Below, one piece after another: positions 1 to 38,019 of a stretch of DNA of 38,019 nucleotides; the stretch's first letter is position 1; each line of letters begins with the position of its first letter. A model generated the notes under the pieces. That model was not told the origin of the DNA. It saw nothing but the letters and a program-made list of their open reading frames with translations, and ran no database searches. Origin of the DNA: a virus; IMG/VR virus record IMGVR_UViG_3300021479_000045, positions 1 through 38,019 of that record; one strand, given 5' to 3'. Position numbers and translations under genes: made by a program.

Positions 1-173
1 CGGCGGAGTCGGCGTGGTCGGCGGCGCGGTCGGCGCGGTCGGCGGCGGATTCGGTGCGGTCGGCGGCGCGGTCGGCGCGGTCGGCGGCGCGGTCGGCGCG
101 GTCGGCGGCGGAGTCGGCGGAGTATAAGAATTACGCTAAAGAATTGCTTCGATTGCTTAAGGGGGCGATATGA
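1..173 (+). CDS. 3' end of Ser-Ala repeat protein (wraps from 37353)
   Basis: Open from the first base. The frame starting at base 3 encodes S-A-A-R, S-A-R and S-A-E units up to about base 125. A unique charged tail (EYKNYAKELLRLLKGAI) follows and ends with TGA at 171-173. The final T of the window plus bases 1-2 make TCG (Ser), so this is the in-frame continuation of the gene starting at 37353; the joined product would be 279 residues. The stop overlaps the next ATG as ATGA at 170-173, the coupling used throughout this genome. The number of repeats across the ends may be wrong because assemblies collapse such repeats. Confidence 0.8.
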   Translation, partial: AESAWSAARSARSAADSVRSAARSARSAARSARSAAESAEYKNYAKELLRLLKGAI

Positions 174-442
174 ACGACAGGGAATACACCGAAGGAGTCC
201 GAAAGTCCATGAGCGAACCTTTTAAACCCCTCAACAGGATCGTTCTGCGGCCCTTCTACACGTCAAAAGCCGATAACCAGCCTAGCCATCGTCCCGGCCG
301 AGATCGCCGCGCTACGGGCATCCTGATGCGTCTGCGGCGATTCTGGTGGCATTGGTCTGAAGATATTGGCATGTTTTTGTGGATGATCGCCATTGTGATG
401 ATGGCGGCGGGGACAATCTGGATCTATGGGATCTCCCGATGA
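170..442 (+). CDS. small membrane protein, 90 aa
   Basis: Unrecognised. The basic, Arg-rich N-terminal two thirds is followed by one hydrophobic segment near residues 67-87 (around GMFLWMIAIVMMAAG), predicting a single-span inner-membrane protein with a cytoplasmic N-terminus. The start at 170 overlaps the stop of the repeat protein (ATGA). A second in-frame ATG at 209 lies behind AAGGAG, so the true start may be there (77 aa). The downstream gene begins within its stop codon. Confidence 0.6.
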   Translation: MNDREYTEGVRKSMSEPFKPLNRIVLRPFYTSKADNQPSHRPGRDRRATGILMRLRRFWWHWSEDIGMFLWMIAIVMMAAGTIWIYGISR

Positions 443-603
443 ACGGCCTGGCTGAAGTATGCGCAACCTGGAATTGGTGGAAGGAATGCATCGTACGGCT
501 AAAGATGTGCCCAACTTCCATGGCTTGTCAGTATATGGCGATGCAAGCCCAAAAGGACTATATCATTCAGCAAGCCTTGTACTGGAACGGAGTGTGGCCA
601 TGA
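439..603 (+). CDS. hypothetical protein, 54 aa
   Basis: Starts at an ATGA overlap with the previous stop and ends in an ATGA overlap with the next gene. These overlaps are the main support. The product is rich in Trp, Cys and Met (four Cys, not in tight CxxC pairs) and has no recognisable domain. It belongs to the rightward chain of tiny early genes. Confidence 0.5.
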   Translation: MNGLAEVCATWNWWKECIVRLKMCPTSMACQYMAMQAQKDYIIQQALYWNGVWP

Positions 604-749
604 GCTGGGAACATCTTTGTGAAGTCTGTGGAAAATCAGTCTTTTTAGGATGGGATGCTAGAGGATGTCAGATTCTTTGTGAAGACTGTGACGAACTCAA
701 TAAGGAGGCTGATCGTGTTGCCGAACAAACCGCTCGAAATGCTCATTGA
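600..749 (+). CDS. zinc-ribbon microprotein, 49 aa
   Basis: Start overlaps the previous stop (ATGA). Two CxxC knuckles (CEVCG near residues 7-11 and CEDCD near 27-31) about 18 residues apart make a small treble-clef or zinc-ribbon fold likely. The rest is a charged helix. Zinc-ribbon microproteins recur in this genome (36147, 4715, 8476, 23858 genes). Function unknown; an adaptor or transcription-modulating role is possible but unsupported. Confidence 0.6.
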   Translation: MSWEHLCEVCGKSVFLGWDARGCQILCEDCDELNKEADRVAEQTARNAH

Positions 750-843
750 CGACGTGATCGAAAACGAGATCAACATGTGGACCGAGCAGAAACAGCGAGA
801 CGCCGAGCAGTTGGAATTGATTGAGGAATCCGATGAGATCTAA
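715..843 (+). CDS. small acidic protein, 42 aa, GTG start
   Basis: A strong AAGGAGG lies seven bases before the GTG at 715, which decides the start within the longer open frame. The product is a mostly helical, Glu/Asp-rich peptide (DDVIENEINMW, then EQLELIEESDEI). It overlaps the end of the zinc-ribbon gene by 35 bases and the start of the 188-aa gene by 11 bases. No family recognised. Confidence 0.5.
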   Translation: MLPNKPLEMLIDDVIENEINMWTEQKQRDAEQLELIEESDEI

Positions 844-1399
844 AACAACTTGGACTGATGAGTATAAGGGTATTTCATTTGAAATCCAAAAGTTTAAATT
901 GGGAGAGAAGGACGCTTGGGCTTTCTATCTCTATATTCCACTGGATGCAGTACCAGAAAATATCCGAGAACGTTTCTGGCTGGCTCCGCAAAAGAACGAG
1001 ACGAGCAGACGTATCCACTATGACTATATGGCCGAACCGTTAATCAATAACATCGAATGGCACTGCGGATGCACCTACTATGAAAAATACGGGCATGACG
1101 GAGAACCACGTTGCGTTAAGATCGGATGCGACTATAGCCATTATTGGGACGAAGGGCATACCTATCAGGTCGATTACTTAGTGTTTGATGCAAAAAAGGC
1201 TATCGACTCATTCCTTGAATTAGTTCCAAATATGATGAAGCGTTGCCGATGGAATGGCTCTTGGGTTCCAGAAGATCAAGGCATAACGAATGGAGACTCC
1301 TTCTATTCTAAAGAAGGATGGGAGGAATCAGAAAAATGGAAGAAAGAACTGAAAGAGAAACAGGATTCCACGAAGGCGTCAAGTTTGCCTGTGACGTGA
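833..1399 (+). CDS. conserved phage hypothetical protein, 188 aa
   Basis: ATG at 833 follows GAGGAATCCG, a good ribosome site inside the previous gene. The central part has Cys/His/Trp clusters: W-H-C-G-C-T-Y-Y near residues 75-82, then a C-V-K-I-G-C-D-Y-S-H-Y-W stretch near 94-105 and a DEGH motif. This pattern resembles a family of uncharacterised phage proteins and suggests metal binding. The C-terminus is a Lys/Glu helix. Function unknown. Confidence 0.7.
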   Translation: MRSKTTWTDEYKGISFEIQKFKLGEKDAWAFYLYIPLDAVPENIRERFWLAPQKNETSRRIHYDYMAEPLINNIEWHCGCTYYEKYGHDGEPRCVKIGCDYSHYWDEGHTYQVDYLVFDAKKAIDSFLELVPNMMKRCRWNGSWVPEDQGITNGDSFYSKEGWEESEKWKKELKEKQDSTKASSLPVT

Positions 1400-1482
1400 T
1401 AGAAAGAGCCTTGGTTAAAAATAATGATATGCCTATTCTTGCTTTTAAAATAGCGAAAGAAGTGCTTATGAAGAAAGGTTAA
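1336..1482 (+). CDS. small hypothetical protein, 48 aa, nested start
   Basis: ATG at 1336 has GGAGG eight bases upstream and lies inside the 3' end of the 188-aa gene in another frame (64-base overlap). It encodes an amphipathic, helical peptide (GFHEGVKFACDVIERALVK, then FKIAKEVLMKKG) and ends at 1482, just before the tRNA-like region. The good ribosome site and lack of another gene in 1400-1482 support it. Confidence 0.5.
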   Translation: MEERTERETGFHEGVKFACDVIERALVKNNDMPILAFKIAKEVLMKKG

Positions 1483-1515
1483 TTGAAATGATCTCCCCTT
1501 TCGCCGGAGAGGATT

Positions 1516-1606
1516 TGGCCCGTGCGGGGGGTTCGATTCCCCATCACATTCTTTACTGCGTGTGCGTGGTGTTGGCGGTTCCGGTTCGACTCCGGCTCAC
1601 GGGCCA
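1516..1606 (+). other. tRNA-like element B, no canonical cloverleaf
   Basis: A nine-base perfect inverted repeat (TGGCCCGTG at 1516-1524, CACGGGCCA at 1598-1606) encloses a T-arm-like hairpin at 1581-1595 close to its 3' end, at about the distance expected in a tRNA of 86-90 bases. The D-arm position is occupied by another TTCGATT hairpin. No seven-base anticodon loop on a five-pair stem is visible. It may be a pseudo-tRNA or a tRNA-mimicking RNA. Confidence 0.35.
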
Positions 1607-1627
1607 CACGTTATGACGATAGATCTT

Positions 1628-1713
1628 TGGGAGTAGCATATTGAGAAAATGCGGAGTCCAGCTGGTAATGCCGGGCAAGACTCAGATGAGAGGTTCGATT
1701 CCTCTCCTCCCAG
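1628..1713 (+). tRNA. possible class II tRNA or pseudo-tRNA, 86 nt
   Basis: The 5' TGGGAGT pairs with 3' CCTCCCA at six of seven positions, and a perfect five-pair T-stem (AGAGG/CCTCT) closes the loop TTCGATT. The discriminator would be G1713, with ACA rather than CCA following. A GCAT/ATGC hairpin sits at the D-arm position but lacks the GG of a D-loop. The best anticodon stem (CCAGC/GCCGG) has a mismatch and the loop TGGTAAT lacks U33. The ends look like a tRNA; the middle does not. Confidence 0.35.
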
Positions 1714-1765
1714 ACAATTTTTAACCCACGAACCGAAATGTTCGAAAACTAAAAAGGAGATACAA

Positions 1766-2209
1766 ATGATAAACCGAGAAGAAGTAAAAGCTGTATTAGA
1801 TGTAATGGAAAACTTGACTGACGAAGATGTAACTATCGAAATCTTAGGTACAGGAAAGATCTATATACGCCTGTATCCCAAAAATTGGTGGTCGCACGGA
1901 TCTGAATGGCCCGAAGAAAAACGTCATAAGATTCTAGCAATGGTAACGCCATTAGTCGGGAAGCTCAATAAAGAAGTGGATGGGACGCATATTGGTTATA
2001 AAGGTGAAAAAGGCAATATCGCCATTCGTATGAACTATGTCGATAAATGCAAAGTGCTAGGCTATAAAACTGTAACCAAAACGGTAAAGGAAGAAGTAGA
2101 ACGAGAACCAGAATACGTCGAAAAGGAAGTCGAAGAACGCATTGCCATTACAGATTGCGATATTCGACAAGGCAAATTCTCCGAAGATGATATTGAGGTA
2201 ACTGCCTAA
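1766..2209 (+). CDS. hypothetical protein with charged C-terminus, 147 aa
   Basis: ATG at 1766 follows AAAAAGGAGATACAA, an excellent ribosome site and the first after the tRNA-like stretch. The N-terminal part (about 1-95) looks globular (NREEVKAVLDVMENL, later RLYPKNWWSHGSEWP). A Val-Glu-Lys rich heptad-like stretch around 105-130 (KTVTKTVKEEVEREPEYVEK) follows. It begins the block leading to the recombination genes and overlaps the next gene as TAATG. No family recognised. Confidence 0.7.
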   Translation: MINREEVKAVLDVMENLTDEDVTIEILGTGKIYIRLYPKNWWSHGSEWPEEKRHKILAMVTPLVGKLNKEVDGTHIGYKGEKGNIAIRMNYVDKCKVLGYKTVTKTVKEEVEREPEYVEKEVEERIAITDCDIRQGKFSEDDIEVTA

Positions 2210-2424
2210 TGGAAATCAAAGACCTCGGTTTACAATTTCTAGTTTATTTAGGCGATAGCGTTTATGTGGGTTTTGATGGGTATCACATTCAGCTTATAAC
2301 ATGGAATGGATATTCCGATGATCCGCGTAACAAGATTGCATTGGAACCATCCGTTTATGAAGCTTTGCTTCGATGGGTGGAAAACCTCAAAATTTCAACT
2401 AAAGGAGAAATCAAATGGCACTAA
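2209..2424 (+). CDS. hypothetical protein, 71 aa
   Basis: Begins at a TAATG overlap with the preceding gene and overlaps the ATPase gene by ten bases. AAAGGAGAAATCAA near its 3' end is the ribosome site of the ATPase. The small, probably beta-rich product (FLVYLGDSVYVGFDGYHIQL) ends in a helix. Its place in front of the recombinase suggests membership of the same replication and recombination unit, but nothing more can be said. Confidence 0.6.
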   Translation: MEIKDLGLQFLVYLGDSVYVGFDGYHIQLITWNGYSDDPRNKIALEPSVYEALLRWVENLKISTKGEIKWH

Positions 2425-3293
2425 AAGGTAAGAAACCAGAGTTAGTAAAACCACGCAAGCCACATATTATGATTACAGGAGAAGCAGGAGTAGGAAAATC
2501 CACATTTGCCCTGAATTGGCCGAACCCGTATTATTTTGATACAGAATTAGGAATCACACGGGAGCAATACATTAAGAAGTTGCAAGCCTCTGGCGGTGCT
2601 TACTTGGGCCTCGACGAAGGAGCCCAGGACTTTGATGATGTCATTGAACAAATCCGAGAATTGGCAACCACGAAGCATCAATACAAGACGGCTATTATTG
2701 ACAGTTTTTCCAAGCTCTATAACTTGGAAATGCAAGAAGCAGAAGAAGGTGGAGTAAGTTCCGACTTTGGGAAGTCTGCGCGGGAAGCCGATAAGCCTAC
2801 GAAGAGATTGCTGAGCTGGTTAACACGTCTGGATATGGCGGTTTTATTGATAGCGCACACTAAGGACAAATGGCGGAAAGAGGGTAAGGAATTAGTCTGG
2901 ATTGGTTCTACTTGGGATGGATTTAAGAAGATGGATTATGAGCTTGACCTTTGGATTGAAGTCTTTCTTAAAGGCAGTAAACGATGGGCACGAGTTCGGA
3001 AGACGAGAGTGGAATCATTTGAAATGGGCTATGAGTTTGAGCTGACATACGATAACTTCAAGAAACTTTATGGTGCGTCTGTTATTGACGAACCTCCTGT
3101 ACCTATCGTCCTTGCTTCTCCTGAGCAAATAGCCGATATTGCAAGGCTCATTGATGTAATGAAGATTCCACCAGAAGCTGTCGCAAAGGCTCTCGCTAAA
3201 GCACAAGCTATGGAAATTAAAGACCTGAGTAAGGACAAGGCCGATGAGATCATAAAATCTCTTAACGACAAATTAAAAGGAGTTTCAAAATGA
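2415..3293 (+). CDS. RecA-fold ATPase, Sak4-like recombinase
   Basis: A Walker A loop, GEAGVGKST, lies near residues 22-30. A Walker B-like strand is at about 93-98 (KTAIIDS). A later strand, AVLLIAHTKDK near 142-152, resembles sensor or motif 3 of RecA/AAA_24-type phage ATPases. At 292 residues it has the usual size of Sak4-type single-strand annealing or recombination ATPases. The last 60 residues form a helical tail. An SSB-like gene follows directly (ATGA overlap), the typical partner of Sak4 proteins. Expected role: recombination and recombination-dependent replication of phage DNA. Confidence 0.8.
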   Translation: MALKGKKPELVKPRKPHIMITGEAGVGKSTFALNWPNPYYFDTELGITREQYIKKLQASGGAYLGLDEGAQDFDDVIEQIRELATTKHQYKTAIIDSFSKLYNLEMQEAEEGGVSSDFGKSAREADKPTKRLLSWLTRLDMAVLLIAHTKDKWRKEGKELVWIGSTWDGFKKMDYELDLWIEVFLKGSKRWARVRKTRVESFEMGYEFELTYDNFKKLYGASVIDEPPVPIVLASPEQIADIARLIDVMKIPPEAVAKALAKAQAMEIKDLSKDKADEIIKSLNDKLKGVSK

Positions 3294-3634
3294 GCCGAGA
3301 AATTTTAGATACATCCTCAAGTTATCCAGACAAGGAAATACCTGAAGGGACTTATACGTTTACTGTTCATATTGTCACGAAGAAAGACATCAAAGGAAAA
3401 TCAGGATACGAATGGGGCCTTGAGTATGACGGCAAGACCGTTCAAGTGCTGATGTGGCCCAACCAAATGGGGCCGTTGTTGCGCGTCCTAGGCGTGAAAG
3501 AAGATCCCCCGAACAAGTTCATGCTTGATACGACGGAACTTGAGGGGAAAAAATTCACCGCAACGGCCTATAAAGACAAGAAGGGCTATCAACAACTGAA
3601 AGACTACAAAGCGGACGATGATATTCCTTTCTGA
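3290..3634 (+). CDS. single-stranded DNA-binding protein (SSB-like)
   Basis: This 114-residue product ends in DDDIPF, the acidic tip used by bacterial SSBs to dock partner proteins. The body is beta-rich (TYTFTVHIVTKK, then KTVQVLMWPNQMG), compatible with an OB fold, though the sequence is far from E. coli SSB. The start overlaps the Sak4 stop (ATGA), and its own stop overlaps the nuclease start (TGATG). Expected role: coating ssDNA and loading the neighbouring ATPase. Confidence 0.75.
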   Translation: MSREILDTSSSYPDKEIPEGTYTFTVHIVTKKDIKGKSGYEWGLEYDGKTVQVLMWPNQMGPLLRVLGVKEDPPNKFMLDTTELEGKKFTATAYKDKKGYQQLKDYKADDDIPF

Positions 3635-4053
3635 TGTCTCAGACGTTCAGCTTACAGAAATCTCGTGAAGAACTCAAAAGGCAGGGATATGACACCTGGA
3701 TCGTCGAGAAGCCGTACAACCCATACACTAAAAGGCGGGAAGACCTTTATAACTGTATTGACCTGGTTGGAATTCGAGACGATCTGCAAGGCGTTGTCGG
3801 GATACAGGCAACTGGGGAGGACTGTTCCAGACATATTCGCAAAATTCTCGAAGGCTATGTCGGGTCGAAAGGGGAGACGATTCCTCCCAATCCGCATCTG
3901 CATATCTGGATCAGAGCCGGAAACAGATTCTTCATCTGGTCGTGGGTCCTGCGCGGCAAGAAAGGAAAAAGGAAAATGTATCAGCTCCGAGAAATAGAGT
4001 TTATTCTACAAGACGGAATTGTCGTTCATCGGGAAACAAATGCACAAGCATGA
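3634..4053 (+). CDS. putative PD-(D/E)XK-like phage nuclease, 139 aa
   Basis: The pattern E-K-P-Y-N-P-Y-T-K-R-R-E-D-L-Y, then CIDLVGI, then GVVGIQAT, followed by HIRKILE and a Trp-rich strand (FFIWSWVLRG), matches a common small phage family thought to have a restriction-endonuclease-like core. The Asp of CIDLVGI and the Q-x-T strand would be the active-site strands, with Gln where the classical motif has Glu. It sits after recombinase and SSB, so a resolvase-type or trimming role is reasonable. Assignment is by motif only. Confidence 0.55.
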   Translation: MSQTFSLQKSREELKRQGYDTWIVEKPYNPYTKRREDLYNCIDLVGIRDDLQGVVGIQATGEDCSRHIRKILEGYVGSKGETIPPNPHLHIWIRAGNRFFIWSWVLRGKKGKRKMYQLREIEFILQDGIVVHRETNAQA

Positions 4054-4225
4054 CTGGAAACAGTTCCGACTGGATGCCATAGGCTACTGGGAAAAGCGGA
4101 ATTGTCCAGGTGATGGCGTTTACTTCAATGGCCACGCCGAATTCTGCGTCACAGAGGGGTGTCCTCTTATGCGATTTGTGTGTGATGATCCGAGGTTTAG
4201 GATTGTGGAGGTAGAGAAACCATGA
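4040..4225 (+). CDS. hypothetical protein, 61 aa
   Basis: The ATG at 4040 is preferred over an in-frame TTG at 4019 because of its spacing from GGGAAA. The product has four Cys (CPGDG, CVTEGC, FVCDD) and several His, suggesting possible metal binding without a standard ribbon. It overlaps the end of the nuclease gene and the start of the next gene (ATGA). Confidence 0.5.
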   Translation: MHKHDWKQFRLDAIGYWEKRNCPGDGVYFNGHAEFCVTEGCPLMRFVCDDPRFRIVEVEKP

Positions 4226-4407
4226 AAAAATTCAAATCCAAAGGTAAAAAAAGAAGGCGTGTATTATTGGGGACTGGGCGATGCAAAATCAGCTTAAATA
4301 TGGTCCAGATTAAAATGCGAGATGGACGCGAAGTAAGCCCTATTGAAATTGACGGAATTGCCCCGATAGATCGAGATCAGAATTTAGTCTTGGAATGGTG
4401 GGAATAG
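4222..4407 (+). CDS. small basic protein, 61 aa
   Basis: Starts at an ATGA overlap, preceded by GGAGG. The N-terminus is strongly basic (KKFKSKGKKRRR) and is followed by a beta-like region ending LVLEWWE. This could be a nucleic-acid-binding peptide; no family is recognised. Confidence 0.55.
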   Translation: MKKFKSKGKKRRRVLLGTGRCKISLNMVQIKMRDGREVSPIEIDGIAPIDRDQNLVLEWWE

Positions 4408-4409
4408 CT

Positions 4410-4697
4410 ATGAAAAAAACAATGATTCTTGTTTTGCTGTTATCCGTTAACATCTTCGCTTGCGACAAAGGCTATATTGATTACGAAGGAACGTGTGCCG
4501 CAGACCCTAAGCCTGCCGTCGATGTCGATGCGACGATTCTCCCATCAGATGAGAAGCCACCCCAGAGCGGTAAGCCGTCTTACGAGGCCGAAGGGGTCCA
4601 TGCGGATATGCCGGGAGTCGCTGTTGAACCTGTGATAACGCCCGCCTCAGACGATCTCGGCAAGACGATTCCGAATGGCGGAGTGCCGCAGAAATGA
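4410..4697 (+). CDS. predicted lipoprotein, 95 aa
   Basis: The ATG at 4410 gives a textbook lipoprotein signal: KK, then MILVLLLSVNIF, then a lipobox ending at Cys18 (NIFAC). An earlier in-frame ATG at 4395 would spoil the signal. The mature part is Pro/Asp/Gly rich and probably unstructured. Being early-transcribed and exported, a superinfection-exclusion or surface-modifying role is possible but is inference only. Confidence 0.65.
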   Translation: MKKTMILVLLLSVNIFACDKGYIDYEGTCAADPKPAVDVDATILPSDEKPPQSGKPSYEAEGVHADMPGVAVEPVITPASDDLGKTIPNGGVPQK

Positions 4698-4714
4698 CCT
4701 TCACCGGAGGGGAA

Positions 4715-4840
4715 ATGAAGAAGAAAAAAGCAAAACTGAAACGATGTGTGTTTTGTGGCAGCCCGATAGTTAATCCACGAGGATGCGCTTGTGTATGGGA
4801 TATGCCCTCTCAGACCTGGCGCAAAGCGTGTGGTTTATGA
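4715..4840 (+). CDS. zinc-ribbon microprotein, 41 aa
   Basis: The ATG at 4715 follows GGAGGGGAA. An in-frame ATG at 4694, overlapping the lipoprotein stop as ATGA, would add MTFTGGE. A Lys-rich start is followed by CVFCG and a CAC pair, a compact zinc-ribbon pattern. It is too short for most gene callers. The stop overlaps the next ATG. Confidence 0.5.
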   Translation: MKKKKAKLKRCVFCGSPIVNPRGCACVWDMPSQTWRKACGL

Positions 4841-4911
4841 ACGAGAAAGTGATTGGTCTAATTGTCGGATTTATTGGGAGTCTTATGATGATGTGGGGGT
4901 TTACGCGCTAA
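4837..4911 (+). CDS. single-span membrane microprotein, 24 aa
   Basis: ATGA overlap with the zinc-ribbon gene. The peptide is almost all one hydrophobic helix (IGLIVGFIGSLMMMWGF) with a charged N-terminus and a terminal TR. Its stop overlaps the next ATG as TAATG. The chain of overlaps at both ends is the support; the length alone proves nothing. Confidence 0.4.
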   Translation: MNEKVIGLIVGFIGSLMMMWGFTR

Positions 4912-5042
4912 TGGACAGGCGTCGCTGGACAGATTGTCCAAAGTGCCCAATTCATCACAGAATCGCTGATCCAGGGAATATCTGGAAAATTGGTCCTTGG
5001 ATGATCCATCGGTGTTTGAAAGGCCATTGGCGAATCATCTGA
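4911..5042 (+). CDS. small Cys/His-rich protein, 43 aa
   Basis: Starts at TAATG and ends in TGATG with the next gene. It contains CPKCPIHH and a later C-L-K-G-H pair, so a zinc site is likely. The same frame is open upstream to a GTG at 4791 (83 aa), which would instead overlap the two preceding microproteins. I prefer the short form because of the coupling. Confidence 0.45.
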   Translation: MDRRRWTDCPKCPIHHRIADPGNIWKIGPWMIHRCLKGHWRII

Positions 5043-5272
5043 TGATAAAAGAAGCCTTTCTTGTCATAGCACTGGCTTTACCTGTCAATCCAAAAGTAAA
5101 AGAACTCAAAGAACTACGGGATTTCATTCAAAAGAACAGCCCTGGCGCACGAGTATGGATCGGACCTCATCCTCAGAACCCCGAAATCGGGTGGGAGAAG
5201 TTTCCGTTGATGTGGCGGGATAATCCTATCTGGATTAAACGAAAGCCAGTATCGGACAGAAGGTCTTCGTAA
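5042..5272 (+). CDS. hypothetical protein, 76 aa
   Basis: TGATG overlap at the start and a one-base TAATG overlap at the end. A short hydrophobic start (EAFLVIALALP) could be a weak signal or membrane segment. A Trp/Pro-rich region follows (WIGPHPQNPEIGWEKFPLMW). No family recognised. Confidence 0.5.
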   Translation: MIKEAFLVIALALPVNPKVKELKELRDFIQKNSPGARVWIGPHPQNPEIGWEKFPLMWRDNPIWIKRKPVSDRRSS

Positions 5273-5442
5273 TGAACCAAGATCCCGACATGAATATGTC
5301 TGTTTCAAAGTCGTTTTACTTTCCAAAGCCTAAGAAGAATGTATTTAAAGCTTGGCATCTGAAACACAGGAGCCATAAACGATGTCCCGTCAATGGCTGT
5401 AATTGTCACCGATGCGTCAACACCAGGAAATTACATAAATGA
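5272..5442 (+). CDS. small basic Cys-rich protein, 56 aa
   Basis: Begins at TAATG and ends at an ATGA overlap with the following gene. The N-terminal half has no clear domain. The C-terminal end, HKRCPVNGCNCHRCV, is a dense Cys/His cluster consistent with a small zinc site. Three ATGs near the start (5272, 5290, 5296) leave the start uncertain. Confidence 0.5.
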   Translation: MNQDPDMNMSVSKSFYFPKPKKNVFKAWHLKHRSHKRCPVNGCNCHRCVNTRKLHK

Positions 5443-5627
5443 ATCCTGACAACCTGGAATCCTTCTGTGCAAAACTGCGACACTTTGTAGATGACCAGAT
5501 CGAGCGCGTCCGAAAAGAAACTTATAATGCCGCCATAGAAGAAGCGGCCAGTATCGCGGATAAGAATAGTATGCGTCTCGGGATATCCTATCTGGGAGAA
5601 CAGATCAGAGCGCGAAAGATTAAATAG
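5439..5627 (+). CDS. hypothetical helical protein, 62 aa
   Basis: ATGA overlap at the start and last gene of the rightward unit. The product is helical (LRHFVDDQIERVRKETYNAA, then EEAASIADKN), a type often seen in phage early regions with no assigned role. The converging late operon ends 35 bases away. Confidence 0.6.
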   Translation: MNPDNLESFCAKLRHFVDDQIERVRKETYNAAIEEAASIADKNSMRLGISYLGEQIRARKIK

Positions 5628-5662
5628 TTCCCCCCATAGGGGTCATTATGAGGGGAGAAGAG
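5628..5662. other. convergence point of early-right and late-left units
   Basis: Only 35 bases separate the stop codons of the two converging units. CCCC-CATA-GGGG (about 5632-5645) and a later GGGGAGAA can form small hairpins on either strand, but neither is followed by a good T-run. It is the natural place for a bidirectional terminator; the sequence supports this only weakly. Confidence 0.3.
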
Positions 5663-6139
5663 TTAGATCCCTGGTCCGTTGAATACGTTTATCGCGGCCT
5701 TAATTCCGAAAGTCCACATATGACGGTTCAGAACATACCCGCCAAAGAGTCCGGGCTGAATGACGTTCAATTGAGCTAAGCTGGGAATAATGTTTGGAAG
5801 GATGAGGTCCATCCCTGCAAACCCTGTCCCGATCGCTGTGGAATTGGGGATTATCACGCCGCCGCCCGTAAGGTTCAACTCTACGGGGTTATTCTTGTAA
5901 CTACCCACTTTCAGTTGTGCAAACACCATCTCGCCGCCTACTTCCGATATGTGCTGAGGTATATCGTAGAGATATACAGCGTTCATCATGTCCCAGGGAA
6001 CTGGAAGCGATAAAGGACCAATCTGTGCATACATAGTCGTCGTGTTGGCTGTTGCGGCATGGACCGACGTGACATACGACACCAAGAACATCCCGACCAC
6101 TACGATAATCCACAACGGTAACAATCGAATGTTTTTCAT
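5663..6139 (-). CDS. secreted protein of unknown function, 158 aa
   Basis: Last gene of the late operon. A clear signal peptide (KNIRLLPLWIIVVVGMFLVSYVTSVHA, cleavage after Ala28) precedes a mature part rich in Gly, Pro, Asn and aromatic residues with alternating hydrophobics, suggesting an outer-membrane or periplasmic beta-rich protein. AGGAGG lies upstream of the ATG. Being beside the lysis genes, a role in outer-membrane disruption or in exclusion is possible. Neither is shown. Confidence 0.65.
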   Translation of the reverse strand: MKNIRLLPLWIIVVVGMFLVSYVTSVHAATANTTTMYAQIGPLSLPVPWDMMNAVYLYDIPQHISEVGGEMVFAQLKVGSYKNNPVELNLTGGGVIIPNSTAIGTGFAGMDLILPNIIPSLAQLNVIQPGLFGGYVLNRHMWTFGIKAAINVFNGPGI

Positions 6140-6148
6140 TATATCCTC

Positions 6149-6364
6149 CTAGTTGACGTGTACGCCGATTCCGTGGCCCCAACCCATATGTCCACCACCA
6201 AGAACGCTAAATACAAGATAGATGATAAACAGCGCGGCAATCAGGATGATCCCAACTCTAGCGAATCTGGCGATGGGGTCCGGGGTTCCAAGTGCTCCGA
6301 TAGCCCAGTAGAAAAGGCCAGCAACAACACAGATGAGCAATATTCCTACGAATGCTTCTATCAT
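6149..6364 (-). CDS. two-span membrane protein, 71 aa
   Basis: Two hydrophobic helices (about residues 3-25 and 36-56) with a short Pro-Asp loop and a Gly/His-rich tail (GGGHMGWGHGIGVH). Size and topology resemble small phage holin-like proteins. AGGAGGATTCAA precedes the start. It lies in a cluster of small membrane genes near the endolysin, so it may contribute to lysis. Confidence 0.6.
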   Translation of the reverse strand: MIEAFVGILLICVVAGLFYWAIGALGTPDPIARFARVGIILIAALFIIYLVFSVLGGGHMGWGHGIGVHVN

Positions 6365-6375
6365 TTGAATCCTCC

Positions 6376-6471
6376 TTAAATACGATGTGCGACGTAGATA
6401 ATCACAGCCACCGCTCCGATCACCGCCAACACCAAGAACAACAGTCCATCTTCATTTTTGAGGTATTTCAT
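6376..6471 (-). CDS. single-span membrane microprotein, 31 aa
   Basis: The minus-strand ATG at 6471 has AAGGAGATGTC directly upstream. The peptide has a charged start (KYLKNEDG) followed by a 20-residue hydrophobic helix ending in AHRI. Too short for routine gene callers, but the ribosome site and tight packing between the two membrane genes support it. Confidence 0.55.
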   Translation of the reverse strand: MKYLKNEDGLLFLVLAVIGAVAVIIYVAHRI

Positions 6472-6481
6472 GACATCTCCT

Positions 6482-6787
6482 TTACGGCTTAGTCGTTGTG
6501 GTTGTCACAGTCGCCGGACCTACCACCGTTGTCGCTGTCATAGGCGCTTGTTGTTTAACGAATGTTCTGGCGACCGTGTAGACGGAATTCAGAACTGTCA
6601 AAGCTCCCACCACCCATGGCGCATACTGAGGCGGGACGACGCCTTTAATGACTCCGAGAATACCTATCACGTTGGACAAAAGAGTTACCCAAAATTCGGA
6701 AGTTTTGAATCCTGCCTTTATTTGTCCCATTTGAATAACGTCCTCCTTTACTTTGAACAGCAGTTTTATCTCGTCAATCAAACCCAT
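6482..6787 (-). CDS. holin candidate, 101 aa
   Basis: An amphipathic N-terminal helix (residues 1-27) precedes two hydrophobic segments separated by a short VPPQYAP turn (about 32-50 and 58-75). A Thr/Val-rich tail ends TTTTTKP. This two-span arrangement with a polar tail and a position close to the M15 endolysin makes it the best holin candidate. Overlaps the upstream gene by ten bases. Assignment is by topology and context. Confidence 0.55.
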   Translation of the reverse strand: MGLIDEIKLLFKVKEDVIQMGQIKAGFKTSEFWVTLLSNVIGILGVIKGVVPPQYAPWVVGALTVLNSVYTVARTFVKQQAPMTATTVVGPATVTTTTTKP

Positions 6788-7068
6788 AGAATGAGATCAG
6801 TTGTCCACATTCCAGAGCAATAGAAAATGAAATCACGCCAGTTGCTTCCTCGCGTAACAGCATCTTCCATATCTTCGTCCCAAACAAACTCTTTTATAGC
6901 GGCATAGACATGCCCAATAAAGTTTCCCACCAGTTTCGGATGGCCGTAACAGAAGTTCCATTGGGGATGGATGGCCCACAATGCAACTGGAATAGCAACA
7001 AAGATTCCTGCGCCTATGGCGGCATGAGCTGTCTGAGCAACAGAATCAAAAGAAGGATTAAGATTCAT
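6778..7068 (-). CDS. membrane protein with KEF...D motif, 96 aa
   Basis: One or two hydrophobic helices (AIGAGIFVAIPVALWAI near 17-33; a weaker one at the C-terminus). In between is a conserved-looking stretch, AAIKEFVWDEDMEDAVTRGS, then DFIFYCSG. The His and acidic residues near the membrane recall small metagenomic phage membrane proteins of unknown role. It lies in the lysis region. Confidence 0.55.
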   Translation of the reverse strand: MNLNPSFDSVAQTAHAAIGAGIFVAIPVALWAIHPQWNFCYGHPKLVGNFIGHVYAAIKEFVWDEDMEDAVTRGSNWRDFIFYCSGMWTTDLILWV

Positions 7069-7111
7069 AGGGAGGCCCTACTACGAGCGGCACTCCCTTT
7101 ATGATCCCAAC

Positions 7112-7441
7112 TCAGGCATTCGCCGCTTTGTCAGCGTCAGTCAACTGCTGTGTGCCGGTCACCAAAGAAGCCAGATGCGCTTGAACCGCCGTGATTTGAG
7201 TGGTCAAATCCACCGGGGTCGCACCAGCCGCTACGGCTGCTTTGAGCTTTGTAATATCCGCCGCTACCGCTGTGATGGAAGCGAGGATATCCGTGACTTC
7301 TACGTCTTCGTTCTTAATGGCAGTATTTAAGTCATCGAGCTGGGACATGATGAGTATCTCCCTTTGTTTTATTTCGAGCAATGTCTGCTCGATTCGTTTG
7401 AGTATTTTCTCAAAGTGTAAAAAAAATTCCCATGAATTCAT
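7112..7441 (-). CDS. coiled-coil protein, 109 aa
   Basis: Begins two bases after the upstream stop (TAATATG), which favours 7441. A second good start at 7348 (AGGGAGA then MSQLDDLNTA) would give 78 aa. The entire product is helical with heptad-like spacing (EKILKRIEQTLLEIKQRE; later LASITAVAADITKLKAAVAAG). Similar Ala-rich coiled-coil proteins are common beside phage fibre and lysis genes. Function unknown. Confidence 0.6.
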   Translation of the reverse strand: MNSWEFFLHFEKILKRIEQTLLEIKQREILIMSQLDDLNTAIKNEDVEVTDILASITAVAADITKLKAAVAAGATPVDLTTQITAVQAHLASLVTGTQQLTDADKAANA

Positions 7442-7442
7442 A

Positions 7443-8003
7443 TTAGGGTCCTGTCGGCGGTAAGAATGAGGGAGTTGAGACAGACAATTGATACAGCTGA
7501 TTGATAATGGTGTTAGACACATCCTCACATGTCGCTTTGTCAAATGTTGACGAACTGGTCTGTGTCAGCATAAAAGATGTCGCTGTTCCGCATAGAGTAT
7601 CCACAAAGTTAACGCATTTTATCTCATTGTTCTGCTGATAATTCATTCCTCCGGCAAACCCATAAACATAGACTGTTGACCCTAAAGAGAGCGCCTGTTC
7701 AAGTGTCGTCGGCGGGGGCGCAGGAGCCTGATAGTTTGGATTAGGACCAAATATTTTAACGGCGTAGGTATTGCTGGCGTCAGGGTTCGGAACGATTTCA
7801 GTATCAAACTGAGCGGAAATCGCGTTCAGGAAGTTGAGTTGAGTCCCGGTAGGGGCCGCTGTTGACATTTGCACGACGTTGTAGCCGGAGTCGGACCAGA
7901 CTGGATGTCCGCACCACAGAATAAACGCACAGATTGCGAACGCGGTCTGCGTCTTCCTGCGACATGACTTAATACTCCACACAGACATCGTGATCCAGCG
8001 CAT
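7443..8003 (-). CDS. secreted protein with signal peptide, 186 aa
   Basis: From the ATG at 8003, a basic stretch (IKSCRRK) precedes a hydrophobic core (TAFAICAFILW) and a cleavage-like PVWS-D. The exported part has four Cys (CVNF, LCG, TCEDV pattern) that could form disulfides, and a Pro-rich linker. The frame stays open upstream to 8147 with only TTG and GTG starts. The ATG at 7988 is an alternative. Unknown role, between the endolysin and the coiled-coil gene. Confidence 0.55.
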   Translation of the reverse strand: MRWITMSVWSIKSCRRKTQTAFAICAFILWCGHPVWSDSGYNVVQMSTAAPTGTQLNFLNAISAQFDTEIVPNPDASNTYAVKIFGPNPNYQAPAPPPTTLEQALSLGSTVYVYGFAGGMNYQQNNEIKCVNFVDTLCGTATSFMLTQTSSSTFDKATCEDVSNTIINQLYQLSVSTPSFLPPTGP

Positions 8004-8125
8004 GATCCAAACACCCACAGATGGAAAGGGTGACGACAACTTATAAATGCGACGGCCTGAGTTTTCTGTTGTAATTTTCTCAGCCTTTTTTTGAGATGTC
8101 GTAATGTCGGATTGGCGATTCTCAT

Positions 8126-8476
8126 TCACGAGTCTGTTCCAATCCAAGAAGTAGGGGAAGGGTAATCTGGCGGTTCTCCAATGTCAACGTGAATATGGAG
8201 TGGGCAATCTTCGATTCGTTTGAATCCTGCCGCATATAACCCTTTCATTATACACCATCTTTGGGTGTCCCGTTCAAAACCTTCAGTGAGATGTCCAAGA
8301 CCAATATCCACTGCCAAACCTTTATAATGCGCCGAATTTGCACAGTGTGGCCCTCCCGTGGTAGCCGTCAAAATGAATGGTACACCAGCTATTCCTCTGG
8401 CTTGATCGAGCATGGCAGGAAGATTATCTTGAAGTCCTGCAACTTCCTCATCGCTAAAAAACTTAAAATTTCCCAT
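8126..8476 (-). CDS. endolysin: M15-type zinc peptidase
   Basis: This 116-residue protein carries the metallopeptidase signature: H-Y-K-G-L-A-V-D near residues 50-57 (zinc His and Asp) and H-I-H-V-D near 94-98 (third zinc ligand). A preceding segment, TATTGGPHCANSAH, matches the typical T-S-G-x-R-x-x-x-x-H region. M15 enzymes of this size are phage L-Ala-D-Glu or D-Ala peptidases that cut peptidoglycan. No signal peptide, so it needs a holin. Start overlaps the upstream stop (TAATG). Confidence 0.85.
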   Translation of the reverse strand: MGNFKFFSDEEVAGLQDNLPAMLDQARGIAGVPFILTATTGGPHCANSAHYKGLAVDIGLGHLTEGFERDTQRWCIMKGLYAAGFKRIEDCPLHIHVDIGEPPDYPSPTSWIGTDS

Positions 8477-8700
8477 TATTTAGTCATCCCTGTTGACGAC
8501 TCTGTCAGAATATAAAACGCACATCGAGGGCACGTCACTTTATAAAGGCCATCGGCCCATCTCTGGGCATGACACAGTTCATGACGATCGGCATGAATCA
8601 GGCATTTTGGGCATAAGAGTTGGCTATGCCACCACTCGCCGTAGGATTGCGTCTTCATGGTTTTCCCGAGATCGATCTTGAAAATAAGCCACCATTTCAT
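8476..8700 (-). CDS. zinc-ribbon protein, 74 aa
   Basis: TAATG overlaps at both ends. Two CxxC pairs (CPKC near 30-33, CPRC near 57-60) with intervening His and Cys (HELCHAQRW) predict a zinc ribbon. An internal ATG at 8658 would remove the Trp-rich start. Unknown role; carried between endolysin and membrane genes. Confidence 0.6.
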   Translation of the reverse strand: MKWWLIFKIDLGKTMKTQSYGEWWHSQLLCPKCLIHADRHELCHAQRWADGLYKVTCPRCAFYILTESSTGMTK

Positions 8701-8957
8701 TAGCCCCCCGTATTTTCTTTGATGCTGGCCGTATTGCTTTTGATCGCTTTTGTTCCGCGCTTGATTTCTTCTAAGTCACTTTTAATATCCGCAAACTGAG
8801 ATTGCATGACCGCAATCTGCGTCGTGTGGATATTAATAGCATCCTTAATTTCCGTCAGACCGGAATACTTCCAGAGCGTTCCCAGAAGTCCAAGAATCGT
8901 CAAAACAAGGGTAATGTCTTTGATGCGAATAAAATTCTGATCGAGAGATGCTTTCAT
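8700..8957 (-). CDS. membrane-anchored coiled-coil protein, 85 aa
   Basis: A hydrophobic helix near residues 15-30 (TLVLTILGLLGTLW) is followed by a long amphipathic coil (AVMQSQFADIKSDLEEI...). Start preceded by GGAAAGGATAA. An N-terminal anchor plus coiled coil is the topology of an inner-membrane spanin subunit or a pinholin partner. The next gene has the opposite topology, so the pair could work together in lysis. Inference from topology. Confidence 0.55.
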   Translation of the reverse strand: MKASLDQNFIRIKDITLVLTILGLLGTLWKYSGLTEIKDAINIHTTQIAVMQSQFADIKSDLEEIKRGTKAIKSNTASIKENTGG

Positions 8958-9257
8958 TTATCCTTTCCAGTAATGCAAGATTAATCCAATGAGTATTTGA
9001 AAGGCCAAAAGAGCCCCTGTAATGGACCATTGGAATTTTTGAAGGCCATTAATCTGAAGGTTCATCGTATCTTGTTTAGCATAATATTCTTCTCGCGTAA
9101 GATAAATTGATCTTTCCGTATTAATTTGAGCTCTCAATTCATTCATAGTTTCGAGTCGCCGGTCAATATCTCTTCGGGCAATAGTCAAAGCTTCAGAAGA
9201 TGCTTTGAGTTGTTCTTCCAAACGAATGACGCGTTCTCTAAGTTCTTCTTCGGTCAC
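8958..9257 (-). CDS. coiled-coil protein with C-terminal membrane anchor, 99 aa
   Basis: GTG start overlapping the upstream stop (GTGA). The first 70 residues are a charged coiled coil (ERVIRLEEQLKASSEALTIA...), ending in a hydrophobic helix (ITGALLAFQILIGLILHYW). This resembles the XhlA/hemolysin-type phage lysis accessory proteins: cytoplasmic coil, C-terminal anchor. Likely part of the lysis module. Confidence 0.6.
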   Translation of the reverse strand: MTEEELRERVIRLEEQLKASSEALTIARRDIDRRLETMNELRAQINTERSIYLTREEYYAKQDTMNLQINGLQKFQWSITGALLAFQILIGLILHYWKG

Positions 9258-9574
9258 GGCAATTGGTTTACTTCCTGAATCAACTGGTTCTTCAAGTCAA
9301 GATACCGCTGACCGTCCTGAATCGCGGCTTTTGTTGCCGTGTCAATTGGAATCTTGATTGAACTGCCTGGGACCGTATAGACAAAGTTCTTCTGGATAAT
9401 GTCGGAGGTATGGCCAATATACTGTTCCATCTGGTGACAAGTATCTATGATCTGGCGGACTTGCAGTTGAGTCGAAACCAACGTATCCGAATCAACGGCC
9501 ACACCAGGTGAAATTGATTTGGGAGCCGCTAAGAGCGGCGAAGTCATTAATAAAAGCAGTAACGTTTTTTTCAT
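9254..9574 (-). CDS. secreted helical protein, 106 aa
   Basis: The true start is the ATG at 9574, behind AGGAGGGTTT; the same frame is open further upstream into the fibre gene. A short signal peptide (KKTLLLLLMTSPLLA-AP) is followed by a helical, soluble domain (QLQVRQIIDTCHQMEQYIGHTSD..., later DGQRYLDLKNQLIQEV). A periplasmic partner of the fibres, or a periplasmic lysis factor, would fit. No family recognised. Confidence 0.65.
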   Translation of the reverse strand: MKKTLLLLLMTSPLLAAPKSISPGVAVDSDTLVSTQLQVRQIIDTCHQMEQYIGHTSDIIQKNFVYTVPGSSIKIPIDTATKAAIQDGQRYLDLKNQLIQEVNQLP

Positions 9575-9582
9575 AAACCCTC

Positions 9583-10788
9583 CTAGGGAACTGAGCAGGT
9601 ACACCCGCCGGCCGCTCCAACAACCGTAGTACAATGCCCAAGTTGCCCATTTAAAAGACATAAAGCAAAAGAATTGGGCGGCGCTCCTGATCCGAAAATT
9701 TGAATAGCTGGGCTCACGTTCCCATCAATTTGTAAAGTTCCAGAACTAATATGAAGGCTCGTAGCAGGATGTGCTATTCCAATCCCTACATTGACGGCAT
9801 CTACACCAGTTCCCCCCAAAGCCATACAATTGGAACATCCCACTTTAGCGTTATATCCTATTGCGGTGATTTTATTTAAGGCTGTTGCTGTTGAAACATC
9901 AACGGCACGAGATGCATAAGAACCAATAAAAGTAACGAGAGTATCTTTGGTTGATTGAGTCGTCGAAGAAACAAAGATGGACCCTGTTCCCGTCCCTGAA
10001 TTATGGCCTATACACGTATTGTCATTTTGACTTGTATTTATAAGAGTACAAGCATTCGTTCCAATTCCTACGTCATTACTTCCATGCTGTTCAGAAGTAA
10101 AAGGACCTCCCAAAACAGATCCTATTGAGACGTTTAATTGTCCATCCTGCATAGAATCCAAGCCTCCGCCTACCGCAACGTTTCCACTTCCAGTAGATTC
10201 TGCGTTCATTACTTGGGCACCCATTGCAACATTGTAAGAACCTGAAACATTGCTGACTAACGATGAACTTCCCATAGCCAAATTATTGATTCCACTCGAA
10301 TTCGATTGAAGATCCCCTAAAAAAGCTACATTCCCGGTTCCCGTCGTATTATGCGACAATGCTGCCGATCCAGCGGCAAAATTACCACCCCCTGATGTAG
10401 TATTAGCCAAGGCATTGTGACCTAAAGCTACGTTGTCGGAAGCAGATGTTAGCGAAACTAAAGCATTATCTCCGATAGCGACATTGAATGAACCTGTAAG
10501 AGTAAGGTTTCCGGATGGAGTGCCGGTCCCTTCTGAAAAGAAATTATCTCCAAAGCTACTGATAAACCGCTGGCCGTTCTGAGTGATCCAGCCACCTGTG
10601 GAAGTGGAAACATCCAAATCAAGGGTGCTAACATGAACACCAAACTCGTTTGTCCAGGTAAACGTTCCTGGTGAGACAATGCCGCTACCTCCGCCTCCGC
10701 CTCCACTTCCGGAACCCGGATTATAAATTCCCGATGAAAAACAAATAGAAGGGAAAAACAAAAAAATAAAAAAGTTTATTCTTTTCAT
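9583..10788 (-). CDS. exported fibre with YadA-head-like repeats, 401 aa
   Basis: Signal peptide at the start (KRINFFIFLFFPSICFSS), a Gly/Ser-rich linker, then 14-residue repeats of the YadA head type (NVAIGDNALVSL, NVALGHNALANT, NLAMGSSSLVSN, NVAMGAQVMN) from about residue 105 to 260. A Cys-containing C-terminal part with GIGIAHPATSLHISSG follows. YadA heads form trimeric left-handed beta-rolls for adhesion; phages use similar repeats in fibres. A likely host-binding fibre, unusual in having a Sec signal. Confidence 0.75.
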   Translation of the reverse strand: MKRINFFIFLFFPSICFSSGIYNPGSGSGGGGGGSGIVSPGTFTWTNEFGVHVSTLDLDVSTSTGGWITQNGQRFISSFGDNFFSEGTGTPSGNLTLTGSFNVAIGDNALVSLTSASDNVALGHNALANTTSGGGNFAAGSAALSHNTTGTGNVAFLGDLQSNSSGINNLAMGSSSLVSNVSGSYNVAMGAQVMNAESTGSGNVAVGGGLDSMQDGQLNVSIGSVLGGPFTSEQHGSNDVGIGTNACTLINTSQNDNTCIGHNSGTGTGSIFVSSTTQSTKDTLVTFIGSYASRAVDVSTATALNKITAIGYNAKVGCSNCMALGGTGVDAVNVGIGIAHPATSLHISSGTLQIDGNVSPAIQIFGSGAPPNSFALCLLNGQLGHCTTVVGAAGGCTCSVP

Positions 10789-11123
10789 GTGGTTAAGTGA
10801 TAGTAAATTTGTCCACTCACCTGAATTCCCGCGCTGGAATTAATAATAAAAGCATTTCCTAGAGTCGTCGTAAACCAGGGTTCACCAGTCGTATCAAATG
10901 TAAGACCTCCATTAGCCGCCATCGGAACAGCTCCCGATAATGCTGTAGCCGCTCCGTCTTTAAATGTCAAATTTGTTGCCGCCGCTACAACTAGAAAAAT
11001 ACGATCCACTACGATCCTAGTCGAAGCAACGGCCGCAACAATCGTATTATCTCCGGCCCCTGAAAAAGAAACCGGGGCTGTCAATAAGATCTGCATCCTT
11101 GGATAAAGAAATTGTGCGCCCAT
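10785..11123 (-). CDS. small beta-rich virion protein, 112 aa
   Basis: The ATG at 11123 overlaps the stop of the 744-aa gene (TAATG) and is preferred over a longer open frame. The pattern (TFKDGAATALSGAVPMAANGG, then GEPWFTTTLGNAFIIN) resembles small fibre-associated or decoration-type phage proteins with a beta-sandwich. No signal peptide, unlike its neighbours. Overlaps the fibre gene downstream by four bases. Confidence 0.6.
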   Translation of the reverse strand: MGAQFLYPRMQILLTAPVSFSGAGDNTIVAAVASTRIVVDRIFLVVAAATNLTFKDGAATALSGAVPMAANGGLTFDTTGEPWFTTTLGNAFIINSSAGIQVSGQIYYHLTT

Positions 11124-13357
11124 TATTGCACCGTCGCGTTTCCAGTGATTGTGCAAGATCCATTCAAAGTCCTGGAGGTTGGATTAACAACCGATCCCGA
11201 TGATATTAAAACGACAGATAAAGATGAAACAGGAGCCCCCTGATCGTTCATCGTCCATACGGCTGTTTGTAGTTGGTTGTTTGTTACAGTCGTATTGGTC
11301 GATGTAAACAACTTAAACTGACCACCCGCCGAAGCAGACGGGTCAAGATTCGAAGAGATTTCGCTCGATCCGACCGAGTACTTAATAAATTGAGATCCAA
11401 TAGCGTTCTGGGTTCCGTAATGGTAAATCACCTGATACGTTCCATTGGGGACCGTAAAGTCTAAATGCGTATCCATCGGAAATGAAGAACTGACTCCCAC
11501 CACGCAATTCCAAAGAGCAACATCCCCACCCGAAAAGCTTCCTGAATTGTCGCATGCACAACATCCTTGATTGTCTGGCGTGTAAGTCAATCCCGCCCGT
11601 GACGACCACGTATTGCCTTTGGTGTCCACATAATCCGCTGTCTTAGAAGGAATCACATAGATCCCTGTCGAAGGAAATACCGTTAACGTCATCTGAGCCG
11701 CCGCTGAAGAATTGACGATGCTGGTGGCCGTGATGATCGTAGTAGTTGCCACAAAAAGATTGGCCGGAGGTGTGTAGAGGCATCCGCTTGTCAGCGTCCC
11801 TGTCGAAGGATTCATCGTACAAGTAAACCCGCCGTAGTTATTAAGAACGGTTAACTGTTGCGCCGGAGTCCCCGCCATGATATTCATCTGATCTTTAGCG
11901 AAATTGACCGCCGGACCCATCAACGCGATATCGACAGAGGCTTGAGCGCTGTCAGACGTGCGCGTAAAGGTGATCTGTTCGCGGTTGTACTTCGTAAGGC
12001 TAGAAAAGGTCGAAACCATCATGCCAGACGAATCCACAAACTGCATCCGGGGACCCAGATTGGCATTAGAAATCTCCGAAAGAGCATCATAATATGCCTT
12101 CGGCCACCTCGTAAATTCTCCGTTCATCGTCCAATTGATTCCGCCATCGGAATTGATCGTCCCGTAATGCTTTAACTGCTTGATGAGAACCTTCCCAATC
12201 GCCGTATACGTGGACTCATCAACCGTCGCGTCCAATCGCATCCTGGCCCCAAACGGAATTGTTCCAGGATCAACGGCAAACGTTGTGGCGGGCCATGTGC
12301 TGGAACTGGCCTCGATTCCTAGAGCAAAGGTGTTTCGCATGGCGTGTTTAATCTCACCGCCCGAAGCAACCGCCTGCTCTAGTTCCTGAAGGCCAAGGAT
12401 CATCGGTTGCAATTCCATCCCTGCCGCATCGGTCGTGTTGTTGGTTGGAAGAACGTAAGTCATACTCCCATAAACAATTCCGCTGGCCGAGTTAAATAGA
12501 CCTGTTGCATCGCTTGTATTCTTGCTTGCGCTTCCGTTCGTTGAGGCTGAAGCGTTGGCATGGGACAACGCAAAGCTGATCGACGTGGATGTCACCGCCG
12601 TAACGCTCGTGTTGGTCACATTAAAATAGGTGTCTGCTCCTGTAAACCCGCCGACGGTCACACTACTGCCAACAAGGAATTCGTTAGTGGTGGGATTCTC
12701 CGTACAGGTGAGACTCGCTATATTCCCTGTAACAGAAGCCGCTGTCGTCACGCAGTTCGGATAGAACTGATAAAACTCCGAGAAGTTTCCCGTTACGGTA
12801 TCCACCATAATCACGTGATGGTCCTGAGAGGTATTCTGCAACGCGCTAAACCAGCCATGTTCTGCCCTAGCATTCGGGAATGCCGGGACTTCGAAAGCTC
12901 CGTTGTTCAACGGCGTGTAATGAAAATGCAACGAAGAAGTAGACCCGGTCGGTAGAACGAAATTCATCGGGAAGTCGGTCGCGTAACTAGGGCCTGTTCC
13001 AAACAGATTGGCGGTGTTTAAATAAAGCGTGTTATTGGCATTGATCGGGAGGGTATCGATGCGCGTGTTAAATACGTCATTGTTGGGGCCGATTTGAACC
13101 CCGCCGTAGACATGCTGAGCGGTCACGGAAGAAGGAGCGGTATAAAGCCCGGTGCCTGAATTGATGCTCCCGGAACAAGCCGTTACGCCGCCTGTTGAAT
13201 TAGTGGCAGAACAGGCCCATGTCCCGGCTTCGCTTTGCGTTTCAGAGAATTGGAGGGTTGCGCCTTGGTTAACAACAGGAGTGGCGGGCGTGACAACAGG
13301 GGCAACGGCCCATCCTGACGCCGAAACGAATATGAGACTGAGAGATAGCCACCTCAC
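11123..13357 (-). CDS. exported multidomain fibre/adhesin-like protein, 744 aa
   Basis: GTG start behind GGAAGCG. A signal peptide (RWLSLSLIFVSASGWA) precedes an Ig-like first domain (VVTPATPVVNQGATLQFS). A long middle region has the look of secreted bacterial proteins. A second Ig-like segment is near 500-575. The C-terminal region from about 585 starts YVDTKGNTWSSRAGL and includes FTVPNGTYQVIYHYG, a malectin-like carbohydrate-binding pattern. Likely a glycan-binding appendage lying between two fibre genes; domain calls are by eye. Confidence 0.7.
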   Translation of the reverse strand: MRWLSLSLIFVSASGWAVAPVVTPATPVVNQGATLQFSETQSEAGTWACSATNSTGGVTACSGSINSGTGLYTAPSSVTAQHVYGGVQIGPNNDVFNTRIDTLPINANNTLYLNTANLFGTGPSYATDFPMNFVLPTGSTSSLHFHYTPLNNGAFEVPAFPNARAEHGWFSALQNTSQDHHVIMVDTVTGNFSEFYQFYPNCVTTAASVTGNIASLTCTENPTTNEFLVGSSVTVGGFTGADTYFNVTNTSVTAVTSTSISFALSHANASASTNGSASKNTSDATGLFNSASGIVYGSMTYVLPTNNTTDAAGMELQPMILGLQELEQAVASGGEIKHAMRNTFALGIEASSSTWPATTFAVDPGTIPFGARMRLDATVDESTYTAIGKVLIKQLKHYGTINSDGGINWTMNGEFTRWPKAYYDALSEISNANLGPRMQFVDSSGMMVSTFSSLTKYNREQITFTRTSDSAQASVDIALMGPAVNFAKDQMNIMAGTPAQQLTVLNNYGGFTCTMNPSTGTLTSGCLYTPPANLFVATTTIITATSIVNSSAAAQMTLTVFPSTGIYVIPSKTADYVDTKGNTWSSRAGLTYTPDNQGCCACDNSGSFSGGDVALWNCVVGVSSSFPMDTHLDFTVPNGTYQVIYHYGTQNAIGSQFIKYSVGSSEISSNLDPSASAGGQFKLFTSTNTTVTNNQLQTAVWTMNDQGAPVSSLSVVLISSGSVVNPTSRTLNGSCTITGNATVQ

Positions 13358-13358
13358 T

Positions 13359-15746
13359 TTAGTCGCTTCCGATACAGATTAAGAAAATCTTACCGCTGTT
13401 TAAGGCCGCACTGAATGCCATCGTCACTGTCGCATTCGACACGCTCGTAATCTGGACAACGGCGGTATCGATAGTATCGGAAGCCACGCACGTCGGCGCG
13501 TTCCCGTATGGTTTAGCAAACGTGTAATTGCAGGTCGTCGGAGATCCGCTTCCTGTCGTAATGGTGGCCGCAATATCCGACCCCACAAAACTAGGGGCGG
13601 TCCCGCAGGCCGTGACGGTCGCTCCTACGACAGCCTGAGAATTCAAGTGCCCCGTTGTTGAGATGTCTAAAGAAAATAGTCCGCTTACTCCGTTTGTCCC
13701 AACGGCAACCACGTATTTCCCGTTAGAATTAGTAACGGCCATGCTGGATTTAACGACCATAGAATTTGATGAAATATGAACCGTTTCAACGGTTTGAGGA
13801 AGGAAAACAATATCTCTAGTGGCAAGAGCTCCTGTCTGCAATGACATTTCCCCCGTAACGCCTTGCCCATCATAGATATCAAGGAAATTATTAGAAGATT
13901 GATTCGTCCCTACGGTGTACGGAGTCGAGGCATTTCCTAGAATTAAACCCCCAGGATCAACACCGTAATTGAAGATAGAATCTTGTCCTTGAATGAATTG
14001 GACCTGATCCACAAGCCCGGAACTGCCTAGTGTAAACAGTCGCGTTCCTACTGGTACAGCCGTCGGAGAACTATCGAAAATATCAAAGAATCCTGGGAAT
14101 GTATTTGTATTAGGACTCGTAGTAGGAAGATTTCTGAAAGTGACGGAAGATCCAAAAAACGTGACGCTGGAAGCTGTTACAAACGAATTCAGCCCACCGA
14201 AAACACCACCATTATTATATTGAATCTGACCTGAAGATCCCCCCGGAGTTCCACCCCCTCCTGCCGCACCGCCATCCACAATCGTCATGCTCGATCCCCA
14301 GGCCGCCAAATGGCCAACCGTCACGCCCGTTCCGGCCGTGGAAAGCACCACTTGCCCCGTCAGACCGTTTTCGGTGACGGAGAGGTTGCCGACGCCTGTA
14401 GCCGTAAGACTGCCAACGGCAAGACCGTATGTAAACGTCGAAGGTTGTGGACTTGTCCAAGCCCATTGATTACTAATAGTCGCCTTATCTACAAAAGTGG
14501 AAGTACCTCCAGACGAAGTAATACAGGTCCCGCCGTAAGTCAGACCATTGCCACAACCCCCAACACTTGTATGTCCTTTAAGAGAAAGAGATTGGCTAGC
14601 ACTCCCCGCAAAAGGATAAGGGCCAGACGAAATAATGATGTCCAACTCAGGCAAAACAGTTCCTGTTAAAGCATCGAAATTGATAACTCCATTATTGTTG
14701 CTATTGTTCGGTGAAGTCATTGTTATGGTAGTCGTGCTAGGGAAAGATCCTCCCGCTGGATTCGGAGAAGAAACGATAAATGTTCCATTGACAGTCCCGC
14801 TCGATACGTAGAACGTCGCGCCAGATTGGAGGGAAGAAGTATTTTGAATACAAGTTCCAGCTCCGCATCCTCCTCCGCTAACTGTCGTACTAATAAATAC
14901 CCCGTTGGCATCTGTCGCTAAGATCGTGTTAGATAAACTTGGAAGCTTAATCTTTGCATTAGATCCATCCAGAAGAAGTGTTGTAGAAGCAATCTCGACA
15001 TTGGTAGATCCTGTTAAATAAAGTGTATTTCCAACGCCATCAGAATTATTTATATAAGTTGTCTGATTTGATCCGAAATATTCTTTGTAAGACCCCGCCT
15101 GAAAAATATCACCATTAGAAAAAATAAAAGAAGATCCTGCTCCGCTCCCAAAAAAATCAAGAGAAGAAATTCCTCCTGATCCGCTATTTGCTAAATCGGT
15201 AGAAATAGTTCCATCTGCCGTAAAGAGACGCAAATGGCTTCCATTGTTAACCTGTAAATAATTTGTAAAAGTGCCGGAAGAAGCACTAAAAACTCCAAAT
15301 TGATTGTTTCCAGTCCAAAAATTATTGGAACTCAAAAGTGTGCTAGCTCCCCCAGGTGATACAAATGATAGGTTTCCAGCTCCATCCGTTTGCAAAACAC
15401 TTCCAGACGAACTATCTATGGATGGCCACACAAAATTTGTCGTAGTTACAGTATTGGAAGCTCGAAACCCTATATAATGCGTGGACTGATCGTAAAATTG
15501 AAGTTGTTGAGAATTTCCAATCAAAACAGGTTGATTAAAGGTATTAACCGCTGTAAATGTGTTGGCCCCTCCTTGAACACACATTGAAGCGTCAATAATA
15601 TCGAAATCAGTATTCAGTGTAGTTCCCCAATTGAGATCATTAATTGCAGGTTTGAGAATGCCAGCGCGAGTTGTCGGAGTGTTTCCGGCATGACAAACAC
15701 TCGCTAGAAGGCCAAGGAACAGGCCAAAAATGGCCTTTTTAAGCAT
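13359..15746 (-). CDS. exported tail-fibre-like protein, 795 aa
   Basis: Signal peptide LKKAIFGLFLGLLASVCHA, then a tail-fibre-like N-terminus (LKPAINDLNWGTTLNTDFDIID). The body is made of short Ser-Ser-Gly and Gly-Thr rich beta repeats. The last 100 residues (GTAPSFVGSDIAATITTGSG, then NAPTCVASD and GKIFLICIG) match a compact C-terminal beta domain often seen on phage fibres and on secreted proteins of uncultured bacteria. Probably the main fibre. The combination of fibre architecture with a Sec signal is unusual. Confidence 0.75.
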   Translation of the reverse strand: MLKKAIFGLFLGLLASVCHAGNTPTTRAGILKPAINDLNWGTTLNTDFDIIDASMCVQGGANTFTAVNTFNQPVLIGNSQQLQFYDQSTHYIGFRASNTVTTTNFVWPSIDSSSGSVLQTDGAGNLSFVSPGGASTLLSSNNFWTGNNQFGVFSASSGTFTNYLQVNNGSHLRLFTADGTISTDLANSGSGGISSLDFFGSGAGSSFIFSNGDIFQAGSYKEYFGSNQTTYINNSDGVGNTLYLTGSTNVEIASTTLLLDGSNAKIKLPSLSNTILATDANGVFISTTVSGGGCGAGTCIQNTSSLQSGATFYVSSGTVNGTFIVSSPNPAGGSFPSTTTITMTSPNNSNNNGVINFDALTGTVLPELDIIISSGPYPFAGSASQSLSLKGHTSVGGCGNGLTYGGTCITSSGGTSTFVDKATISNQWAWTSPQPSTFTYGLAVGSLTATGVGNLSVTENGLTGQVVLSTAGTGVTVGHLAAWGSSMTIVDGGAAGGGGTPGGSSGQIQYNNGGVFGGLNSFVTASSVTFFGSSVTFRNLPTTSPNTNTFPGFFDIFDSSPTAVPVGTRLFTLGSSGLVDQVQFIQGQDSIFNYGVDPGGLILGNASTPYTVGTNQSSNNFLDIYDGQGVTGEMSLQTGALATRDIVFLPQTVETVHISSNSMVVKSSMAVTNSNGKYVVAVGTNGVSGLFSLDISTTGHLNSQAVVGATVTACGTAPSFVGSDIAATITTGSGSPTTCNYTFAKPYGNAPTCVASDTIDTAVVQITSVSNATVTMAFSAALNSGKIFLICIGSD

Positions 15747-15876
15747 AAATCCCTACTTTGGGCCATTTGGACCATTGACGGAATGAACTAGAAGCGGTAG
15801 GCTTAAGTATGCGAATCACATATTGGATTATTGACCTATTCTTTTGGTTCTGTTTAGGCGCATTTTGTAAATTCAT
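15739..15876 (-). CDS. possible small protein, 45 aa
   Basis: It fills the only gap of more than 100 bases among the fibre and internal genes. It starts at 15876, just after the stop of the 260-aa gene, and overlaps the fibre start by eight bases. The product is basic and Gln/Asn-rich. The ribosome site is poor (AAAGAAAA), so this may be untranslated leader. Confidence 0.3.
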   Translation of the reverse strand: MNLQNAPKQNQKNRSIIQYVIRILKPTASSSFRQWSKWPKVGIYA

Positions 15877-15882
15877 TTTTCT

Positions 15883-16665
15883 TTAAAAAGCATCCAGTCC
15901 AAGTTTTACTGCCGCCGCCCTTACAAACCACGGACCATATTTTTGTAATCCAGCCTGAACTGCATCAGGAAGAAATTGAGATGGATTTCTAAGTTTAGTT
16001 GAAAGAGCATAGACTTTATTAAGTTCAGCTAATCCTTCCACCCGATTATTAAGCAAATCAGATGCTTGTCCTCTTAATTGAGATGCCATAGCTAACGGTT
16101 TCCCTGCTCCTACCTTTCCTGTGTCAATCATTTGACCTATAAGAGTTTTGTAATCGTTTAACTCTTGTGGAGAAAGCCTATCTCCAAGTCCTTCCATTCT
16201 TGCTCTAGCAATATTCAATAGTGTATTTGGATCTTTGGCATAAGTAAGAGGAGCTATCGCAGGAGCAAAAGTAGGAGGAGTAGAAGTAGGTTGTCCAGCT
16301 AAATTAGGAAATCTTAAAGAAGTACCCCTTTGAACAGGCAAATCCTTTGAAATTCCAGCCGCCTCATGCAAAGCATCATATTGAGGCGATAAAGCCTTGG
16401 GAGAATTTAAAATAGCTTGTCCTAAAGTGGAATCTGCCGCTTTGACAACTCCTGTTGCCGCTAATGATCCCAATCCATAACCGCCCGCAACACGTCCAAA
16501 ATTCTCTAGAATTTTTTGGCCTGTAGGATCGGTTTCCCCATATATTCCAGGTTCAATTCGTTCAGCATTGTTTGTAGCAGGAACTTCTAAATCAGAAATA
16601 TCAATTCCTTTTGATATAGATTGTTGTGCTATAGGAACTTCAAGATCTGAAATATCAATAGCCAT
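15883..16665 (-). CDS. putative internal virion protein, 260 aa
   Basis: The N-terminus has a tandem duplication: AIDISDLEVP and GIDISDLEVP are separated by nine residues. A Gly/Ala-rich hydrophobic segment near 60-75 (GGYGLGSLAATGVVKAA) is followed by a helical C-terminal half. Together with the 440-, 215- and 207-aa proteins it lies between the stabilisation-type protein and the fibres, where short-tailed phages place their ejection proteins. TAATG overlap with the upstream gene. Function is by position. Confidence 0.55.
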   Translation of the reverse strand: MAIDISDLEVPIAQQSISKGIDISDLEVPATNNAERIEPGIYGETDPTGQKILENFGRVAGGYGLGSLAATGVVKAADSTLGQAILNSPKALSPQYDALHEAAGISKDLPVQRGTSLRFPNLAGQPTSTPPTFAPAIAPLTYAKDPNTLLNIARARMEGLGDRLSPQELNDYKTLIGQMIDTGKVGAGKPLAMASQLRGQASDLLNNRVEGLAELNKVYALSTKLRNPSQFLPDAVQAGLQKYGPWFVRAAAVKLGLDAF

Positions 16666-17987
16666 TACATTACTTGAGCCCTAGGATCGCGTTGTTTGAC
16701 ACGTCCTACATTCGCCGCAGGAACTTTATGCACAACACCATCAGAAGTGCGAACATTTACAATTTGCCCAGGAGGAATTGTGCTATTTGAAGGAGCTTGA
16801 ATAGGAGCAGATCCGCCTGAACTAGGAAGACCAGGATTGACCGGTTGTCCAGCGATAGCACTCGCCACCATCTTCAAAGCATTAATATCGCCACCCTGCA
16901 TGACAGCCGTCAAACGTTGCAAATTCCCTATTTTCTGTTTAGCATTTTGTTCGTCATCAGAAGCATTTGGAACTACTTGCTGTTGAAGCATCGCCGCTTC
17001 ACCGCTATTGAAACGCTTATTCAATAAGTAATTGACCTTTGCAGATAAAGCAGGAACAATTTGTTGGATCTGCTTTCCAGCCTGCATTGTCGGAGTACCA
17101 AACGTAGAACTGCCTGATTTAGCAGTTATATTCGCTAATGCTGTTCCTGCGAAAGGAACTGGTGCATAGCCTTTATAAAGCGGTAGAAGAGCATTGATAT
17201 CATCCTGAATCGTTCCAGCTTCCGTTAAACTTGGCGCAATTTTTGCTGTTTCTCCAGCCATCGTCCGATTCTTTTCATTCTGTTGCGCTTCCTGAAAATT
17301 ACGCTCTTGCTGTTCCCTGGAAAGTCTAGCCCGTTCATTTTCGTTAGTTTGCCCCTGCTGGAATTGCCGACCTTGACGGATATCATTTAAGAAAGGACCA
17401 TACCTCTGCAAATCCATATATGACATGCCTTTAAAAGTAGGCCCAGGCGGAACTGTAGGAGATGTTCCTGGCGGAAGATTCGCACTTGCACCGCCACCAG
17501 CCCCTTGAATAGCAGAAAGGTTAGTCGATCCTGGCGGTGGTGCTGGATTCTCAGCCCCAGGAATAGGAGCCATCGAAGTAGAAGCTATAGTAGGGGCCGG
17601 AGCAGAAGGCGACGGTGGTGTAGGTTGTGATGGTGGTGACGAAGGAACCGAAGCGATTTGCCCTTGTTGATTCCCTGCCAATTCATTGCCAATCTGATCC
17701 GCTACAGGACTACGAGTATAAGGCAAAATATCAACTAATTGCTTTAAATCAGCAACAGAGTGATCTGGGCTAAGGCCACCAGGAATTTGACCAGGAGGAA
17801 AGACATCGCCAAGCTTAGTATTCATCATCCGATATTGATCTCGTTTCTGCTGGAATTCCTTCTGATTTAAATATCCTGATTCATAACTGGCAGGAATAGA
17901 AAGTCCGGCCTGGGCGGCCCGATAAGCATGAGAAGGCTGGCTCAAAGCCTGAGCAAGAGCCTGGAATAACGCATCACTAGCTGGCAT
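16665..17987 (-). CDS. putative internal virion/ejection protein, 440 aa
   Basis: An N-terminal helical region (ALFQALAQALSQPSHAYRAAQ) is followed by a long Pro/Ser/Ala linker (about 115-180) and a Gln/Glu/Arg-rich coiled coil near 200-240 (REQQERNFQEAQQNEKNR). A helical domain and a short beta end (IVNVRTSDGVVHKVPAANV) complete it. Composition and position resemble podovirus internal proteins that are ejected with the DNA. ATG behind AGGAGACAAT. No specific family seen. Confidence 0.6.
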   Translation of the reverse strand: MPASDALFQALAQALSQPSHAYRAAQAGLSIPASYESGYLNQKEFQQKRDQYRMMNTKLGDVFPPGQIPGGLSPDHSVADLKQLVDILPYTRSPVADQIGNELAGNQQGQIASVPSSPPSQPTPPSPSAPAPTIASTSMAPIPGAENPAPPPGSTNLSAIQGAGGGASANLPPGTSPTVPPGPTFKGMSYMDLQRYGPFLNDIRQGRQFQQGQTNENERARLSREQQERNFQEAQQNEKNRTMAGETAKIAPSLTEAGTIQDDINALLPLYKGYAPVPFAGTALANITAKSGSSTFGTPTMQAGKQIQQIVPALSAKVNYLLNKRFNSGEAAMLQQQVVPNASDDEQNAKQKIGNLQRLTAVMQGGDINALKMVASAIAGQPVNPGLPSSGGSAPIQAPSNSTIPPGQIVNVRTSDGVVHKVPAANVGRVKQRDPRAQVM

Positions 17988-17995
17988 ATTGTCTC

Positions 17996-18643
17996 CTAGT
18001 TACCATAAAGATTTAAACCGCTACCGCCAGAATTGTAATACCCATAATTCGGATCAGAAGTCGGCTGATAATAAGTCCCCTGCGATTTAGGTTTTCTCAT
18101 AGCAGATACCATTCCTCCAACTTGAGCCCCCCCGCTCAAGCCACCTAATGCCTGTTCCAAAAGACTGGGTTTATTAAGTGCCCCTGTATATTTAGCCAAA
18201 GCCATATTCTGATTGAAATCACGCTGGTTTTTCCAGCTTTGATACCCTTCATTCCCCAGAACACCGCCTAGCCCTGCTTTCAAATTCTGATTGGCCAGAT
18301 TCTGGCCTGTCGTAAATCTTTGGTCCGCATAACTTCCAGGGGCAATTCCTGCGGGAGTTGCACCATTTCCTTTGGCCTGAGTCCTTAGATTATTGTAAGT
18401 AGATCCAATATTGCCCTGTTGCGTACTTCCTATACCACCCAAAACATCTGTTAAAGTCGGATTCAACCCCACGCCAGACGCTTGAGTCGCAGGACCCGTC
18501 GAATAAGGAATCTGGATATTATTCTTTTGCCAGCCGAAAATATTCAGAGGATCAGCAATTTTATTACCAAGATTCTGATTTCCGCCAGACAATGCCGTAG
18601 GAAGATAAGTTAATGCTGTCTGATTCGCACTTCCGACACTCAT
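17996..18643 (-). CDS. putative internal virion protein, 215 aa
   Basis: Gly/Asn/Gln-rich, low-complexity protein. It contains NMALAKYTGALNKPSLLEQA near residues 148-167, closely matching a segment of the next protein (NLQLAQLIGNLNKPSSLQEA), so the two are probably paralogues. Ends YYNSGGSGLNLYGN. Overlaps the upstream gene by four bases. Likely a structural or ejected virion component by position. Confidence 0.55.
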   Translation of the reverse strand: MSVGSANQTALTYLPTALSGGNQNLGNKIADPLNIFGWQKNNIQIPYSTGPATQASGVGLNPTLTDVLGGIGSTQQGNIGSTYNNLRTQAKGNGATPAGIAPGSYADQRFTTGQNLANQNLKAGLGGVLGNEGYQSWKNQRDFNQNMALAKYTGALNKPSLLEQALGGLSGGAQVGGMVSAMRKPKSQGTYYQPTSDPNYGYYNSGGSGLNLYGN

Positions 18644-19263
18644 AAAGTCTCCTTCCGGCTCAAGCCAAGCTTAATCAATGCCCTGATCTGATCGTCGGTA
18701 ATTCCATTGACATCAAATCCCGCCATCGGTCCTCTTAATCCGAGTTTCTCAATATCCTCTTTAGTAAGGCCAAGAGTATCAAGGCGAATAATAAGCTCAG
18801 GACCACGTTCTGCCATAATGCCACGTTCTCCTGTCTTTTTATCAAAGACTTCACATTCATTTTCAACATAGCCGCCACAGAAAATATGAGTAGCCGTGCC
18901 AAAAGCACCCAAAGCTTCCTGTAACGAACTTGGTTTATTCAGATTGCCAATCAATTGAGCTAATTGGAGATTCTGATTGTATTGCTCTTGGTTTAAAGTA
19001 TCTTCAGCAGGAATCCCAGCCAAAGCATTTCCAAGTCCAGAATAAATATTAGATTCGTTATTGGCTTCTCCGGTAGCCAAGTCCGTTTGGGCATAATTCT
19101 TTGTGCCCCCCATCAACTGACCACCCGCCGCCTGATCGGCAATTAATCTTTTACGATTCTGTGTATAAGCATCCTGAGACTGTGCAATTTGGTTTTGAGC
19201 TTGACCACTTAACGATTGTTCAAGAGTCGTCGGTGCGCCCGTTGCGAATAATCCACCCGCCAT
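18640..19263 (-). CDS. putative internal virion protein, 207 aa (paralogue of neighbour)
   Basis: The Gln/Asn-rich helical N-terminal part contains NLQLAQLIGNLNKPSSLQEA near 101-120, shared with the 215-aa neighbour. The C-terminal 75 residues differ: a CGGYVENECEVF segment, then KKTGERGIMAERGPELI and a helical end. RGIMAERGPELI resembles linkers in phage tail-tip and internal proteins. AGGAGAT ribosome site. Confidence 0.55.
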   Translation of the reverse strand: MAGGLFATGAPTTLEQSLSGQAQNQIAQSQDAYTQNRKRLIADQAAGGQLMGGTKNYAQTDLATGEANNESNIYSGLGNALAGIPAEDTLNQEQYNQNLQLAQLIGNLNKPSSLQEALGAFGTATHIFCGGYVENECEVFDKKTGERGIMAERGPELIIRLDTLGLTKEDIEKLGLRGPMAGFDVNGITDDQIRALIKLGLSRKETL

Positions 19264-19275
19264 AATATCTCCTAA

Positions 19276-19518
19276 CTAAGTTAAACTCCAATAACGAAGC
19301 GTTTTATCAACCACTATGTAAATTCGTAATGTAGTCTTGTCCAGAATAATTTGTCCTTCTTTGATGTCTTTATTCAAAATAGGAGGGCTATTATTGGATA
19401 CTTTTATGGACAGAGGCTGATAAAATCTCTGCAAATCCGAGAAACTGGTAGCAATCGACGGATCATCTGGATATGTACTGGATTTCGGAGCCGCCGGTTG
19501 AGGAAGTGGACTTGTCAC
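19276..19518 (-). CDS. small virion-associated protein, 80 aa
   Basis: A Pro/Ser-rich start is followed by a compact beta segment (GQIILDKTTLRIYIVVDKTLRYWSL), a pattern seen in small phage proteins encoded beside tail-hub genes. Its start overlaps the stop of the large stabilisation-type gene upstream (ATGA type). Function unknown. Confidence 0.55.
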   Translation of the reverse strand: MTSPLPQPAAPKSSTYPDDPSIATSFSDLQRFYQPLSIKVSNNSPPILNKDIKEGQIILDKTTLRIYIVVDKTLRYWSLT

Positions 19519-22500
19519 ATGTAATCTCCACGAATAGAGCCACGCGCTCCCGATAATTGATAAAACGCAATGAATCGATGCACTTCAAAAGGTGTATCCA
19601 CACCAGCAGTACTAAATTTGAACCGAATTCGAGTTGTTGTATAATTGATATGAATACGCTTGATATATTCAGAATCAAATGTAGAAGGCGTTAAATCCAC
19701 CGTATATGTATCAAACGTATTGCCACCATCAATAGAAACTCCAACATTCAACTTCCAAGGCCCAGACCGCTGAGACTCGACAAGAACTTCAACAAAATTA
19801 GCCGTAAACCCGCCAAACGTAAAATCATGCGTCTCAAAATGGGAATCCATCGCCACACCATTTTCAGAGTACCCCGTATCCAATTGATAAATCGATCCAT
19901 CCACACTAGAGCCGCCATAAAGAGAATCAAAATAGCGCGTAAACGATAAGATTTTCCAATCTTTAAGCATCCAAGGACTGTTAAACGTTTTTTTGCCGCG
20001 AATCAAAATCAAATTATTCGCCGTCGCACTAGGTCCCGCCGCCGAAAGCCAATAACGATTCCGCCAATAGGTAGAAGCCACATTTTGAAGCGTTTGGGGT
20101 TGGCCAGCACTCCCTGTTATCCAATTGATCGTAACGCTTGTTATACTAGGGAGATTCGATACGCTTCCTCCTGAAATTTCAATTTTGAACTGGATATATT
20201 GAAGAGTTGTTGAGACATTGATAACACCACCGGGGACAATCAAATTCCAAGATGCCGCACTCACTCCCCCTGATGTTATAGCCGCCCGATAGTAATAATT
20301 TATTGTTTGAGCCGCTAAAAAATTGACCGCTTCAAGAGGTCCCCACGCGAAAATTCCACCGCCTGTATTATGAATCGCCGAAACGTAAACAGCCGGAAGA
20401 TAAGCCGCACTAATAACAGGCGTATTTAATCCGTCCGAAGTCATAATAACTTTCCATCGTAAATACCGTCTTGGAACTGACCCTATCGCGCCCCCATTCG
20501 TACAAGATACTGCCGCATCCCATGTCATGCCATCAGGTGATGATTGCGTAGAATAAGCTGTTGTTTCACCGTTTAATGTTTCCGTAGCGTTAAAAGTGCC
20601 TAAAGAAGCAGGTGTAATGCCAAGATCAAGCGTTCTAGAAATAAAAGTTCCTGAAGATGAATAAAGAGCCTGAAATACTTGAATTTCAGTCAAAGTGAAG
20701 GTACCAGGAACCGCTTGAGGATAAAAATAAATATCTAAAGAAGTAGCTAAAACATCTGGGGTGAAAAAAGTAACATCTGTTGCACTTTGACTGCCAATAA
20801 TCCATTTACTCCCAAGTAAAAAACCAGTGCTTCCAGAATTAGGAATTAGTTGAGTATTAAAATTATAAAAAAACTTGAGCGCCACTCCATTGTTTTCTTG
20901 CAACCCTTTTAAAACAATTTTTGAAATATTCTGAGCAACAGGAAAAGTAATCCGAACTATTAGAAGACCATTGGCATCATTAATGGTCGCACCATAAACC
21001 GTAACCAAATCGCCATCCGTCAAAGAATTAACGTTTCCAACCTGACTAAGATCAGTTGCCGTAATAACAGCCACAGTTTGATTCAAAGCCACATTCGGAT
21101 TAGAAGCTGAATTAGGTGAAAAAGTTGTTGTTAATAAAATATTTCCTGGACTATATGTTGTATCGATATTTGTTAATGTGTTTCCTGCCTGAAAATCAGC
21201 CTGAGAATCATCCGCCGCCTGAAGTGTAATCGCATCATCAACAACCAAATCTCTCGGAATGGTTCCAGTATTCCAATCTGCCGTAGCCGTTACTTCCCAA
21301 AATTGATTATTCTGATTAGGTTGTTGGAGTTGATTAAATCCAAATGCCGTCTGAGAAGCCGTAGCCGGATCAATAATGTCGGAAATGCGTACCGATTCTT
21401 CGCCATCGAATACATAAATGCCATCAACACCGATTAAATGAACAAGAGAATCTAGAATCTGTATCGATTCATTAAATCGAGTTCCCGTACTGGCACGAGT
21501 TTTGACACGACTATACGTGTATTCATCATATCCCACTAGCCGCCAAATGCTGTACTGCTTAAAGAAATGCAGATATCCACGATACAGAATCATTCCTGTC
21601 CCAAAATCAGCATCTCCTTCCGATATCTGTAAAAAATTATCTACCGTATCCCAAGCCACAATATCATCAGGATTAATTTCATTACCAGCGGAATCCGATA
21701 AGGAAGAAAAGTAGACAGCAGAACGAGCACTCGAAATGTGATACAGCCAAACTCGTTCGTCATGATAGGCAATATATCGACCTCTGGGAGCATTAGGAGA
21801 ACCACCCACAAAAGGACCAATCGTATTAGGAGCTATTTGGACTGTTGCCCCTTGACCACCTAAAGTTTGGACTGTAATAAGTGCAACAGCGGCAGGAGTA
21901 TTATCAATAGCCGTTACAATATTATTGGCTGTAGATACTCCCGACTGAATTTTTATAGTGATCGTTCCACCCACAACCGTAACAGTCTCTGCCCCGGCAG
22001 TTCCACCACCGACAAAAACAACCGTTGTAAAAGCGGGAGATACAGTAGATACTTGTCCAGCAGAAGATTGCCAGTTATAAATATTACCTTCAAAAACAAT
22101 TCCAGTTGGCAATTCAGGACTATCTAAAACAGAAACGGTTGTCCCATTAAAAACACGTACTGCATCAGATCCATTTGTTAACCATAGTTTGTCACGAATA
22201 ATAGCCCCACGAAGCTGAAAAGAAGAAGAAAGACCCGTAATGATTGAGGTAAACGTCTGAAAATCAACGGTCGTCCAAACCGTTGCATTATCAGATACCA
22301 CAAACGTTTGTGTTCCTGCTGACGTTCTAAAAAAATTGATGCAAAAAGTAACTGGATTTCCAGACGGAATCTGACCTACTTTTTTGAACCCAGGAGCCGT
22401 AATAATAGACCCTGGTTTTTCATCCGTCCAGACATTCTGCATATCGGGCGTCTGACCCTGTTTAAGCTTGGTAGGAGCAGGAGCCGTGGCCAGAGTCAAC

Positions 22501-22547
22501 CATTCCTCTAAATCAATCGACTTAATATCTTCTAAAGACGATGTCAT
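19515..22547 (-). CDS. large tail-hub/stabilisation-type protein, 1010 aa
   Basis: The ATG at 22547 sits in an ATGA overlap with the upstream gene and is preferred to an in-frame TTG at 22568. The first 400 residues show repeated beta-blade patterns (FVVSDNATVWTTVDF; DKLWLTNGSDAVRVFNG; ERVWLYHISSARSAVYFSSL; LHFFKQYSIWRLVGYD), as in the propeller-like stabilisation protein of P22-like phages. A discoidin-like region lies near 500-620 and jelly-roll-like beta segments follow. Expected to close the portal and hold fibres. Confidence 0.65.
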   Translation of the reverse strand: MTSSLEDIKSIDLEEWLTLATAPAPTKLKQGQTPDMQNVWTDEKPGSIITAPGFKKVGQIPSGNPVTFCINFFRTSAGTQTFVVSDNATVWTTVDFQTFTSIITGLSSSFQLRGAIIRDKLWLTNGSDAVRVFNGTTVSVLDSPELPTGIVFEGNIYNWQSSAGQVSTVSPAFTTVVFVGGGTAGAETVTVVGGTITIKIQSGVSTANNIVTAIDNTPAAVALITVQTLGGQGATVQIAPNTIGPFVGGSPNAPRGRYIAYHDERVWLYHISSARSAVYFSSLSDSAGNEINPDDIVAWDTVDNFLQISEGDADFGTGMILYRGYLHFFKQYSIWRLVGYDEYTYSRVKTRASTGTRFNESIQILDSLVHLIGVDGIYVFDGEESVRISDIIDPATASQTAFGFNQLQQPNQNNQFWEVTATADWNTGTIPRDLVVDDAITLQAADDSQADFQAGNTLTNIDTTYSPGNILLTTTFSPNSASNPNVALNQTVAVITATDLSQVGNVNSLTDGDLVTVYGATINDANGLLIVRITFPVAQNISKIVLKGLQENNGVALKFFYNFNTQLIPNSGSTGFLLGSKWIIGSQSATDVTFFTPDVLATSLDIYFYPQAVPGTFTLTEIQVFQALYSSSGTFISRTLDLGITPASLGTFNATETLNGETTAYSTQSSPDGMTWDAAVSCTNGGAIGSVPRRYLRWKVIMTSDGLNTPVISAAYLPAVYVSAIHNTGGGIFAWGPLEAVNFLAAQTINYYYRAAITSGGVSAASWNLIVPGGVINVSTTLQYIQFKIEISGGSVSNLPSITSVTINWITGSAGQPQTLQNVASTYWRNRYWLSAAGPSATANNLILIRGKKTFNSPWMLKDWKILSFTRYFDSLYGGSSVDGSIYQLDTGYSENGVAMDSHFETHDFTFGGFTANFVEVLVESQRSGPWKLNVGVSIDGGNTFDTYTVDLTPSTFDSEYIKRIHINYTTTRIRFKFSTAGVDTPFEVHRFIAFYQLSGARGSIRGDYM

Positions 22548-22768
22548 CGACTTGACCCCGTCGCCCAATTCGGTGTTGCCGCCGCTTGAATAATCGTCTG
22601 AGCAGGCGTATCGTATCCCCCTGCTCCATATCCTCCCTGTCCATATCCAACCTCAGGAACAATGACAATACCTGTCACAACAACAGGCGTGAAATTACCA
22701 GCAGGAATCGTTCCAATAGACCAAGTCGGACGGCCCACAGAAGAAGCCGATGAAAAAGGACTGCTCAC
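22544..22768 (-). CDS. small Gly-rich protein, 74 aa
   Basis: GTG start in a GTGA overlap with the adaptor gene; the stop overlaps the 1010-aa gene (ATGA). The product has a Val-rich beta stretch (FTPVVVTGIVIVP) and a GYGQGGYGAGGY segment. Likely a minor virion component, by position only. Confidence 0.5.
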   Translation of the reverse strand: MSSPFSSASSVGRPTWSIGTIPAGNFTPVVVTGIVIVPEVGYGQGGYGAGGYDTPAQTIIQAAATPNWATGSSR

Positions 22769-23430
22769 GTATTCCTCTCAGGGTATGCCCATCCCCACCG
22801 AAACCGTAGAAGATCATCGGAATATTTCTGAACTTTCGACATCACCACTTTACGATGGCGTTCAAAATTAGAAAGATCTGCTTCCGCTTTTTTGTCGTTG
22901 CCAAGCTTCGATTCACATAAAAAAGCCGCATAAAACGGCAATGCCATCTGAAAGGCCGTATGAAGATTCGGAACATCCGTTGTCAATACAAGCGAAGCCG
23001 GAAGGTAGATGTAATCAATCTGGATCGTGTAATCGGTCTGGTTAGCATCAGGAACAGGATAAAGCCCTATTGTATTCCTGTTATATCGATATGCAATACG
23101 AGGAGTACTAGCAGGGTCCGTTTGCCACGCCGGACTAATCTGTCCCAAATCCGCCCGTTCCAAAATAGCCAAATGAACTGGATTTAGAGCATTAAAATAG
23201 ACATCTACCAATTCAATAAAATCCGCTGGGAGCTGATATAAAGCCTGATTCGGAACGGCTGTTGCCGTATCAATCTGTTCCGGCCATTCCATCTGCGTCC
23301 CAAGAAACGTCACGGCCTGATTCAAATAATCCGTGATCTCTGAATCCGTAAAATGGCTATTAGTCGCATCCGTTTCATTGACTAGCCGCCGCGTCGAAAG
23401 AATCAGATTCGATAACGCCAAAACCGCCAT
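22765..23430 (-). CDS. head-tail adaptor protein, 221 aa
   Basis: Helical N-terminus (LSNLILSTRRLVNETDATNSHFTDSEITDYLNQAV, with a mid-domain YQLPADFIELVDVYF) typical of phage adaptor/head-completion proteins such as those of T7- and P22-like phages. A conserved C-terminal helical part contains FQMALPFYAAFLCESKLG. It lies between capsid and stabilisation genes as expected. It would sit under the portal ring. Confidence 0.7.
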   Translation of the reverse strand: MAVLALSNLILSTRRLVNETDATNSHFTDSEITDYLNQAVTFLGTQMEWPEQIDTATAVPNQALYQLPADFIELVDVYFNALNPVHLAILERADLGQISPAWQTDPASTPRIAYRYNRNTIGLYPVPDANQTDYTIQIDYIYLPASLVLTTDVPNLHTAFQMALPFYAAFLCESKLGNDKKAEADLSNFERHRKVVMSKVQKYSDDLLRFRWGWAYPERNT

Positions 23431-23844
23431 TTAAATACCCAGAAGGCCAGAAGCCCGACGAACCGCCAAAATGAAATCCTGGACATTCTTCGTCGAAGCT
23501 TCATGCTTCAATTTCTGAATTTCAAACTGTTGTTTATCACTATTTAACGAATCTCTTTCCGTTTTGTGCTGTTTTAGAATAGCCTGGAATTCTTCTTTAT
23601 CTTTGGCTAGCTTTTCACGTTCAGCATTCAATTCCGTCCGCTGAGCTTTCGCCTCCGAATCACGCTGGGCCATATAAATAGCGAAATCAGACGTTTTCTG
23701 CTGTATTTCAGCCTGCAACGCATCTCGCGCCTGTAAAAGGCGGTCATGTTCCGCTCGAACCACTTCAGCCCGATTTTCCCATTGCGTGATTTCTGTACCA
23801 ATCGTTTTCAGATTCTTTACAGCCGTTGCCACCTCTGTACTCAT
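23431..23844 (-). CDS. coiled-coil protein, 137 aa
   Basis: Nearly the whole protein is a heptad-patterned coil (EHDRLLQARDALQAEIQQKTSDF, then AEREKLAKDKEEFQ). Its stop abuts the adaptor start. It may be a virion spacer or an assembly factor. AGGAGGAATTT precedes the ATG. No family recognised. Confidence 0.6.
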   Translation of the reverse strand: MSTEVATAVKNLKTIGTEITQWENRAEVVRAEHDRLLQARDALQAEIQQKTSDFAIYMAQRDSEAKAQRTELNAEREKLAKDKEEFQAILKQHKTERDSLNSDKQQFEIQKLKHEASTKNVQDFILAVRRASGLLGI

Positions 23845-23857
23845 AAATTCCTCCTAT

Positions 23858-24115
23858 TTATTTCGGGAAAAAATAAGTTTTCCCAAGTTCTTTCGAATAA
23901 TAGAACAATCTTTTTTCTTGTGGGTGATACCGCCTGTCTTTGATATCTCTGACATGCGCCGTACTGCCTTCTGGATCTTGGGGATTTTCATGGCCATACT
24001 CAAATAAACGACACGCCGTTAAGTCGCCCACTTGCCGACAGTGACGGCAGACCCAATCGCCTCTTTCGTAATGAAGCGTAGGCGCATACTTTTTACATCG
24101 TTTGCACTTTTCCAT
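23858..24115 (-). CDS. zinc-ribbon protein, 85 aa
   Basis: From the ATG at 24115: CKRCKKY and CRHCRQ pairs 20 residues apart make a zinc ribbon; the rest is basic and aromatic. The frame extends upstream to a GTG at 24154, but that lies in the arm of a terminator-like hairpin and has no ribosome site. A small zinc protein between capsid and adaptor genes is unusual. Confidence 0.55.
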   Translation of the reverse strand: MEKCKRCKKYAPTLHYERGDWVCRHCRQVGDLTACRLFEYGHENPQDPEGSTAHVRDIKDRRYHPQEKRLFYYSKELGKTYFFPK

Positions 24116-24162
24116 AAAGAAAACAATTCCCCGCTTCAGGGCGGAGTAGTTCACCCTGAAGC
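24116..24162 (-). terminator. terminator-like hairpin downstream of capsid genes
   Basis: On the minus strand GCTTCAGGG and CCCTGAAGC (24162-24154 and 24141-24133) form a perfect nine-pair stem with a 12-base loop. It is followed within about seven bases by TTGTTTTCTTT. It lies just after the capsid/secreted-protein pair, where a leaky terminator would keep capsid expression above that of later genes. Confidence 0.55.
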
Positions 24163-24176
24163 AAGGGAAATTGAAT

Positions 24177-24650
24177 TTATTGTCCTGATATGCCGCGTCC
24201 TAACTCATACGTAATAGACGCTTGCCCTGTGACAGCCGAATCAAAGATACAGAGTCCTTGATCAAACCGGATCGGAGGATCAAACGTGAATGTCGTATTG
24301 GCGGATGTCGAACTATAGAAGATCCTTGGTCCCAGATTTTGATATGTCTGAGCCGGAAGATTTCCTATCGCTGACGTTGCCGTAAGACCCGTACAATTCG
24401 TCGTGTCATACATCACGAGATACTCGCTGGAAGCCCCTGAACTTAACTGAACCTGGTAAATAGCACCAGGCATATAAGCTCCATTAGGTATCACGTTCGT
24501 ACTGACAAGCGGAGTCACTAAAACAGCCCCTGTCGTATAAGACGAGACAAAGACTTCTTTGGGAGCCCCTTTGTACCACGCCGCATGTGCCGGATGACTG
24601 GTCAACAAAAGACCTAACGCCATCAGGGTTAAACTAAGTAATTTTTTCAT
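24177..24650 (-). CDS. exported protein directly after the major capsid gene, 157 aa
   Basis: Textbook signal peptide: KKLLSLTLMALGLLLTSHPAHA-AW. The mature part is beta-rich with two Cys (TTNCTG, GLCIF), fit for a disulfide in the periplasm. GGAGATAACTA ribosome site. It begins 15 bases after the capsid gene, a place normally used for decoration or head-completion proteins, which are cytoplasmic. Beta-rich sequence could suit a decoration protein, but the signal argues for export. Confidence 0.7.
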   Translation of the reverse strand: MKKLLSLTLMALGLLLTSHPAHAAWYKGAPKEVFVSSYTTGAVLVTPLVSTNVIPNGAYMPGAIYQVQLSSGASSEYLVMYDTTNCTGLTATSAIGNLPAQTYQNLGPRIFYSSTSANTTFTFDPPIRFDQGLCIFDSAVTGQASITYELGRGISGQ

Positions 24651-24665
24651 TAGTTATCTCCTTAA

Positions 24666-25529
24666 TTAAGCGCTAGTCTGCACGACGACAGCATGATCGG
24701 CGCGAAGTTGAGCCACACCATACAGAGCACTTCCTGCATAGGGCTGGCTGAATCGTACACGAGCAAACTTTTCCATCGTGAAGTTCTTCTGCATAACCGT
24801 TCCAAGAGCTTCTTTATGTCCCAGAATGTTATAACGAATATTCGCCGTATTGTTTACAAGAGGCGTTACCGTCACATCTGTTCCATAAAGACCCGTGATC
24901 CGGCCTCCTTCTATCTGAATACCCTTCGAGAACCCTGTAGTATTAGCCAAGGTAAACTTGTCCAATGCCAAAACATCAGATTCCGCTGAAGGAGCAATCA
25001 CCCAATGCCGATCTTCCTTCGGGATTTTCGTGTCGTCAAGAATACGTTGCGATTGAAGAATCAAAGCATCCGACAACGCCACGCTTCCACCGACCGAATT
25101 CGTCCAAGTGGCAGACTGCACAAGATTCAATAAATCAACGTCCTGCTGTTGAGAAATAGCTTTGCCAAACGCATCAGCAAATTCCGCTTCCCAATCCAAG
25201 ACCGATTGAATCCCTGCGATGTCTACCAAATCCGCCGGAACAGCTTTCCACAAGTTAATCACAATCGTTTTGTCTGTCGGCAAAACTTGATCATTTGTGA
25301 ACGTGCCGTCCGTCGTCGAAATGTTCTGAACCGTCAGAACAGGAAAGATTTGGAAGTGGACCGTGTCGCCCATCTTCGTAATCGCTCCTTTGACATTAGG
25401 GTCACCCTCAACCCCATTAACAAACAACTTCCAAGCTTTTGATTCTGCGTAACGGGCCTTTAACGCTTTGACGCGCCATAGCTTGGGAACTGAACCCGCT
25501 ACGTTTGATAGTCCTGTTTCATTAGCCAT
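24666..25529 (-). CDS. major capsid protein (HK97 fold, P22-coat-like group)
   Basis: This 287-residue protein directly follows a scaffold gene and the portal/terminase block. Features typical of this capsid group include a helical N-terminus, an extended E-loop-like segment (GDTVHFQIFPVLTVQNIST) and a spine-helix region (WEAEFADAFGKAISQQQDVDLLNLVQ). A-domain-like strands include HWVIAPSAESDVLALDKF. The C-terminus has YGVAQLRADHAVVVQTSA. Builds the icosahedral shell. Upstream ribosome site AAAAGGAATTAGCC. Confidence 0.8.
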   Translation of the reverse strand: MANETGLSNVAGSVPKLWRVKALKARYAESKAWKLFVNGVEGDPNVKGAITKMGDTVHFQIFPVLTVQNISTTDGTFTNDQVLPTDKTIVINLWKAVPADLVDIAGIQSVLDWEAEFADAFGKAISQQQDVDLLNLVQSATWTNSVGGSVALSDALILQSQRILDDTKIPKEDRHWVIAPSAESDVLALDKFTLANTTGFSKGIQIEGGRITGLYGTDVTVTPLVNNTANIRYNILGHKEALGTVMQKNFTMEKFARVRFSQPYAGSALYGVAQLRADHAVVVQTSA

Positions 25530-25554
25530 TGGCTAATTCCTTTTTTATTTTAAA

Positions 25555-26403
25555 TTACCTCACTCGTCCTTCTTTGTGAGCCGCCATCAGTTCATTAAAT
25601 AACTCGTTCATCTTCGGATCGTTGGGAGTCTGACGCAATTTCTGGTCAACCATATCAACCGCCTGGTCAAATTCCGTCTTGTTCCATGTCTTGCGCCCAA
25701 AACCCACTCCGGGTGGTTGTCCCTGCACAGAAGCCGCTTGGCGTTTGGCGAGACTTCTATCGCCAATCCCCCGCGACTGCTGAAGCAAAGACCATGCAAT
25801 ATTAGCGGCCTTGGTAGGCCCTAAATTCGCAAGTCCATTATCGTTTATGATCTCGATTAAGTCTTCGTCATCTTCTGAGTGATAGCCTGGCTGAGAACGA
25901 ATGAATTCAGCGGCAGACGCCGTTTCTTGCTGTAAGGCCTGTTTGGCATATTCTTGTTCCCTCGTCGTGTCGAATCGCTCAAACATCGCATTCTGCATCC
26001 GTTCGAGCTTTTCTTCTAACTTAGCATCAAGAGTGCCTTCCGGGTCTTGCCAGAAGTTCGCGGGCGTTTTGGCAGGAGGAGGCTGATTCCGGCGATTCAG
26101 TTCTTCACGCAAATTCGCTAACTGGTCTGGCAAATCCCGCAGACTCGCTAACTGTTCACGTAATTCCCTGCGCTGAGCTCTCAGTTCTTTGACTTCGTCC
26201 TGAATACTCCAGCGTTTGCGCCCTTGACCCGTCTGTTCCTGGCCACTTTCGGTCGAAGGTTGCCCCTGACCGTCCTCAGACTGTTTTTGTTCAGGGACTG
26301 CATCCCCTGTACCAGTTGTCTGTTCTGGTGGTTCAGTCACGGCAGTTCCGGAATCAGAACCAATCGTGGTTCCTCCTCCGACGCTTAATACTGTGTCGTC
26401 CAT
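25555..26403 (-). CDS. scaffolding protein, 282 aa
   Basis: Acidic, Gln/Ser/Gly-rich disordered start (1-60), a strong Arg/Glu/Leu coiled coil (about 68-110, ELRAQRRELREQLASLRD), and a helical C-terminal region with a terminal basic patch (AAHKEGRVR). Directly upstream of the capsid gene. This architecture and position are standard for phage scaffolds, which template procapsid assembly and leave or are degraded. Confidence 0.75.
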   Translation of the reverse strand: MDDTVLSVGGGTTIGSDSGTAVTEPPEQTTGTGDAVPEQKQSEDGQGQPSTESGQEQTGQGRKRWSIQDEVKELRAQRRELREQLASLRDLPDQLANLREELNRRNQPPPAKTPANFWQDPEGTLDAKLEEKLERMQNAMFERFDTTREQEYAKQALQQETASAAEFIRSQPGYHSEDDEDLIEIINDNGLANLGPTKAANIAWSLLQQSRGIGDRSLAKRQAASVQGQPPGVGFGRKTWNKTEFDQAVDMVDQKLRQTPNDPKMNELFNELMAAHKEGRVR

Positions 26404-26454
26404 TTGACTAGTGGACCTCCTAGAATTCGATGAGTAGTCTCGCCCATCGTCGAG
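26404..26454 (-). other. short gap before scaffold gene
   Basis: On the minus strand it contains AGGAGGTCC, the strong ribosome site for the scaffold gene (start 26403). Nothing else seen. Confidence 0.5.
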
Positions 26455-26814
26455 CTAATAGCACTGGTACAAAATCGTCACATTCGCCGTTGCTGAATTC
26501 GTATATGTCAAACCACTCGAAATACTCACATCATAAAGTGAACAGGGTTGAGCCGTTCCCGTATTAATCGCCGCAATAGGACTTGTCGCCGTCGCACTCG
26601 AATTGTAAATAGTCAATGTCCCTGCAACCCCTGTATTAATACAAGCTCCATGAAAAATACCGTGATTATTAGAAAAGAATCCCGACGCATTACTAAGACC
26701 TTTACAGAGATTCTGCGTCGTATCTGCCGTCGCCGTATTAGATGACAACCATACAGGCTGAGCCGCTTGAGCTAACCCACCTGTTAATAAAAGAATAGCT
26801 AAAATCTTTTTCAT
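26455..26814 (-). CDS. exported protein inside the head-gene block, 119 aa
   Basis: Signal peptide KKILAILLLTGGLAQA-AQ, then a small Thr/Ala/Asn-rich beta domain with four Cys (LCKG, GACIN, PCSLY, YQCY) able to make two disulfides. It lies between a small head-block protein and the scaffold gene and overlaps the upstream gene by four bases. The mature sequence style recalls the 157-aa exported protein near the capsid gene. Unknown function; a periplasmic or virion-surface role is inference. Confidence 0.65.
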   Translation of the reverse strand: MKKILAILLLTGGLAQAAQPVWLSSNTATADTTQNLCKGLSNASGFFSNNHGIFHGACINTGVAGTLTIYNSSATATSPIAAINTGTAQPCSLYDVSISSGLTYTNSATANVTILYQCY

Positions 26815-27107
26815 TTCTTCTCTCCTCTGACTTCGTTCAGTAATTCCTCAATGCTGTCCGTTCCAGGATTATTGGTTTCGCCCTCTTTTTCCATCTGCAA
26901 TAACGCCCGTTCTAACTGCCCCGTAATCAAATCAGCCCCTTTTAATTGCCCCGCATAATACCGCCACGCCGATTCCTGGCCTTTGGCCGCCGCTTTCTGA
27001 AGGCCCATCATTAAGGCCGCATATTCATGCGCCCATAAAGCCAAAAGCTTCTGATAACCCGCACTGTTTTTAAGTTGCGTCAAATCAAAATAATCGCTAT
27101 TGCTCAT
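26811..27107 (-). CDS. helical head-block protein, 98 aa
   Basis: Helical and Ala/Gln rich (YQKLLALWAHEYAALMMGLQKAAAKGQESAWRYYAGQLKGAD), ending in an acidic Lys/Glu tail. The start overlaps the portal stop. Short helical proteins of this kind often follow phage portals and have no assigned role. Confidence 0.6.
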   Translation of the reverse strand: MSNSDYFDLTQLKNSAGYQKLLALWAHEYAALMMGLQKAAAKGQESAWRYYAGQLKGADLITGQLERALLQMEKEGETNNPGTDSIEELLNEVRGEKK

Positions 27108-28969
27108 GGTTGCGCTCCCGCCATACTCACTTGTGATTGCCCTTTCGCCGCCGCACCCAATTCTCCAGCATTCCCACGCATCGATTCTGCCGCCTGTAAA
27201 GCACTCCCCACTTGATTCATTGCACCCCCTGGAGCCTGTTGCGGACCACCCTGCCCAGGCACACCCCCAGGATTTAAAGGCATCGGAGGAGGCGGAGCCA
27301 AAAAGACTGTTTTAGGATCAATTCCGATACTCCGCGCAAATTCGCCTATAAAGGGCAGCAGGTTGACTTGGCCTAATTGTGGGTTGGCAGTTCGGATGGA
27401 AGTCACGGTTTGCAGGAATTGGAGGAGGTCTTTATTGCGCTGAGGCCGGAAATCTTTGTCTGTAACGATTTTAATGATGACTTGAGCATCTTGGGCGATA
27501 TCGCTAGGAAAAACGCGTTGTGGGGCCGAATCCGGGCCTGTCGAGGCAATCCAGAAGGGCTGGTCAAGGAACGTTTGGTTGTTTTCATGCATTTTGGATA
27601 AATGATCGCGCACCAGGGGCTCGGCGATGATCTCAGCCATAACAGAGAGCCGCCGAACAGCCTCCGATTGAGCTATGGAACTCTCGGTAGCCGTGGCTTC
27701 AGTGACGAGTGCCTGTAAGTTGTCAGTGGCCCCGGTAGTAGCGCGAAATTCGTCTTTCATTAACTTCTCAAGAATCACCCCGAAATTGACCCCTTCTAAT
27801 TGCGGACGTATCGGTTTGAGCCCGTCAGCATCGTCAGTTTCCACAACTCCCCAGGGTTTAATTCGGAGCTGGGAAGTCTTGATATTCGCCATCCGACTGG
27901 CAATCCACATATTAAATAACGAGAAGGTGATCGTATCGTGCATCCGTCCACGGTTCGAATTGATTTCAGGTTGTAAAGATTCAGCGACGCGACCGACGCC
28001 ATAACCGTAAGGTTCCAATTCAAACTCATTGAGATGGGCAAAGTTGACAGGTCGGCGTTTAAAAGGCGAAGGATGTGCCGCAATAATGTGTAAGTCATTG
28101 ATCGTCACCACCTTCCATTCCTGACCCGGCGGCAACTCGTTTTCTTCAAGCGGCCCATAATACGTCACCATATAAAAGACATGACTCACGTTGGCCGTCG
28201 TAGGACCGCCCGTAAAAGAGTAATATCCCGCCGCCGCCAGCCTGGCAATAACTTCCGGCGTCATATTCCCATACTGCTTGGCCGAATCTAAAACAGACTG
28301 AATCACCTTTGGGTCATAAACATCCGGCGAATTAACAGCTAACTGCTTGAGCGTATCTTCCGTCACAAAATCAATAAAGCCATGCCACCCTGACTGTGAT
28401 ATATCAATAGCCAACGGATCAAACGCTATCTGCAAAAGACTACGGGGAATGAAATCGGTAGCTTCAAAATAAGGCTTGTTACTTACAAACGGTTCTTCAA
28501 TGCCAACGGTCCCCATCAAAGCACAAGATCGCAACGCTTTCAGAAGCTTTCGCGGATACTGTGTCACCGTCTTCTGCCATTCTAAAACAGTTTCGGATTT
28601 CCATAATTGTTCCTGGCTGACCAGGGGATTATGGCTCAAAAGCTGAAAGTTCGGCTGAGCACTGGTTAAGGCTCGATGCAGGAACGTCGCAATAGCTTCT
28701 GTAGCTCGGGTAGTTTCTGTAACTTGTGGGTTAGCAAAACCATCAAGCGATCCGCTTCTTGGAGGTTTAATAAGACGCCAGAAATCAGCGTAAGTATTGA
28801 AACGGTACAACTGGGCGACCAGGCGCGAATGCCAATAATCGATTTTCTCCTTGATCTCATAATGCGCTTTTCCCTTGAGCGGAGCAATAACCGCCGATTC
28901 ATCTTGCCCTCCGTTATCTAAAGCTGGAATCGCTCCAGGACTCCCCGTCATGGTTTCGTCAATTCTCAT
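27104..28969 (-). CDS. portal (head-to-tail connector) protein, 621 aa
   Basis: Length and pattern fit podovirus portals: N-terminal KIDYWHSRLVAQLYRFNTYADFWRL, middle WHGFIDFVTEDTLKQLAVN, and a stem/clip region with VEPYGYG-like FELEPYGYGVGRVAESLQPEIN. A helical C-terminal part ends in a Gly/Pro/Gln-rich tail. It lies directly after the large terminase (four-base overlap). Forms the dodecameric ring through which DNA is packaged and ejected. Confidence 0.8.
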   Translation of the reverse strand: MRIDETMTGSPGAIPALDNGGQDESAVIAPLKGKAHYEIKEKIDYWHSRLVAQLYRFNTYADFWRLIKPPRSGSLDGFANPQVTETTRATEAIATFLHRALTSAQPNFQLLSHNPLVSQEQLWKSETVLEWQKTVTQYPRKLLKALRSCALMGTVGIEEPFVSNKPYFEATDFIPRSLLQIAFDPLAIDISQSGWHGFIDFVTEDTLKQLAVNSPDVYDPKVIQSVLDSAKQYGNMTPEVIARLAAAGYYSFTGGPTTANVSHVFYMVTYYGPLEENELPPGQEWKVVTINDLHIIAAHPSPFKRRPVNFAHLNEFELEPYGYGVGRVAESLQPEINSNRGRMHDTITFSLFNMWIASRMANIKTSQLRIKPWGVVETDDADGLKPIRPQLEGVNFGVILEKLMKDEFRATTGATDNLQALVTEATATESSIAQSEAVRRLSVMAEIIAEPLVRDHLSKMHENNQTFLDQPFWIASTGPDSAPQRVFPSDIAQDAQVIIKIVTDKDFRPQRNKDLLQFLQTVTSIRTANPQLGQVNLLPFIGEFARSIGIDPKTVFLAPPPPMPLNPGGVPGQGGPQQAPGGAMNQVGSALQAAESMRGNAGELGAAAKGQSQVSMAGAQP

Positions 28970-30336
28970 ACGTACCCAGCCGCCGAATCTTCAATGTCTA
29001 ATCCCTCGCTAGCAGGTTTAAAAATTCCTGGCATCTTGAATTTCGTCCGTAACTGCTCCAACTTCTCAGCGGCAATCGCCGCCATGACCTGAGGCTGGGA
29101 AAGATCTTCATCATTGGTTTTCGGTTTCCCCAGAAACAAATCAAACTGAAGCATCTCAACAAGATAGTGAAGAGCATCTACTAAATCGTCGTTGCCCGCA
29201 TCTTCAGGTTTTTCCATAGCCGTATCTTTCCATTCATACGACAACATCTGTTTTCTAAGCTTCGGGCATTTCTCTGTGTCAATCACAAGTCTGTTTTCAT
29301 GCAGTAACTGCTGAATCATTTGCCGACTATGCTTCTTGTCCCGCGAACTCGGACGAACAGGCGAAACACCCGCTTGCCGAAAATGCCACATGACCGTGAG
29401 TCCTTTCATCGCCGGATCTTCTTTGGCCGCGTCATGCGAAATCGCCGTCATCTGCACTTTTTCTTTGAATGTCGTCAGATTCTTAATCACACTGGCTTGT
29501 GCCGGAGCACTCATGTTGTTTTCCGCATACTCTTTGTAAATATTCAATGTTTTGTTCCGCACAAAACCCCACAAACAAGCGGTATCATCACGCATACCCC
29601 AATCCACACTGCGGTAACAGTCAAATTGCCCGCTGGGAACTTCAATCTTCTTGACGTGCCGGGAATCCGAAAAGGCTGAGAAAACGCGGCCCACTGAGCT
29701 CTCATATTCCGCTAAATATTCCTGCCGCCAGATTTCGTCGGTGTCACAGTCTCGCCTCGCATCTTCAATCTCCTGCCTAGAGATATGCGGGTTGTCATAA
29801 CACGAAAAGTGGAAAATTTCCCAGTCCTTGTCCCCAAGTGAAATCAATCTCCGCGCTTCATCTTCCAAATCTTTAAACCAGTTGTACCCCGCCGGAGTCG
29901 TGATAAAAAAAGCAGGGGCTTTCTTCGGCATCAGGCCCGGCCTTATGACCTTCGACCATACGCCATCTTTGTGATAGGCTGCCTCTTCCAGAACGACACA
30001 ATTTGGTTCCGGACCTCTAAGTGAATCTTGTTCATCAGAACCCATGAGAAATAATTGAGAACCATTTTTGAGTGTGATAATTAAATCCGTATCGTTCGGT
30101 TTCTTGCCCATCGCTTCCTGCGGAATGATCCGCTTGAACTTCTCCCAGGAAATCAGCTTGCCCTGCTTGTATGTCGGACTTATGACCCACACTGTCGAAC
30201 GCGGAGGACCCAAGTAATCCATCGCAATACGTTCCGCCAATGTCGTTTTGCCAAACTTTCTTCCGGCTCTGACAATTTTGTAACGGGCTTTGGACTGTTT
30301 GATTTTTAATTGCGCGGGCGTATAAGAAAACGGCAC
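28966..30336 (-). CDS. terL: terminase large subunit, 456 aa
   Basis: ATPase half: R-A-G-R-K-F-G-K-T-T near residues 24-33 (Walker A), CVVLEEAAY near 112-120 (Walker B with catalytic Glu), and FFITTPAG near 138-145 (coupling motif). Nuclease half: the first acidic strand is SVDWGMRDDTACLWGF near 236-251; AISHDAAKEDP near 294-304 and a late DDLVDALHYLVE near 390-401 supply the other acidic residues. GTG start; the frame is open for about 16 codons further upstream without a usual start codon. Packages DNA through the portal. Confidence 0.9.
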   Translation of the reverse strand: MPFSYTPAQLKIKQSKARYKIVRAGRKFGKTTLAERIAMDYLGPPRSTVWVISPTYKQGKLISWEKFKRIIPQEAMGKKPNDTDLIITLKNGSQLFLMGSDEQDSLRGPEPNCVVLEEAAYHKDGVWSKVIRPGLMPKKAPAFFITTPAGYNWFKDLEDEARRLISLGDKDWEIFHFSCYDNPHISRQEIEDARRDCDTDEIWRQEYLAEYESSVGRVFSAFSDSRHVKKIEVPSGQFDCYRSVDWGMRDDTACLWGFVRNKTLNIYKEYAENNMSAPAQASVIKNLTTFKEKVQMTAISHDAAKEDPAMKGLTVMWHFRQAGVSPVRPSSRDKKHSRQMIQQLLHENRLVIDTEKCPKLRKQMLSYEWKDTAMEKPEDAGNDDLVDALHYLVEMLQFDLFLGKPKTNDEDLSQPQVMAAIAAEKLEQLRTKFKMPGIFKPASEGLDIEDSAAGYV

Positions 30337-30376
30337 CTTGTAGGTGCGCGTCCTGTTCTCCGCCGACGGAAGAAGA

Positions 30377-30619
30377 TTAATAACCGTCGGAACCGCCTGT
30401 CTGACCTAAGGCTTCCTGCAAATGGTCCCGCGCATGCTCTAAGTGATGCCGGATTTCATCGTGAGGATTCGGCGGAACTTTTTTGCCAGCCTGTCTCTGC
30501 TCGGAGAGCCCGATCGCAATTGCTTGCTTGCGATTACGAACACGAGGGCCAGAAGAACTCCCTGAATGCAAATTGCCGTGCTTATATTCATCCATCACTC
30601 CTTCCATGTCCTTAGGCAT
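30377..30619 (-). CDS. conserved small protein (DUF6496-like), 80 aa
   Basis: The MDEYKHGNLHSGSSSGPRV then NRKQAIAIGLSE pattern matches a widespread small phage/bacterial family (DUF6496-like: E-F-K-x-G-x-L-H-S-G, then R-K-Q-A-I-A-I-A). Basic and probably nucleic-acid-associated. Lies just before the terminase gene; its stop is about 40 bases before the TerL GTG. Confidence 0.65.
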   Translation of the reverse strand: MPKDMEGVMDEYKHGNLHSGSSSGPRVRNRKQAIAIGLSEQRQAGKKVPPNPHDEIRHHLEHARDHLQEALGQTGGSDGY

Positions 30620-30776
30620 TTGTCACCCCTTCCCTCTGCACCGTCGGAGGACCCTGATATTTACGACTAAAACTTGGTTCCTCATCTTCTTTCTGTTCCG
30701 GCGCATGCGGTTTCATTTTCTTCTGAACGGGACTTAACGCTTTCATCAGCGCATCGTTAAACAGCTCTTTGGGCAT
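30612..30776 (-). CDS. small hypothetical protein, 54 aa
   Basis: Starts at 30776 where the upstream gene ends and overlaps the next start by eight bases. Sequence: helical (KELFNDALMKALSPVQKKM), then Pro/Glu-rich and disordered. Too short for routine callers; supported by overlaps on both sides. Confidence 0.5.
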   Translation of the reverse strand: MPKELFNDALMKALSPVQKKMKPHAPEQKEDEEPSFSRKYQGPPTVQREGVTNA

Positions 30777-30958
30777 TACATCTTCTCAGGCAAGTCGTTG
30801 CCCTCGTAATGAAAATGCTGGCTCTTGCCGTTCATGATGTGTTCCTGTGTACTATCAGAATATTCAAATTCCTCCGATTTGTCAGGCAAACACCAGTCCT
30901 GCCACTCTTTGAAACTACCGCCTTCTGAATTGTCCGGCTCCTGCTTCGGTCCCATCAT
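30776..30958 (-). CDS. small acidic protein, 60 aa
   Basis: TAATG overlap with the 145-aa gene. Acidic, Ser/Glu rich, with EGGSFKEWQDWCLPD and an HFHYEGNDLPEKM tail. No family recognised. Part of the small-gene cluster ahead of TerL. Confidence 0.5.
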   Translation of the reverse strand: MMGPKQEPDNSEGGSFKEWQDWCLPDKSEEFEYSDSTQEHIMNGKSQHFHYEGNDLPEKM

Positions 30959-31395
30959 TATGGCCTCCCTCGAAACGTCCCTGATCCGCCATGACCTCCC
31001 AACACATTTAACCCTCTTTTGTTTTCGGGATTGCCTAACGGATTTCCGCCCTTCAAATTCTGTTTGACCCCTAACGCATTCTGACCGGGCCGACTCGTGT
31101 GAGGACCCATCCCCGTTGCTCGACTCCCTAACTTCCCACTCGGACGCCCATACTCCCCCGCCGGACTGTAATGCGCCCCGCGACTCGCCACCGTCTTTGT
31201 GTGACTGAACTTGTGCAAATCACCCGGAATGTAACTGTCCCGCCCCTTCAACGCCTGACTGAGCGCATCCGGCTGTCCAATGTTACGTTCCTTCGCCATC
31301 TTGACTTTCAATGTCGTCTTCGTCGGACCCGTCGGTTTCGCGTTCGTCTGCTGGCCACTCAGAAATGGGGTCGTCTTCACTTGCCGCTCAGCCAT
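30958..31395 (-). CDS. basic Gly-rich protein, 145 aa
   Basis: The ATG at 31395 behind GGGAGAAACAAA decides the start. The longer open frame only shadows the upstream gene. Highly basic, with Gly/Pro/Asn repeats such as GVKQNLKGGNPLGNPENKRG and a glycine-rich end. Probably disordered and DNA- or RNA-binding, perhaps a packaged or packaging-associated protein. Function unknown. Confidence 0.6.
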   Translation of the reverse strand: MAERQVKTTPFLSGQQTNAKPTGPTKTTLKVKMAKERNIGQPDALSQALKGRDSYIPGDLHKFSHTKTVASRGAHYSPAGEYGRPSGKLGSRATGMGPHTSRPGQNALGVKQNLKGGNPLGNPENKRGLNVLGGHGGSGTFRGRP

Positions 31396-31555
31396 TTTGT
31401 TTCTCCCGTTCAGCCACCCGTAAATCATGAGGAGTCTGAACCCCCTTCGCACTCTTGGCCTGTTTCGCATTCACATGATCGTACCGCTCCTGCGCCGTCA
31501 TCTTCGACACATCATTCTTATCAACGACATCTGATTTCCTTTCGTGCTCGTTCAT
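31388..31555 (-). CDS. small charged protein, 55 aa
   Basis: ATGA overlap with the upstream gene and eight-base overlap with the 145-aa gene. Very charged, helical (SKMTAQERYDHVNAKQAKSA). Supported by coupling on both sides; no family recognised. Confidence 0.5.
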   Translation of the reverse strand: MNEHERKSDVVDKNDVSKMTAQERYDHVNAKQAKSAKGVQTPHDLRVAEREKQNG

Positions 31556-32136
31556 TTCGCCGCCTCCTCGCTCTCAAATGTTATGTCCACATTCTCAAAC
31601 TGATGGTGCACACGCTCAATCTTCGGAATGAGCCTGGCACCCAACTCCTGCCACGCCCCAATCTGTTCCCGCGTCGGTTTAAATTCCTCACGTTTCTCTT
31701 TAGGCTCTATCGCTTTAAAACATGCCGGACAAGACATCTCAATCTTCATGTCGTCCGCCCGATACGTCTCCACTTCATACTCATTAAACTGGCCATCAAA
31801 GCTACAGTACAAACACTTCGCAACGTAAAAAACCTTCTCCCCATCCGCACTCCACTTCCCAAACTGGTACCACCATTCCACCGTCAGGCCGTTCTTGACC
31901 GAAAACTCCTGCATCTTGCAAGTTACGTATTTACGGAACTTGCGGCTCTTCAGAAAGTTCTGACCCCACTCCTCCGTCTTGCCGACGCTGAGTCCGGCGG
32001 CGGCCACGTTCTTTAGCTTCTGAAGGTTTATCAAAAAGTTCATCTGGCTGGGACTAAATACAAACAACTGCCCCGCAACCGCTAAGCCTACCGTCTTGAC
32101 TTCTCCACCTATCGTTAAACTGACGCTGTTATCCAT
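31552..32136 (-). CDS. first late gene; possible small terminase with zinc ribbon, 194 aa
   Basis: Residues 28-100 (FSPSQMNFLINLQKLKNVAAAGLSVGKTEEWGQNFLKSRKFRKYVTCKMQE) have the helix-turn-helix plus helical layout of small terminases. A zinc-ribbon-like part follows with CLYC near 109-112 and CPAC near 137-140. First in the operon ahead of TerL, which is where TerS usually sits, but several small genes intervene. The ATG lies immediately after a T-run with no good ribosome site; an internal ATG at 32040 is possible. TerS is a tentative call. Confidence 0.45.
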   Translation of the reverse strand: MDNSVSLTIGGEVKTVGLAVAGQLFVFSPSQMNFLINLQKLKNVAAAGLSVGKTEEWGQNFLKSRKFRKYVTCKMQEFSVKNGLTVEWWYQFGKWSADGEKVFYVAKCLYCSFDGQFNEYEVETYRADDMKIEMSCPACFKAIEPKEKREEFKPTREQIGAWQELGARLIPKIERVHHQFENVDITFESEEAAK

Positions 32137-32139
32137 GGC

Positions 32140-32176
32140 AAAAAAAAGACCCCGCTCCGTTTCATCGGTCGCGGGG
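32140..32176 (-). terminator. intrinsic terminator in late leader, distal
   Basis: On the minus strand CCCCGC (32176-32171) pairs with GCGGGG (32155-32150), with an inner CCG/CGG stem, followed by TC and eight T (32147-32140). This is a textbook intrinsic terminator, placed four bases before the ATG of the first late gene. Confidence 0.75.
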
Positions 32177-32182
32177 GGATTG

Positions 32183-32233
32183 TCTGGGGAGACAAAAAAA
32201 GAGAGAGTCCCATAAATCGGTTCTCTCCCCAGA
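32183..32233 (-). terminator. proximal terminator-like hairpin with competing stem
   Basis: On the minus strand GAGAG/CTCTC plus CC/GG (about 32227-32201) is followed by seven T (32200-32194). A separate ten-base perfect inverted repeat (TCTGGGGAGA 32233-32224, TCTCCCCAGA 32192-32183) shares the upstream arm, so the two folds are mutually exclusive. The transcript from the promoter at 32241-32270 would start right at this element. Confidence 0.55.
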
Positions 32234-32240
32234 GTCGTCT

Positions 32241-32270
32241 ATTTATACAGCCTGTTTTCTAAATTGTCAA
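32241..32270 (-). promoter_or_regulatory. sigma70-like late promoter
   Basis: On the minus strand TTGACA (32270-32265), exactly 17 bases, then TATAAAT (32247-32241). A perfect -35 and near-perfect -10 at optimal spacing is the strongest promoter I see in the window. It lies over the 3' end of the 45-aa gene and drives the late operon through the two leader hairpins. It needs no phage sigma factor by sequence. Confidence 0.8.
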
Positions 32271-32396
32271 GCCGGAGTACTCAATCTCCGCCCACCATTG
32301 CTCACACAAATATTCAGAATCTTCTTTGCTAAGACCTTCGACTTGGTCATTGCAAATCTCCCACATCACCTGTAATCGAGCAGGCGTCATGTTCAT
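32259..32396 (-). CDS. small protein, 45 aa
   Basis: ATGA overlap with the upstream 50-aa gene. Sequence begins MNMTPARLQVMWEICNDQ and ends in EQWWAEIEYSGLTI; acidic and helical, with two Cys. The late promoter's -35 is read within its last codons. Too short for routine callers. Confidence 0.5.
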   Translation of the reverse strand: MNMTPARLQVMWEICNDQVEGLSKEDSEYLCEQWWAEIEYSGLTI

Positions 32397-32545
32397 CGGG
32401 ATTCAAATTCGTACGTCTGAATGTCTGTGCCAGGAACATCATAAACACGACACATGCCCGTTTGACCATGACAAAAACCTTCGTGCGTCACCATAAACGG
32501 AATTCCATTCTTCCAGAAATGGCCGACATAATGAACGGTTGTCAT
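32393..32545 (-). CDS. small protein, 50 aa
   Basis: Starts at 32545; the stop overlaps the next gene (ATGA). The beta-like sequence (VHYVGHFWKNGIPFMVTHEGFC, then CRVYDVPGTDIQTYEFE) looks like a real protein rather than noise. The ribosome site is weak. No family recognised. Confidence 0.5.
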   Translation of the reverse strand: MTTVHYVGHFWKNGIPFMVTHEGFCHGQTGMCRVYDVPGTDIQTYEFESR

Positions 32546-32712
32546 TGGGGAATTGTGATAATTTTGTGGCGAGATTTAGAACTATAACTCCCCTGGGGAG
32601 GTCGGAAGTATCCCCCTCCCGGTGGGGGGTATGTTAGGTCTAAAGGCCTATTGTTTATCATACATTAGTATCAAAACTTCTGATAATATACATTATATTA
32701 CCAATTATCTCA
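32546..32712. other. gap with two GC hairpins and an AT-rich tract
   Basis: No gene. A 13-base palindrome CTCCCCTGGGGAG (about 32588-32600) and a strong hairpin ATCCCCC...GGGGGGTAT (about 32610-32630) stand beside an AT-rich tract (about 32640-32715). That tract has short inverted repeats (TTATC...GATAA, ATACATTAGTAT). Neither hairpin has a T-run. It may contain promoters on the minus strand (TATAAT, TATGAT). Its position 50-150 bases from the parS-like site makes it a candidate replication origin or control region. Confidence 0.4.
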
Positions 32713-33021
32713 CTAGGATGCATCTTTCGGACCAAAGGACCCAGATTCTGTATCAATATCTCGAATTGTTCCACGTGGAACAATGGGCTTATCACTTTTC
32801 GATGAATCATTTTCTAGTCGCTGGTCTGGAATAAGCTTGCGGTTCTTTACCGTCTTGCCTTGCTTGTCCACCATAATCGTCACCTCCCACCAATCCTGAC
32901 ACCATCGACACCGCTCATAAGCATGCCAACCAACATCGTCCTGCCACCGTCGCATTATCACTTTGCGATGCCAACACTTTCCATTCACGTAAAATGGCAA
33001 GGAAGGCCTCAGATTGCCCAT
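32713..33021 (-). CDS. hypothetical protein carrying the parS-like site, 102 aa
   Basis: AAGGGGCACTA precedes the ATG. The N-terminal part is Trp/Cys/His-rich (KCWHRKVIMRRW, then CRWCQDWW), suggesting a zinc site. The C-terminal 45 residues look disordered; within them I-V-P-R-G-T-I is encoded by the 20-bp parS-like palindrome. The odd tail may exist to hold the DNA site. No family recognised. Confidence 0.6.
   Translation of the reverse strand: MGNLRPSLPFYVNGKCWHRKVIMRRWQDDVGWHAYERCRWCQDWWEVTIMVDKQGKTVKNRKLIPDQRLENDSSKSDKPIVPRGTIRDIDTESGSFGPKDAS
32765..32784. promoter_or_regulatory. parS-like ParB-binding site
   Basis: ATTGTTCCACGTGGAACAAT is a perfect 20-bp palindrome. Its core TGTTCCACGTGGAACA (32767-32782) fits the bacterial chromosomal parS consensus TGTTNCACGTGNAACA at all defined positions. 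Chance occurrence in 38 kb is far below one in a thousand. No parA or parB gene is present, so the ligand would be the host's ParB. Lies inside a coding sequence, as many chromosomal parS sites do. Confidence 0.8.
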
Positions 33022-33111
33022 TAGTGCCCCTTACCCTGCCTCAAGCCATCTTACCCCACAATTCAAACATTAGCAAGCCCTAGCCAAAATTTAACGCCTT
33101 CTAATGCCATT

Positions 33112-33420
33112 CTATTGCTTGCTTAGTAAATACTTTACAGCTCCAGCTAAAAATACATTATCATCGATTGCCGCTAATAAGCTATTACAGCGATTACATA
33201 TCATCCCTCTCTGTTTGCCACTTTTATGGCAATGATCACGATATAGTTTTTTATTTAAACCACAAATTTCACACATTCCGACGGGAGCTTTATATCTTTG
33301 CTGATTGTTTGGATGGCATTTTCGGGTGCAAAATAGTTTATAAGCGTGACCCGTAAACAATTCACCACACGTTTTGCAAGCTTTCATCACTTGAGATTTA
33401 GCACTATATACTCCACTCAT
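33112..33420 (-). CDS. recombination endonuclease VII-like (HNH/treble clef), 102 aa
   Basis: N-terminal CKTCGELF and CTRKC zinc pair, then CEICG followed by LYRDHCHKSGKQRGMICNRCN: the D-H-C-H...R-G-x-x-C-x-x-C-N signature of the endonuclease VII family (beta-beta-alpha-metal). T4 gp49 of this family resolves branched DNA before packaging; small phage versions may nick at cos or branched sites. AAAGGAAATTAA ribosome site. Downstream intergenic space (33022-33111) shows nothing clear. Confidence 0.85.
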   Translation of the reverse strand: MSGVYSAKSQVMKACKTCGELFTGHAYKLFCTRKCHPNNQQRYKAPVGMCEICGLNKKLYRDHCHKSGKQRGMICNRCNSLLAAIDDNVFLAGAVKYLLSKQ

Positions 33421-33470
33421 TTAATTTCCTTTCATTTCCGGCCCAGCAACGGCCCTTTGGGTAAGCGATC

Positions 33471-33884
33471 TCAATCACGCTCGGCCTCTTCGCTCTGTTG
33501 GATGTTTTCATTTACCCATTGCCTAACAACCTTCCACCGATATTCTGGTGTCACGCAATAAGCATCGTCATTGATAAAGGCTATTTCTCTAGCTAGGGCC
33601 TCAGCAATGTTAAAAGTGCCAGCGACTTGCGCGGAGTCATGCGGATCAATATTATCTACTGGCAATGATTTATATTTAGCCACAGCCCCTAGAGCGCAAA
33701 CCTCTCCGTCTTTAGAAATCAATTCATCCGAAATTAATTTCTTCACAGGCATTGCGTCTAATGCCGTTGCCATCTCGGTCAGTAGCTGTTGGCCCCTTTT
33801 GCCCTTGATCGCTGAGTTTACCGCCCCACGCCAACGGATCAAATCCCAACCATCGCAATCCTCGTTATATCCGCTTCTACTCAC
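33471..33884 (-). CDS. conserved phage protein, 137 aa, GTG start
   Basis: GTG at 33884 with GAGGAGGGAGT directly upstream. The N-terminus SRSGYNEDCDGWDLIRWRG followed by GKRGQQLLTEMATALDAMP is a strongly conserved phage hypothetical family that I recognise by pattern, without known function. The remainder is helical, with GEVCALGAVAKYK and EALAREIAFINDD. The start overlaps the upstream 44-aa stop as GTGA. Confidence 0.7.
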   Translation of the reverse strand: MSRSGYNEDCDGWDLIRWRGAVNSAIKGKRGQQLLTEMATALDAMPVKKLISDELISKDGEVCALGAVAKYKSLPVDNIDPHDSAQVAGTFNIAEALAREIAFINDDAYCVTPEYRWKVVRQWVNENIQQSEEAERD

Positions 33885-34015
33885 ACTCCCTCCTCGCGGG
33901 TTTTCGGTTGTAACTCTCCGCAAATAATACAGCGTAACTCTTCGTGCATTGTTTTACACTCCGGCCAGTCATACACTACTTTGGCTATGATCGGGACGCA
34001 AATATGGTCACTCAT
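33881..34015 (-). CDS. small protein, 44 aa
   Basis: ATG at 34015 behind GGGAGGTGAGGG. Contains single Cys residues and a CIICGEL pair, perhaps half a zinc site. GTGA overlap with the next gene, and its last codons hold that gene's ribosome site. Below routine length cut-offs. Confidence 0.55.
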   Translation of the reverse strand: MSDHICVPIIAKVVYDWPECKTMHEELRCIICGELQPKTREEGV

Positions 34016-34040
34016 CCCTCACCTCCCAGGGGCGGCGAGA

Positions 34041-34739
34041 TTAATTCCAATGTTTCTTTTGCGCATGGAATTTCTCCCTGGTTTTAGATTGCACTCGTTC
34101 CACTTCAGTCATGGCCCTATTGAAATGAGCCCATCCAAACGAATCATCTTCCGCTGGTTTTTCGGAATTGATCCATCCGGCCTTTTTAAAATCCTCATGC
34201 CCAAATTCAGCCATGTCCGATTCATCCACTTTGGTTAAAGCGAGCGGCGGCGAAGCCGCAACGCGAGCGCTTTCTTTTTCTTTAATCAACGTCCGTCCGT
34301 TTGCAACGTCCGTCCGTTTGGGAATCAAGTCAACGTCTTTGTCATTATGGGGGGTGTTACTCCGTAGGTCCCTACGGTGTATACTCATTGGTAAATCATT
34401 TTCGTACATTTCTTTAATTCGCTTCCATTTATCAGGTTGATCTTTAAAACGTAGTTGCAAGTAGTTTCCCTGTAATTCCCACCAGCCATGAATTCTTCGA
34501 TATGGCTGCGAGTCAACGAATCCGGCCTTATAAAGGGTTTTTAAAGGTATACGGCATGAACTTTCAATCACTTTGGGGTCATGTTTGGACAAATCGCCAT
34601 CAAGTGCGTAGTCCAAACACCACCACCAGAGGAAATGTAAGCGACCAATTACGACCTCTAAATCGACCCCTAGAAGGGTCTTTAAGCATAAGATTTTGGG
34701 GTGTCTTGGCAGGTTTGAGTCGCTTCTTATCCAGGGCAT
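34041..34739 (-). CDS. putative replication initiator / replisome organiser, 232 aa
   Basis: The N-terminal region (PWIRSDSNLPRHPKILCLKTLLG, then VVIGRLHFLWWWCLDYALDGDL) is the winged-helix pattern of phage replication organiser proteins (L-x-x-H-P-K..., then G-x-L-x-x-L-W). A Trp-rich helix follows (HGWWELQGNYLQLRFKD). From about residue 110 the protein is a charged linker plus a short helical C-terminus, which may bind helicase or loader. Lies between two HNH-type genes in the leftward early unit. TAATG overlap with the HNH gene. Confidence 0.6.
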   Translation of the reverse strand: MPWIRSDSNLPRHPKILCLKTLLGVDLEVVIGRLHFLWWWCLDYALDGDLSKHDPKVIESSCRIPLKTLYKAGFVDSQPYRRIHGWWELQGNYLQLRFKDQPDKWKRIKEMYENDLPMSIHRRDLRSNTPHNDKDVDLIPKRTDVANGRTLIKEKESARVAASPPLALTKVDESDMAEFGHEDFKKAGWINSEKPAEDDSFGWAHFNRAMTEVERVQSKTREKFHAQKKHWN

Positions 34740-35368
34740 TATTTTTCCTCTTTATGTGGGCAGGCTTGTCCAAATCTGGTTGCCATATTACAATTCCAAC
34801 AAAAGATTGTAAATCCGTCTTTCGGCCAGCCACGTTTTTTAAGGTCTAACAATAAAGTCGTAGAGTTTCCCCATGTATCTTTTCTGTGTTTTTTACCATC
34901 ATGGTTGATATGTTCGAGAGTCAAAAACGATCTTTCTGCTATTCCGCAACATGTACATTTTCCTCCATATTCTTTGAGGAATTCATCTCTTATTTTAATT
35001 TTCCATGCCTTAACAAAAGGGCGTCTCTCTTTAGAGTAGCGCCTTTTATAGGCACGAACTTTGTCCACGTTTCTATCGAAATAACTTCTATATTGATCGC
35101 GTGCTTTTTTGCGTTCTAATTCTGGGTTTTTGAGTCGTGCTTTTTTTCTATGCTCTTGTCGTCGAGCCAATTCTCTTTCTCGATATTTCAGATATCTTCT
35201 TTTGCGTTCCTCTTTAAGTTTTTCAGGATGGCGTAAGTAGTAAGCCTTTCTATATTTACTTCTAAAAGAAATAGCCCGCGCCGTCGGAACCGGCAAAGGT
35301 TTGACGGGACGCGGGCAAAGTATTTGCGAGAACAAATTGAGTTGATTGATTGCCGGTTCCATAATCAT
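34739..35368 (-). CDS. HNH endonuclease-like protein, 209 aa
   Basis: A very basic N-terminal two thirds (KLKEERKRRYLKYRERELARR...) precedes a C-terminal nuclease domain: CTCCG near 142-146, then LTLEHINHDGKKHR (the H-I-N-H-D catalytic segment) and a closing FCWNCNMA with CPH. Free-standing HNH proteins of this layout are common phage homing-type nucleases. ATG at 35368 or 35362; the frame reads up to a TTG at 35404. An intrinsic-terminator-like hairpin lies in its early codons. Confidence 0.7.
   Translation of the reverse strand: MIMEPAINQLNLFSQILCPRPVKPLPVPTARAISFRSKYRKAYYLRHPEKLKEERKRRYLKYRERELARRQEHRKKARLKNPELERKKARDQYRSYFDRNVDKVRAYKRRYSKERRPFVKAWKIKIRDEFLKEYGGKCTCCGIAERSFLTLEHINHDGKKHRKDTWGNSTTLLLDLKKRGWPKDGFTIFCWNCNMATRFGQACPHKEEK
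35264..35316 (-). terminator. terminator-like hairpin inside the HNH gene
   Basis: On the minus strand GCCCGCG (35316-35310) pairs with CGCGGGC (35280-35274). Inside, CCGTC/GACGG and AACC/GGTT extend the stem, leaving a TTTGCC loop. It is followed by TATTTCTTTT. It lies within codons about 18-31 of the HNH frame, so translation would disrupt it and untranslated RNA could terminate there. Confidence 0.5.
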
Positions 35369-35378
35369 AGACAAAACT

Positions 35379-35414
35379 TTACAACGCGTTGGCGTGAATT
35401 GCAAGCAAAATCAT
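35379..35414 (-). CDS. possible 11-aa ORF
   Basis: ATG overlaps the stop of the preceding 11-codon frame (ATGA) and reads MILLAIHANAL then TAA. Only the coupling arrangement supports it. Confidence 0.2.
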   Translation of the reverse strand: MILLAIHANAL

Positions 35415-35446
35415 GTCAACTTACGCCGTCCGCGGCGGCGGGTCAT
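35411..35446 (-). CDS. possible 11-aa basic ORF
   Basis: ATG overlaps the stop of the 84-aa gene (ATGA) and reads MTRRRGRRKLT then TGA, which itself overlaps the next ATG. The strongly basic peptide could be real or the residue of a longer gene; the same frame continues after the TGA into the HNH gene. Confidence 0.25.
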   Translation of the reverse strand: MTRRRGRRKLT

Positions 35447-35697
35447 TTAAGAAATTCGCATTCTATCGTCAACCTGAGTAAATGCAAAGGTAAATTGTGC
35501 CTGAGAGATTTGTATATTTTTCTCGCATTTTTAGCCGCTATGTCCCATGATGGATTAGCGGGAGGACCTGGGAAAACACAGCGATAGAGGTGATCGTGAG
35601 AAAGCAATAATTCTTTGAAAGCCGCCGCGATGACTCTATCAGCATGAATGTCTTTTTTAATTACGCAACCTTCTTTATCTATATAATTGATTTTCAT
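35443..35697 (-). CDS. hypothetical protein, 84 aa
   Basis: ATG at 35697 behind GGAGAGAAA. Mixed alpha/beta sequence (KINYIDKEGCVIKKDIHADRVIAAAFKELLLSHDH), then PGPPANPSWDIAAKNARKIY and a helical end. The upstream gene overlaps by four bases. No family recognised. Confidence 0.55.
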   Translation of the reverse strand: MKINYIDKEGCVIKKDIHADRVIAAAFKELLLSHDHLYRCVFPGPPANPSWDIAAKNARKIYKSLRHNLPLHLLRLTIECEFLK

Positions 35698-35834
35698 TTT
35701 CTCTCCAGTCCGTGAGGGGGTTGTGTGTCTTCCAAATTCATTTTAAGGTCTTCAATCACTTCTTCCATGACTTCCGAGATTAATTTTATAAGGCGGCGTT
35801 TGACTTCTTTACGGATCAATTCTTCCCTTGTCAT
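35694..35834 (-). CDS. first leftward early gene, helical charged protein, 46 aa
   Basis: The ATG at 35834 lies in a CAAGGGAAGAATT context. The longer open frame upstream is antisense to the regulator gene and is not used. The product is one long charged helix (REELIRKEVKRRLIKLISEVMEEVIEDLK). Divergent from the ribbon-helix-helix gene, so the two share the control region. Confidence 0.5.
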   Translation of the reverse strand: MTREELIRKEVKRRLIKLISEVMEEVIEDLKMNLEDTQPPHGLERK

Positions 35835-35869
35835 TGATTCAGTAAACAAAATAGCTCTTGCAAATGTCA

Positions 35870-35882
35870 AGCATGGTATGCT
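35870..35882. promoter_or_regulatory. putative operator 1, AGCATGGTATGCT
   Basis: AGCAT-GGT-ATGCT is a perfect 5+5 inverted repeat in the 73-base gap between the divergent early genes. The same 12 bases, with one change in the last arm, recur at 36090. Such short symmetric sites upstream of a ribbon-helix-helix gene are typical autoregulatory operators. Confidence 0.55.
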
Positions 35883-35907
35883 AACCTTATTATAAGGAGA
35901 AACAACA

Positions 35908-36075
35908 ATGACCAAAACAGTGACACTTTCGCTAAGTTTAGGCTCTGGTGCTCCGGCAGAAGAATTAGCCGCTAGAATCAAGATTGCGGCGGGTTCTATG
36001 CCCATCTCAGAGTACATTCGCAAGCTCATAATTGAGCACCTAGCCATAAAAGATATTCCCTACTATGTAAAATAG
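35908..36075 (+). CDS. small ribbon-helix-helix-like regulator, 55 aa
   Basis: ATG behind AAGGAGAAACAACA. It has the layout of an Arc/MetJ-type regulator: a short beta strand (KTVTLSLSL), helix one (APAEELAARIKIAAG), a turn (SMPISEYIR) and helix two (SEYIRKLIIEHLA). Such dimers bind short repeated operators by the beta strands. Placed at the divergence of the two early units with two matching candidate operators, it is the best candidate for the early transcription switch. Confidence 0.65.
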   Translation: MTKTVTLSLSLGSGAPAEELAARIKIAAGSMPISEYIRKLIIEHLAIKDIPYYVK

Positions 36076-36078
36076 TTC

Positions 36079-36107
36079 TTGACAAGGTTAGCATGGTATG
36101 GTAAGCT
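36079..36107 (+). promoter_or_regulatory. promoter with operator 2
   Basis: TTGACA (36079-36084), 17 bases, then TAAGCT (36102-36107): perfect -35, weak -10. The spacer contains AGCATGGTATGGT (36090-36102), a one-mismatch copy of operator 1, so a bound repressor would block polymerase. Located between the regulator and the next rightward gene. Confidence 0.6.
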
Positions 36108-36146
36108 ATGACCATGAACGACAAATTCTCCTCGGAGGAAAAGACC

Positions 36147-36281
36147 ATGAAAACCTGCATTAAGTGTAACGAGAACCATAATGGTAAACAGATTGTGTGT
36201 CCTACCTGCTTAGAGAATATAAATAGCCAATGGTGCAACGATGCGGAATTGGCCTTGAAGAAACTTCAAGTGGTTCTATGA
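36147..36281 (+). CDS. zinc-ribbon microprotein, 44 aa
   Basis: ATG at 36147 behind CTCGGAGGAAAAG; an in-frame ATG at 36114 would add MNDKFSSEEKT. CIKCNEN and CPTCLEN pairs 14 residues apart make a compact zinc ribbon. Its stop overlaps the next ATG. First gene after the operator 2 promoter. Confidence 0.6.
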   Translation: MKTCIKCNENHNGKQIVCPTCLENINSQWCNDAELALKKLQVVL

Positions 36282-36553
36282 AAACTAAGAAATGTATACG
36301 GCATAGTGGACAACATTTGCGGGGGATGTGCCATGTAGATGACTGGGCTGTAACACAAGCAGACCAAGTTCTTAAAATGCATCAGCGAAATGAATGTTAT
36401 TTGACCACTCAAGATTTTGCCAAGCTATTCCAGAAAATAGCGGATGAATGGTATCGCCGAGGATATCAAGCGAGAGCAGAATATGAGCCAGAGTTGCAAT
36501 ATGCGACATGTCCAAAATGTAATCCAAAACGTTGTACAGGGGAGGTCGCCTAA
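36278..36553 (+). CDS. hypothetical protein with C-terminal Cys cluster, 91 aa
   Basis: ATGA overlap start, and the upstream part of the frame is a shadow. It contains a helical centre (QDFAKLFQKIADEWYRRGYQARAEYE) and a C-terminal CPKCNPKRC cluster; an N-terminal C...H...H...C set could complete a metal site. No family recognised. Confidence 0.55.
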   Translation: MKTKKCIRHSGQHLRGMCHVDDWAVTQADQVLKMHQRNECYLTTQDFAKLFQKIADEWYRRGYQARAEYEPELQYATCPKCNPKRCTGEVA

Positions 36554-36577
36554 ATGCCCCGCCCCTCGGAGGAACCG

Positions 36578-36790
36578 ATGAAAACTGAAACCATGCAGCA
36601 CACGCCGTTGCCGTGGGTTCAAAAGGAAATTGTTAAGTGTACGGAGCCCATACCTTCTGCCGGCAATACCCCTTGTGGCCAGCAATGCTATCAACTGCCG
36701 ACAAAGAACGACCCGGCTCGATTCTTTTGGATGTGCCCGACCCATGGCTGCGAGAAAATATTGAGCGAACCATTTGAACAGATCGCCTAA
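36578..36790 (+). CDS. small Cys-rich protein, 70 aa
   Basis: ATG at 36578 follows CTCGGAGGAACCG. An in-frame ATG at 36554, directly after the previous stop, would add MPRPSEEP. Contains QHTPLPW, CTEP, TPCGQQCYQ and CPTHGC, a scattered zinc-binding pattern resembling small phage proteins that repeat the QHTP motif. The next gene repeats the same start cassette. Confidence 0.55.
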   Translation: MKTETMQHTPLPWVQKEIVKCTEPIPSAGNTPCGQQCYQLPTKNDPARFFWMCPTHGCEKILSEPFEQIA

Positions 36791-36814
36791 ATGACGCGCC
36801 CTACGGAGGAAACG

Positions 36815-37240
36815 ATGAAATCCCAAACCATTTGCGACCTCTGCGATGGAAGCGGCTACATCAAAAGCAACACCATGGAATATGAAGGTGATTGTCCCGA
36901 CTTACCTCATCCAATAAATCAGGAGGTCAATATGAACAAAGAATACAGACGTACACTTTCAACGGAAGAATTACGAGATGGTCTAAAGAAACCCACAACC
37001 ACTCAGCACACGCCGTATGATTTGCAGAAAAAATTAGACGAAAGTGTTTATTGTCCACTGTGTGGAGCACACGGTTCTGAGCATGACGAAGGGGACACGC
37101 CAGACGCCGCCTACATCGTGAAATGCGTAAACAGTCATGAGGAACTATTGCAGATACTTAAAACCGCCGTAAATTATTTGCCGCCGAACTATCTCCAAAA
37201 ACATGCTATAGAAGCCATCGCCCGCACGGAGGAAAAATGA
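36815..37240 (+). CDS. zinc-ribbon-containing protein, 141 aa
   Basis: ATG at 36815 follows TACGGAGGAAACG; an in-frame ATG at 36791 would add MTRPTEET. N-terminal CDLCDGSG, a second QHTPYDLQKK segment, then CPLCGAHGSEHDEGD and a C-terminal helical part. The repeated QHTP plus Cys pattern suggests fusion or duplication with its 70-aa neighbour. Its last codons (RTEEK) hold the next ribosome site. Confidence 0.55.
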   Translation: MKSQTICDLCDGSGYIKSNTMEYEGDCPDLPHPINQEVNMNKEYRRTLSTEELRDGLKKPTTTQHTPYDLQKKLDESVYCPLCGAHGSEHDEGDTPDAAYIVKCVNSHEELLQILKTAVNYLPPNYLQKHAIEAIARTEEK

Positions 37241-37356
37241 CTATCATCCAAAGTTTCAGGCCCGACGAAATTGTGCTGGCGTACTGGCGCGAAGTGCTGG
37301 ACATCTCAGAACTCGACGAGCTGTTACCTGTCGAAACCTTAATGGAGGATTTATGA
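37237..37356 (+). CDS. small acidic protein, 39 aa
   Basis: ATGA overlap at both ends, with GGAGGAAAA before the ATG. One predicted helix-rich acidic peptide (PDEIVLAYWREVLDISELDELLPVETLMEDL). Its 3' end holds GGAGGATTT, the ribosome site of the repeat protein. Confidence 0.55.
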   Translation: MTIIQSFRPDEIVLAYWREVLDISELDELLPVETLMEDL

Positions 37357-38019
37357 CTCAACTACTGTCGTTCCACAACGACCCAAAGATCAAAGAGAAA
37401 TATGTTAAACGACTAAAAGCCCATGCCAAAGCCGATGAATTCATTCACGGAAAATATTGGGAAAATGGGAAAGGTTGCGCGGTCGGTTGCACGATTCATT
37501 CCAATAATCATAATGCCTACGAAACGGAATTAGGATTGCCGGAATGGTTGGCGAGACTTGAAGATTGTATTTTTGAAGGATTAGAAAATGGTGAAGCGAA
37601 AACGTTTGCTGTTGATTTCCTCGTTTCTATTCCGATTGGGAAGAATCTTGAATCCGTGAAATGGAAATTCTGTGCCTTTATCTTAAAGGGAAATATTGAA
37701 CGAGTTTTAGGCTTAACTCTTAATGATAAATTAAAACAACAAGTCATCGAAGCTATTCAAAGTTGTCTTAAACTTCAGGAAGATGCTATTCGTACTGGAG
37801 AATGGAATGAGTCGGCGGCGTGGTCGGCGGCGTGGTCGGCGCGGTCGGCGGCGGAGTCGGCGTGGTTGGCGGAGTCGGCGCGGTCGACGGAGTCGGCGTG
37901 GTCGGCGGCGGAGTCGGCGCGGTCGGCGGCGGAGTCGGCGCGGTCGGCGGCGGAGTCGGCGGGGTCGGCGGCGCGGTCGGCGCGGTCGGCGGCGGAGTCG
38001 GTGCGGTCGGCAGCGAGGT
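37353..38019 (+). CDS. Ser-Ala repeat protein, 5' part (continues at 1-173)
   Basis: ATG behind GGAGGATTT. Residues 1-150 match by pattern a widespread phage/bacterial family of unknown role: LSFHNDPKIKEKYVKRLKAH, GKYWENGKGCAVGC (Gly-Cys motif), ELGLPEWLARLEDCIFEGL and the FLVSIPIGKNLE segment. That family often ends in Ala-rich repeats. Here, from about residue 152, the gene turns into S-A-A-x / S-A-x repeats (x = W, R, E, G) encoded almost only by TCG and GCG. The frame is intact to the last base, where T joins CG at the window start. Confidence 0.85.
   Translation, partial: MTQLLSFHNDPKIKEKYVKRLKAHAKADEFIHGKYWENGKGCAVGCTIHSNNHNAYETELGLPEWLARLEDCIFEGLENGEAKTFAVDFLVSIPIGKNLESVKWKFCAFILKGNIERVLGLTLNDKLKQQVIEAIQSCLKLQEDAIRTGEWNESAAWSAAWSARSAAESAWLAESARSTESAWSAAESARSAAESARSAAESAGSAARSARSAAESVRSAAR
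37806..38019 (+). repeat. GTCGGCG-type coding tandem repeat (continues at 1-125)
   Basis: Short units TCGGCGGCGxGG and TCGGCGxGG alternate with variable third residues (TGG, CGG, GAG, GGG). Almost every Ser is TCG and every Ala GCG, so identity is kept at DNA level. It continues at bases 1-125 across the window ends, about 340 bases in total. High GC, unlike the flanking DNA. Confidence 0.9.

Follow-up and report, generated by a model that had tools for sequence, protein, structure and literature searches.

The record IMGVR_UViG_3300021479_000045 is a 38-kb sequence of an uncultured bacterial virus, and the stretch analysed (hereafter the window) comprised all 38,019 nucleotides. A promoter, a leader and two terminator-like hairpins (T1 and T2) lie just before the first late gene, and the whole arrangement reads on the minus strand. 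The features, in window coordinates, are:

32713–33021, minus strand: gene for a zinc-ribbon microprotein (CxH...CRxC), a candidate regulator, upstream of the promoter
32241–32270, minus strand: predicted sigma70-type late promoter TTGACA-17-TATAAAT, predicted transcription start near 32235
32270–32265, minus strand: promoter −35 element TTGACA, followed by a 17-nt spacer
32247–32241, minus strand: promoter −10 element TATAAAT
32183–32233, minus strand: alternative 10-bp stem, its 5′ arm common to T1 (arms UCUGGGGAGA, 32233–32224, and UCUCCCCAGA, 32192–32183)
32194–32230, minus strand: T1, terminator-like hairpin with a U-run, −14.0 kcal/mol, z −2.8 versus shuffles (arms GGGGAGAG, 32230–32223, and CUCUCUCU, 32207–32200; U-run to 32194)
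32115–32213, minus strand: possible 32-codon leader reading frame (GGGGAGAG, 9 nt, then ATG at 32213)
32140–32176, minus strand: T2, intrinsic-terminator-like hairpin with UCU8, −16.9 kcal/mol, z −2.6 versus shuffles (arms CCCCGC, 32176–32171, and GCGGGG, 32155–32150; U8, 32147–32140)
31552–32136, minus strand: first late gene, encoding 194 aa with a CxxC...CxxC zinc ribbon, upstream of the gene for the terminase large subunit (TerL)

The 194-aa gene opens a conserved minus-strand block that also holds the TerL, portal and capsid genes. Residues C108, C111, C136 and C139 of its product were invariant in the relatives. The N-terminal part is helical, and small terminases appeared several times among the weak fold matches. 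Those to named small terminases had E values of 0.018 or worse and none reached 0.001, so the gene is labelled only as the probable terminase small subunit (TerS). No Shine-Dalgarno sequence was found close to its ATG in the window, where several other late genes have one, nor close to the TerS start in the genomes read. Downstream of the capsid gene lies a zinc-ribbon gene whose likely ATG is directly preceded by a strong hairpin (window 24166–24129, minus strand); in most relatives this gene also has a hairpin in that position, some with a U-run and some lacking it.

The near-consensus promoter claimed in an earlier note on this DNA is present at 32270–32241. The exact pattern TTGACA-N16-18-TATAAAT was expected 0.01 times in the window, a figure for a pattern picked after it had been seen; one promoter agreed with the consensus at 11 or more of the 12 positions, against 0.7 expected by chance. 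It shares the top promoter score within the window and is the best or near-best scorer in the window, L010, L011 and L013. None of the top-scoring promoters of the window on the late strand sits just 5′ of the capsid genes. One promoter scan overlooked TTGACA-17-TATAAAT because the −10 hexamer ends in A. With 0.7 expected, the promoter alone is statistically weak, and the case for it rests on conservation in relatives.

The same note had described two tandem hairpins, the second with eight T, and a ten-pair stem competing with the first; all were located. The fold of the 109-nt leader was more stable than those of 200/200 shuffles (z −2.86). T1 is only moderately stable, and the U-run of T2 stops 3 nt short of the TerS ATG (32136). 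Of 1000 dinucleotide-shuffled versions of the window leader, only one contained an exact stem as long as the alternative one (10 bp). Comparable stems of other sequence were found in L013 (22/1000 shuffles) and L014 (73/1000), and an exact stem in L004 was within chance in the shuffle test. A classical antiterminator stem forms before the terminator and prevents it. Here the 3′ arm lies downstream of the T1 U-run, so that the stem is completed only after T1, and T2 is left intact; a role as classical antiterminator is therefore not supported for it. The leader matched no RNA family or riboswitch in Rfam. The hexamer ACCGAT is found towards the tip of both hairpins (32221–32216 and 32169–32164, minus strand), and ATACCGAC occurs twice in the L004 leader; either repeat may be chance.

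The 32-codon frame passes through the 3′ arm of T1 and through T2 into the TerS gene. A ribosome starting at ATG 32213 might cover the T1 5′ arm, and translation through T2 might block termination, as in leader-peptide attenuation, with GGGGAGAG lying 9 nt before the ATG and 32 open codons spanning T2. As 32 open codons are common by chance, and no comparable frame preceded by a suitably spaced ribosome site was seen in the relatives read, we regard such attenuation as highly improbable.

Relatives were viral contigs found by TerS and TerL searches, 11 of them with a TerS relative; L006 is cut inside the TerS gene, and the upstream sequence was thus seen in 10/11. Five (L004, L010, L011, L012 and L013) contained a TTGACA-like promoter and a leader of 83–128 nt, with a hairpin at the start codon. 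A clear U-run accompanied this hairpin in 4/5, that of L013 being poor; L013 also has an upstream hairpin followed by UAUUUUGUUG. The hairpins folded far more stably than shuffles (z −5.7 in L010, −4.8 in L011, −6.6 in L012 and −5.9 in L013). L014 has a leader and a strong terminator-like hairpin (z −5.3), and its contig begins there, leaving the promoter off the contig. In L002, L005 and L018 the promoter lies ~7–12 nt before the start codon, with no leader and no terminator, and L007 has neither promoter nor leader. The sequence TTGACA-17-TA precedes TerS in L002, L004, L005, L011 and L018, and promoters close to it were seen in L010 (spacer 18), L012 and L013. The complete layout was thus seen in six genomes only (the window and five relatives), all metagenomic, with L010 and L011 closely related.

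A hairpin with a U-run at a possible start codon was found at 28 of 542 called genes, four being TerS. The proportions were 4/10 or 5/11 for TerS versus 24/532 for other genes (Fisher p 0.001 and 0.0001, both calculated with the pattern already known); in this count the overlap filter appears to have skipped the window TerS, and many of the non-TerS matches were at alternative internal starts. Annotated isolates of a phage collection gave no DNA match and no TerS match, and TerL identity was at most about 30%. One intergenic gap examined in Pelagibacter phage HTVC111P contained no such leader. A genome collection gave a single weak match, which was not usable as a relative.

Leader sequence was hardly conserved among the relatives, and structure and position were kept. 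The leaders of L010, L011 and L012 measure 83–84 nt and share the position of the hairpin and very nearly its axis; 13/20 positions showed a pair-keeping change of both bases in one or more of the three comparisons. That the hairpin holds its position and shape while many of its pairs change on both sides favours a gate over chance. In these three genomes, and in a hairpin of L002, two pairings are open to the 5′ arm (a): with its neighbour (b), closed by a GNGC loop, or with a further segment (c), completing the terminator. Folding of successive prefixes gave the a:b pairing ahead of the terminator in L011 and L012. Across 360 kb there were four such bistable GNGC sites, whereas three shuffles gave 0, 1 and 1. 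The L002 hairpin (L025:7230-7290) is intergenic, about 55 nt before a late gene that matches window 25555–26403.

The promoter and the hairpins are present with these sequences and positions, recur in related phages, and in three of them have covarying stems. Wherever both were present, the hairpin followed the promoter, the reverse of the order expected of an ordinary end-of-operon terminator; a terminator of the early operon was rejected as the main reading on the same ground. The best reading, to which we give a probability of about 0.52, is a gate on the late operon resembling λ PR′-tR′. Host RNA polymerase would start at the promoter with no need for a phage activator, and the intrinsic terminators of the leader would halt it immediately ahead of the TerS start codon, with a short RNA of some 95 nt as the product. 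Transcription of the late genes would follow late in infection, once a phage factor allowed the polymerase through. Termination at the hairpins, control of read-through and the part of a phage factor in that control are what we infer from the sequences; leaky, unregulated read-through would look the same. If the gate is real, an uncultured phage family without a recognisable Q gene gates its late operon in λ style, with the terminator of the gate joined directly to the first late gene at its start codon, and the conserved layout gives a definite place to look for a new antiterminator or RNA-binding microprotein.

The gate would be dispensable, since L002, L005 and L018 are leaderless without a terminator and L007 has neither element. 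In the main rival, the hairpins are a fixed attenuator, leaky terminators passing a constant share of the strong promoter to TerS and the late genes. The leaderless relatives, the limited stability of T1 in the window and the failure to find an opener (antiterminator) among the scanned window proteins all suit it. The entire late operon, capsid included, lies downstream, however, and should need high expression, and two stacked terminators would be a costly way of weakening a promoter. We consider fixed attenuation unlikely.

The short terminated RNA might itself be the product, a phage small RNA comparable to lambdoid PR′-tR′ transcripts. A promoter, a structured leader of about 95 nt and a strong terminator would make a complete small-RNA gene, but it is structure and position, hardly sequence, that the relatives conserve, which makes this very unlikely.

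Two known forms of antitermination had been invoked for the locus, λ Q and put RNA. The put RNA of phage HK022 is a hairpin RNA that binds RNA polymerase and confers resistance to termination, acting from early promoters on terminators further downstream. The present leader is likewise a structured nascent RNA beside a phage promoter; unlike put, its hairpins are themselves terminator-like. Of the λ-Q logic, the order of parts held, a promoter followed by terminators before the late operon and recurring in relatives. Sequence and fold both place an intrinsic terminator downstream of the promoter and before the late genes. As in the lambdoid PR′-tR′-Q system, a strong promoter is followed within about 100–200 nt by an intrinsic terminator, and a short constitutive transcript would be expected. 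The differences are that here the first gene is probably TerS, its start codon touching the terminator, and that neither a −10-like pause nor a recognisable Q was found.

Both Q and AlpA require a −10-like, sigma-dependent pause sequence in the initially transcribed region (PMC6606751, PMC9371919). Six leaders were searched over their first 30 nt for hexamers with A as second and T as last base; the best agreed at 2–3/6 positions, a result in which a degenerate site could be missed. Comparison by eye of the spacers between −35 and −10, where a Q or AlpA binding element would lie, revealed no shared element; Q proteins recognise unrelated sites. No Q-like gene had been recognised earlier; scanning of the window proteins (PHROGs; Pfam on ten) gave no antiterminator family, weak evidence in that Q proteins share little sequence. 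With no pause sequence above 3/6 and no Q-like gene recognised, the Q mechanism in its known form is unsupported. AlpA of Pseudomonas aeruginosa is a promoter-loaded antiterminator that bypasses tB (PMC9371919). The present locus shares with PalpB/tB a promoter and a downstream intrinsic terminator, but the pause element required by AlpA was not found and no AlpA-like gene was recognised. Comparison of window genes with those of the relatives, several of which are partial contigs, yielded no gene confined to the leader-bearing genomes.

The zinc-ribbon microprotein encoded upstream of the promoter had profile matches in the window, L002, L004, L005, L010, L011 and L012, with C16, H18, C38 and C41 invariant. 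The microproteins had no convincing match to any known family. As a regulator it is a lead only, since it also occurs in L002 and L005, both without a leader. L109, L104, L103, L114 and L117 encode, 5′ of the TerS promoter, a further small basic microprotein whose C-terminus has an LDREF-like motif; it had no significant match in the window.

The conserved UACGURAA of L010, L011 and L012 forms base pairs with UUUAUG, placing the start codon within an extended stem. The hairpin and U-run may accordingly be proposed to act at translation, either replacing the missing Shine-Dalgarno sequence or hiding the start codon until the microprotein opens the hairpin. For the U-run before a start codon, E. 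coli rnd was considered as a precedent and set aside. A translational role agrees with the conserved zinc microprotein upstream and with TerS having no Shine-Dalgarno sequence nearby in the genomes read, and phage Mu provides a model in Com, a small zinc-finger protein that opens the hairpin holding the mom start codon (PMC6483171). Both systems have a start codon in or beside a hairpin (clear in L010–L012) and a small phage zinc-finger protein; Com, however, is a CCCC finger that activates translation (PMC6483171), whereas the present protein is CxH...CxxC and its RNA binding putative. The local fold of T2 in the window leaves the AUG unpaired, the microprotein is found in the leaderless L002 and L005 and it resembles no known family convincingly, so that action at translation seems rather improbable. 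A further proposal, also improbable, is a new regulatory pair, in which the zinc-ribbon microprotein would bind the leader hairpin and open both terminator and start codon, with the GNGC structure of L010–L012 as a bistable switch.

A second leader was seen in the early region of four genomes. It consists of interleaved stems in the order S1a-S2a-S1b-S2b (pseudoknot-like), followed by a T-rich run, at these sites:

35360–35265 of the window, minus strand: early-region leader
near 3605 of L102, minus strand: early-region leader
near 7538 of L104, plus strand: early-region leader
near 9315 of L117, minus strand: early-region leader

It had no match in Rfam. A TTGACA-17-TA promoter lies 5′ of it in L002, L005 and L004, and the promoter of the window copy is unclear. 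Both stems are exact in each of the four genomes, with differing sequences, and the early-region leader could be a new regulatory RNA.
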